Source: Parasitella parasitica
Taxonomy: Eukaryota > Mucoromycota > Mucoromycetes > Mucorales > Mucoraceae
Reading direction: 5' to 3'
NCBI GenBank assembly: GCA_025201805.1
Contig: MU619272.1
Span: forward strand, 158,380 to 222,379
Length of the DNA: 64,000 nucleotides
A model generated the notes under the pieces. That model had not been told where the DNA came from, did not search any database, and was given only the letters and a program-made list of their open reading frames with translations. This document shows, one piece after another, positions 1-64,000 of the stretch. Made by a program: the position numbers and the translations under genes. Every line of letters begins with the position of its first letter. Position 1 is the stretch's first letter.

Positions 1-501
1 ATTATTAAAATCGATCAAGAAATGGCACACAAAGCTCAATTTTTTGCTTTTAAGCTGTAAAAAATATCTATCTGGGGATGATATCAGGTCTATATCAATT
101 CTAGTACATGACATAGCTCTATAAAGTAAGTGTTTTTGATGCAGCAAGTATACTTTCTTCATAGTAAAATGATGAAACAGGAAGAGAATAATTAATTAAT
201 ACAATGTTTTGCTGTAATAACCCCTTGTTATTTGTGAATAATTCACAAAAGCTGCTAATTGTTACTAACAGAGAGGCCCTATCACGATTGTTGCTTATAA
301 TAATGCTTAATCCCAGTTCAAGAGTTCCTTTTTTTTGTGATTCTAATGCTAAACATGTAAAAATAGAAAGTGGAATAGAGGTTAGGATTGAGGTTGAGGG
401 TAATTTTATTAACAAAAGCTAAGCTTCAAATAAGCTTCTGGTAGATTCCAGGTGCCAGGTACTGTGCTATAGAGTATCAAATTCTGAATAGGAGATAACT
501 C
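1..501. repeat. dispersed repeat, copy A (cut by window edge)
   Basis: This stretch is collinear with 39391-39896 in the same orientation. Shared blocks include TCTGGGGATGATATCAGGTC, the stretch around TACAATGTTTTGCTGTAATA, and TCAAATTCTGAAT near the end. By eye the copies agree at most positions, with small indels; for example copy B carries an extra segment near 39572. Similarity stops abruptly after ATAACTC. There is no credible ORF, so this looks like a non-autonomous element or the tail of a larger one. The left boundary lies outside the window. Confidence 0.85.
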
Positions 502-1316
502 GCTATACCAAACACATTTTTGTATACCAATCCGTCTGTTGTAACGAGTCCCGACTGATATAACATAAAATGATAATGCGAAGTTATAAAAATAGAGATC
601 GTCATTTGCTGAAGCTGCTAAGATTTTTCATTCTGTAAATGCATAATTTGGCGGATACGTACAAATTAATGCCTTATTAGTATATGCAGTTTAATACTTT
701 GATACTATGATGGTTTTGTGGTTTAGTTTAAATACCTATGCAGCTCTATAGACTTGTCTAAATATTTGAGTTTATTTAGATGTCTAATATCTAACGAATA
801 TATCTGAAATAATTATCAATTATGAAATTCAAACAATTTTGTATTGTAGCCCGTTTGATCAAAACTAAAATAATTAGAGCGTCGCAATTTCGCATATCAT
901 TATAAAATGTTCCCTAATCTTGGGCATTTTTAGTCTAAAAATATGATTGTATTTTAATGCTTTTTGTCCCTACTTGAAATATTCTCAGCTTTTATCAGAA
1001 ATAGAAGGTCTGTTATCAGAAACCATGAAACGACAACCTCCCCCCGCCCCTAAATCGCCTACTACATAATAATTATATCGTAGACAGATGAAGGGGATCA
1101 AAAACAAACTTATTTTGCTTGACTAAAAAAGACCGGAAACTTTATTGGCGTAATAGTGTGTGCGTGTAAAATATTTTAGGTTTTATGTGTATATAAACAA
1201 AAATAGAATTAGTGTCGAAAAGAAATGAATGTAAAATAAAGGGTTTAAAAGAGAGAAAGAAAGCTATTAATAAAAGAGAGCTATAAATTATTTTAATCAT
1301 AAAGAATGATTATGAT
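502..1316. other. AT-rich intergenic DNA
   Basis: About 0.8 kb of AT-rich sequence between the repeat end and the 3' end of the Bni4-like gene. A short C-rich run lies near 1037-1050. No coding exon, RNA gene or clear repeat is visible. Confidence 0.6.
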
Positions 1317-2674
1317 TTACATGAAAAAGTGAGTGTTTTGTCTACTATCAATATGGACAAACATATCATTCAATTTAAAGTGGTTCAATTCCTCCTTAAT
1401 CTTCAGAGCCAAGACAGGCGTTAATTTTTGACAAGTAGCACCCGTATCACATCGACGATCGTACTCTTGCGCAGAAAACGTTTCATGCATTTTGATGATT
1501 GGATTAAAGGAAAGTGATTTTTTGCTCGATGTCGTAGTGGACGACGAACAAGTTGTGGTTGAGACCGTGGAGGAGGCAGGCGAAGGCAGCTGTTGAACGT
1601 TTGTATCTACAAAAGGTGGGCGACGGCGATGGTGATGGTGTCTAGAAGAAATGCTAGAGTCAGGTGAGGCTGGCAAGCTGGTGTTATTTATCATGAACGA
1701 TGGGGAAGGCGATGGTGTCAAGGACGATGACCGAACTGTGCAGACGATGATGTGAGATTTTGGTTTAAAATTAAAATCTTGTACATATACCAACCTTTAC
1801 TTTTAGTAGAAGATGAAGCCGAAGGAGTGGTATCTACATGTATTAATTTCGGCAAATCACCGGCTTTCTTGTCTACAATGCCACTACTATGTTCTGTCAT
1901 ACCAAACACTTTTTTGATTCTTTTACCCAATGATTGTCTTCGTTTTGGTAACTCGATTGATTTAGGAGTAGTTGGGGTAGATGATGTCGATGAGGGAGAC
2001 ATTCTAGTAGATCTAGATGTGTTGATAGGTGTAACCGCGGTTCTTTTGTTGGGCTCGGAACGATAGGATACTTGCTGCTTCACACTTGAATTCGAGCTTG
2101 AAGGAGATAGTTGATGCGATAGAGAAGGACGGTATCTGCTAGCATTGCTGCTGGCAGATGACACTGTAGATGATCTTCTACTACCTGTACTGTTCCTCAT
2201 CATCATCATCATTTGCTGCTGCTGAAGATATTGCAATTGATAGTAGCTTGACTGCATTTGCTGTTGGTACAAGTCATTTTGGTAAGACCAGTCGTTCCAC
2301 ATAGCATTATTTTCCATCTTTTGAGAAAAAATATCAGTATTTATAAGAAAGAGTAAAAGATATGCAAAAAAAAAAAGAGAAGCCCAATACTATATATAAT
2401 GAAATTCACCCATGACCCATTCATATCACTCCCATGGTTGAAACATTTCTCCTCCTTCATCCCTTTGCACTGCCTCACACGCACGCCCTCTCACTCACTC
2501 AAAAAACGCTGATATAAATAAGTTGCATAAAAATAGTATGGAAGCACCAAAGATAGAAATGGAAATAAACCAAGAAATTACCTTTTTATCATCTGTGGGC
2601 GAGCCAGTGATTTTTAAAGACATTATATCTGCCAAAGACATATCATCATCGCCATCATTTTGAAAATAATTCAT
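1317..2674 (-). CDS. Bni4-like protein (putative PP1-targeting scaffold)
   Basis: Three-exon model: 2674-2582, 2317-1801 and 1735-1317, giving 342 residues. The first exon encodes a short acidic N-terminus. The middle is Gln/Met-rich, then Ser/Thr/Pro-rich and disordered. The C-terminus carries a conserved block: a SLSF core, then AQEYDRR, CQKLTPVL, KIKEELNHFKL and a terminal THFF-type end. That block resembles my recollection of the C-terminus of fungal Bni4, the bud-neck/septum protein that brings phosphatase PP1 (Glc7) to chitin synthesis sites. The family call is by memory of the motif, not by search. The first intron (264 nt) is long for this window, but both its borders and phase fit. 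The second intron could also begin at 1794 instead of 1800, adding two residues. The RVxF position reads SLSF rather than a canonical basic-V-x-F. Confidence 0.7.
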
Positions 2675-2973
2675 GGTGTTTTGGAATATTATAATTTATA
2701 TATATATACAAAGATAATGATAATATTAAGAAGAAGAAAAATAGAGGGAAGAAAGAGTTTTTTTTTTTCGAAATGTGAACAATCTCTCCTCTTTGAACTT
2801 ATTATTATATACACATTTCCCCCCTCTTATTTTTCCCCCCTCTGCATCTCCTTTTTTTTTTCTTGAGAAAATATCATGGACATCTCCTCTTGTTCCAAAA
2901 TTGCTCCTAATAAATCAAAAGCCTGAAAGAATAGGAATACTCTCCTTTTGACTTTTATTGTATTATACATAGT

Positions 2974-4155
2974 TTATTCGTACTCTGGTACTTCATCAGG
3001 TTCCTAAATTTACATTTGAGTAAATAAAATCGATATGCAAGTATATTAATTTTTATTACCTTTGGCTCCAAGTCTTCGCCGTATTGCATTGAGTTATCAA
3101 CGTGTGATAGAACGTATTCAACGGAATCTTCGTCTGTGATGTTGAGTGGTATAAATCGTACCATACTGTAATCGTCAATCAATTGCACAATGGCTTGATT
3201 CAATGCTTGGAATTTTAAGCTCCTTGCGCTGGGTTGCTCTCCATTAAGCACATTGTCTGCCTCTTCTGTCATTAACATTGGGTCTGGTTCCAAGTATCTA
3301 TCCATTTCACGATCTGTCATTGCTTTCTCCATTAATCGTCTTCTTCTCTTTTGCCTGCGCCTCTTCTTTTCTGCTGCTGTTTCGGCGTCATCTTCATCAT
3401 CATCATCTTCTTCTTCAATGGGTTTATTACCGTAATCTCCCTCAATCAAATCCATTTTAGTCATGACATTGATGTGTGGGATTTCTAAATTAACCATAGC
3501 GCTCATTGCACTTAAAACACCCGAGAAATATTTGCTTTTGTCCTCAATGAATTGTGATTCTAAACAATAAACACCACACACTGTCATGTTAAGACGACCT
3601 AGGGTTTCGCAAAGACGTCTCATTATAGGAAAATGAGTATATAATTCGATCTGACCGGGACAATCGATAATCAAATAGTCATCATCGTATGTGCCAATTT
3701 CTTCTTCAAGCCAATCAACATTGTTCATCAAAAATCTAATCTGTTGATTTAGTTACCATGACAACCAGCTGTCAGACTGACACACAACTCACTCTAAGCA
3801 GTAAATCAATCCACCATTAGGTCCAAAATCTAATTCTTCCATCACATCTTCCAGTGTAATAAGTTCTCGGATGTCAATACTTGGCTCGTATTCAAAATTC
3901 TCAGCAGCAGGATCTAAATTAACCAGATGGACTTTTCTTCCAGCAGTTTGGCAATGTGTCATCATGGTTGCGCAGTACGTTGACTGTAAAATAAGAGTAT
4001 CAATCAAATGGTATGCTCAAAATTGTGTTTGAGTGCTGAATTACCTTGCCACTTCCAGCAGGTCCCATGACAAGTTGACAATGACGGCCCCTATTGTTTT
4101 TAATAACAAAAATATCAGTGTTCTGAACTGTTTATGGCATTAAGTGATAATACAT
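2974..4155 (-). CDS. GPN3: GPN-loop GTPase 3
   Basis: GPN3 is a P-loop GTPase that acts with GPN1/Npa3 in cytoplasmic assembly and nuclear import of RNA polymerase II. Five exons: 4155-4154, 4090-4045, 3983-3793, 3735-3060 and 3003-2974, giving 314 residues. Visible features are the Walker A motif [10 protein letters not shown], the DPAAE segment, the family-defining GPN triad in [11 protein letters not shown], the Walker B-like DCPGQIE, and TKMD (guanine recognition). A highly charged insertion of about 40 residues (acidic run followed by an Arg/Lys run) lies near 3310-3430. The C-terminus EPDEVPEYE comes from a 30-nt last exon. The start codon appears to be split, AT in exon 1 and G in exon 2 (intron 4153-4091). 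No other in-frame ATG precedes [10 protein letters not shown]. Confidence 0.92.
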
Positions 4156-6308
4156 TTTTAAACTGTCTTGTTCGATTTTTTCAAAAAGAAATGCTAAAAG
4201 CTTTTTTTTATTGATACGCGAAGTTTTTTTTTTAATGAAGCTGTAATGATAGTCGTTTAGTAGTAGGTAGTAGTAGTCACTATGAGGTTGCTTTGATTAC
4301 CAATCAACCTGTGCATTTGAGTGCTTTGACGTTTGAAGTTTATAAAATAGGCGTAATTCGAAGTACATTATATAAAGGCATATCATGTTATATTTCTTGT
4401 GTATTTCGAATTACCTGTCGTACAGGACACTCAAATGATGCCTTTTAAAATTCATACATTATATTCAAACCATGCAACTTTGTTCTATTCCTGTGATATC
4501 AAACAATAACCCAAAACCCGTTATTCCATAATTACTGTAAGCATACATTGCTAATGATATAAATTATGTATGTTCAAGGCACATCTAACTTTGGCACTAT
4601 GGACAACTATTTGCAGACTAAATTTTGACTCAACTAAACATCTTACCCAGCAAAACATAGATTTTGAAGATGGCCTAATCATCTTTTAAAATTTAACCAA
4701 AACCAAGTGAAAAGCACAATGTCAAAATGTAGTTGGCATGAATTTAATTTTTAATGTAAAGTACATGATGCACATATATATATAGATGTCTACCTATTTA
4801 CATACATATATTACAAGAAAAGAGGGAAAACGGGGGATGGACCACGGAAATAGGAAAAGTCCATGATCTTTCTTTTATTCGAATAAGGAGGACAGTTTCG
4901 ACAAGTTGGTTCCATCTAATAAATGTACAATCAATGTTTAGGAGTAAAACGAGGGAAAATAAAAAGATCATTCCTAAAGTCAAAGCATAATGACAAAAAT
5001 AAGAACAAAGTTGTATCCACAATGGACCCTTTTTCAAGGATCATCAAACACTTTACATGAAAGAGATTAAATATCTATAATGTCTAGTCTCTCAGTCTAT
5101 TTTGAGTAAAGATTCATCGGTAAGTTTAACGGCATAAATTATCTGTGTTGGCACTAAAGGAGTCTACCCAGATGTATCAAATTCATCATACTAAATCTAT
5201 TTACAGTTTTGGAGTATTGCGATGTTTATATATCCACTGTGTAGAGGCTACATATACTATCGTGTCAGTTTATAATACGGGTTACTTTTCTGAAGCTCTC
5301 TATTTACATTGAGAGTCGTGCATTATAGAAATCAATCATTCATTCAAAGGGTTTATTCGCTTGGAAGATTCATTAGCCTTTTATGAAATAGCACAGACAG
5401 GAAGTTGGATTTGACATAATTCACATAGTTTTAATACTTGCAAGAGAAATAAGCCTGACATACTTAGAATTCTTAGAAAGAGCGCAACGGCTGATAAATA
5501 TTTTTGCATCTCCCATCGAAAATACAGGGTGTTAGTATATTAATCTTGTCTCTTGTATTGATGCTCTCTGAGTGTAGAATGCCTTTTATGTTGAATGTCT
5601 TCCGAATCCACAAAGTAATTCGAATGAAAATGCTGGACTGTAGTGTAGACAAATTGATAGTACTATAATTCAAACACACTCAACTCCCATATATGTCTCC
5701 ACAATAGCAGAACATTACAACTATTAAATAAAATCCATTCGCAATTACTAATAGTAATAGATTTGCAAGAACAAAATTTCTGCATGTTATGAAAAAAGAA
5801 ACATTTTATCCCACGAAATTTTTGTAATCGACATGATTAATCAGAAATGCAACTGTAGCTTAACCGTTCAAAAATAGCCACTAAAACCGGGCGGTCTGCA
5901 AATGGATCGACCAACTAGCAAACTTTTTACTAATGAATGATATTTTTTCCGGGCATAAATAGTTTTACCTTGGCTATTAACTCAATACACATGCCATGGA
6001 TAATAATATGTTTCCATAGCAGTACATTGGTCGGGTTACTAGGCAACAGCAGTGAATGCTATTATATGTGAATGCTGATGTATTTATGAGTGGAAATGTT
6101 CTATTGATGTCTGATTGGACTTCATGTGACAAAAGAACCTTCACACGACATTCAAACGGCGGCCTCCACATTCTTTTATTCTGCTGACTTATCGTTTATT
6201 CTTTCAGTTACACGCCAGTATTAAATATGTTTTATTTGGCTCTCCCTTTTTATTCTTCTTTTTTTTCTCCCCACATTGCGATAGAATTTCAATTAATAGT
6301 CGAAAATA
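4156..6308. other. 2.1 kb intergenic region
   Basis: Sequence between the divergent GPN3 and acyl-CoA synthetase genes. It contains only short ORFs without family resemblance, including a 79-codon minus ORF at 4798-5037 with a hydrophobic stretch. The last 150 bases before 6309 are pyrimidine-rich and probably form the promoter and 5' UTR of the synthetase gene. No RNA gene or repeat recognised. Confidence 0.5.
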
Positions 6309-8615
6309 ATGAGCAAATTCAGTCTAGAAAAGCAAACCTACGAGGTTCCTGGAACCAGAAGTCCTGGACAAACAGGTAATGCATTGCACAAACTATATAT
6401 TTAGTCATCGTAAATAGTCTCTACATGGCCATCTACTCTACGTCAAAAAGTGAGCATCATCTAACATATACTTGATATAGGCATTTACCGTAATGCTCAA
6501 CGTCCTGTTGTTGAGGAATCTTTCTCCCCCAAAGTTAAATCCATGATTGATGTCTTTAACAATGGTAAACACACATTAACACACATAAATCGCCCATGTT
6601 TTACTAAATGATTTGGATTTTCTAGGCTTGAAAGTCTCCAAAGATCGCCCTTGTCTTGGTGTTCGTTCAGTGAAGAATGCACAAACCGGTGAGCGTGGCC
6701 CTTATGTTTGGCAGACTTACCGCCAAGTTAGCCACAGAATCACCAACTTTGGTTCCGGTCTTTTGAACTATTTGAACCATACCATGAATGATACTCGCAC
6801 TACTAATATTCCAATCGGTATTTGGTCAGTCAATCGCCCCGAATGGACTATTACCGACTTGGGTTGTTCGTCTTATTCTTTGTACACCGTTGCTCTTTAC
6901 GACACGCTGGGTCCTGACACTGTGGAATTCGTTGTAAATCATGCTGAACTCGAAACCGTTGTTTGCTCTGGAGATCATATTGCCGACCTTTTGAAATTGA
7001 GGCACAAATTACCAAACCTGAAGACTATTATCTCCATGGACACCATCGAGGAAGTTGCTCATCCTGGCGTTGCTTCCAAGAGCGAGATTATCAAGGCATG
7101 GGCTGCCGAAAAGAATGTGAATTTGGTCGACTTTAATTTTATCGAGGAGCTGGGTAAGAAGAACAGACGTACGTACAACTATCCCAACGCAGAGGATTTG
7201 GCTTGCATCATGTATACAAGTGGTACAACTGGTATGCCAAAGGTAAACCTTATTCTATTTGATGGGAAAAGCAACAAGCAATAGTTATTAACATGTGATT
7301 TTTACTTTTCATTTTTATTTTTATATAGGGTGCTATGTTGACTCATGGCAACTTCGTTTCTGCATTATCTGCTAGTTACCTAAGCTTCGGCGGTAATTCT
7401 GACGATTCCAGTTTATCGTACTTGCCACTCGCTCATATTTTTGGCCGTGTATGTGACATGTTGTGCCTTTGTCTTGGCGGTCGTTTAGGCTACTTTAATG
7501 GAGATATGAATACATTGGTCGAGGATATCCAAGAAATGAAGCCTACCATTTTTGCCACTGTACCACGTCTCCTTAATCGTGTTTATGGTAAGATTGTTGC
7601 TTCTACTGTAAATGCTCCTGGTGTTACGGGTGCTTTGGCTCGTCGTGGTATTGCCACAAAGTTGGCTAATCTCGAAGCTGGTAAAGGCTATACTCATCCT
7701 TTCTGGGACCGCTTGATGTTCAACAAGGTAAAGAGTGCTCTTGGTGGCCATGTTCGTATTATGGTTACGGGCTCTGCTCCTATTGGTAAGGATGTGATGC
7801 AGTTCCTTCGTGTTGCCCTCTGCTGTGATATTCGTGAAGGTTATGGTGCTACAGAAACATGTGCTGCTTCTACTATTCATTATCCCAATGAGTTCAAAGC
7901 GGGCCATATCGGCGCTCCTTTCACTTGCAACGAAGTCAAGTTGGTCGATGTTCCTGAGATGGACTATCTCTCTACTGATCCCTATCCTCGTGGTGAAATC
8001 TGTATCCGTGGCCCTAATGTATTTAAGGGATACTACAAGGACGAAGAAAAGACCAGGGAAGCTATTGATGAGGAGGGTTGGTATCACACGGGTGATATTG
8101 GCTTAATCAATGAACGTGGCAGTATTGTCATCATTGACCGTAAGAAAAACATTTTCAAGTTGGCTCAAGGTGAATACATTGCCCCTGAAAAGATCGAAAA
8201 CATCTATGCAAAAGATCCCGTCATTGGCCAAATATACTTGCATGGTGATTCCTTGCAAAGCAGTTTGGTTGCTATCGTTGTACCTGATCCAGAAACTTTA
8301 GCAGCTATTGTTCAAGCCAAGTTACCTCAAATTCATGCCAAGAAGTTGAGCTTCCCTGAGTTGTGTAAGGTTCCTGAGGTCGTTGCTTTTGTTTTGAATC
8401 AAATGACAAAGGTTGGGAAAAAGGCAGAGTTGCGTGGATTTGAACAAGCCAAGGCCTTGTACTTGGAATCTGAGCCTTTTGCTGTTGAAAACGACCTTTT
8501 AACCCCTACTTTCAAGGTCAAACGTCCTCAAGCCAAGAAGCACTATGAAGAAAAAATTGCAGAGCTTTATGATGCTCTTAACAGCCAGGTTGAACCTGTG
8601 AAAGCTAAGCTTTAA
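6309..8615 (+). CDS. long-chain acyl-CoA synthetase, probably peroxisomal
   Basis: Activates long-chain fatty acids to acyl-CoA through an acyl-AMP intermediate. Four exons: 6309-6375, 6481-6564, 6626-7242 and 7329-8615, giving 684 residues. The AMP-binding P-loop YTSGTTGMPKGAMLTHGN lies near residues 246-263 and is split by the last intron. Further marks are GYGATET, GWYHTGDIG, and DRKKNIFKLAQGEYIAPEK, the fatty-acyl-CoA-synthetase linker/FACS region. The N-terminal VPGTRSPGQTG segment is typical of fungal Faa proteins. The protein ends in AKL, a match to the type-1 peroxisomal targeting signal, so it is likely the peroxisomal (Faa2-type) enzyme feeding beta-oxidation. A polyadenylation-type AATAAA lies at 8709-8714. 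Confidence 0.93.
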
Positions 8616-9606
8616 GTGACCTGCCATTCCTATTTATTGGGATTTAATGTGGCATCCGCAACATGATAGTAATCCTGCAATTATTTGTTTGATTGCACCT
8701 AATATATAAATAAAAAGCATAGTTTTATATCCTCAAGATGATCTGAAATAGATGTTTGTTGTATCGAACATGTATGAAACTTTCCACCAGACCTTTTAGT
8801 GTCCTTTTGATTAAACCGAAATCATTTATACAAGAAATCAGCTTGTAGAGTAATTAAATGTGCATCTACTGGTGGTAATAAAAAAAAAAAAAGAAAGAAA
8901 AAGGTCAGGAATTTGGGTAATCCACACTTGAATAAAACCGCATTTTTCGACTACAATTCTATATTTTGTATAATAAGGCTTAAACTTGCAATTTATTCAT
9001 TTTTTTTTTGGTACCAGGGCAGCTAAAAAGGTGATATCAACAGTCGCAAAACACTCGGAAAAAAATAAGCTCGCTTTGCCTTTGACGAGATTTCTTGCTT
9101 TGCATGTTGGTGACAAAACTCTAGGTTGGTACTTTAAACATCTTACGCAGTGTCTTACTAGTATGGCACTATTTTTTGCTCCTGTACAAGCAATCTTGTT
9201 TTGCAAATAAACAAGATAGATGGAAGCTCATAACTTATTAACGGTACAAATCTCATTTATTTTACCTTCGTCGAAAGCAGCTAAAAGCAAATTGTTAGCT
9301 ACTACAACTGTCCTCTTTACGCCCACTACAAAAAATTCAATTTGAGAAGACTCACATTTAGTTGTTGAGCTGTTCTAAAAAGACTCAAGCTGTATACACG
9401 CTTACGACAGTTTCTGTGAGTATGTGGGCAGGTAGCCAGGTAGCCAGGTAGCCATTCCTCACGAAAACCAGGAGGCAAAAATTTCCAAAAGAAGGTAATT
9501 GTTTTGTATTGACTTACTTTGTCAAGAATAATCAATAGTTTCATCTTACCATCTTTTTTCATTTCTTGTTCATTTCTTTAGCTTCTAAAAAGCTTAAATA
9601 AATAGT
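8616..9606. other. intergenic region with a small tandem repeat
   Basis: Holds the 3' UTR of the acyl-CoA synthetase gene and the upstream region of the LIM gene. A unit of about 9 nt (GTAGCCAG) repeats three times around 9430-9454. A 74-codon plus ORF at 8986-9210 has no recognisable family and overlaps an opposite-strand ORF, so it is not called. Confidence 0.5.
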
Positions 9607-11405
9607 ATGCAATCTGACGTCTGCTACGATTATCACAACAATGGCCAGAGATCGCTAAGAGGGCCTAGACCAACCCCACAGGCGCCTATGTATTCCATTC
9701 CATTTACTCCTAGACAGCCACGCATGCCAATCGAAGTGATTATTCCACCAGCAAGAACAAACTTTGTGCCTCAACCACCATCACAACCTTATGTTTATCC
9801 AGCTCCTAAACCACAGCTGCAAAGAAAGCCATCAAAGACTGAGGTGCCCTTGAAACATTCCATCCCGCCTTTGCCTGCGGCTTCCTCGTCCACCAAAACC
9901 ATTGCACATTCGAATTCGGTTATTCGTAGAAAACCGACACCTCCAACCCCCACATCTAAACCTGGAAGCAACTGTACCAAACCTGTTTATCAAACACCTT
10001 TGAAATATTACTCTTCTGATGAAGAAGAAGAAGATATGAATGATGAGGACATACTTCGTGATCTCACTTTGTCTAGAAAGAAGAGTGTGCATGATATTAC
10101 TATTTCATCCGACGACGAAGATGAAGAAGACGAGGATTATGATGATTACATGCTTGTAGGTGCGTCAGAAAAACCAACATCAAAAGCTTTTGACGATTTA
10201 CCGCCGATTCCTCAAATATCAGCTCCTGGATACTCAGATGATGATGAAGAGCCTGCAATATCCATTACTCCCTATGCTCGCAAAAACGATTTACCGCCTA
10301 TACCCTCCATTTCTGCTCCTGGCTACTCTGACGACGAGGACAAAGACGATTGCAAAAATAAGACACCATTGCCTGTCATTCCTACAATATGTGTCCCTGG
10401 AGGCTTTTCTGACGACGAGGAACAAACCCAACAAAAGCAGCAGCAAACGAAAAACAGTGTTTATAATTCCATGTACTGTGGAATAAGGTGTGGTGGTTGC
10501 GAAGAACCGTTGAGTGGTCAGGCCATTACTACCACAGGCAAGCACTGGCATCCTCGCTGCTTCAAATGTCAAGCCTGCCAGCAAAACTTGGAGCATATCG
10601 CTTTTTACGAAAAAGACAGTTTACCGTACTGTGCACTTGATTACCACGAGCTATTCAGCCCTCGATGTGATTTTTGTAAAACGCCCATCGAGGAGCACTC
10701 AATTTCAGCATTGGGAAAAACCTATCATCCTGGTCACTTCTTTTGTAGAGAATGCGGTAAACCATTTGACGAGGAAGCAAACTTCTTGGAGCACGATGGG
10801 CACGCATATTGTGAGGCAGACTATTACAAACAATTCGGAAAGCCATGCAAAGGGTGCGAAGAGATTATTACAAGCGATTTTTTGGTTGCTTTGGGTGGTG
10901 AGTGGCATAAGGAGTGCTTTGTATGTGCTGATTGTGGAAGTACGTTTGCTTCCTCGACATTTTTGATAAGAGATGGTAAACCCTATTGTGAAGAGCATTA
11001 CAACCAGCAGGGAACTATGAAAAAGAAAATCACTCAGCCCAAACTCAAGGCATTAAAGCCACTACCAAGTCTTGATATATTAGCCTCCAAAGGCTCAAAA
11101 TCAGTCGACGATATCGAAGAAACCCCAGCAAGTCCAGAGAAAACATGCCATCGATGCCAGGATGTAATAGCGGGGAGATGTCACAGTGCTTTTGGGCGCG
11201 ATTATCACCCTCTACATTTTCAATGTTCAAAATGTGATAAATTATTATCTGCAAGATTAACAGGTACATACAAAACTATACAAAGAGAATACAAATGGTA
11301 ATTTACTCTATTCATATAGGATTATACGAAAAAATAGACGACGACGAGATTATCTGTAAACCTTGCGCCAGAAAAAATAGATCTTCCACAACAACACGTT
11401 TTTAG
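9607..11405 (+). CDS. four-LIM-domain protein (paxillin-like)
   Basis: Two exons, 9607-11263 and 11320-11405, giving 580 residues. Residues 1-290 are Pro-rich and disordered with acidic Ser clusters. They contain three tandem degenerate repeats of the form LPPIPxIxxPGYSDDEE near 10197-10420. Four LIM zinc-binding domains follow, near residues 297-355, 356-413, 415-472 and 513-570, each with the usual C-x2-C...H-x2-C...C-x2-C pattern. Examples are CGGCEEPLSG, CDFCKTPIEE, CKGCEEII and CHRCQDVIAG. LIM arrays like this serve as scaffolds at actin-rich or septin/cell-wall-growth sites; fungal paxillin-like (Pxl1) proteins are the closest type I know. No GAP or kinase domain is present. AATAAA follows at 11504-11509. 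Confidence 0.9.
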
Positions 11406-12362
11406 AGAATAATTACTACAAGTATCAATAATAAATAATCATCCAATCCATACAGTGAATGATAATTGCTGCCAATGTATATTACTGCAATTCATTCATG
11501 ATGAATAAAAGACGGCTACAACAACAAATTGCAATTTTGTCCGTCGTTGATAATTCATTCTCTCTGCATCATAAGTCAATATCTGCTATTACTGATCTCG
11601 AAATTTATTTGAAAAATTCTTCTAAATTGAGATACTAAAATGCTCATTATATAGCATAGTAATAAAAAGATATGCAAAAGAATAAGAGTAAGAGGAGAAG
11701 AATAAAGAAAAAGAAGAAAAAAAGTGGCTTTCTGAATGTCAGAATATCAAATATTCCCAAAATTTAGACTTGGGTGAAACATTTGCGCTTTTTCGCGCGA
11801 GGTGTTGTCCAGGAACGTACCGCCAAATCGAGAGATGATGGTGATACAAATTAATCACAACAAACTGGAAGGTGCTGATGTACATTTAACATGGTCCGTG
11901 TTTCTGATGCGGGATTAAGACCCCGTACGATGCAGATATTACATGTTCCTGAACCTTTTTCATAATGATTTTTGTATTTTTATATTTTATTTTTTGCAAG
12001 ATTTGCCTTGGTATGCGTTTCGTTGCCGCAAGTACAAAGTTGGAGAGAATCTGTCAAAAAACTATGGCTTCGAGGATCAGTTTCTTCAAATGTTTATTTG
12101 TAGAACCAAGAACAAAAGCAGGCATGTCAAAGATACGTACACAGGTAGTGAAGCATGTCGATTGTTTGTTTCTGTGTGTGTTGCATTAAAAATGAGCAGC
12201 GTATATTGCATACCACGCAACATGTAGTGTAGTGGCAAGCGACGAGTGCATTAAAAGAGCGAATTACATTTGTGACACTATTTTGATTACCTGGTGATAG
12301 TCATTTGTGATTCTTTTTCTCATTTCTCTATTTACAACTTGTAAAGTATACCACTTTTTCTC
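11406..12362. other. intergenic region, no supported gene
   Basis: Contains an open stretch at 11943-12227 and an overlapping one at 11965-12189, neither with family resemblance. A splice-like pattern (a short ATG exon near 11890, an acceptor near 12000) can be drawn, but nothing confirms it. The end of the region is the Aurora kinase 5' UTR. Confidence 0.4.
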
Positions 12363-13818
12363 ATGCTGAAGACGGGAGCTCCACACAAGACTTTGAATAC
12401 CATCAAGAGAAAAGTGAGGTTTGACATGGAATTATTTTAAAGCGCTTTCTAATCTTGTGTTCATCTATTAGACTTCAAATGATAACGTCAAATCGAGCAG
12501 TAGTCTTGGAGGCCACAGCCTTAATAGAGCCATCCCCTTGAAGTCATTCGACAACAAAAACCAATCCGATAAATCGCGAAATATAACAAAACTTCCATCA
12601 AAGCGACCACCTTATTCTGGCAAATCTACTTCAACCTCTGCAGAAAATGTACAAAGATCGAATCCAACAACCCGAAGAAGGCCTTCGTGGAATGAGCACA
12701 AACAACCGTAAGCATCTGAGGAAATACTGATAGTTTAAGTGCTTTTTTAACAATCATCTATTGATCAGGCCAATCAAGCATTGGACGTTGGAAGATTTTG
12801 AAATAGGCAAAACACTAGGAAGAGGAAACTTTGGCAGTGTGTTTCTTGCAAAGGAGAAAGCAAGTGGATTTATTATTGCACTCAAGGTCATGTACAAAAC
12901 GCAATTGGAGAAAATAGGGATTGAAAAGCAACTAAAACGTGAGGTAGAAATCCAAGGGCATTTGAGGTATTTCTGTATAAAATAATTCAGACATCGTTTT
13001 CCTTTGACAAACTTTTCTAGGCATCCAAACATATTACGTCTCTATGGATACTTCCATGACCAAGATCGCATATTTTTAATACTCGAATATGCAGCCAAAG
13101 GTGTGCTTTATACAGAATTGCGGGCGAGGGTCAAATTCACAGAGGAAGAGGCAGCCAAGGTAGAGCTGGATGATTTCGTAATCATGATTTAACGCTAAAA
13201 GCAGAATGTTATAGTACACAGCACAGATGGTCAACGCCTTGATATACTTGCACAGCAAGCGAGTGATTCATCGTGATATCAAGCCAGAAAATCTAATGTT
13301 AGGTTTGAATGGAGAAGTAAAGATAGGAGACTTTGGATGGTCTGTGAAAACGGGACGCTTAGAGTAAGTCTTTATGCGTGTATCGTGTCTAATTGATATA
13401 GACTGACGGTGTTTATAGCAACAGAAGACACACTTTATGTGGAACACTAGACTATCTACCCCCTGAGATGGTTGAGGGACGAGTACACAATGAAAATGTG
13501 GACCTCTGGTCATTGGGGATCCTATTGTATGAACTTATAGTTGGTAGTCCACCATTTGAAGAAAAAGAAGCTATAAACGAGGACGTGAGTAGTGCCATCA
13601 CTTATGAGCGTATTCGCAATGTGGATCTCCAGTTCCCCAAGCATGTTAGTCGAGACGCAGCTGATCTTATCCGCAATGTAAGTTGTTAAATCAGACCATA
13701 TCCTCCGAAAATGTCTAATACCGTAATACAGCTTCTGAAATACAATGCTGCAGACAGATTGCCACTACGAGAAATCATGTACCATCCGTTTATTGTTAAA
13801 AATTTTAAGAAAACCTAA
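12363..13818 (+). CDS. IPL1: Aurora-family serine/threonine kinase
   Basis: Mitotic kinase, normally the catalytic subunit of the chromosomal passenger complex that corrects kinetochore-microtubule attachment. Seven exons: 12363-12413, 12472-12707, 12769-12966, 13021-13159, 13215-13363, 13419-13677 and 13732-13818, giving 372 residues. The N-terminal 95 residues are basic and Ser-rich. The kinase domain opens with [20 protein letters not shown] (glycine loop) and has ALKVMYK (catalytic Lys), [15 protein letters not shown] and the Aurora signature [16 protein letters not shown], whose Thr is the activating autophosphorylation site. The short C-lobe ends [13 protein letters not shown] single Aurora gene is usual in fungi; whether a second exists elsewhere cannot be seen here. 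Confidence 0.95.
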
Positions 13819-14085
13819 GACTACAGCCACAGCCTCTGCTTTGCATCTAATAGAAATAATTCCAGATATCGTTGATGTGACAATCTACCAATAAATACCT
13901 TTCAAACCCTTTAATCATTGATTTTGACAGATCAAATGATGATGACCAAGTGCGGCGATCATTTAAATGCTACAAATGCAGGCTCGTGAGATAAAATAAA
14001 CATATCACATATGCTTCTTTCTCACAGATAAAGTACTGACATATTTGCTTCATCATCTTCCTATGATAATTTTTACTTTTAGTAT

Positions 14086-15400
14086 CGCAATGCCTAAAAA
14101 CTTTAATCAAAGTTTCCATGTCGAATCAACTGATCCCAGACATTTCCATAAAAAAAGAGGCCCATAAGCAAAAATCTCAGCTGCAAAGCGCAAGGCTATC
14201 ATCAACAATGTGTTAGAGGCAGGCAGCACTGTTACCAAAGCAGCAAGCGAGTATCGTGTTGCCTTTTCAACTATAAACTCTGTCATGAAAGTTTATAACA
14301 AAGAGGGCCGAGAAGAGATCAAATCCAGAGGCATTTGTCATGTAAATTAACTATGAAATTTCTGAATTCATAAGAGATACTCTTGATAAGGATAATGTTC
14401 ATACTTTACAGGATCTTCAGCAGAAATTTTTCGAAGAATTCACGGTTGAAATATCATTGTCAACAATTCATGGACATTTGTATCACAAAATCTTGTATAT
14501 TTTAAAAGCTGCAAAACCGTTGGTTGTCAAAAGAAACGATGAAGATAGCCATAAGCAACGAGACAAGTACGTCAATAAGTCCACAGCCAGTGTCATCAAT
14601 TACAACATCAACTGTATCTTCGTTGAGGAAGCTGGCTTCAATAGTTTCCAGACCAAGAAATTTGCAAGTTCGGTAAAAGGCAAATCAGTTATCGTCTACA
14701 ATCAGAAGGCGACCATTCTTGCCGCAATCTTTCATAACGATGTTGAGAAGATTAATGCAAATAGAGTACCTGAAGGAACAAGTGTAAAAATCTGTTGATT
14801 TTCTCAGAGTGTTGTCAGACTCAATGAAGGACGAGACAATCCTACACTACAGTATAGAGCTTACGAACAGGATCAATTAAAAAACTAATCGCTTTATTAA
14901 AAAAAGTTACTAGATCATATCTGCAAGCTTTTAAGAATAATAATACAGAATTTTTCGTTCCACAAGATGTTTAACAACATGGAAATCATAATTGTTGAAG
15001 CATCGAGGTAACAACCACATATGCGACTTTCTCCTCAAGCCAATTCCTTTTTTGAATAGTGGGGAACTCCAAGAGAACACGGTACATACGATCGAAGATT
15101 GTCTCAAGTTGCGGAAGTGTGGCATCTTCTTTCTGAGGAAAGAGACAATAATCTTAAATAAATTTTTGTCAATAGCTACGTTAAAAAGCTTAAGGTTTTT
15201 GCCATGCAAACCATTAAAAACCAAGTAACATTGCCCGTGCTATTATCTATGAATAATGATACAAGCTGGAAGTTTATAGGAAAACAAAGAGCAGCACTAC
15301 CATCTTCCTGGGATGAGCGTATCAAAAGTTGTCTGTACAAAATACTTATTCTTTCATGATAGACATCAGATATTTGCTCGTAACTTTTGCTAGAACCGAG
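14086..15400 (+). pseudogene. decayed Tc1/IS630-type transposase
   Basis: Remnant of a DDE transposon spread over several frames. Near 14183-14320 a homeodomain-like helix-turn-helix reads KRKAIINNVLEAGSTVTKAA. A stop follows, then the catalytic part at 14360-14797 with STIHGHLYHK and the block FVEEAGFN at 14618-14641. That block is the IS630/Tc1 position usually written DEAGFN, so the first acidic residue is Glu here. Frameshifted remnants of the second and third catalytic blocks follow to about 15230 (PIPFLNSGELQEN corresponds to the usual PYSPxLNPIE). The frames are broken by multiple stops, so the copy cannot be active as it stands. Terminal inverted repeats were not identified, so the boundaries are approximate. 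Confidence 0.75.
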
Positions 15401-16285
15401 ATCCAACTTGGAAAACTTTGCGTTAACTTGCGGCTAACTGGCAAACACATTTGCATCGATGTTTTCATTGGAATCTAGAAAGTCATTAGCAAAAACCACT
15501 GATATACATATATATATATATGCTATCTGATACGTGTTCGATAAAGAGCCAAATAAAGCCTGCTTTATCCTTCATTGAATCACGCATAATCATCGCTATC
15601 TGAGCATCCTACTTTTTCAATATCGTGAACTGATAGCCGCCAACTTTATACATTCAAATCCCACCCCACCCTAGCCCATTTCATTCTACTCTGATTTCAA
15701 TTCTTTTTTCACATGAAGGACGCTATTTGCAATGGCCAGCACTTGTCAAAGCTACTGATGGAAGAAAACTTGAGGCTAGCTTCGAATGATGACCCCACTA
15801 AGAACTATATTGAGAAGTGAACATTTGCTAAAGTAAATTGCATAGTATGTAGTTTATGGTATGAGATAGCGTGCAATAAAAAGGCTATTCAACCTGACTG
15901 TACACGTTAGAAGCTGTCTGAATCCAAATGAATGTATGAGCTCAATGCTTGTAAAGAAGACTGGAATCTTGTCATCAACTTGAAGATGCATACTGTCGGT
16001 GGTCTAAAGTAATGTACAAAGAGAAAAACTGTCAAGGAGAGGGATTCTTGAGAATAGTTGATACTTGTAACAGCGTCTATGTGGGGGGGGGGAAGGATTG
16101 TGAGGATTTTTCCGTTATATCAACGCAATGTTGCAAGTATGGTTGAATGAGGTATTTTTCTTTATTTGTGGCAATCTCTGAAAAGGTCCGATAACCCCTA
16201 GTAAAAAATACTATAAATACTATGAAAAAAAAAACAAAATGGGAGGAGCTTTTTCTTTTTTTGTTCTGCACCAACAAATTAAATC
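15401..16285. other. AT-rich DNA with possible element debris
   Basis: Region between the decayed transposase and PRP5. It includes a short (AT)n run near 15507-15522 and a G9 tract at about 16083-16091. A stop-rich reading around 15715-16010 looks vaguely protein-like but has no recognised family. The final 200 bases are the PRP5 upstream region. Confidence 0.4.
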
Positions 16286-19200
16286 ATGGGCTCCCACCAT
16301 CGTTCTGGAAGCAGACAAAGAAGCTTGTCCCCCGGAGGCAGTAGCAAAAGACAAAGACGCTCCTATAGAGATCGAAGCCGCTCTCGTGATAGACATCGCT
16401 CATCCTCCCACCGCCATCATCGTTCCTCGCGCTACGAAGATTCTCGTCACAATGACTCTCGTTATGACGATAGAGCATACCACACTTCTTCCTCCTCGTC
16501 TCGCCGTCATTACGATAATGTAAGTGTAAATGATAAAAGAACCCTTTCACGTGAGCCAACATCAAGAAAAGATGCTGTAGGCAACTCTTCAGCAGTATCG
16601 TCTACAGATACTCACACTGTAAGTCTATGATTTGCGCTTTTTGTAGGTTCAATTACTAATCCACTTGAACAGAAAACAGCCACAGTTTCAACGCCTGACT
16701 CTTCTGCCACGTCTACTGCGGATGCTGATGAAGCACTGCTTAAGAAACAAGAGCGAGTTCGTAAATGGAAGGAAGCAAAGCGATTGAAGGACGAGGAGGA
16801 AGCAAAGCAGAAGGCTGCTACACAGCAGGACGAAGAAGAAAAGAAAAAGTTGGCCATTGCTGCTGCGGAAAAAGAAGCAGAGGAGTTACGCCTCAAACAG
16901 GAGCAAAAAGAAGCGCTAGAGAAGCAAAAGCAAGAAGAAGCAGAAAAGAATCAGCAACCTAAAGAAGAGCCTCAGTTACTTCAACAGTTTGCAGCCATGA
17001 AAAAAGCTGCTGCTGAAGCCGCTGCCAAAGAAGAAGCCGAATCTGCTGCTAAAGAGGATGCTGACATGCAAGAAAATGGCAAGGAAGCAACTCAACATTC
17101 TGAAGAGAATGAAGAATCAGAAACAAATGGCAAGAAATGGAGCTTTGATGATGACTCTGAATCAGACGATGACAATGATATGGACGTCGATGGCGACGAC
17201 AAGAAAAAAGAAGCCCAAGAGGAAGCTGCAAAAGCTGCCGAAGAAGCCGAGAGAACGTTCAAACCGCTTCAGTCAAAAGACGACGACACCAAAGAAGACG
17301 ATGACTCTGTTTTGTTGAAGCCTAAAAAATCCTTCTTAATGTCTAACAAATCAACAAAACCTAAAAATGCTATGCGAATGGGGTTTGGCTTGGGAAAATC
17401 AAAAATGACAATGAAGAAATCTGCCCCGTCTGTTGCTCCTGCTGTAACTACCAAAGACATGCAAGTCGAAAAGAAGCCTGCCACGCCTGATCCTGTTGAT
17501 ACAGAAATGAAGGATTCTGACGATGTCGATCCTTTGGAGGCTTATATGCTTGATGTTCATGCTGAAACTAGAAAAATCAACGAGCAAGACAAAAAAAGAC
17601 TGGTGCTGATGAATAGCAATAGCAACAATAAGCGAAGAGGCTCGATTGTCGAGGAGGAGGAAGATGACGCTCCAACTAGGGATGCGAATGCTGAAGAAGA
17701 AGACATTGGAAGTGACCCTGAAGACATTTTAGCGTAAGTACTAATGAATAATATAGTTTTACATATATCTATATTGAGTATGTACTGATGCTTTATATGC
17801 TTTGTAGATTGGCGGCTAAAAAAGTGAAAAGAAAGGATATTGCACCTGTGGATCATAGCAAAATGAACTACGAGTTTTTCCGCAAGGACTTCTATATTGA
17901 ACCACCAGAGCTAAAAGAAATGACACCAGAGCAAGTTGAATTGCTTCGCATTGAATTAGATGGCATCAAAATTCGAGGCGTGAATTGTCCCAAGCCTATT
18001 ACTAAATGGACTCACTGCGGCTTACCTGCTGGCTGTTTAGAAGTTATCCGCAAACTAAAGTACGAGAAACCGACATCAATTCAAGCGCAAGCTATCCCTG
18101 CTATCATGAATGGTCGTGATGTTATTGGTGTTGCAAAAACTGGTTCTGGCAAGACTATCGCATTTCTGCTGCCCATGTTCCGCCACATCAAAGACCAAAG
18201 GCCTTTGGAAGCAGGCGAAGGCCCGATTGCTATCATTATGTCACCTACTCGTGAATTAGCAACGCAAATTCATAGAGAATGCAAACCTTTTTTGAAGATT
18301 TTGAATTTGCGAGCTGTTTGTGCCTATGGTGGTAGCCCAATCAAAGACCAAATTGCTGATCTCAAACGTGGCTGTGAGATTATAGTGTGTACACCAGGCC
18401 GTATGATTGATCTTCTCTGTGCCAATTCAGGTCGTGTTACTAATCTTCGTCGTGTTACTTATTTGGTCATGGACGAAGCAGATCGTATGTTTGACATGGG
18501 ATTTGAACCTCAAGTCATGAAAATTATGAATAACGTGCGTCCTAGCCGTCAAACCGTGTTGTTTTCTGCTACATTTCCTCGTCAAATGGAAGCGCTGGCT
18601 CGTAAAGTACTTAAAAAACCTTTGGAAATCACTGTTGGTGGTCGTAGTGTTGTTTGCGATGATGTGAACCAAATCGTGGAAGTGAGAGAACATGACACAA
18701 AGTTTGTTCGATTGCTTGAGATTTTGGGCGATTTATACAACGATTTTGGTGAGGAAGAGGCAAGCGCCCTTATTTTTGTTGACCGACATGAGGCAGCTGA
18801 TAATCTATTGAGAGATCTCATGCGTCGTGGCTATATTTGCCAGTCTTTGCACGGTGGTAAAGACCAAGCTGACAGAGACAGCACAATCGCAGACTTCAAA
18901 TCAGGCGTCACCAGCGTTCTTATTGCTACTTCTGTTGCTGCCCGTGGTTTGGATGTCAAGAATTTGAAAGTTGTCATTAACTATGAATGTCCAAACCATT
19001 TAGAAGATTATGTTCATCGTGTTGGTCGCACTGGCCGTGCGGGTAACAAAGGTACTGCGTATACATTCATCACTCCAGATCAAGACCGTTATGCAATGGA
19101 TATTTGTAAAGCTTTAAAACTCAGTGGCCAAACAATCCCTCCAGACGTTCAGGCCTTGTCTGATGCATTCCAAAACAAAGTAAAAGAAGGTAAAGAACGA

Positions 19201-19946
19201 GCTTCTGGATCAGGCTTTGGAGGCAAAGGTCTTGAAAGATTAGACAAGGACCGAGATCTTGTCAAAAAATTCCAAAAGAAAGCTTATGGTGGCAATGAAG
19301 ATGACTCTGATGAAGAAGAAATTGAACTTCAAAGTACTGTTGTTGCTCCCGGCATCACCGCTGCTGCATCCGCTGCTGCTGCCGCTGCTAAATTAGTACT
19401 GGAGTCTGATGGCAAGAAGGATACGAATGGCAAAGAAGATTCCGGCGTATCTCCAGCTGCAATTGCTGCCAAAAAAGCTGCTGCAATGGTTGCGGCTCGT
19501 ATTAATGCTCTTGGTGGCTCTTCCGCGACTAGTCAAATAGCTACTGAAGATGGAGAAGTTCGACCTGTGTATGCTGAAGAAATTGTAATTAATGATTATC
19601 CTCAGAAAGCAAGATGGAGAGTGACAAATAAGGTAAATCAGAAAAGCGCATACGCTTGTTTTTTTTCTTTTACTAACATTGTGTAAATATATAGGAGCAA
19701 ATTAATCAAATCACGGAAGTCTCTGGTGCTGCCATTACGACCCGTGGCTCCTTCTTTCCTCCTGGCAAACAGCCAAATGGTAATGAACGCAAGCTTTATC
19801 TGTTTATTGAAGGTGATTCCGAAATGGTTGTTGAAAAAGCAAAGAATGAGATCAAACGTATTTTGGTGGAAGCAACGGCAGCACAAATGGAAGCAGAAGC
19901 AAGAGGTGGGGGACCTGGCGGTTCTGGTAGATACCAGGTTGTTTAG
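16286..19946 (+). CDS. PRP5: DEAD-box pre-mRNA splicing helicase Prp5 (DDX46-like)
   Basis: ATP-dependent RNA helicase that remodels U2 snRNP at the branch site during prespliceosome formation. Four exons: 16286-16618, 16673-17733, 17808-19632 and 19695-19946, giving 1156 residues. Residues 1-110 form an RS/RD-rich domain. Residues 130-460 are Lys/Glu/Ala-rich and coiled-coil-like with acidic clusters. The helicase core carries the Q-motif block [20 protein letters not shown] (near residue 574), [29 protein letters not shown] and [10 protein letters not shown] (near 867). The C-terminal exon ([17 protein letters not shown]) is the KH-like tail of the DDX46/Prp5 family. The first intron contains a perfect TACTAAT branch site at about 16654. 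AATAAA lies at 19997-20002. The gene is tail-to-tail with the methyltransferase gene, 240 bases apart. Confidence 0.96.
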
Positions 19947-20185
19947 CCCACAATTGCTCAATTATCAATCTCTCTTCTTTCCTTTTCTTCTAGTCTAATA
20001 AAGTTTTTTTTTTTTTTTTTCATCACTTTCTTTGAGATGTAGGTCAAAGCACAGATGTTTAAAACCCTTTTATTCTTTCTCGATAATTATGATGGGAGGT
20101 ATCTCAAACCACACAGCTTCAAAAGTGTACTATTAAGCAGGGCAATATGCTATTATGGAACATCAATACATAAAGCTTTATGTAA

Positions 20186-21114
20186 TCAATCAAGCCATAA
20201 TTGCCATCCATGCACGGTCGAACGAACTTCTTCGTCTCCAGGATCTGTCTCAAACATAACGCCCATTTTCTGTGTCATGAAATGGTCTACCTTGAATCCA
20301 TAACCTATCAAATCTCTATCTTCATTACACACATCATCACGCACTGGGCGTTGAGCAATATCAAAAAATTGTAAATCGCGATGAGCCAAATGAGGTCTAT
20401 GATGAGTATAAAACACATAAGCACGCCCTGTCTTGGGTGTCAAAAGTTCACGGCATGTTTTGAGCATTGCATGATGTTGAGAATGGTTGAAAACGAGGTC
20501 ACTCAAGATCAATACATCGTAAGTTTGCTTTCCATCTGGTAAATGAGAGCGAAGTCTGTCAGTAGCTGTGCCCCAAACATAGCCCTCCACAATGACAGGT
20601 AAACTCGGCGTGTTGTGTTCTATGTTGAATTTGATATTGTCGATTAATTCCGCATCCGGGTAGTCGGTAACAACTACCTTGGACGCACCGTTGAGTGCTG
20701 CAATCAGGCTAGGAAGAGCTCCACCAGCTCCTAATTCTAGAATGTATTTATCTTGGACAAGGCGAGGATGTGCATCGAAAAGCGAAGCAAATACTTTGGA
20801 AGCATTCCATAAATGATGAGCCCAGAGCGGATGAGATCCCACCAGTTTAATCTTTATCTCCTTAAAATCATCATCTATTAAAAAAAAAAAAAAAAAGAGT
20901 TGGTCATATGCATCAACTGGTACAGCTGTGTATGTATACCTTTGACGCTGTCTCTTGTATAGCATTCAAATGTGGGTTCAATTTGGGCTGTTTCGTTCTC
21001 GGATTCGGCCTAGAGATTTGTTAATTTCAGTCGTTTAAGGTTTAACTCATTGTTTTACTTTACACCAAATAAATCACCAGCAAAGCCATCCTCTTCATCA
21101 GAGTATTGAGACAT
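20186..21114 (-). CDS. EFM7: EFM7-type protein N-terminal/lysine methyltransferase
   Basis: SAM-dependent seven-beta-strand methyltransferase of the nicotinamide-N-methyltransferase-like class. In yeast Efm7 methylates the N-terminus and Lys3 of elongation factor eEF1A. Three exons: 21114-21064, 21009-20940 and 20874-20186, giving 269 residues. Family marks are SHPLWAHHLWNASKVFASLF, the SAM-binding motif I LELGAGGALPSL, VTDYPD (motif II) and LILSDLVFNHSQH (the post-II catalytic segment). The intron 20939-20875 is dominated by a run of A on the coding side. The assignment to EFM7 rather than a sister methyltransferase rests on overall pattern. Confidence 0.85.
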
Positions 21115-21204
21115 TCTATTTTGTACTGAAAAGGGCTCTCATCATGCAGAACAAATCTTTTAAAAAATTATAAATGATCATACAAGCCACGGCTGGGATT
21201 TTAT

Positions 21205-22658
21205 TCACTTGGGTGGTAGACACAGACTCTCGAGTCTGTCTACCGTTAGTAAATGATGGTAATCTACAATGCCTTGAAACAAGGATTCATCCAGTTTGAT
21301 GCCATTCAAAGGCACCCAGTCGATATTTTTGACTAGTAAATAATTGAAAGTGGATGGCTTGTACCAAAGAGGTAGTATGAAAAACGCATCTTGAATCTGA
21401 ACTTGCAAACAAATGCCTTCGTCTATCGAGCCAATGGACCTTGCAACCACACTAAAATTGTATTCCTTGCCTACTTCTATCCCACTATCTAGCTTTAGCT
21501 GTAATTCTGATGATTCGGTATTTAAGGCAAGCAAAATTTGATTGCCAAAGAAAACAGGTTCTTCGGCATTGTTTTCTTGCCATGTCGTCGCTGCCTGTTT
21601 TTTCGCCGCTGATAAATCTTGACGGTACAATGGCTCAAATGCAGATTGCAAATATGCACTAATGTTTGGTGATAGCTTGAGTGCAATAAGCCAATCAATT
21701 TTTTTAAGGGAAAATGTATTGGTTGAACTAATCATTTGACCATAGTTCTCAATGACCATGTTAGCCTCTGTGAATGGCTTACCGGCACGTCTCAATGCAA
21801 GAATGGCAGCATTGTGAGTGTCAAGCATTGCTTTCACAGTCTTGTGTTCCCATTCCGGATTATATTTAGGGCTTGCTGGAGCCACACAAACCAGCTTCCC
21901 GGTTTTGATCAAACCTAGTGCTTTCATTCTAACAAGATACTCTTTAAAGACACAGATATGAGATTGTCGATCATCCCACATGACGATATCGGTGAGTGAC
22001 GGAAAATTATCCAGGATGTTGACGATAAATGAAGTTTTGAAATGCAAGGTAGTTTCGAATACATTGGGTTCGTGATTAAACATGAGTCCACTGGAAGAAT
22101 CGAGCTTGTTGGATTCAGGATCAGGGCGAAGGCCCACAATGTCAAATTCAAGTTCTTTGGAAGCTAGGATGTCGTCTATGAGGGCATGGAAGGGATGGTA
22201 ACGTCGACCCGTCAACAGCACTGTTAAATGCGAGGGATTGGCCATGGATTCTTTCACTTGCGCTACAACATCTTCGTTCCAATATCGACCCCATGGATTA
22301 TCTTTATCCAAATGCAACTGAAGGCTGCGGATATCACGCCACCATCCAGGACCTAGCAAATTCTCGGTGGTGATTGAGTTCACAAATGAACTATGCCAAA
22401 TGTTAGGACTTAGTAGAGGGGACAAGAAGAGGGTCGAGTCGAAATCAAAGATATCCAATGCCGTAACACAACGCTCTGGTAGTCGCTTTGATCGATACAA
22501 GGGAGAGTTTTGTAATTGGCGGGATAGAACCTCCTATATTCAAGCAAGAAAGGTGTTACAAATTATACATTGCCTTATGCAAGTATATGTTTTCTCACCT
22601 TTTCCAAGTCAGAGATTTCACTAACATTCATCCGCATGCTGCTATCTGTTATAAGCAT
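21205..22658 (-). CDS. HAD-like Swiss-Army-Knife RNA-repair-type domain protein
   Basis: Two exons, 22658-22599 and 22533-21205, giving 462 residues. The N-terminal half shows HAD phosphatase-like motifs: IFDFDSTLF (DxD nucleophile loop), LLTGRR (motif II Thr) and MWDDRQSH (motif IV acidic pair). It matches the fungal HAD_SAK family, proposed from comparative genomics to take part in RNA repair or processing. The C-terminal 200 residues are not recognised. Biochemical function in fungi is unknown to me. The start is chosen because exon 1 (MLITDSSMRMNVSEISDLEK) joins in phase to the conserved part. Confidence 0.75.
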
Positions 22659-22850
22659 TCTTTATGATGAACAAGAGGAAAAGGTATGAAAATGACAAAA
22701 AAAAAAAATAATTGTGTTCAATGTTTTCTGTTGAAAGCCAGTTTTTTTTTACGCCCAAGGGTTCCGATCTTTTTAATAAACATTGAGAAAGACGAAGCAT
22801 TTTGTGTAATAGCAGGCATTTACTAATTGTTATAATAGGGAGGTTTCTTT

Positions 22851-24258
22851 TTAATGAGGCACGTCATTGTTTTTCATTTCTTCGGTTGTCATGGGAACAA
22901 AATTATCAACATCGACTCCTTTGGCTGCCAATTCAGCTCTACAATGAGAAGGAACAACCATGGGGATCAAATCTGTTTGTATCGATAACTCTGATGTGAC
23001 ATGTTAAACCCCTTCCTTCATGTAATACAGTTTGTAGCTTACCATGACGTGTGAAGTTGAATAAAGGCGGCATTGGTTTTCCATTTATCATGACAACATC
23101 TGGTCTACGAAGTTCGTCAAAAAATGGGTCGGCTAACGATTGAAAAGCTGTTAAACGTTGGAGAGGTTCATATTGTAATGTCTTAGTGACAAAAGCAATC
23201 GCATCATCGGGTGTACGAGGATAGAATATTTTAGAAAATGGATGAGGTTTAATTTGAGGGAATCGGTGCTCAGTGTAGGAGGGATTCATAGCTAGTAGTT
23301 GCTCTTTAGTAGGTGTGCCCAATACTTTAATGATTTCAACCAATTGATCTATTGCGCTTTCTCCAGGGAATAATGGTCTCTTTAACATCAATTCTGCCAT
23401 AACACAGCCTGCAGACCAAACATCAATGCTACATGTATAATTTGTTGCTCCAAAAATAAGTTCTGGTGCTCTGTAGTATCGAGAACAAATGTAAGAAACA
23501 TTAGGCTCTCCAGCATGAAGCGCCTTTGCACTGTTTAAGGTTTAGTGAGAACAGTTAATCCAGCCTGGAGATCTACCGTACCTTCCAAAATCACAAAGTT
23601 TAAGTACACCAGTGTTTGGATCAATCAGTAAATTTTGAGGCTTGATATCACGGTGACAAATGCCGAGTGAATGAATAAAAGCAAGGGCGCGCATTAACTG
23701 ATACGTGTAAAGTTTAACGTAGAGCATAGGCACAGGTTTACTAGCTTTTGCGTAATTACGTGAAGTGCGATATAGAGTTTCTGGAATATATTCTAACACC
23801 AAGTTGAGATAAACATCATCTTCCTTCATTTGATCGTGGCTATAAAAAAATGCCTTCAAAGCGACAACATTTGGGTGTCTCACACAGCGCATGATCTGTA
23901 ATTCTCGATTCTGATTTCAATGGTTACTAACACCTTCTTTCTCGCCATCTTCATCTCAATTTTGCGTACGAACCTTGAATCGCTTATCCTGGAATACCTT
24001 TTTGATGGCAACACTTTCTCCTGTTTCCACAACTTTGGCTTGATAAACAACGCCAAAAGAACCATTGCCAGCAACCTTGTAGGTTGTATATCTAAACGTA
24101 ATATCTTTTCCCGTTCTACCATCCTTTGCCTGTTCTTCATGTATTTTGGTTGGATCACTATCACCACCTATACATGTGTATCAGTATTTCATGATCTCTC
24201 ATTTATATTTTTCTTTCTTACCGGTAATTTTCATACCACTCATAGGTCCGTGTGCCAT
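22851..24258 (-). CDS. GSK3: glycogen synthase kinase 3 (Shaggy/Rim11 family)
   Basis: CMGC-group Ser/Thr kinase with roles in signalling, stress response and differentiation. Five exons: 24258-24222, 24167-23974, 23910-23582, 23530-23043 and 22990-22851, giving 395 residues. Marks are [11 protein letters not shown] (glycine loop), VAIKKV (catalytic Lys), [18 protein letters not shown], and the activation-loop [14 protein letters not shown] with the conserved regulatory Tyr. The C-terminal family motif FNFTRHELSI is created by the last splice junction. The conserved ending is [13 protein letters not shown]. Intron 23973-23911 has a weak GTTCGT donor. The N-terminus is short, without an obvious inhibitory Ser site. 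Confidence 0.95.
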
Positions 24259-24544
24259 TGCTCGGGAACTATCTCTTTACACAAAATTATTCGAGAGGGA
24301 AGAAAGAAAAAGGAATTTATCTGTTTATTGACTAGTAAACCTAGAGAGGAGTAACCTTAGAGAGGAAAGTTAGAATAAAAGAAGTAAAAAAAAGCAGAAG
24401 AAAGGAAGAAGAGTAATGAAATAAGGAGGGAATTTTAAATGGAAATTTTTATATGGGTGATGATGGAGTAAACGAAAAATGGCAAAAGTTTATCAAAATA
24501 ATACATCGTTACTTAGCAACAGACTACCAATCAGTTAGAGGCGG

Positions 24545-25634
24545 TTATTTAAACGAAAGTGTGCCTTTGTCTACCATTTCGACCAAAACGTGTATCCACA
24601 GTGCAAATAAAAACATGTCCAAGGTGATGAATAATGGCTTGGTAAAGAACCATTCTAATAAACACATTCAGCTGCAAATCCATAAAAAAAAAGCCTGCTT
24701 TACCTCGGTCATTTTGGATGGCTTTGGTGGGAAGCACCATAAGTCTACAGCTATTATCTGCTCCTGCACTTGCCAGGTATTTACCCGACGAATTGAAGGC
24801 TAAGCTTGTGATTGCAAATCCATGTGCTTTATCTACTTTTAACAACGGCTTGTTTTTGTGGTTTAGATTTTTGCATAATTAAAGGAGTTTTAATTCATTT
24901 TGGTCTTACTTTTAATCCCTGAGCATCAATGAACCCAATGCTCAGATCAGTTGATGCGTAAGCGAGAAGATCACCCGTGGAACTGAGCATTCTTTTTTTT
25001 AGTACTTTGTCCATCGAAAAAAAAAGTCAAACCGCCTTACTTTATGCTAAAACTTGTTATAGTTTTCCCGCTAATACCCGCTGTCCTTGCCTTGTGAACT
25101 GGATATTGATTGCCTTTTCTTTTCAAGTTCCAAGCACAAACAAATCCGCGTCCTCTCGAGGTTGGATTCACAATAGCGTACATAGTCTCTTCTCCTTTTA
25201 AAGTAACTCCATAGCTTAATGGATTGAATCAGTAAAGTGTGTTTCGATGCAGGTGCACAACTTACCGACAGGCACGAATTTCACATACTGTGTTTCTGTT
25301 TAATTTGGGGCTGTCAATCACCTGAACCACCGTTCCATCCTGGATGGACAAAATGATTATTGCATTTGATGTAGCCACTGCTACATGCTCTTCTCTAATA
25401 TCAATGTCGATGTCCTGCACATTTTTAAATCTTAAAGATGGGAAACATAATGTCCAATCTTGAGTCTTCAGCACAGAAATCTTTCCATCACTAAATCCTG
25501 TTACTAGATAATTGCCTGATCTACTAAATCGAGTGATTCTTTGATATTCTTCCATTAATTTGCATGTGCTTGTGGATAATGTTAATTTCATATGAAGTTT
25601 TCTATAGACAACAGTTGAAAAAAAAATCATTAAC

Positions 25635-25704
<70 letters not shown>

Positions 25705-26147
25705 CAGTATCAAATATACGACAGTTTTGATTATTTCCTTCATGGATAGCATCTTCCGAGCTGTTTATGCCAGCTACTAACAAAGGCATCTAAACAAGTA
25801 GGTTAAATCAGCAAACGTTTACGTGAACAATGACTGCGCAAAGACATACATTGGGATGACAAGCAATTGACATTGGACAATCCTCCTTGTCAGACAATAA
25901 CACTGTATCGATTTGCTCCAATTTGCGATTCTGTTCGTCTACTTTGAAGGATATCTACCCAGAAAGCGTTAATCACGCAACAAACCCCATCTTATCAACA
26001 ATGTTAAATTACCAGATTATTCTTTACGCCAGAGCGATTTGGTCCGCCTCCGCCGCCAGCAATCAGGATATCATCTGCCGTAAAATCGAGACCATATACT
26101 GGAAAATCGACCTTGCTTTTTATAATTATTGGACGAACAACACCCAT
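24545..26147 (-). CDS. SEC12: Sec12-type Sar1 guanine-nucleotide exchange factor
   Basis: ER-membrane WD40 protein (Sec12/PREB family) that loads Sar1 with GTP to start COPII vesicle budding. Exons: 26147-26013, 25954-25850, 25789-25266 (contains a 67-nt A tract on the coding strand), 25214-25041, 24991-24910, 24848-24704 and 24654-24545. Read straight through, this gives 424 residues in frame. Family marks are the N-terminal FPVYGLDF and GGGGGPNRSGVKN, the internal WD blades RFSRSGNYLVTGFSDGKISV and AHGFAITSLAFNSSGKYLAS, and a C-terminal transmembrane anchor FITLDMFLFALWIHVLVEMV followed by DKGTLSFK. The A tract follows FDTE and precedes KLHMKLTLS. It is either an intron whose donor I cannot find, or a real but unlikely poly-Lys insert of about 22 residues. 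Confidence 0.85.
25638..25704. repeat. 67-nt T homopolymer inside the Sec12-type gene
   Basis: An uninterrupted run of T on the plus strand, poly-A on the coding strand. It is by far the longest homopolymer in the window. It sits where the Sec12 family has a variable loop. The assembled length of such a run is unreliable. Confidence 0.9.
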
Positions 26148-26453
26148 AACAACAATTTTTATTTAAAATAACAAAGAAAAATATAGCGAAATTAGCATGA
26201 ATAATGAATTATGGGGATTGTGGAAAAAACAAATTAATGGTGACTACGTGGTTCAAAAAGTGACACAAAAGGAGATTGTTCCCATAGCAACGGATTCAGG
26301 AACGAAATCCGCATTGTGCATTTTGATTACATTTTGCCAAGTAACAAAGAAATTATTATAATATGGTACATAATGTGAGAATAATTTGGCCTGCATTGCA
26401 TGAAATTATCCATTTTTGGAATAAAAATACATTAAGAGATGTTTTTTTTTTTG
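26148..26453. other. upstream region of the Sec12-type gene
   Basis: About 300 bases between two minus-strand genes. No ORF, repeat or RNA signal recognised. It should include the Sec12 promoter and the 3' UTR of the 73-residue gene. Confidence 0.5.
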
Positions 26454-26675
26454 CTAGTTTTCATCAGGTTCAAATGAGGAGAGGTCTTCATCAGATGGAG
26501 TGCGGTCATATTCCGTTGCTGAATGAGTGTAGTAGATTGTGTCGACAGTGTAAAATCGAACTGATTTTCCACTTTTGCTGCCATAACTGTTTGTAGAACT
26601 TGTTGATCTTTTTCTGCTTAGATTGGTCTTAAGTTGAGTAGAGATACGACGCCAAGTACGAGAAATTGAAATCAT
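26454..26675 (-). CDS. small protein with an RVxF-like and EYDR motif
   Basis: Single-exon ORF of 73 residues starting at an ATG. The N-terminus is basic (SRTWRRIS, SRKRS). The middle carries KSVRFYTVDTIYYTHSATEYDR and the tail is acidic (SDEDLSSFEPDE). The SVRF core followed 16 residues later by EYDR parallels the C-terminal block of the Bni4-like gene at about 1440-1530, where SLSF is followed by AQEYDRR. SVRF fits the PP1-docking RVxF pattern, so a phosphatase-regulatory role is possible; that is inference only. Coding status is supported by the motif and by a full ORF with ATG, not by length. Confidence 0.6.
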   Translation of the reverse strand: MISISRTWRRISTQLKTNLSRKRSTSSTNSYGSKSGKSVRFYTVDTIYYTHSATEYDRTPSDEDLSSFEPDEN

Positions 26676-27370
26676 TTTATGTATTGATGGTGAGTTAAAA
26701 AGAAAAAGGAAGAAATGAAGGATCCAAAGGAAATTTTCATGCTATATTTATACTTCTTCGACATGTCATGTTTTCTTTATGCGGGAATTAAGGGACTTTG
26801 CCTAAACTCAACCCCAGCAATGTGTGTGTTTATTGCATGCATACTATAAACTTCTTGCTTCTCTATTGCACACACACACAATTTCTCTCTGCAAGTAGCA
26901 ATACATGCCATGTGTGTATTTAGAAGATCATATATCGAGTGATTGAATTGTCCTAATTTAGTGCACCGTTAATTTTTAACCGCCAAGATGCCGATTTTTG
27001 TAATAGATTGACAGACCCATAGACCGTTACATTGAACCGGTTTTTTTTACAAAATAACTCATATCATAAGCTATCATATTTTGTCAATTCGTTCTGTTTA
27101 TTAGATAAAAAACCAACTCGGCAAAATCAATCTAACTATTTATCGAGAGAAATGACATAAAATGGTATAAATGTATTAATAAAACGAAGATGGTAATAAA
27201 TACCGCTTTCGATCTTGGGTTGGTACAAGAAAATGGACCAAACATCTTCTTTATTTTTGAAAAGTTGTATTTACTAGATTTGAAATCAATTTTGACATGA
27301 TGGAAACCAAGTTTTTAAATTTTGGATGTTTATGTATAATGATCTCCACCAGACGATTATGCGGCTTCCC
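26676..27370. other. AT-rich intergenic DNA
   Basis: Upstream region of the small SVRF gene. It includes a (CA)n stretch near 26869-26880. Nothing else recognised. Confidence 0.5.
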
Positions 27371-27790
27371 ATTTGTCCCAGCACTGTAAAATTGCATGTT
27401 AGGTGCAGCTGTGGCAACGATTACTTCTTGGCTTGTACTGATAGGTGTGGGCTAGTCTCTTTTTTTTAACACCTTTGGGCAATCCACAAAATAAACATGC
27501 ATTAGGATAATATTGCTCAGGATGGATAGTCATGTACCCTCCCGCTCCAAATATATAGTGTGCCGCTGGTATGATAGAATTGCCGCAACTGATGCTACTG
27601 ATTTGATGATTATTAGATCCGCTTCTATAAAAGCTCGCAGAATCCATACAGCAATGTATATTTAGATATAAGATGACAGACAAGAAAAAAAATAACCGAG
27701 GATGAGTTTGTTGGTGTCTTAGACTATCGACAATCAACTGTGGCTCTTGAAGCAATGCTGCATGAAAGCATGTGCCGTCCTGCAGCCATA
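27371..27790 (-). CDS. possible gene or gene fragment, unrecognised
   Basis: An ORF runs 27755-27399 on the minus strand and can be extended upstream, through a possible acceptor near 27775, into DGTCFHAALLQEPQ. The C-terminal part contains HPEQYYPNACLFCGLPKG and a Lys-rich KKKRLAHTYQ segment, which look coding in composition. The middle (FFFLSVILYLNIHCC) probably covers an unspliced intron. I do not recognise a family and cannot fix start or splice sites. It may be a decayed gene. Confidence 0.3.
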
Positions 27791-29151
27791 TTTACATCTC
27801 TAAACATATATGTATGCTTTGGACATGGGATTCATCAAGTAACTGAACAATCTGTTATGTTTTCTGATAAAAGTGCTTAACAATATATTGCCGAGATATT
27901 ACTTCAACTTGTGGATGCTTAAAACAGTATCGGCTCTAACTCTATAAAGCAAAAATGTTTCGTTGATTTGTCAATGTTTGTCAATGTCTGTCGCCTATCA
28001 AGTTGTAGTACAGTACATCAATTAACACACTATTTAACTAATGTAGTATAACAATACAGCTGCCTAAACACTATATTGATAGCTTGATGCCATTCTCAAA
28101 CCATATAAGTTTCGTGTGATTCAAACTTTTATTCATTCTGTACAATCATTCATCCTATATTTTGAGCTATTTTGGATTTATAATTGACATTTTCTAAATG
28201 ACAATCTTTCTTCAAACTTGCATAAATGATGTATTCCTGCTTAAATTAGTTTTTAATCGATTTATGTCTTGATATTCTTGAAGCTAAATTTAGAATTTGA
28301 ATAACTGCTTTGTTAACAATCTAAATGTTCAAATATTATATAAAGCTATTCTTGTAAGAAGTTAGAAAAATGTGAATCTTTTTGACCTTTATTATATAGA
28401 ACGCGTATATTATATAACAGCTCCAGCTTTACGATTCCCAGATGTGATTTATTAAAGAAAATATCTAATTATACAAACAACGAACAGTATTATACAATTG
28501 ATGTAAGAATGCAGGTTTCGTCCAGAATGATAGAAATAACCTAACAAGCAATAGTCAAAACTTGTTAAAATTTGGATACGCTGTGGAATGGTGCAAACGA
28601 GTAGAGTTGTTTGACTAAAGGTGGAGCCTCTGTTAATTATTTTGCAGTGATGTTATTAGATATTCAAAATCATGGTGTAGTGAGGTACAGTTATTATAGT
28701 AGTATTAGGATGTATACTTGCCTTGGACCCCAAATCCGTACCTAAAAATGACCTTGAAGGTTGACCCAAAGTTAAAAACTGAGAATCGAATATGAGGTTT
28801 GGGGTTCAAACATGGCAAAATCTGAAAAATGGTCAGAGGTACACAAGGGTCAGATATGTTGTAGAATGGTGCAAAAGGAAAAGATTTCAGCTAAAGGTTG
28901 TAGATCTATCGCTTAGTAGTTTGCAAAGATATTAGAGATTGCAAATTAAAGCCTTTTAGCAAGGAAAAAGACAATGGTTTAAATTGTGTAGCATTTACTT
29001 CAACCAAAATAAATCTGCATAAAAAACTGGTTTATGGCGGGTTACATTCAGCATATCAGCTATCGAAAATGGATAGTTACAAAGTACGTAATTATATCGA
29101 TAGTAACAAAGGCAAGCATAGTTTTATAATTAATATAGTTTGGTGCATAAT
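27791..29151. other. 1.36 kb AT-rich region with a diverged duplicated segment
   Basis: No coding exons seen. Two stretches beginning GTGGAATGGTGCAAA (about 28583) and GTAGAATGGTGCAAA (28861) share a further collinear series of matches over about 80 bases: CTAAAGGT, GTTAATTATTTTGCA versus CTTAGTAGTTTGCA, and TATTAGA. This suggests an old tandem-type duplication with a spacing of about 278 bases. Confidence 0.45.
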
Positions 29152-30987
29152 TTAGTTTTTCCTCTTGTTTAACGCCGTCTTAATATAATGCTCCAGCAGT
29201 TCAATGCAAACACTAGCATCCTCTAAAGAATCGTGGCCTTCAGTGCCAGTCTGAATAAATTTCTTTAAATGAATCGATGTTAGTCCTCGCAAACTGTTTC
29301 GGTATGGTAAGCCATTCTTATGAGGAAAAAGCTATGTAGACACAGTTTCATTAGAACGCATATTCTGATGAGAGAAAACAAAAATACTAACAGCTACTGT
29401 ATCAATCACATTAGTATGGATGATTCTTAATGCATTCAGATCATTTTCAAGGCCATGGCCAACAATAACGGTATCCTGATCAATGTGTTTAAATAGCTCT
29501 TTCCTTAGGCCGTTCAAGTCAAACTTGGCCCCTTCTAGTGTTGTGATGCCACTGTAACGTGAATTCAAATCCACAATCATGTTAAATGGCAGGACTAACT
29601 CGTCCACAAGAACCTTCATGTCCTCATCAACAGCAGTTAAACGAATTAGCTCCATTCCTGCGGTCGTGTAACCCATTTCGCAATCCAGTGCCACCAATCT
29701 TTGTCTCTTATCCGAGCTTACGCGCAAAGGCGCCTTTACATACGGAATCTTTTTGTGCAGAACAGCTGCATCTTCGTCTTTATACACATGTGGGCCTCTT
29801 GTACACCCCACACTTCCCAAAGGATCTTCACAGCAAGCGTATACCTTTTCTTTTAAACCGTCCACTTTCATCATCCTCATTCTATTAGGATGGTAAACAC
29901 AAGCGTCCATATCGTCTTTATCCAAAACGGCCTTGATCAAATAATCTTGTCGACAGCGATCGCATTCGTGAATACTTCCCACCATGTCAACTGCTTTCCA
30001 AGTGTTTGTGTCGCTCTCCTTCAACACTTCAGGCAGTGGATATTTTAATTCCTTTAGCATATCCAGATCCAGAACACATTCCGTTATTCTACTTATCCAA
30101 GCCGACTTTAAAGCTTCCTCCTCTTTGGGATCAATCCATTCACCATCTAAACCAACGTCCGTAGCACAAGTGCTGAGAGGCCGTTTTTTGAGATGCATCA
30201 ATACGTTTGTTGCAGCTTGCTTGTAGCCTGCCTGGTTGGATGTAGCTGCTAAAATTTTTTCTTCTTGCTGCTTTGCATGATCGGTTGCCACAGTAGGACA
30301 TTCTGCTAGGATAGGGCCGTAAATGCGAGCATACGCTTCATACAGTTTGGTTGCAATCAACTAGGGAATGCTGATGCTAAATTATTCGGATAAGCTAAAC
30401 AGCTTATTTTCTGTCTTACCTGTCGCATCTTTAATGGGATAGTCGACTTGATGTTTGGGACAACCGTAGGTGGTCCTGTAGCTTTTGCTTTGAACTGCCA
30501 AATGAATCCAGGTCAGCTTGCCTTTCTGCATCACATTATGTCAAAACTCACTGTGGCTGTGTGTGCTGTCCTCTTTCTAGCTTCGACTGCACTTATGCCG
30601 CTTGCAGGCCTTGCTGGCAGAGGCGCTGGTTTTGGGGGTCTGTTCATTATAGATGAAGACGATTCATACTTTTTTGAAGCAGCTACTATCTTTGGAGCTG
30701 TCCTTGGTACTACAATATTTGCTATTTACAACAGTACTTGGAGATATAAACATCGCATTACCTTCTGGAATAAGCGTTGGGATTAAAGGGGCTGGTCTTT
30801 TTACATTCAAAGAAGCCACAGGTTCAGTTTTTTTCGCTGGGCCTGCTAATTTTTGTCTTTTGAGTTGCTCTGGTATGCAAGCTTCATCCGCCCTTGGCCT
30901 TTTGTGAGAGTAAAAGCAAGGATTTCGAAGACATCTTGGGTACAAGGGACATGGAATTGATTTGAAAAGTCCTAATGATCGAAGCAT
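29152..30987 (-). CDS. REX-type RNA exonuclease (DEDDh) with N-terminal zinc finger
   Basis: 3'-5' exonuclease of the REX3/REXO1 class, which trims structured RNAs. Five exons: 30987-30762, 30721-30552, 30494-30420, 30360-29392 and 29331-29152, giving 539 residues. The N-terminus CPLYPRCLRNPCFYSH is a CCCH-like zinc finger typical of the family. A disordered Pro/Ala/Lys region and a second Cys-rich segment (CDRCRQDYLI) follow. The exonuclease carries ALDCEMGYT (first D and E), GHGLENDLNAL (second D), DTVALFPH (formed across the last intron) and GHDSLEDASVCIELL (catalytic His and last D). All four catalytic acids and the His are present. REX3 and REXO1-like names cannot be separated by eye, so no symbol is given. 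Confidence 0.9.
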
Positions 30988-31164
30988 ATTTGGCCAAGTG
31001 AAAAAAATAAAAAGAACACCCCTTCCTCAATCATGGTTTAATCTATGCTCATCGCCTATTGAAACCTTCTCCTGCTGTCTCCTGCTGCCTTTTCGCTTTC
31101 TCTCACTACCTCCCTCACATGCCCAAGATATCAGTAAACTCAAAATGAAATTCTCTAGATTTAT

Positions 31165-34100
31165 TTATTTGGTATTGTAGCTGTGAATTGAAGTAGCATT
31201 TACTAAGGCTCTGTTACGACTATCGACTTGAGGAGGAATTGCTGTGATTGAAGCGAGGCCGGAATCAGATGAGATATGCCTTCGCTTGTTTGATCTGTTG
31301 CTACGCCAATTCTCGACTTCAATCATATGGTATGTGATACCATTATCAAGCCCAAATGGGTTTGATTCAGGAACTGTCTCATCTGTAACATGTTCGGTTA
31401 TTGCGACAATTCTAGCTACAATCCACTCTCTATTCTGCATTTGGGCCGCAATATTTTCAGTGCTCTTCAAAAAGTAATGGGGAGCATTAATGTTGAAAGC
31501 AGCCCACGGCTTGCCTGACGAATTACGGGTTGGGAGAAGCAAGGTCAAGTCCCCTACTTTAAAACTTTTTGGTATAACATAAACAAAATGTAAGTCATCT
31601 ACATATATCTATTTATCTATCATCAATATTCCATGATTGTCCTACTTTTTAAATGCAATTCGATCAGTCTGCTCTTTGTTCAATGCATCGTATTTCTCTG
31701 TTGTAAAAAAAAAATTAGACTACTGCAAGCAACGGATATTTGCGTGTATGCATACCTTTGATGCTTCGGTATTCTTTCTTGAACTGCTTGGCTTGGTTGT
31801 AAGTATCACGGACATACTTTACAACACTAAATACAAATTTTTGGGTGTTAACAGCAGAAGATAATTGCAGTATTTCATTCCATATAGCAGCATCATCATC
31901 GCTTGGAGTAACCGTTGTCGAAAGAGCAATCAGCTCATTCTTCTCCATTGGCATTTGCAGTTGAGTGACAATTTCAAACATAACATGTTTTCTGAAATCT
32001 TCCAGTTTGTCTGCCATCCTACTTGCAACAGATCTCCATTCGTTATGCGTATCAATGAGATTTGAATAGCCCTCAGTTACATCGGTTAATTCTTGAGTTG
32101 CTGCTTCCAGATTGTCTTTATTGATAGCGAATTCCTTTTCAAACCCTTCTAAATTCTCTCTAAACAGATCCACATAACCATCCAGACTCATTGATTTTAA
32201 CTCTTGGTCACTGGGCCTGAACCGCCTGAGGAGTTTTCTAACAGCGGTGTCTACGGCGCTTTGTTCCTCTCTTATGCTGTTGAGCTCTTCGTTCTTGGTA
32301 TACCAATCGTCTTGGCATTGCTTCACCATGGTTCGAGTCTGCTCTTGCAATTCCTTGATATGTTCAGTAGCCCGATCCTTTTCCTCCATGTCAGCATGTA
32401 GCAGGCTTAGTTGCTCTTCGTATGATGCACGTTCTGTTTCTAATTTATCTTTTAGGGCGTCCATATTTTCACAAAGCTGTTCTAAGCGCCATTGCAATTC
32501 TTGTTTCTCTTGTTGTAGTTGGTTAATTTCATCTTTATGTTTTGATAAAACGGAATCAAGTTTTGATGCATGCTCAATTTCCAAATCCTTCTTTGCTTGT
32601 TTCTCTTTGCCAATCAATGTGTTTAACTGTTGGATTTTCTTCTGGTGATCGATAAGTAGAGAATTGAGCTCCGAGGCATGCTCGATTTCGAGATTCTTTT
32701 TCATACGATTTTCTTCTTCTAGTCGATACTGCAAATCAGATAGCTATGAAGATGCAAAGAGTAGCTGTAAGCGTCCAGTATGAATCTATTATATCGCCAT
32801 TAATTTACCTTGGTATTAAAATCTTCTTCTGCACTGGCAATTCTAAAGTCTGCAGATTTGTCCTTGTTTTTAATTTCGTTCAAGAACTACGCAAAGAAAT
32901 GTCAATCACGCACATCGAAAAAGCAGCCGTTTCGACTTACACTTCGTTTGGCAGATTCGAGATCTTCTTTTTCAGTTTCCAGCTAAAGAAAAAAAAAGGG
33001 GGGGGGGGCTTTGTTGGCACGTAAAGCACTTGATGTATCTTGATAACTTACAATTTTTATAACGTCTTTTAGTTGACTGATTTCTTCTGTTTGGTCCATA
33101 TTTTCTTGTTCTAGTCGATCAATTTCTTCCCTGACAGCACTAAGCTCTGATTTCACAGCGGTCAATTCCTCTTGACATTGATTCTTTTCAGACTGCATTG
33201 ATTCTTTCTCTCGTCGGAGCTCTTCATTATCTCGTTTAAGCTTTTCATTTTGTTCCAATATTGTTTTATCATTGCCGATCAGATGGTATATGGATGAGGT
33301 GGGTGAAGTCAACTTTGAAGATCTGACATCAATAGCATCTATTTCAGGCTTTAAAGACATAGAGCCTTGAATCTCCTCGAGTTGCCCAATATCCTTCACG
33401 TTAAACAAATGGTCTTTTATCGACATTATCCATTGCAATCGCATACCGTCCAATTCTTTCTTCATCTCATTGAGAACGTTGAAGAATGATTTATCCTTGT
33501 CAAACTTCTTTAGTGATCCGCTTGAATCGCTCCGACTACTATTACTTTCAGGACTATTGAATGCTCGAGGACTATCGGCAATTCCAGGTGTATCAACGTA
33601 AAGATGTCGAATGACAGAAATAAATTCGGTTATGTCGTTGATATCCATGTTTATGTGCGTATTCTTATCATTGCCGTTGACTGAAATTTCGGATTGGGGT
33701 GAAGCATTATCGATCTCACGCACTATAAGCACATATAGTAAGTGAACAATAGTCTCTCTCCCCCCCCCAAGGATTTACTCACTGGAAAGTCTAAATGGCA
33801 TATCCTTGACGACCTTTTGTCTAAAATATTCTCTGCGGCTTTCTTCAGTAGATCGATACTGGCCGAGAATATCGCCTATCAAACTTGAATTGGTTACAAG
33901 AAGCTATTACGCAACAATGTCAATAATGAAGTTTAATTCTATACAATAATATTAAAGCGCTTACTGTAGTATATTCCTTTCTACGCAAAAGTTCAATCAT
34001 AATGGCACCCTAATTTCAAATCAATACATGGCAAACCACATCAAGTTGTGGCTACTTACATATGAAAATACAATCTGAGGAAGTATTTGTAGATCATTGC

Positions 34101-35747
34101 CTTTGTATTTTTTGCGAAAGTCTTCCATAAAGCTAGCATTGTTGTCTATTTGGATATTCACTTCATGAAGGATCATTTGGAAGTTCGAAACGGCTTTCAT
34201 GCAACTGATAAGCACAGAAATTGCGTTTTTCTTTGAGTTTAGTAACTGGTCTGTTCTTTTTCGTACAGCTAGTTCGTATTCAGCCATCTTTGGCAATGAT
34301 TCCTCAATATTTATCTGTGCGAAATGTAAAAACGATTCAAAGACCTTGGACGACGATGCATTCTTTGAGCTTTTTCTAGTCTGTTGTGTACTTGCTGCAA
34401 TAGACGTCTCAGCTACAGGAGAGGTGTCGTAGTTAGAGAAGGCAGTTGATTCATCGAAACGAGATTCGTCTAACGATAAAGAATTGAATTGCCCAGATAG
34501 AGGAGTGCTACTCACGAGAGAGAGTTTCTCGTAAGCACGCTGTAAATCCCGCTTCATTTTGCTTTGTTTTTGTTGCAGTGCTTTTCTGTAGCTGGTAATT
34601 TCCTGAAAAATATCACGCAGAGTGTACATGTTGATGCTTTTCTGAACTCTATCTTGTAAAAATCTGGTATCAGTATCGATTTCTTGGAGAAAAGTCTTTA
34701 ATTCGAGAAAATCTTTTGACAAACGATCGCATAATTTCACAGTATCTGATTTGATTTCGAAAATAGCCTGTTGATCTACAAAATCAATGAGGTACTGTTT
34801 GGATTGATCTTCAGGAATCAAGACGGATTTTACTGAATCGTGTATTTGTAGTTTGTTCAAGAACAGCAGGTCTCGCTCCACATTGGCAAGGATTGGCTTT
34901 TGTTTTGATAGCTCTTGTTCCACTCTGCGAAGATATCTAGAAAGTTTTGCTTTTGTAGGGTTGGTATGTGTTTCCAGGTTTTTCATTGCTACATTTAATG
35001 CATTTCGCTGAATTTCATGTTCATTGACCAATCTGCCAGACAACTCATAATGCGTAGTTACTGCGTCTATTAATGACTGATGCATGATTGAGTAACAGTT
35101 TATCTATGAGACCATGTGTTTAGTTTTACCCTGCTGTAGTTATCAATTGCGTTGAATAATTTCAAGGTCTCTTTGCAGGCTTCGTCTTTCGAGAGTGTTT
35201 TCAACGATCTTTTAAACTGTTTTGTCAACGAGGTTCCTACATGACATTAACATTTAGTCTTGTGCAACCTGACTATGCCACAAGTGTGCCTTTTCTTACC
35301 GTCAATTGGGAGTATTGTACGTTCTAACACAGGTATCTCTTCCTCTAGCAACAGCTGCATATTCTCGTTTTCTTCAGAAAGATAGCATCTGGTATCATAG
35401 CATAAAACGATAGACTCGTCCTATGGAGACAAATAATAAAAAGCTGAGTATATAGCATCCTGCCATTGTTGACAAAAAAAACATACACTTCCTTGGGATT
35501 GAAGAACCCGAAGTAGATTTGTATCTTTTACTTGGACGCCTAGACTCGTCATCAGCACTTGTTTATCGATAGGCACTCCGCAAGCGTTCTCTATTGCTTC
35601 TTTCAAATCGGATAATCTGTGTGGTGAGGAAGGCTAATCGGTTAATTCTTTGCAACTGCTTTTTTGACATGTTTGTTTTTACGTTTTGATATTGCTGGTA
35701 TTGAAGCACTTTATCTGTATCCCTGTTTCCGACCTATACACTTTCAT
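31165..35747 (-). CDS. ATG11: autophagy scaffold Atg11
   Basis: Scaffold for selective autophagy that links cargo receptors to the Atg1 kinase. Thirteen exons: 35747-35683, 35616-35487, 35420-35300, 35236-35130, 35103-34060, 34009-33965, 33903-33783, 33722-33052, 32982-32941, 32886-32809, 32743-31756, 31697-31646 and 31564-31165, giving 1287 residues. The N-terminus (KVYRSETG, LSDLKEAIENACGVP, LMTSLGVQVK) is the ubiquitin-like fold of the RB1CC1/Atg11 family. Long heptad coiled coils fill the middle (33560-33060 and 32740-32100). The C-terminal Atg11 domain reads FKVGDLTLLLPTRNSSG, WAAFNINAPHYFL and REWIVARIVAI. Intron 33051-32983 contains an 11-nt G tract on the plus strand. Every junction keeps frame. 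Confidence 0.93.
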
Positions 35748-36150
35748 CTTGGTTTGGTTATACTGAAGAAAAAGGGAAAAAAAGAAAAGAGGAAACTGGA
35801 AGAAATGAAAATCAAGTGTTTTTTATTTCTTTTTTTGGCATAAGCTCTATCTCATTCGCAAATGCGTACAGTATCACACGACACTTGCTTGTTAAGGAAA
35901 TAAAGCGTTGAGATCCTTACATATTATCCCAAAGCTAACATATCAAAATACACATATAATAATTAATCAAATCGTAGAAGAAAACTTCGGCAAAGCACGT
36001 TCTTCTGATACAAATAACTCCCACTGTTGCCTTGCCATTGAGAGGTTCCTTTTTATAATTATAATGCAAATGAAAAATTCAGTCTTTTACGCATCCCGTA
36101 ATTTACTTTCGTCCAAAAATACTTTCTGATCAAAAGACCAAGTGGTTCAA
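35748..36150. other. ATG11 upstream region
   Basis: AT-rich sequence between the ATG11 start and the retrotransposon fragment. Only an unremarkable 73-codon ORF (35908-36129). Presumed promoter of ATG11. Confidence 0.4.
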
Positions 36151-37690
36151 ACCTTGGCATAAGAGAGTGACTAAAGACCAAAAAAATTATCCTTTGAATG
36201 GAACGAGAGCCACCGTTGGATTATGTTTCAAGAAAGCCTGTTGAAAACAGGTCCAGAAGCTCGTTTTTCTGTTCCCATCGAGTACCTGGACTCTGCCCAA
36301 AACTCAGAGTGGATTTGGGGCGCTAAATGTTCATCTTCAATACTGCATTATACTTTAGTTGGATTCAACCTCTTCTATTAAGCCCTTCTCAATTGGCGAG
36401 TATAGATCACTTGTATAGCATGTTAATTCATTATATCGAGAACATCAATCACACTGCCCATCATCATATTCCCTTGCTTCTGTCTAACCCCCCAGAGGAA
36501 GTTTCATTCGGAAAGGACGGATCGCAACCATAGATATTATATTTCACTGTATTGACTCCATTCCAAGAACTATGACACTGTCCGGCTCAATCATCACTCT
36601 GCTCTGTAATTATTGCTACAAGTTGTCTTCTTTCCACGTCGTCTCAGTCCATTCCGGATCCCTTAAAAGATCAGGGACATGACAGTTTCGGATGTGTTTC
36701 TATGGTACACGATGCTGTAGACAGTTTCTGCATTGAAAAGATACCCAGGATACTTTGCTTCGTCATTGGAAACAGGCTCCTGCCACACTCTTTCATGCAT
36801 TCAGTTTGGGGAGCCACAATTGCAACCCTTTTTCCAACCGTTGTGCTGTCCGAGCGAGTCCCCTAACACGTCGTCTGCAGTGTTCTCAATGATTGACATT
36901 AATCCTTTTGCGCTCCATTTCGCATTTCCGGATGAGGCCAACATATTCTCCGAGATCTCCACCAAGTCTTTTTGACAGCTTTGCTCTATTCTTTTTGTGC
37001 CAACGCATTTGATTTCACTCTGCTCTGACTCATGGAGATTGTTTTGGTCATTAGCTGTGACGATGATACAGAGAAATGTCGTATACCGATTAAACACCAA
37101 CAGCATCCCGCATAAATCCCTCCTCCATAGAATTTTTCCAGATCAGCAACCTTCCCCACTATGTGCTGTTTGCTCACTCACAGTTAATTCCTCTACCCAT
37201 TTTCTCTTCTGTTGTCCAGTCAAAGTCAAATTTTGGCAGACTGTTGTATTCGAATTTCTGTGGTCCACGGCCTCCATCAATGCTATTATTGCGCCTATAC
37301 TCTCTCTCTCTCTATTTCTATACTATTTGCTATAGCCAGCACAGCGCTGTCATTGGGCATATCTTGGTTTTCATAGCCTTGGCTAACATTTGGAGAAATC
37401 ATTTCCGCTTCATCTTTGGTGACATTCCTTTCGCTGCAGCCGTGGTACTGGCCAGCATCCAATTCAATTTATTCCAACGCATTGATGAAGATACAGTCCA
37501 TTCCACACTGCAGCATACGAGTAATGTCATCGTAATATCATTCCAATGAAGAAACCCCTTTTCTAATTATTCATTTATTTGATATTATATTATTCACTTT
37601 GTTTTAATATCATTTAGCCTTCCATGTCTGGCGTCCGCCTCTTGAGCCAGTCTTACCACTAGGCTTTACACAGAGGAATCAATAAAAAAA
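36150..37690 (+). mobile_element. 5'-truncated non-LTR (LINE-type) retrotransposon fragment
   Basis: Protein-like segments on the plus strand in changing frames match the C-terminal tail of LINE reverse-transcriptase polyproteins. Near 36997-37250 the reading contains RNVVYRLNTNSIPHKSLLHR followed by CAVCSLTVNSSTHFLFCC and KFWQTVVFEF, a zf-RVT-like zinc motif at the end of such ORFs. Related segments lie at 36327-36533 and 37350-37549 (NIWRNHFRFIFG). No polymerase YxDD block or endonuclease is present, so this is the 3' end only. Stops and frame changes break it. The 3' limit is placed near the A-rich end at about 37688. Confidence 0.7.
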
Positions 37691-39390
37691 TTTCGCGCTT
37701 GTCAATTACCAAAATTCGCTTCAGGCTGCATACAAATTTGCTATGCATAATCTTGATGATACTATTTGCAAGTCTTACTATATTCATGTATTATTGTCGA
37801 CATTTAGCCTCGTATTCATTCTATAATAAAGAATTGTATACGGTATAGTTGTTTTCACAACACTCAGTACAGTAACTTACACATGGTGATCGTAGTCCAT
37901 TAATGAGATAGGCCTAACTTTTTTTACTTTCGTTGAATAAGCAAAATGTGCAATAATTTCTTTTACAAAGATGGTCAGGGTAGCATTGTGGGTGAGCAGG
38001 GAAATGAAACTATGAATTTGGAGAATTTTTTTAGGTGGTCGATCCTTTCAATCTTAGAACTTCAAGGACAATAGTCCAGTGCCGATCTTACTAAAATTGC
38101 TTTCCTGCTGAACCCACAGAAAAGCTTGATGTTGAAATGGAGGAAGCAGCTGAAGAATTATCGAATGAAGTGGCAGGTGGTAGATGGAAAATATAATGTC
38201 TATTCCGACAAGCATAAGGCTGTTTTCAATTTATTGAAACGCCAGCTTCTCAAACACTCACATATCTTTGTTGAGACTAGCAATTCTCTGGATAACTAAT
38301 CCATTGCATTATTTGCATCAGAAAGGAACACAATGATTGATATTACGGATGACATATATCCAGGAGTCATAGATATCGTGTGTTTTTTTTGGAAAAATGT
38401 GCAATCATAATGGCTTCCATGTGATGATTCATTCTATTAAAAGATGTCAAAAGGTCTGGTTTGGATCTGCTTTAGTTTATCCAAGCAACTCGGACATTCA
38501 AACGGTTTCGTTTGTTAGTTTGCTCAGTGATCAGTCAACAGCATGACAAGCTACGAAGTAGCATTACTTATATAGTACAAAAAGAGTCATTCATTCTTTT
38601 GTACTCTAGCTTGACATCCAGTTGCTTAAGTTTTATTGCGTATAATGAATCAACAACATGCCTTATTAAATTAAATAAGCTCGCCGTTTCGACGTCCTTT
38701 TCAAGCTAGTTAAAGATATAAAAGTACTACCATTAGAAAGCCAAGAAGCACACCATCTAAATAAACTAAATTGTGATTGTTTTTCTTCTAAACTGTGTAA
38801 GCTATGGCTTCTCAAAGCTAATACTTTCTTCAAAATAACACCATTTTCATTGAGAGCGGAGATTAAACGCATCCAAAATCAGGAAGAAGAAATTCTTTCA
38901 GAAACTCCATTTGGACAATTCGAAACCAAAATTACTTCTTTAAGGCAAAATATCATCCTCTGATACTATGCACACTATTACTATCAGTCTATGATAATAG
39001 CTGTATTTTTGGGCGCTCTACACGCTGGTATCATTTCATGATCCCCGTATGCTTATAGAATAAATTTTGTCGAGAAAACCTCAAAAGCAGATTAAGAGGT
39101 AAAAGTCAATATTTGGCTTAATCAGAGCGCATTTTTAGTCTTTCAGATCAAGGAATGGTCTTTTACGATCATTTTTCTCCAATATATGCCATAGTAAAAA
39201 GTTGCATTTTTGGGGTCAAAATCGAGAATTATGCACTTTCGATGATTTTGGATGTGTGGATACAAGGAAAAAACTGAAAAAATCCGTCATTTTGCATCGA
39301 AAAAAAAATTATGCTCAAATTGCGCCAAAATCATATATTACATGGTCCTTTCTCAATGGATACTATTTCTGGCGTTTTTAGAGCATTTTG
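37691..39390. mobile_element. transposon graveyard: decayed protein-coding debris
   Basis: Stop-riddled sequence with coding-like patches on the plus strand. At 38130-38300 the reading includes VVDGKYNVYSDKHKAVFNLL, which resembles the N-terminal region of DDE transposase ORFs common in Mucoromycota. At 38750-38950 another patch reads RAEIKRIQNQEEEILSETPF. Neither can be tied to a named family. The stretch 38990-39390 directly abuts the dispersed repeat and may be its 5' extension. No intact gene. Confidence 0.45.
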
Positions 39391-39896
39391 ATTATCAAAA
39401 CCAATCAAAAAATGGCATACAAAGCTAAAGTTTTTACTTTTAAACTGTAAAAAATATTTATCTGGGGATGATATCAGGTCAATATAAATACTAGTACATG
39501 AAATAGCTCTATAAAGCAAGTATTTTTAATGCAACAAGTATACCTTTCTTCATAGTAATATGATAAAACAGGTGTGGCTCATTGAGTTGGAAGTGGAGGG
39601 GAATAATTAATGAATACAATGTTTTGCTGTAATAACCCCTTGTTATTTGTGAATAATTCATAAGCTGCTAATTGCTTGCGACAAAGAAGCCCTTTTACCA
39701 TTGTTGCTTATAATAATGCTTAATGTCGGTTCAAAAGTTTTTTTTTTTGTAATTCTAATACTTGACATGTAAAATAGAAAGTAAAATAAAGGGTAATTTT
39801 ATTAACAAAAGTTAAGCTTCATAATCAGCTTCTGGTAGGTTCCAGGTTCCAGGCACTGTACTGTAGAATATCAAATTCTGAATTGGGAATAACTCA
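39391..39896. repeat. dispersed repeat, copy B
   Basis: Partner of 1-501 in direct orientation. Alignment is collinear from ATTATCAAAA to ATAACTC with scattered substitutions, and has a short extra segment near 39572-39595 absent from copy A. The right end lies about 175 bases before the RFC3 start codon, so the element forms much of that gene's upstream region. Target-site duplications could not be identified by eye. Confidence 0.85.
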
Positions 39897-40070
39897 CCTA
39901 ATCATCATTTAATGATAGGCATTCCTTCAAAAATTGACAATGTCTGAACATCATCAATGTCTGAACATCGTCACGAGTGCACTTCAAAATTTGTAGATAC
40001 ACGCGCTTGAGGAACAACGCGATTATACAACCTCTTCTTCTCTTTAAATAATTTTTGTACACTGATTAAA

Positions 40071-41225
40071 ATGAGTGAAATGGAAATTGATACACCCGTC
40101 TTCAAAGGCAAAGGAAAGGAGAAATTGCTCACTATCACTGATGAGCTGGATAATTTGCCTTGGGTTGAGAAATACAGACCTCAAACATTAGATGAGCTTG
40201 TTTCTCATGAGGATATCACTTCCACAAGTAAGAGCCCTTAATCTATGCCACAAATATCATATATATTAACTGGATATATTTGTTAGTTGAGACATTCATT
40301 GATAGAAAAAGACTTCCACATCTATTGTTCTACGGTCCACCTGGTACAGGTAAAACAACCACTATTCTTGCGTGTGCTAGGAAGCTTTACGGCGAGAAAT
40401 TCAAGGCTATGATATTGGAATTGAATGCATCAGATGATCGCGGAATTGACGTTGTGCGAGAGCAGATAAAAAACTTTGCTAGTACAAGAAATATCTACAG
40501 CTCCGGATTTAAATTGATCATATTAGATGAAGCCGACGCCATGACAAATCAAGCTCAATCCGCCTTGCGCCGTGTGATTGAAAAGTATACCAAGAACGTT
40601 CGTTTCTGTATCATTTGCAATTATGTCAGTAAAATCATTCCAGCCATTCAATCTCGCTGCACACGATTCCGATTTGCGCCATTAGAGACAGAACAAGTTG
40701 ATACAAGACTTCAAACAATCATTGATGCCGAGAGTGTAAATTTGACAAAAGACGGCAAGAAGGCGTTGCTTCGGCTTAGTAAAGGTGACATGCGTAGAGC
40801 GTTGAATATATTGCAAGCATGCCATGCCGCGTATGATCGTATTGATGAGGCAGCTATTTACAACTGCACAGGACAACCTCAACCTCATGATATAGAGCGT
40901 ATTTGCAAATGGATGATGGCAGAAGAGTTTACAACTGCATACTCGAGTAAGGATATCGTACGTCGATGCCACGATATGTTGATCATTAATGTAGTCATCT
41001 GTAGATATCGAGAAATTAAAAAGAGAATCAGGTTTAGCTTTACAAGATATTGTAGGCGAAGTGTACAATTATGCAAGATTGATTGAATTTCCAGCTAAAT
41101 CCCGTATATTCATCTTAAAAAACTTAGCTGATATTGAGTATAGATTAGGAGAGGGAGCAAATGAGCATATTCAACTGAGCGCTCTTGTTGGTGTTTTCAA
41201 ATTAGCCCAAGAAAACCTCGCTTGA
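40071..41225 (+). CDS. RFC3: replication factor C subunit 3 (clamp loader)
   Basis: AAA+ ATPase subunit of the RFC complex that loads PCNA (yeast Rfc3, human RFC5). Three exons: 40071-40227, 40287-40946 and 41005-41225, giving 345 residues. Marks are LPWVEKYRPQTLDELVSHED (RFC box II), FYGPPGTGKTTT (Walker A, near residue 69), ELNASDDRGIDVVREQIK, ILDEADAMTNQAQSALRR (Walker B) and IQSRCTRFRF (the SRC sensor/arginine-finger motif). The collar domain follows. The last intron has a normal GTAAGG donor and restores EKLKRESGLALQDI in the C-terminal domain. Confidence 0.95.
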
Positions 41226-41916
41226 TGAAAATAATTAATAAATTATACTTGCTGGATTGTTCGTCATTACATGTTCTAAAAGACTTGAGAAAGAAGCCCA
41301 TTTTTATAAATATGACAAGTCTTATCTTACTGAAAACACTGTTTATAGTGGAAATTGTATATTAACAGAATTTATGCTAATCAGGTACATTTAGATGATC
41401 ACTTCATGCCGTAAAGAAGGAATGTGATAGACAGCGAGATTCGTTTGCTGTCTATTCTAGAAAATTCTTCGTAGTAAAGGCATCAAGTCTGGCGAAACCA
41501 ATCAAATGGATGAATACAAACATATCTGACATAACTGGTCGCTTCGGTAATCGAGATATCATTTCCAAGGCCAAGGGACTGGGGTATATTTGATCTTTCG
41601 GGGCCACTAATTCTTTGAAACATTTCAAATTAATATAATAGCAAGATGCTGTTTTTTCATTGAACCGCTAACTTGGTATGTGCGCAATCTCGATTTCGAG
41701 AAAATTGAAGATCAAAACAATCAACACCCTTTTACTTCCTGGTTGTTCCTGTGACTCGAAAGATTTTTCATATACAGTAGTGGCAGACAGAGCCAACAAG
41801 AAGCAAAAAGGCCCCTTTCCTTTCCTTTTCTTTTATTCTTTTTTTTTTAGTGTTCTTTTTTTTTTTGGTGTGGAGAGTGTATGCTGAAGTATTCGTAAAA
41901 ATACTTTTTATAAAAC
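41226..41916. other. intergenic region
   Basis: RFC3 3' UTR and GATA-factor upstream region. Pyrimidine-rich tracts lie near 41815-41870. No gene or repeat recognised. Confidence 0.5.
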
Positions 41917-43386
41917 ATGGATATTTCAAAAATTTGTATTAAAACCATAGATTCGGTTTCATCGCTTTCCACCATATCAACACCTTCTGAAAATAGGTAA
42001 ACATATCACAGAAATTGGATAATATTAGAAGATTTAGCTCAAAGATGACATAAAATTGAGTAGGGATCCATTACCATCAATCAATGAAAATAGTAATGAT
42101 AGACATCCATATCAATTGCAATATCAATTGCAACACCAATATTTAAAATCGTATGGCCCGAGAGGCCCTTCCTTTCAACAGCAGGCAACACCATCTTTAG
42201 CCTATACGCCCTCAAATCATCCAGATCAGCACAATACAGCATCGTGTCAGACAAACCCGCTACCTGCCCTATTAAATAGTCCAAGACTAATCGCTTCACA
42301 GCCAATCTCATCACCATCATCATATCAACAATACCAATCTGCATCAACATCTTCGTCGAATCACCCGCCTTCATCTCCACACGAACGTAATACAAATAGT
42401 ACATCAGCTTCCAATGACGTTGATAATTTAATGAAGCATGTAAAATATTATATTCTTGTTTAATTTTACTTGACATTAATAACATTCACCAACAAGATCA
42501 TTGAACAATGCACATTTATCTACCAAAAAATAGGAAAATACCGAACCGATCCTCTGAGAGAATCTGAACGAAACCAAATCATAGATAATGTCTTTTTTAC
42601 AGCTAAAGACATGCTAAATTCGTTGAATATTTTGAACAATCGAATGGATGACAGCGAACCTGATGCACCTTTTGATACATCTGCTATTAATACTGATCTT
42701 ACGCTACCAACCGACGCTTTAAATCAAAATGATTCAGTGCCTCCAAGTGTAAGTACATCCTACGGCCATGATATTTGTTCTAAACATACTCGTAGGGCAA
42801 CGAGTCAACCCTGGAAGAGTATAAAATGATTCGCCAAGCTAGAAATCTTCAAAAGAACGCAAGACCAAAATATCGAAGAAGGAGTGTAAATTCACCAATA
42901 CTTGATTTTGCGAACCGTTCGTTGTTTTGCTAATAGTATTTATAGAAAACAAGCATGGTCGGCCATCGATGCCATTCATGCAATACCATGGATACACCTG
43001 AATGGAGAAGAGGGCCTGACGGCGCAAGAACTCTCTGTAACGCCTGTGGTTTGCGTATGTGTGCTGTAATGTTTTTTTTTCTGCATTTAGCTGACTTTAT
43101 CTATCTCTTTCAATCAGATTATTCGAAATTATTAAGGAAAGGTTCGCTTACTGTACAGACCCATAATTACATGATCGAAGCCCCTCCAGACGACTCACAA
43201 CTACAACCGCAACCACAACCACAACCACGAGCAATCCGATTCCCAATTATCCAAGTCAGTAATGTGGACACAAACAGTTCTTCTGTTACAAAATCATCCT
43301 TTTCCAAATACAATACAAGTGCACGGATAGTCGAAATTGACGAAGAAGAGGAAGAGGAAGAGATAAAAGGGGCGGGTATAAACTAA
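41917..43386 (+). CDS. GATA-type zinc-finger transcription factor
   Basis: Six exons: 41917-41996, 42064-42439, 42497-42748, 42796-42885, 42946-43054 and 43118-43386, giving 391 residues. The DNA-binding finger reads [18 protein letters not shown] and closes with LCNACGLHYSK, a single C-x2-C-x18-C-x2-C GATA finger (fungal type with 18-residue loop). The last intron splits it just after the fourth Cys. A basic tail KLLRKG follows. The N-terminal half is rich in Gln, Ser and Pro. A short (QP)n repeat lies near 43203-43228 and a Glu run near the C-terminus. No PAS/LOV domain is visible, so it is not an obvious White-collar 1 protein. The regulon cannot be inferred. Confidence 0.88.
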
Positions 43387-44855
43387 AGGTCCACTTAACA
43401 GGTCGATCGATTGCAAATCAGCGTGACCCACAGTGTAATATATATCACGATTGTAAATAATAAAACTTTTGTTTTTCAAGCATTTCTCATTTGCACGAGT
43501 TGTAATGTGGTCTACTGTGTATTCTGATCTTCCATTTATGTCATAAGTTTTAACCACTGAAGTAAGGATTTAATTTGCGATTGCCACAGTGTTGGATGGA
43601 TGAAAAAGTATTCTCTTACGTTTGCCCAGCATCTCTTTTTGAGAACCGTCCGCACTGATGCGCCGTAAAGTGGTATAACGAAGCCGTGATAGAAGACCTA
43701 GGGACCCCTTTCATAGAACATCAGGCAAAAAACTCTCAGGAAAGCAACGTTAAAAGTAGCTAGCCTTTTGAAATCTTTCACTGGCTATTTGATTTTACAT
43801 ACATCATTAGTTTCCCTGAACGAGAAGGAGGAGGATAAGAAGCAATGCAAAGAGGCTAATAGAACCAAAAGATATTACACTCAACATCAACAGGATATCG
43901 AGGGTAGTTTCTACAAAATAAAGGCTGGTAGAGTTTCTGTAGCACTTGCTACTGAGACGCACCAGTTGAACAGAATAATTGATTTAGTAAAACCTGAAAT
44001 TAAACAAAAATTTGAGATATCTATAATAAACCATGTTATACCTTACCTGATCTAGTGAAAAATGAGAGAAAATGAAAATCCTCTATTTTGTACTCTAGAT
44101 CACTGATAAATTGTATCATACACAGGCATCTAAGGACTTGTTGAAAGCACTGCAAAAGAAGATTTAATTCCCAAAATGATTTAATTCGATATTTGTGTTA
44201 TGGATGTTGAGGAATAAATAGAACATGAGCATTGTATTGCGCTATACTCTTTGATTTCAAGCAATTTCGTTCCCTTACTAAACTTCATCACGAAGAAACA
44301 TTAAACCTTCCTATCTAGAATCGCGAAGCGAATTTACCCCGTCTTATTGGTATTCCCTTCGCCACTGTTATGTACAGTAGTAAGACGTTAAATAATGATG
44401 TAATTACGAATAAAGCAATTTATACTTGAAAAAAAAATTAATTCAATTTATTATGTTCAAATATGTAATGATATAAAGCAAATTCAATCTATAATGTTAT
44501 GTAAGCAAATTATTTTACTCATCTTTGAATGGTCCCGAGAAAACATAGGGTCCGTAATTGTCGCTTTGCACCATAAACTTGAACATAATGCGAATATTCT
44601 TTGCAGCGTATTCCTCTCTGTTATGTTGAAGCTTGCAACTAGAACAATTAAAATGGAATGTGCAGATAATTCAGGTTTGATTATGGCCACCCTGAGATTT
44701 CTTTACTTGACTTGTCATGTATTCATGGAGGAATAGTGTAAAAAGCAATGAGTATAGCTGTTAGCCAAAATGTGAGTGTTAAGAGTACTGTCTACTGTTT
44801 ACTTTTGCGTTTCTTTTGTTTGCGCTAATCATCAACAATTATTTGTACTCGTTTA
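43387..44855. other. 1.5 kb region without a supported gene
   Basis: Contains a 95-codon plus ORF at 43768-44055 (KEEDKKQCKEANRTKRYY and onwards) without known family, and another at 44494-44736. Stops and poor context make both doubtful. The region may include decayed element sequence. No RNA gene recognised. Confidence 0.35.
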
Positions 44856-45695
44856 CTAAATATTTGGTATACCTTGAGAATTTGACCCCACAAAGAATCC
44901 TATAGTGCTTTGATCCCCCGTAGCCTTAAAAAGAAGGAAGTAATGATAACAGATACAAGCAAGATAATGAAAATAAGTAGTAAACGTACCTGTCTGTTGC
45001 TCATCTCATGTAATATAGGAAGAAGTACTTGATCTGGCCTTTCAAGGGTTTCCATTCGAAATATTCGAAAAGAGTTAAGTTGGAGCTGGTCCCTTATAAA
45101 CTTCTGCGCAGAATTATTTACATTAGGATGATAACAGGCAGAGATAACTAAATCATTTGGTAAATCTAACGTATCATGTCTTTTTCTTTGTTCAATTTTT
45201 TTAATCATTGTTGATGCTGCAATCCCAAACGATATCATGATTTTGTCTACCTCAGAATGCGGACAACGTTGCGTTGCCGTACATAGCAAATCCTCATATG
45301 TATTTGACAGCCATTCAAAAAGTGCAACATGAAATATATTCATTATACGTATAGATTCTTTGCCATCATCCATCATAAAGATATAGGTAAGTTCATGTTG
45401 TCATCAGAGACAACAAAAGTTTTTCCTGCTCAATATTTTGTGAAATATCACACAACGGAACCTTTATTACTCAACTGTATTTATCAACGCCATCAATATG
45501 AATGGACAGACACATGTCTATAATCCGTACTCACATTCCATCCACGGAAAGCGATAGCCAACATTGACCACTGGTTAACCGGTCTGTAAAAATAGAAGAT
45601 GATTTACAATGTATTACTCAAGCTTTTGAGACCTTACATCGAATCAACCCATCAGTAAATTTGTGATGGATGATGGTGGACGCTGGTGCTAACAT
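44856..45695 (-). CDS. conserved-looking protein, family not recognised
   Basis: Supported parts: first exon 45695-45638 (MLAPASTIIHHKFTDG and onwards), a large exon ending at 44990 and covering most of 45376-44990, and a last exon 44924-44856 (ATGDQSTIGFFVGSNSQG). The main exon reads IFHVALFEWLSNTYEDLL, then HSEVDKIMISFGIAASTMIK and RPDQVLLPILHEMSNRQ, with even codon-like composition and a good GTACGT donor. Segments LTSGQCWLSLSVDG (near 45580-45540) and VPLCDISQNIEQEKLL (near 45470-45420) look coding, but I could not join them in frame. The joins between 45637 and 45376 are therefore unresolved. No catalytic motif is visible. Confidence 0.55.
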
Positions 45696-45829
45696 TGTAC
45701 CACCTCTACTGAACCACAGACATAAAAAGCGTGGTCCGAGCAACCCTTCACTGTTTTAGCTTTTCTTACTGCATACTCTTTTTTTTACCTATTATAATAA
45801 TTGGAAAGAAAACAACAAGTCAGTTAAAA

Positions 45830-46755
<926 letters not shown>

Positions 46756-47103
46756 TTTTGATCTATATCCAATGTTTTATAATTAAATTTTAATGCAAAC
46801 TTTGGGTTTGCTTTACTGTACCATAATCAAGCGACTCTTTACGTATGCTTTTCAGCTTTTAATTCGTAATGATAGACAATGGCTATCATGCATTACGGTT
46901 CAAATAAAAGGACGTAGTAAATTAAATTGCATTGAGCGGCACACGTTGCAAATGATGCCATGTTCTTGTATTTATAAAGGTTGATTACTAGTATCGGCTT
47001 ACTCAACAATTATATGACAGACTAAGGGATTGCTATTTGGCATCACATTTGTTTTTGCCCATTTCAATGCTTTCAGGGTTTTGAATTTAATTAATAGGTT
47101 CAA
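46756..47103. other. shared 3' region of two convergent genes
   Basis: About 350 bases between the Rab11-type gene and the Cys-rich protein gene. No ORF of interest; both 3' UTRs lie here. Confidence 0.5.
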
Positions 47104-47623
47104 TTAAAATAAGCGTTTTGACATGGATATTGTCAAGAGACAAATAAATAACAAGATGGAGCTACACGCTGCTTCGTGAATGCTACCAACGCTTGTAGCA
47201 TTTGCAGCTGTAGCGCTTGAAGAAGCTGTACCATTAGAAATTGCTGTTGAACCACCCACAGCGGCGTTTACTGCACATCTGGAAACATATTTAGTTTCAT
47301 TTACTGCTGCAGATGTTTGGTTGATACCATGCTGCATAATATAAATGTTGAGAAGAGCACAGGCCTTGAAACTATCACAGGACAAACTACTAGTATCAGC
47401 GCATCCGTTGTAGGTAAACGCAGTTTGGTTGTTGGAATTCTTGGCAATATCGTATTCACAGACTGAAAAGGTGATATTGGTATTTGGGCAAAAAGTATCT
47501 GGACAGACCAACGATGATTTTTGTAATGGATCACACAGCATAGTTGTCGACTTGGGCTAAATAAAAGTATGACGGAAAGGAAGAGTTACTTTTTCTTGTG
47601 CATTATCATATACATATATCATT
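47104..47623 (-). CDS. small Cys-rich, possibly GPI-anchored surface protein
   Basis: The supported exon is 47556-47104. It encodes about 150 residues with at least nine Cys (CDPLQKSSLVCPDTFC, SLSCDSFKACALL), several N-glycosylation sequons (NQT, NET, NGT) and a Ser/Ala/Thr-rich stalk. A hydrophobic C-terminal tail (SSILLFICLLTISMSKRLF) fits a GPI-attachment signal. A possible first exon 47623-47591 joins in phase (MIYVYDNAQEK) but gives no signal peptide. The true N-terminus is therefore uncertain, and either a missed exon or a non-secreted form is possible. No named family recognised. Confidence 0.6.
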
Positions 47624-47790
47624 GTAGTAGAAACGATACACAGATGTAACCTCAATTAACTTTGCAAAACATGATCCTTTGATTTTCTCAATGCATGAAG
47701 CAACAATGTATCACGCCATATTGTGACTGGGTGGGAAGCGTTCATAAACTATGAAGCTCCAATTTTTCATAGCTCTTTACGGGTAGCATC

Positions 47791-49603
47791 ATGTCGAATA
47801 TTTACGCTCTTGAGCCTCATACAAAGTAATTCAAAATACTGCATTCACAAAACAGATACTGACACAAATAATATAGCGCTAAAGTAATTCTACATACAAC
47901 AACTGGTGATATCGAAATTGAACTATGGGGCAAAGAAGCTCCTCAAGCAACACGTAATTTTATACAGCTGTGTCTGGAAGGATATTATGACAATACCATC
48001 TTTCATCGTATCGTTCGAGATTTTCTGGTTCAAGGTGGTGATCCATCAGGAACAGGACAAGGTAATAAATCTCATTCTGTCTTCTACAAATCGAAAAAAA
48101 AAAAAAAAACTAAATGCCTTCATATCAAAGGGGGAGAGTCGATATATGAAGATGGGTTTCCTGACGAATTTCATTCGAGATTGCGATTTAATCGTCGTGG
48201 GCTTGTAGGCCTAGCAAACACTGGACAAGATGACAACGGTTCACAGTTTTTTATCACATTAGACCGAGCTGATGAACTTACAAAAAAGCACACGTTATTT
48301 GGTCGAGTTGCGGGTGATACTTTGTTCAACGTTATGAAGATGACAGAATTAGAAATAGATGAAAATGAAAGACCTTTGTATCCTCCTAAAATCAGAAGCG
48401 CAGAAGTTGTTTTGAACCCTTTTGATGATATTCTTCCTCGAATCACTGCTCAGGAGAAAAAGGTGGCCAAGTTGCTGGAAAAGAAGAAATTGGAAACAGA
48501 GAAAGCAAAAAAGAAAAAGAAGGGGGGTAAAAAGTAAGCATAACAACTATATGATTTGATAATTACTCAGTGGATCTCGGTAGACAATTGAATTTATTAT
48601 CGTTTGGAGAGGAAGCAGCCGAGATGGAACCACCTGCTGATCCTTCCGAAAAACCTAAAATGAAGAGCACATACGATTTTATGGAGAATTCGGTACCAAC
48701 GCCAACGGAATTGCTTGAAGAAATAAGCAAGCCTATTACTGGCAACAAACCCGCAGAGAACAAGCCTTCGATGCAAGAAAAACTAAAGGAAAAGGTACGA
48801 CAAATGGAAAAAAAGAGTAAAGAAGTAGATACTTCAAAAGAAAAGGCAGAACAAGAGGAGAGCAAAGAGACAAAGACACCTGCTGAAACAACAACAACTG
48901 CCATTGAGAAGCTAAAGCAAGATATCCGTAATATATCCAAAGTTTCAATTGAGGAAGAAGTGCCTGTTCAGAGGAAAGAAAAGAAGAAATCTCTGGTTGC
49001 TCTCCAGCGTGAAAAATATGCTTCTAATCAGAAAAAGAACAAGAAGGCCAGCAAAGAAAACGATATTGATGTAGGTGCATGATACATGTCTATTTGCCTT
49101 GCTGTATTAACATTTCTTCGGCCCGACAGGCATTCAACAAATTAATGGCATTCCGAGAAAAAATATCCAGCATTAAACCTGAAAATACTCCCACATCAAA
49201 AAAGGAACAAAAAGTGTGTCAATTGCATGATATCCCTAATTGTGGATCATGTTTTGATGCCAGCATGCTTCAAGATGATGGTGTTACAGATGATGGCTGG
49301 ATTTCGCATCAACTGGTATTTGACAAAGACCGGAAAGGAAAAGATTTAATGCAGCGAAAAGAAACTGTCGATGATTACGTTGTCATTGATCCCAGAGATA
49401 GAGAAGCAAAGGCCAAGCAAGAAGAATTCGACAGAAGGAAATCGACAAAAAGCAAAATATCCCCTGCTTTTAGAAATTCAGACAGGGATAGAGACAGAGA
49501 CGATCGTAAAAGACGCCATAACGACGTTGATGACCGCTATAGGGACAGTAGCAAAAGACATCACGACAACAGAGAAGATAAATCAAGTGGAAGAAATTAT
49601 TAG
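47791..49603 (+). CDS. CWC27: spliceosomal cyclophilin Cwc27 (SDCCAG10-like)
   Basis: Cyclophilin-fold protein of the activated spliceosome (Bact). Five exons: 47791-47825, 47877-48061, 48131-48533, 48584-49070 and 49130-49603, giving 527 residues. The N-terminal cyclophilin domain reads TTTGDIEIELWGKEAP, FHRIVRDFLVQGGDPSGTGQ, GESIYEDGFPDEFHSR and NGSQFFITL. The position of the cyclosporin-binding Trp of cyclophilin A is Glu here (ADELTKKHTLFG), as expected for the CWC27 group, which is thought to lack isomerase activity. A Lys-rich linker and the family block NLLSFGEEA follow. The C-terminal region is conserved (CQLHDIPNCGSCFD, LVFDKDRKGKDL, VVIDPRDREAK), and an Arg/Asp-rich tail ends the protein. 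It converges with the BAG6-like gene 200 bases away. Confidence 0.94.
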
Positions 49604-49805
49604 ATAAAAAAAAAAAAAAGTAAAAATAAAAAGGAATAAGGTATAAACAAATAGATCGTCTTTTGCATATTTGAGCGATTGTTTTGAGTGCTTGTGTGTG
49701 TATTTGTGCTTGTTTGTTTGTTTGCTTGTATCAAGATTTATGCATGGATCCAATATTATTAACTCTACAGTAGGCATTTTTTGTGCACATATCCCAAATT
49801 TTGCT

Positions 49806-51806
49806 TTAATCCTTTTTATCCTTATCCTTTCCTTTTTCATTTTTTGATTTCTTTGCATATTGAATCTGGTCCTCTTCGCTATCCAGTTTGCGTTTCTTTG
49901 AGTCACCGTTGCCGGATGAACTGCCAGACGCTTCTGAAGATTCCCCTGGAATGCATGAATTTGAAAGTGATGATTTTTCTTTTTTCCGAAGAGGAGGATG
50001 TGGGGACGAAATAGTAGTAGATGGCGGTATTGTTGTTCTAACTGCGGTTGGAGCAGCAGTTCGGATAGATTCGGTCATCCCTCTTGGGAAAAGATAAGAG
50101 GGCAATCTGACTAACGATGGTGATGATCGAGATGCAGCCGGATTAGTTGCTGGTGGTGCAGATCTAGACTGTGTTGCCGCTACGTTTGTCTGCGTATTCA
50201 CTGAACGTCTACTTGCCTCGATATCTGCACTAGCTAAAACAGAGCCCAGAAAGTGATTAATCAAGCTCATGCCTTGAACGATTCGAGACATGTTCAAAAC
50301 GCGTCTACTCGTATTTCTCTATAGTTAAACAGTTTTAAGCTGATTCGTTGAATGGAAATTTGTAGCCGATAATACCTCTTGTTCGGGTGTTTGATTCTCT
50401 TCCCTCAGATTATCTGCCACTTGTCGCATTCGAGGAACTGCCTCTGTCATCAAATCAGCCAATTCATTCAAAACCATGCCGATTTGAATTGACTGAGAGT
50501 TTCCACTATTTCGAAGTCTATTCCGAATTTCTTGCAACTGCTCTGGTGTCGAATTTGGTGTCGTGATGGAAGGAGGTGAACCTAGGTAGCAAAAAGTGTT
50601 GGTGCCTCTTTAGTTTCAAGCCGTCATCAACGATATCCTCTTACCCCAAGTCAAAGCTTAAAGTAGAAAAGGAAGTAATGATAACAATAATGAATTTACC
50701 CTCATTTGCGATGTTTGAATCTTCCAACATGTTTCTGACATTTCTCATCGACCCCAAAGTTCGTGCCAATCTAACCTCTACGCTAGGCTAAATAACCAAA
50801 AATATGCTCCTGTTATAAGCTTGTTCTCTTTTGTGTTTTTATCTCAACGAAAACTCACCGGAAATGGAAGACTTGATGAGATTCGATCAGTTAGTGGATT
50901 TGTGCCAATAGGCGATGTAAAATCCGAGTGATTGCTATTTCTACCACCAAATGAAAAAGAAAAGGGTGATCTTGGTAAAGCTCCCGGAGATCCTCTTGTC
51001 CCATTTGGATTTGTCGTAGGTATATTCTAGAAGAATAAAAAGTTTGTTTTTTAGACATAATCTCCTTGATTCCCAAAATGAAAGTAATTACATTGTGTGG
51101 TGAAGGAGGAGTCTCCATTCGATTGGTTGGCATTCTCCCAGATGATAATCCATTTAATACTGAGGTTAACAACTGAATGGTCAAAGTAAATACGTTGTGC
51201 CATGAAAGAGATGAATCAACAACTTACAGATTGACTATCGCCGATATCGCCTATAGTAGAATCAAGCGTAATAAATGCATAACCTTCCATCATGGGAAAT
51301 CGGTTTGATATAGAAGGGAAAGTACGTGATCTTCCGTTGGGTGTTGCTCTGTTTGATGTGTGACGAATGTTTGCTCTTGGGTTGGGATCATCTAGAATAA
51401 TGTAGGTTTAAATAAAGTTGATAATACACATTCATGATAGATTTACCATTTGAAGGATTGTGAGGGGCGCCGATGGGTCGGATAACAAGATGAACTACTT
51501 TTCCATTGTCGAGATTTGCTAAATGTAGAACAGATTTTAGTAGCTAGCATCAACAACAAGCAAACTAAGCGCCAACGTACCATAGTCTGTCAAGTTTTTA
51601 CCGTCTTTTAAAACACGGCCTTGGAAAATTAATCGTTGTCTGTTGGAATCTACATCAAAAGCAACTTGAATTTCCTGCTTCAAGTCCAAAACTGAAGCAT
51701 TACGAGGCAGCGTAACAGAGGTGGTTCTTTGCTCCAGAGACTTGATTTGCAAAGCTATCTGATCAATTGTACCAGGTATAGGCGTTTCTGGAAGAGTTTC
51801 AGCCAT
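49806..51806 (-). CDS. BAG6/Scythe-like ubiquitin-fold protein
   Basis: Eight exons: 51806-51581, 51518-51447, 51391-51228, 51172-51092, 51026-50859, 50787-50700, 50581-50376 and 50318-49806, giving 505 residues. Residues 20-95 form a ubiquitin-like domain (IKSLEQRTTSVTLPRNASVL, RLIFQGRVLKDGKNLTDY, VVHLVIRPIG). Pro/Ser/Asn-rich linkers follow, then a helical region (NELADLMTEAVPRMRQVADN) and a basic, disordered C-terminus with nuclear-localisation-like KKRKLD. The layout matches BAG6-type chaperone holdases, which handle tail-anchored and misfolded proteins. The BAG-like C-terminal domain itself is not clear by eye, so a different UBL protein remains possible. No symbol assigned. Confidence 0.78.
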
Positions 51807-52449
51807 CGTTTTTTTTTATTTGTTATGAAATTAACTAGGTTAAAAAAGAAAGAAACGGAGCGTAATAAGAGGGGATGAAGAGAAAAAAGTTGGATTAATA
51901 ATATTCGAATATCTCGAAGAAAACGGAGCATAAGCGTCACGCATCTGCGTGTGATTACCGTTGCTACGAATCTTCACCATCACAATCAACCAACATTGTC
52001 ATGGCAACACAGTCTTTGTCAATGGCCACACTCCCATGCTATTATCCATTTCAATTTGTAACCTGGTCGCTATAGTGATTGAATTCAGCTCCCCTGCATT
52101 TTCTTTTCGGAATACAACAAACTTGGTTTAAATAGGTATTTAGAAAGTCGAAACTGTTTTCAAGCGATTGGCTGACAATATAGAGTCTATCTATTTGAGT
52201 TGCCAATTACGATATACAATCAGAATTGACGTGTCATCGAATGTTGCACTTGGTTAATCACTCCATTGTCTATCATAACTTGGATGGAATCAACGTATGC
52301 CTTGACAACAGTGAATACAATGCACTGCGTGTTTCTAGTTATATTTTTTATCTGGCGGCATTGCTTTTTATAAAATTTTCAAAGGATTATTCATTATATA
52401 TATTTTTATAAAGCTTCACTAGTTGTCTGCGATATATCTACAATTTCTT
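51807..52449. other. intergenic region
   Basis: Upstream region of the BAG6-like gene and 3' side of the LRR-type gene. No other feature recognised. Confidence 0.5.
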
Positions 52450-54612
52450 CTAGTTGTAGTAACCTGGAGCAGATTTATATGGATAGAGACGAATAATCGG
52501 CTTGTATAATTTGGCATTCCTGATAAAAGCTCTCATTCTGTTTGCATCTCTATTGCTAACTTCGTCGGTATCGTTTTCATTGCTGCTTGAATCTTCACTA
52601 AATTCTTCACTTGGCACATCCGAATTATATCTTACTTTTTTACGTTTTCTTAAATCTCTTTTGTTGATATTGATGGGCACATTACGTACTCTCAGAGAAC
52701 GTCGTCTTGAAAGTTCCTCTTCCTCTTCTTCTGAATCGCTTGAAGAGGAATCCGTATCTTCAGAGCTTGTATAATCTTGGTCCGCTTCTTGTAATTTCTC
52801 TATTCTATTTGTCTCGGCAACACTTAATTCGTTCTCACTATCATGTTTCTTTTCCTCTTCTTCCTCTTCCTCTTCCTCTTCCCCTTTCTCTTCTTCGTCT
52901 TTGTCTTCGTCTTTCTCTTTTCCTTCTTCTCCGTCTTCGTCGTTTTCATCATTGTTTTCATTGCTTTCTTCTTTTTCCACATCTTCCTTTTCATCGTCGT
53001 CATGATTTACTTTCCCGCCGTCTTCCTTGCGTTCGTTAACGTTCTTGTCATGGGTTTCTTTAAAGCTAGTTTCTTTTTTAATGTTAACTATGAGACCATC
53101 GTTTGGAATATCTACTTTTGTGAAGCTTTCATATAAGTCACTGTAAGCAGCACAGTCAGAAGTAAAAGTTAGTGCTTTGAAACCCATGCTGTCGAATTTA
53201 ACATATTTAATGGATTTCAAGAGTATCTTCAAGGTATTTGTTGGTCTAGGCATGTTTTCATTGAAACAATAATAGGAAAACGTGTTGTCAATATTTGAGA
53301 TGTTTTCAAATTTTGCCATCCTAGCTCTATTTTTGCTGGTTATTTCGGCGGAATAACTGGTTTTGGAGTTGATGACAATGTAAAGTTTGTTGATAATTCT
53401 CTTTTCAACGCTGTCCCTTTTGTTGGAATACAAGCTACAGTTTTCCAAGATCAGTTGCTGCAAGTGATAATTTTCTAATGATATAACTTCTTCTATACTT
53501 GTACGCGAGGCTCCAAATTTACAATTCGAGAGCTTCAAATCATTCAACTTGGGCAGGAAGTGGGCAAGCTTTTCCAACACATTCTTGTCAATAATCGCAT
53601 GATGTAACGTGAGGCTTTCTAATACAGCGGCTTGGTTCAATTGGCCTTTGCTTTCATCAAGATTTACATAATCTACATCATAGCCCAAATCCAATCTTTT
53701 TAGACGAGGAAAAGTACCGATCACTGAAATGATATCAATTGTAGTAGAGTCTCCCCAACGAAGAGAAAGGAATTCCAAAGGAAAATCTTGAAGATCCTGT
53801 AAGTTTGGATATTCATATATATCCAGAGCCAACGATTTTAATGATTTACTGGCTACATTTTTCAAATGGGATGCGATAGAATCTGCTTTAGCCACTCCAA
53901 TAAAAGATACGTGCTTGAGAACGCAGTTAGATTGCGATAGACATTCCACAAATTCTGCCATGGGGAAATATTGATAAAATTGGCTGATTTCAACAGTTTC
54001 AAGATTCGGCAAACAATACTTGTGCTCTAGCAACTTTGTGCCATAATTGGCAATCTCGTCAGATGGTTCCTCCCATTTCGTATCCTTATTCATGACACCA
54101 CCACCTCGCTTGATCTTCAGAGCCTCAAGGTTTTCACCGTAGCTGTCAAAAACGTACATGATTAGCTTGGAAATGTCTGCTGGCGTAGTGTTGAAAGTCA
54201 TATCAATGCTGGAAATCGTATTGGCCACTTTGTTCGTAGTTAAACCATCAATTTCATCGTAGCGCAAGTTGAACATAAATAGGTAAACAGACTTCAGATG
54301 AGGGAAAACATGTTGAAAAAGGTCAATCTCCATCAGCGAAATGGTCTTTTGTTTCACAACGATTGTATAATTGATTTTATCTGGTGAAGCTATGGTGAAT
54401 GTTGATGTATTCTTGTCTTTGATTTCCGAAGTTTTGAGGTGTTTAACGAAAAGATCACGTAGATATGCTGTGCTTTCAGAACACTTTTCCACAATGTTTA
54501 GGACTTCAGAATGATTGACTACCTGAATTGATCTGACAAAAGGAGCTAGCTGTTCATTCTTCTTGGCGTCTTGAAGAAGTGCTTTAAGTGAATTTTCTTT
54601 GGTAAATTCCAT
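52450..54612 (-). CDS. LRR/F-box-like protein with a long acidic tail
   Basis: Single exon, 720 residues, ATG at 54612. Residues 80-420 contain irregular leucine-rich repeats (CLPNLETVEISQFYQYF, LESLTLHHAIIDKNVLEKLA, LNDLKLSNCKFGAS) like those of large fungal families of F-box/LRR-type proteins. No canonical F-box is seen at the N-terminus. Residues about 525-660 form an extremely acidic tract (Glu/Asp runs, then a Ser-Glu cluster). A basic patch (NINKRDLRKRKKVRYNSD) and a terminal KPIIRLYPYKSAPGYYN follow. Being intronless, it contrasts with the intron-rich neighbours. Function is unknown; ubiquitin-ligase adaptor or chromatin-associated scaffold are guesses. Confidence 0.75.
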   Translation of the reverse strand: MEFTKENSLKALLQDAKKNEQLAPFVRSIQVVNHSEVLNIVEKCSESTAYLRDLFVKHLKTSEIKDKNTSTFTIASPDKINYTIVVKQKTISLMEIDLFQHVFPHLKSVYLFMFNLRYDEIDGLTTNKVANTISSIDMTFNTTPADISKLIMYVFDSYGENLEALKIKRGGGVMNKDTKWEEPSDEIANYGTKLLEHKYCLPNLETVEISQFYQYFPMAEFVECLSQSNCVLKHVSFIGVAKADSIASHLKNVASKSLKSLALDIYEYPNLQDLQDFPLEFLSLRWGDSTTIDIISVIGTFPRLKRLDLGYDVDYVNLDESKGQLNQAAVLESLTLHHAIIDKNVLEKLAHFLPKLNDLKLSNCKFGASRTSIEEVISLENYHLQQLILENCSLYSNKRDSVEKRIINKLYIVINSKTSYSAEITSKNRARMAKFENISNIDNTFSYYCFNENMPRPTNTLKILLKSIKYVKFDSMGFKALTFTSDCAAYSDLYESFTKVDIPNDGLIVNIKKETSFKETHDKNVNERKEDGGKVNHDDDEKEDVEKEESNENNDENDEDGEEGKEKDEDKDEEEKGEEEEEEEEEEKKHDSENELSVAETNRIEKLQEADQDYTSSEDTDSSSSDSEEEEEELSRRRSLRVRNVPININKRDLRKRKKVRYNSDVPSEEFSEDSSSNENDTDEVSNRDANRMRAFIRNAKLYKPIIRLYPYKSAPGYYN

Positions 54613-55618
54613 TTCAATGCATAAACGGGAACAAAAAGCAATGGGATAGAAACATTAGTGGTAGTAAGCAAACCTTTTAAAGATGAGCAAGCGGTCACCT
54701 TGTTTTTATGCACTTGAAATTTGAAGTCTAGTCTCCTTGATAATGGCTGGAAATCAGTAGGCTGCCAGTCGATTGCGTTTTAAAAGTTCTTCACAAATAA
54801 GTACAGGTATGTACCTTAGAAGTTATTATTTTAATTATCATATATATAATAGCAAAAAAAAAAAATCACTATGTTGTTGTATCAAAAGTGAATAGTAGAT
54901 AAGTAATTTGCTGAAATTTTTACAAAAAATCATTTTGCAATGTCATTCGATAATTTATATGTAAGGATAAAACCTATTCTATGATCATTAATACTTAAAA
55001 CATGCAAAATACTGGTAACAGTTATCTATCTACACCAATTGAAGCAAATTTGCGCACAAAACGAGATTTACACAAAAAGAAATCTATTAAATGACAAAGA
55101 TATGTAACTTCTTTATCGTTTGGCATACAAAAGTTATTGATGTCTAGTCACTATGTATTTGACTTAAAACAGAAAGCTCTCAAATATCGATACTTTGACT
55201 AACGCAAAGACGCTTAAGTATTATCTATTTACTTATAAAAGCGCCTATGCCCCCCCCCCCCATCCATTCACACATGGATAAAAAGCTGACAAAGAAGATT
55301 ACACAAACATTGGAAATACTGATAGAGTAAATGACCTGTGAGATCAAACAAAAGCCACAATATTAAGATCGTTAATAAAAAAAAATAGCACAAAGAGTAA
55401 TTGCATACGTACCGACAAAAGAGATGGTTATGTTGTAAAAAAAATCATGTACTGTAATAAGCAAGTGTAATACAGTTATGTGGCATGCAAATGCTATTTA
55501 ACAACTCCGTTTTTCATTCATCACGTGACTGAATGAGAAGTATCACTAAGCGTAAATGACATTTTAAACGGTTTGGGAAAACATGTTTTGTTTTCTTTCT
55601 TTTCATTCCTGACTAAAA
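54613..55618. other. 1 kb intergenic region
   Basis: AT-rich sequence between the LRR-type gene and the APH-fold kinase gene, which are divergent. It contains a C12-type homopolymer near 55250-55261. Both promoters should lie here. No gene or RNA seen. Confidence 0.5.
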
Positions 55619-56905
55619 ATGACCACAGAACAAAAAGGTCAGACTACGTCTGGTATACGCTCTGGGTAAATACGCTTTAATACAAAAAATTTGAAGCCAA
55701 GCATTAACATTTGATGACGATCAGACATGAGTTGAATCAAGAAAAGCTCGAAATCTATCTTTTGAAACATGTGGAGGGGTTCAAATCCCCTTTGAACATA
55801 AGCCAATTTCAATTTGGTCAGTCCAATCCAACGTATCTCTTGAAAGACGGAAAGTAAGTAATGGATATAAGTATGGACAGGAAAGGATAATTGACATGAA
55901 CTAAACCAGCCAACAACAATACGTACTTCGCAAGAAACCACCAGGTGCGTTACTCTCCAGCACTGCACATGCTGTAGAGAGGGAATATCGCATTATTCAT
56001 GCATTAGGAACAAAGACAGATGTCCCTGTACCTAAGGTGTATGTTCTGTGTGAGGATATTGAAGTGATCGGCACACCTTTTTATGTCATGGAATTTTTGG
56101 CTGGGCGCATTTATGAAGATTGTCGAATGCTTTCGATTCCTTTTGAAGAACGCAGGCAGCTGTAAGTGTATCTAACTAATTTGATTAAGGATGGTACATT
56201 AAATACTTGTATAGCTGGTTTTCTGCCATCGAGACATTAGCCAAACTGCACCGTGTTGATTTCAAATCTATCGGTCTCGAAACTTACGGCCGTCATTCAG
56301 GATTCTATGGTCGACAAATGAAATCGCTGGGAAAAGTATCACAAGCACAAGCTAATGTTAAAGACGAGGATGGCAATGCAGTAGGTCCCATTCCTCGTTT
56401 GGATGAAATGTTTGCTTGGTTCAAAAAGAACCAAGTAGAGGATCAGGCTACTATTGTTCATGGTGACTTCAAGATCGATAACATGATTTTCCATCCTACT
56501 GAGCCTCGAGTTATTGGTATCCTTGATTGGGAGCTATCTACCATTGGACATCCTTTGTCAGATCTTTCCAATTTACTGCAACCCTTCTACGTCCCTGCTA
56601 GTGATGATGCTTCTTTTGGCATGTTGGGTTTCAAGAATTCAAAAGGGCCATTGCCTGTCCCTGAAGCCAATGAACTTATCCAGCACTACTGCAAAACACT
56701 GGGTCAGCCTTATCCTGTTGACCGTTGGATGTTTGCTGTTTCTTTCTCGTTCTTTAGGTTGGCTGTGATCTTACAAGGTATTGCTGCCCGTGTTGCTCGC
56801 AAACAGGCTTCTTCTGCTCAAGCCAAGAATTATGCAGAGAGATTTAAGCCAGTTGCTAAAATGGGTCTAGATATCATTGATGATCATCCAAGCAGCAAAC
56901 TTTAA
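55619..56905 (+). CDS. ACAD10/11-type APH-fold kinase, peroxisomal
   Basis: Four exons: 55619-55665, 55725-55853, 55910-56161 and 56215-56905, giving 372 residues. The protein belongs to the aminoglycoside-phosphotransferase-like family that forms the N-terminal half of ACAD10/ACAD11. Those mammalian enzymes phosphorylate 4-hydroxyacyl-CoAs before dehydration. Marks are [30 protein letters not shown] (nucleotide-binding Lys and Glu), [13 protein letters not shown] (catalytic loop with Asp and Asn) and [12 protein letters not shown] (metal-binding Asp). No acyl-CoA dehydrogenase domain is attached. The C-terminus HPSSKL ends in SKL, a canonical peroxisomal targeting signal. The substrate is inferred from the family. 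Confidence 0.9.
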
Positions 56906-56969
56906 GTAAATAAATGCGTTGTACAATAATAGATTCGTTTTTATTTAAGTCTCACTTATGCGAGAGGAA

Positions 56970-57663
56970 TTAATGGCCTCGTAGAGCCATTGCACCAGCA
57001 ACAAGTGAGAGGATAGTGCTGGTGTCTTGATTTTGAATACCAAGTTGATAGGTGTTTTCAATTAACTTGAGATCTGTTATATTTGATAAATGGTCAAAGG
57101 GGACTAGATGGCCCTGGACACATTCTTTCATGTGTAATTCAGCCTAATCGCAGCAATTAACCTTCCACACGCATAAATCAATATAAATATTTACATCTGT
57201 TTCTGATTCACCAATCTTGACAGCAACTACATCTGTTGTGTCATCTGCAATTCCAAATGTAATGAATGTTTTTTTGATCTAGTTATACAAAAAAAGGTTT
57301 AGATCATACAAGACTTAACTTTAGCAACTTACGTTGTTTGTAACGCCAAAATCATACAGGATTTCTGAGTGAATATTGTGCGTCTTGAGCTTACAAGTAG
57401 ATTCATCCGAAACAGCTCTATTTGCAGCCAAGAGAATATGTACTTTGTTGATAACCTATTGACTGATGTTATAAATAAAACGTGTTTTTTATTTCTGTAT
57501 ATTTAAAATACACATATACCAATTTAGCATTGACTAATGAGCAAGCTAGTGTGCTATCTTGATTGATTAAACGCTGTCGTAACTCTGAAGCGTTGGTCAC
57601 ATTTTTAAATAAGGCAATGTATACCTTTTTATCAGGATATAATTCCAAAGTGCAAGCTTCCAT
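56970..57663 (-). CDS. CGI121: KEOPS complex subunit Cgi121 (TPRKB-like)
   Basis: Small subunit of the KEOPS/EKC complex that makes the t6A37 modification of tRNA; Cgi121 binds tRNA and the kinase Bud32. Four exons: 57663-57520, 57455-57333, 57278-57195 and 57143-56970, giving 174 residues, the usual family length. Marks are NVTNASELRQRL, CSLVNAKLVINKVHILLAAN, KLKTHNIHSEILYDFGVTNN and ITFGIADDTTDVVAVKIG. The stop codon is only 65 bases from the 3' end of the APH-fold kinase gene, so the two 3' UTRs must overlap or be very short. Confidence 0.88.
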
Positions 57664-58391
57664 TTTATTTATAAAAAAAAAAAAAACAAGAAAAAGAACG
57701 CTTCAAAGGTTTTTTGCCGGATAACACTGCTTATGGGGTGACCGGGTTCATCAATGTGCAAAGTTTAGACAGGTAATTCTTGACCAACCCAAACAAAAAC
57801 AAATCTAAAACACTTTACAAGGATGTAACGTTATTATTATCAATAGGATAAACTAAGCGTGGGCGTTCTTATATAATCTTCCAAACAAAAATCCCCATTT
57901 TTGTGTCTGCTGGTGTATACATGAAATTTTTTTTTTAGCAAAGAGTGAATGAGTGTAGCTATTATCGTTGCAGAAAACCAGTAATGGTTTCAAACTGCAC
58001 TTATCTGAACCTCCCAACCCAAAAAGTTAAATTCAGCTCAGTATTTCGGAACCATTTGCGCTTTTTGGATTCGACATGTGAAGTACATGGTAATATGCTA
58101 TCGACAGGTTAGCAGACAGAGGCTTGTTCTGTTCAGGCATCGAGGAAAGATGTGGAACAAGTGTATTGACAGTGAGAGATAGTATCATGTGCTGGTATGA
58201 AGAAACCATCACCTAATTTTGGTCAATGCACAAAACAAGGTGTGAATTTTTTTCCATGCGCTGTATTTTATATATATACCATTGATATCTTCGTTTTTTT
58301 TCTCTCTCCCTCTCTCTTCCTTTTTTATACATCAAACTAGCCATCGATCAATACAGATCTATCCTATTTGACGTTTTTTGAAGATTCACAA
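57664..58391. other. upstream region shared by CGI121 and the C2H2 gene
   Basis: Divergent promoter region. TC-rich runs and a TATATATATA-like stretch near 58269-58278 precede the zinc-finger gene by about 115 bases and may act as its core promoter. No gene seen. Confidence 0.4.
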
Positions 58392-59525
<1,134 letters not shown>

Positions 59526-61566
59526 AATTCTTAAGATATGATTCATGAAAAGAAGAGAGAAACTACTATCATTATATATACATATATACATATATATGAA
59601 TTATCCACTTATGCCCTCCATTTTGTCCTTATAGTGTTGTCTCGTCATTTGGTCTCGCTCTTCTGCTCTTTATATGACAATATTATTAAATGAAAAAAAA
59701 AACAAGTTCCTTTCTACATGATAAATAAAGTATATTAATCTGAAAAATCTAGCATATAGTACTACTGCAATATACAAAAAAAAGATAGAGGGATATCATG
59801 TCAGTAAACCCAAATGCACATTGACTTATGATCCTAGAACATTTGAAAATGCGTTAGTGGGCAAAAATGAATAAAATATTTACCATTTTTATTGCTACTA
59901 CCTTCTTATATGAACAAGCTAGGTTATATCATCTTTAAGTTAAATAACCTGTATATGTAATAGACCTTGTGAAAGCCCAATTTTTGGTGTACAATTTTAC
60001 AAATAGCAATTTGAAATAAAAGAAACTGTGTTTAAATTTTTATCTTCCACCCCTTTAATAAAGTGCTTTTAATGTCAAGAAGGGAAGGTATAAAACATCA
60101 AATAATGGGGTAACAAAAGACAAAATTTTGGGGCCTAAAAACCAGGCCTTATTTCATCTTTTAAACGGGAGAAGGAAAGAATGGCTGAGTCAAGGAGAAG
60201 TAGGATGTCATTGAAAATCTTGCACCAGGTTGTCAATAAAACGCAAGCAAATAATTGATCCGCAGGGAGCACCTACCTCAATAAATAAAAAGGTTAATTT
60301 AAAATGTAGTCCATCTGTTCCTGGTTGCCAGGGGTACAAATCAAGGGTCGTTAGGGCAAATGATGCAAGCCAATTAGTCATTAACTTGCTGATCTGCTTG
60401 GTACATATTGGTTCGTATCGAAATGACAGCTTAAGCTAAATCAGATATACTCTATGCACTAAATCTTGGGGATGACAGGTAATCAAGCATGACTTTATAG
60501 GTAGTCCATTATTTTAATTATCCATGCTCTTTACAATATACTTGTTTATACATATAGATAGTGCCAAATGTAAGTTAAATGCTTAGTCTCATTGAAAATA
60601 TTAAGCCAGCTTATTGTATTCATTATTTAAGCTTATCCACGATGAAAGAAAATAATTTACAGTGTCACAATGAATACATTGCTTGAATGGCAGCAAAATA
60701 AAACGAAACTAAGAAAGAAGTTCTAGGTATAATACTATCAGTAGAAGACGTCCATAATGCAAACTGCATATACGATTATAAATGCTAAAAAGATATACAA
60801 AACCAAGATATTATTTTTATTTTTGATAATCAACGATTGGTTTTCTAGACAAATTACTTGTTTTGTAACATCCGAGGTTCATGTCCTGCTTGAAAAAAGG
60901 GGCAAGTTCATAAAATGCATCAAGATGGTCATTATTGCCTTTCTACGCTATTTTTCCCATCTTTGATCTCCTTTGTTTACTCTAAGAGTTGCTTCTTTTT
61001 TCTCATACTACATGTACCATCAATGTTGAAATCAATGTTTAGTTTGGTGCAACATTATTGTAATAAACCAGGTTATTAAAAAGTTTATTACACAACATGA
61101 TTGTTTTCTAGGCAAAATGACATCATTAAATAATCAAAATATATATTGTTTTATTGAACGGAACTTTGTCCGGGAAAAACATTTCTAGAAAGAACATTCC
61201 TTTGGATATACTTTACAACAATTAACAAGTATAAAATCGATTTATTATCATATGACATAAGGACAAAAGAAGGGACTATCATTGCTAGATGAATAATAAA
61301 GAGACGGGAAGGGGAAAAGAGTGGAGAGTATTGTAATTAAGACATAAATTGTAATGCAAAAAAGAAAAACAAAAAAAAACAAAAAAAAGGTATTGATTAT
61401 AGAGCCAGCTTTAGTATATTGATCTGTTGTTGATTGATTGAAAATGTTGTTGAATGAAAATAAAAGATTTGCTTGACCTCTATAAACGGTACTAGCCAAT
61501 AACAATATAAAATGTATAATTATATACAGATCTACATTGGTTTTTATCTGGTAATATTTGGTTGAT
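59526..61566. other. 2 kb AT-rich region
   Basis: No supported gene. Short ORFs at 60230-60439 and 60757-60966 have no family resemblance. An alternating ATATAC stretch lies near 59573-59598. A-rich and T-rich runs are frequent, for example around 61364-61388. Confidence 0.5.
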
Positions 61567-61707
61567 TTAGGTTTGATTTGGCTTCTGGGGGCACATCCTG
61601 AAGAGATTATAATGTTAATGCACATTGAAAATATAAAAAAAGCTTGTATATTCTTACATTGAGTAATGGCCCTTTTGGCCACAGTGAATACAACGACCGT
61701 CAGACAT
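61567..61707 (-). CDS. 26-residue CCHC zinc-knuckle microprotein
   Basis: Two tiny exons, 61707-61658 and 61597-61567, separated by a 60-nt intron with a GTAAGA donor and TTCAG acceptor. The spliced product starts MSDGRCIHCGQKGHYS and ends MCPQKPNQT, then stop. It contains one complete C-x2-C-x4-H-x4-C zinc knuckle. The last Cys is supplied only by exon 2, and the Met before it is split across the junction. Zinc knuckles bind single-stranded RNA or DNA. No longer ORF explains the pattern; a 144-codon reading at 61248-61682 is just intron read-through. Coding status is inferred from the perfect motif plus splice signals. Confidence 0.7.
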
Positions 61708-63397
61708 ATTTTTTATATAAGCGTAAGAGAGTTTTTTTTTCGGGGGTGTGGTAGAGATGAGAGGAGTTTGTATTCTTCTAGAGAATTTAAAAGTTGTTTT
61801 AAGTATGATTAACAAAAAAAAAAAAGGGTTTAGATGAAATAATCAAAGGGCTTATATAGTTTTTTCAATTCTTTGTATGACAAAGATTGTTTTGGTTTCG
61901 CGCCGATCTCCTCTCGGCACGTGGCAAAACATAGTTACAAAATGAAATGGGAAGGATAGTAGTATGACTATATAGACTTTAATCTCGAGACATGCACGGT
62001 TATTCATGCGATACATTCTCCAAATAGCGATATAAATAATATATGAGAATCCGTATGAATAGCGTCATATTGTCGTGGATTATCATAATTCCAAGGACCA
62101 AAGATCCAACTGAGTGAATCAGACATTTATCAACAATCAAATGAAACGGACACTCATTCGGCTTTAAAGGACCTAAGCTCCGATTTTATTTTCTATAAAT
62201 GTGATAGAACGTGTAATGTAACAATGAATGGACGAACTATCAAAGAGAGCATATAATATAGTGTATTTTTAGTTAATGCCACACAAATTTGTTAATTTTA
62301 ATTCAGTACAAATCCGCTGACATTTGATTTATTAAGAAGCATGATAGCCTTCTATCAACGCCACCCTACTTTTTGCTGCGCACATTGTAACGTTAATTTA
62401 TGACACAAGATCATGCAGACTCATTGTTCCAGTTTGATAGTTTAAAATTACAGTTGTTTATTGAATGAGATTATGTTTCATATTACTCAGCTTAAAAAAT
62501 TTCATAGGTTTTATTTGCTATTTAATCCTTATCATTTATTAGTATGAATTAATCCGATTTGGAGGTAAGCTGACTTGTTTTCTGCATTGCAGTTAAATGA
62601 TCAAGGAGGTCCAGATAAGGTGCCTTAGTTTACTGCGCCAAAATGATTCGACATGTTTCAAATAAAAAAAAGAGATTCTTGTCATAAAAATCAAGACGTG
62701 CTTTGTGTCACACATTTGTTAGGCGCATCCATTCATGCATCGTGGTATGGAGCAGAGGTAAGCGTATGTGAAATTGAACGATATAATTTAGCCAAAAGGA
62801 GGCTGGGCGCCAAACAAGTATAATGATATCTTGTTTACAGCTAGAAATCAGAGCTCCCTAAATGCAGATGCACAGCCCATTTATAGTTAGCAAACAGTAT
62901 TGTATATATTTTCTTTTCGATTTAACATTGCTTTATTTGTATAGCCTTGCCAAATGAAAGCCATTTATATATAGCTCACGCTGCATACCAATGTATTACG
63001 CATTGACAACAACATTCAAATGATTCTTATTGGCATCATCGTTTCGCGTTCGGCGTATATACATTTAATGCACGTTATTTACCTTAAGTACATTCACATC
63101 ATATCCGCATCTATCAAAAATGCGTGTAGATTGCATGTTCCTGTTTGCGTATATTTATTAGATGTGATATAAATGTGACTAATGCAGCGAAATCCAGACA
63201 TGTAATAAAACAACGTGTTTATGTAAAGGGCTCCTATATGTCCAGGTGGATCCAAGATATAATAATGCAACGCTTGGCCATATTTATGTACAAGATTTGC
63301 AATTGTAATATAAACTAAAGTCTAAGGTTCTGCGTGGCATTTTGATGAGACCCTTGATGGCATGTGTATATTTAAGGAAAACTTTCTACAGGATTCT
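61708..63397. other. 1.7 kb AT-rich region
   Basis: No coding exon recognised. It includes the upstream region of the microprotein gene. The part near 63100-63397 lies just downstream of the Fanzor-like ORF remnant, where an omega-RNA-like guide would be expected if one survives. I see no structure I can defend there. Confidence 0.45.
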
Positions 63398-64000
63398 TTA
63401 AATTAGGCAATCAGAACTTTTTTGTGGATGATTGAAAAAAGAGAAATGAGATATTTTAGTAATTAGGTTGGGCCAATTATATAAATGATTAAGATGAATT
63501 GCTTGTAATAATCTAAACCCTTTACGGGGTAGTCGTATTAATATGGTGATGTTCGAAGCGATGTTGGAGATGATGTTGGTGGTGGTGTGGGTGGTGATGT
63601 GGGTGGTATTGCGTTGGGGCTTGTAAAAGGACGTACATTCTTTCAAATTCCAGATTGATTCTGCAATGTTTATCATGTTCCTGGCTGCATTAACATCCCT
63701 CTGCCAAGGTTTGTGGTATCCATCCTCTCCACATGTTACTACGCTAACCCTTTGAATCGAGAAGTTTAGGCTTTATTCAAATTTTTATGAAGGCAGAAGC
63801 TGCAAATTTTTGAAGTTTTGAATTCATTGATAGTTAACGCTATCAGATCGTATTCAGTTTCTCTCTTCTTTAACGTTTGATAAAATTTACCAACCAAACC
63901 ACAGCGCAGACGCTTCAATTTTGCCAAATCTTTAGCGAAAGCGCAGTACCGAATATGATTGGAGCTTTGGTCTGATCATAGCTAAACTTGGCAGGTTTCC
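63398..64000 (-). pseudogene. Fanzor/TnpB-like RNA-guided nuclease, decayed, 5' part outside window
   Basis: The minus strand encodes the C-terminal third of a Fanzor-type (eukaryotic TnpB-like) nuclease. In order: KFSYDQTKAPIIFG (RuvC-II side), then LKRLRCGLVGKFYQTLKKRE and LIALTINEFKTSKICSFC with the first zinc-finger Cys pair, then KPKLLDSKG, then SVVTCGEDG and WQRDVNAARN, the RuvC-III block with its catalytic Asp. These pieces lie in different frames, with stops between them near 63740-63770 and around 63930, and no GT-AG intron fits. This copy is therefore broken. The second Cys pair is incomplete (CGED). A Thr/His-rich tail encoded by a GGTGGTG-type repeat runs to a stop at 63398. Confidence 0.85.

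Follow-up and report, generated by a model that had tools for sequence, protein, structure and literature searches.

The Fanzor relic at the right edge

The DNA analysed here, a 64,000-nucleotide stretch of the Parasitella parasitica genome (the window; G000:C36:158380-222379, on contig C36, which continues to 225448), carries broken frames at its right edge. Are they what remains of a Fanzor RNA-guided nuclease, and how might the element that carried it have worked? A first-pass annotation had picked out five hallmark peptides on the minus strand, and each of the five is present there, in the order given though not all in one frame. The stop-to-stop frame 63975-63766 holds LVGKFYQTLKKRE and TINEFKTSKICSFC; VTCGEDG (as VVTCGEDG) and WQRDVNAARN come from the frame 63772-63398, which overlaps the first, and PKLLDSKG, located by eye, from the third.

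The 69-aa window frame matched a single Pfam family, Cas12f1-like_TNB, with E = 8.8e-4 and 19.8 bits, below the curated cut-off of 26.3. It matched nothing in the PDB at E up to 10, and the 124-aa frame alone matched DUF4739 at chance level (E = 0.13). When the whole 30.7-Mb genome was searched with the paralogue C33:6195-6515, the C-terminus of the relic was recovered at E = 4.8e-10. The middle part of C33 found two more pieces upstream, past the window at window coordinates 64092-64549 (E = 4.2e-8 and 0.003). With a second paralogue, C13, as query against the contig end alone (E = 2e-18), the relic could be traced to window coordinate 64561. The proposal of a decayed Fanzor is thus supported by genome-wide paralogue matches, by the TNB domain match and by the similarity of C33 to SpuFz1 described below. 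An unrelated zinc-binding transposase had been raised as a possible better match; no other Pfam family reached its cut-off in the window frames or in C33. We conclude that positions 63398-64000 of the minus strand are a degenerate Fanzor1 C-terminus, and its descent from Fanzor1, taken alone, is almost certain.

Within the window the relic occupies 63387..64000 (minus strand), counted from the right end of the element, and it extends beyond the window to about 64561. The RuvC/TNB stretch at 63742..63939 (minus strand; tblastn with C33_c, E = 9.4e-13 in the window) holds the alternative glutamate, within TINEF, and the CSFC cysteines, the first pair of the zinc domain, and terminates in a stop and a frame shift. 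RuvC-III, WQRDVNAARNMINIAESI, lies in a different frame at 63653..63706 (minus strand), as placed by paralogue alignment and tblastn. This match stops at 63653, and 63398 is merely the end of an open frame; the right end of the element, AATCCTG with the TA that follows it, is at 63395-63387 (minus strand). It was located by alignment with C33, C44, C150 and others and by searching 5.2 kb with the terminal repeat from relatives, which matched there (E = 7.9e-5). The last element bases, CCTG, and the TA target site together occupy 63387..63392. No second Fanzor relic was convincing in the window when 14 pieces were used in tblastn, the next best match after the main relic having E = 0.018.

State of the window copy

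The window copy is dead and, judging from its sequence, cannot make a working nuclease. RuvC blocks had been expected in the extended contig. The flanking stretches on either side of RuvC-I are indeed retained, but RuvC-I itself has been lost through deletion: between 64400 and 64377 the window copy has 22 bases against 34 residues in C33, and the DPG motif, intact in C33 and C13, is gone. The locus is therefore a relic of a Fanzor1 gene and not a working member. Its reading frame is broken by stops and at least one shift, and three of the four cysteines of the zinc domain are left, one of the second pair having disappeared. At about 64530, beyond the window, SDG replaces the TDG of the Fanzor1 WED domain, which C33 and C13 have. 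The Arg-Asp of RuvC-III is preserved, and INEF aligns with INEF of C33 and IDEF of C13, at a position that we take to be the alternative RuvC-II glutamate of Fanzor1. The N-terminal half was not found in the 2.5 kb of contig beyond 64561. The right end alone of the element was found, with no convincing match for the left terminal repeat.

A two-hairpin block past the gene

The first-pass annotation had proposed that aligning copies would expose conserved sequence 3' of the gene, and a two-hairpin block was found there. Common to the relics of the window family, it is about 56 nt long, lies past RuvC-III and consists of hairpin 1 (CCGT...ACGG), hairpin 2 and then ATTTAGATTWTTACAGG. In the window this candidate omega-RNA scaffold is at 63495..63550 (minus strand). 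The same annotation had looked for an omega-RNA-like region below 63398; that part of it fails, as 63100-63387 is outside the element and the block, read at 63550-63495, is inside the interval annotated as the gene relic. Hairpin 1 of the window block retains two of five pairs and hairpin 2 (ACCC/GGGT) is intact. The arms of hairpin 2 vary among copies, being CCCC/GGGG in C150, TCCC/GGGA in C33 and TCGCC/GGTGA in C198.

A first model of the block, made from eight copies and run on 38 of 90 loci, gave 22 matches up to E = 10. At an E of 0.023 or less it matched 17 of the 38 loci, nine of which were outside the model. In a second model, of six copies, the window and its sibling C150 were left out. 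This model still placed the window block first in the 64 kb (E = 2.4e-5; next match 1.4) and, among 41 other loci, yielded 10 matches at E up to 0.04. Four of five covariation measures on the first eight copies were above shuffles, which were as high in 4 to 15 of 500 cases; for the fifth measure, the number of further pair types, shuffles were as high in 466 of 500.

Could the block instead be the tail of the coding sequence plus adjoining DNA, inherited from a common ancestor and without any RNA role, in a relic that would still be a Fanzor? By eye, C39 and C198 share a frame that stays open through it. A stop precedes it in C44 and C149, however, and C200 passes it in another frame. The arms of hairpin 2 also change together across copies: arms re-dealt among copies did as well as each copy's own arms in 4 of 5000 trials with 16 sequences (C21, which lacks the segment, dropped) and 6 of 5000 with 12 representatives (one per close group), in a test on related copies that does not control for their relatedness. 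C10 and C66 fitted poorly in this comparison. Traces of the block moreover occur in relics with little gene left (C38, C10 and C8). We consider descent as part of the coding end to be a real but minor possibility.

The pattern CCGTANNNNACACGG had 11 matches in the whole genome, at least eight of them at Fanzor 3' ends, against six for a reversed control pattern. The hairpin pattern also led to relics that were absent from the protein-search lists, namely C10, which has a WQRD remnant, and less clearly C8. C32, the third hairpin-pattern match read, had no signs of a Fanzor by eye. An Rfam scan of four block-bearing loci gave no match up to E = 1.

Two further ideas about the block were rejected. 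Its selective keeping in the window relic is unsupported because hairpin 1 is broken there. An alternative first stem seen by eye, GTAATAA/TTATTAC, was dropped because C33, C39, C152, C150 and the window break it.

Complementarity between the block and the transposon end

At the end of the block, the window has the hexamer TACAAG (63502..63507, minus strand), which is complementary to the right end of the element at five of six positions. In the seven copies with a readable right end, aligned hexamers were compared for pairing with the six terminal bases, made up of the element end and the TA. Of 82 positions, that of the block-end hexamer TACAGG was the best, with a mean of 5.14 of six pairs and at least five pairs in all seven copies. 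The runner-up had 4.43 pairs and reached that level in three of seven, and the overall mean was 2.2. Because both hexamers are conserved, the block-end hexamer and the terminus show little covariation. Among lowest-energy folds, the terminus stem was exact in C33, had four of its pairs in C150 and was absent from the other five of the seven copies. An alignment-wide fold of the 3' region of these copies returned hairpin 1 alone. The complementarity suggests a guide-RNA scaffold that would be closed by the transposon end.

The same complementarity would arise if the block-end hexamer and the element end formed an inverted repeat acting in DNA, for example as a site for a transposase or the border of a nested insertion, with no RNA stem. 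In keeping with this, the internal TACAG is identical to the five bases with which the terminal repeat, its TA included, begins, and the 3' part has repeated units containing GGTAAG. Against it, the position right after two hairpins and the inclusion of TA fit the published Fanzor1 guide RNAs (PMC10711439). A purely DNA-level repeat is rather unlikely, and closure of an RNA scaffold is the reading we prefer. In C25, which has the same terminal repeats with another Fanzor, TTACAG is inside a local hairpin (by eye).

The transposon vehicle

Long terminal inverted repeats beginning CAG and adjoining TA are common to C33, C39, C44 and C77. C25, C2 and C46 carry another Fanzor and have the same repeats, and one terminal repeat used as query gave 17 genome matches at E up to 0.001. 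TA was found on both sides of C44 (1.1 kb) and C25 (3.8 kb), the sole elements read at both ends. The window copy shows TA on the right side only; in C39 the TA has been lost, and C2 is truncated at the left end.

Neither the DDE_3 matches listed nor the MULE matches included a transposase at the terminal repeats. With 150 of 301 candidates scored, none of the DDE_3 matches listed was within 10 kb of the 17 terminal-repeat matches, and none of the three MULE matches in the genome was on a contig carrying these repeats. We therefore describe the elements as TA-flanked and name no superfamily. DDE_1 transposases gave no match, a result that is uninformative because control genomes likewise gave none. 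The apparent vehicle is a DNA transposon, non-autonomous and bounded by long terminal inverted repeats, with TA as its target site; we call it TA-flanked and do not assign it to mariner.

DDE_3 (PF13358) transposases are abundant in this genome: scoring 150 of 301 candidates gave at least 163 matches.

MuDR elements usually have long terminal repeats, and a MuDR-type vehicle with 9-bp target duplications was weighed against a TA-flanked one. A model for it exists in MCi-4 of Mucor circinelloides, which has 9-bp duplications (Bao and Jurka, PMC3627910). C44 and C25, however, are bordered by TA at each end, and a 9-bp duplication was looked for by eye in both without being seen; the few MULE matches, all away from repeat-bearing contigs, compare with the far more numerous DDE_3. 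A MuDR-type vehicle is accordingly improbable, and we retain the TA-flanked description.

Two observations on other elements were made in passing. In the 1.1-kb TA-flanked element of C44, at about 71034-72156, two Fanzor C-termini lie on opposite strands and each faces its nearer terminal repeat: one of window type (71565-71873, plus strand) and one of C75 type (71378-71165, minus strand; E = 3e-10). Another Fanzor family (e.g. C155:56777-58690 and C2:306548-308523) has element ends in the form of hairpins starting GAGCATCTCC and adjoining TTA/TAA, with 23 end matches. An identical 3-bp flank was seen by eye on both sides in five of the eight such elements seen at both ends, and these elements look Harbinger-like.

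Fanzor1 identity and relatives in the genome

Related copies of the gene had been predicted elsewhere in the genome, and genome searches found many; for intact copies the evidence is suggestive only. There were 36 matches to the TNB (Fanzor/TnpB zinc) domain PF07282 at E up to 0.001. In C33 the domain scored 41.6 bits, above the cut-off, and the middle part of this paralogue (214 aa) matched SpuFz1 in the PDB across 164 residues (E = 9.8e-6), the Asp-Pro of RuvC-I being aligned. That the window relic is a Fanzor2 or a bacterial-type TnpB is scarcely credible: the zinc domain is common to Fanzor1, Fanzor2 and TnpB and the best PDB match of the C33 C-terminus is the TnpB-like nuclease LaTranC (E = 7.4e-6), but the middle of C33 matches SpuFz1 and carries the TDG described for Fanzor1. 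Besides TDG, C33 has DPG and the alternative glutamate, and all three are given as Fanzor marks in the literature (PMC10711439).

The C-termini of C33 and C39 are 96% alike (106 residues), yet stops and frame breaks disrupt C33, and C39 carries an internal deletion. In several of the good copies, parts of the gene are runs of N. The Fanzor piece of C99 is an open frame of 320 aa that contains DPG and ends at the contig edge. In a protein search this frame matched 76 proteins at E up to 0.001, and the matches with organism names came from Mucor, Rhizopus, Cokeromyces, Backusella, Parasitella, Phycomyces, Gilbertella and Mycotypha. The best matches were to Mucor flavus, 89% identical along the full query, and to M. 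circinelloides, 97% identical along 37% of it. They point to a Mucor-like fungus as host. The same frame had no PDB match at E up to 1.

What appears by eye to be a short intron interrupts the frame between the alternative glutamate and the first zinc cysteines in a third Fanzor subfamily (C68, C75, C9 and C88). The C75 C-terminus is 95% alike to C36:134464-134700, a copy of this subfamily on the window's own contig.

Proposed mechanism and comparison with known Fanzors

The mechanism proposed here is based on the published Fanzor1 reRNA layout (PMC10711439), together with the terminus pairing. We regard the window copy as the dead remnant of a TA-flanked non-autonomous element whose ancestral Fanzor1 would have used a guide RNA from the right end, closed by terminus pairing; as a whole, this account is probable, with appreciable room for doubt. 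In the living ancestor, a transposase supplied in trans would have moved the element, and the ancestral Fanzor protein would have bound a guide RNA derived from the right end of the element. This RNA would run from two small hairpins just past the gene into the terminal repeat, whose very end, with the TA, would pair back to the hexamer at the end of the hairpin block. The bases after TA, copied from flanking DNA, would then serve as guide. For TnpB, cutting of the empty site helps element retention, and by analogy such cutting would help to keep the element.

A more detailed version, which we put forward as speculative and doubtful, has the scaffold split: conserved hairpins past the gene and a last stem, UACAGG/CCUGUA, formed across the terminal repeat. 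The transposon end would set the start of the guide, and the intervening repeat might be looped out, or even removed by splicing; the CAG-GTAA at the end of the block is similar to a 5' splice site.

In published Fanzor1 reRNAs (PMC10711439), the scaffold includes the terminal repeat and the target duplication, and the reRNA extends about 15 nt past the duplication. In the Fanzor1 of the Spodoptera frugiperda ascovirus, too, the terminal repeat and target duplication belong to the scaffold and the guide begins past them, as proposed here; the ascovirus reRNA was demonstrated by small-RNA sequencing (PMC10711439), whereas ours is inferred from complementarity only. PpFz1, a mucoralean Fanzor1 from Parasitella parasitica, likewise has a short scaffold with two stem-loops (PMC11423790). 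The first stem has seven pairs in PpFz1, and seven in each of the three solved Fanzor1 RNAs (PMC11423790), compared with four to five pairs here. No PpFz1 chain was among the PDB matches obtained.

By contrast, SpuFz1 of Spizellomyces punctatus (PDB 8gkh) has 30-nt inverted repeats and a 75-nt scaffold (PMC10432273). Here the repeats are long, 105-227 nt separate the block start from the element end (seven copies), and the window copy is dead.

Within the same fungal order, Bao and Jurka (2013; PMC3627910) list ten Fanzor1 families in M. circinelloides, MCi-1 to MCi-10, likewise Fanzors on DNA elements without their own transposase. Compared by description, MCi-4 is MuDR-like with its 9-bp duplications and MCi-2 and MCi-5 have no clear repeats (PMC3627910). 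As these Mucor families were published in 2013, our finding is not new in kind.

A dead Fanzor alone adds little; more is gained from the family comparison to which it led. Several Fanzor families coexist in one mucoralean genome, carried by at least two kinds of vehicle, and the predicted scaffold of one of them is specific enough to reveal relics that protein searches did not list. If the terminus pairing is true, it offers a testable example of a Fanzor adapting its guide RNA to the terminus of the transposon by which it was captured.

Sequences adjoining the relic

A run of 17 residues at 61657-61707 of the window (minus strand), with CIHCGQKGHYSM as its last letters, is similar to the beginning of a CCHC zinc knuckle. 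C33 (CVKCKQPGHVNGRSALC) and C99 likewise have CCHC-like stretches ahead of their Fanzor frames, with no significant match to the window. Just beyond the window, L009:3734-4258 (plus strand) is a 174-aa open frame (MYIEHVTDLEEKRRQAIHDARLMMIYQ...) that looks Sds3-like, and it may be a host gene adjoining the relic.
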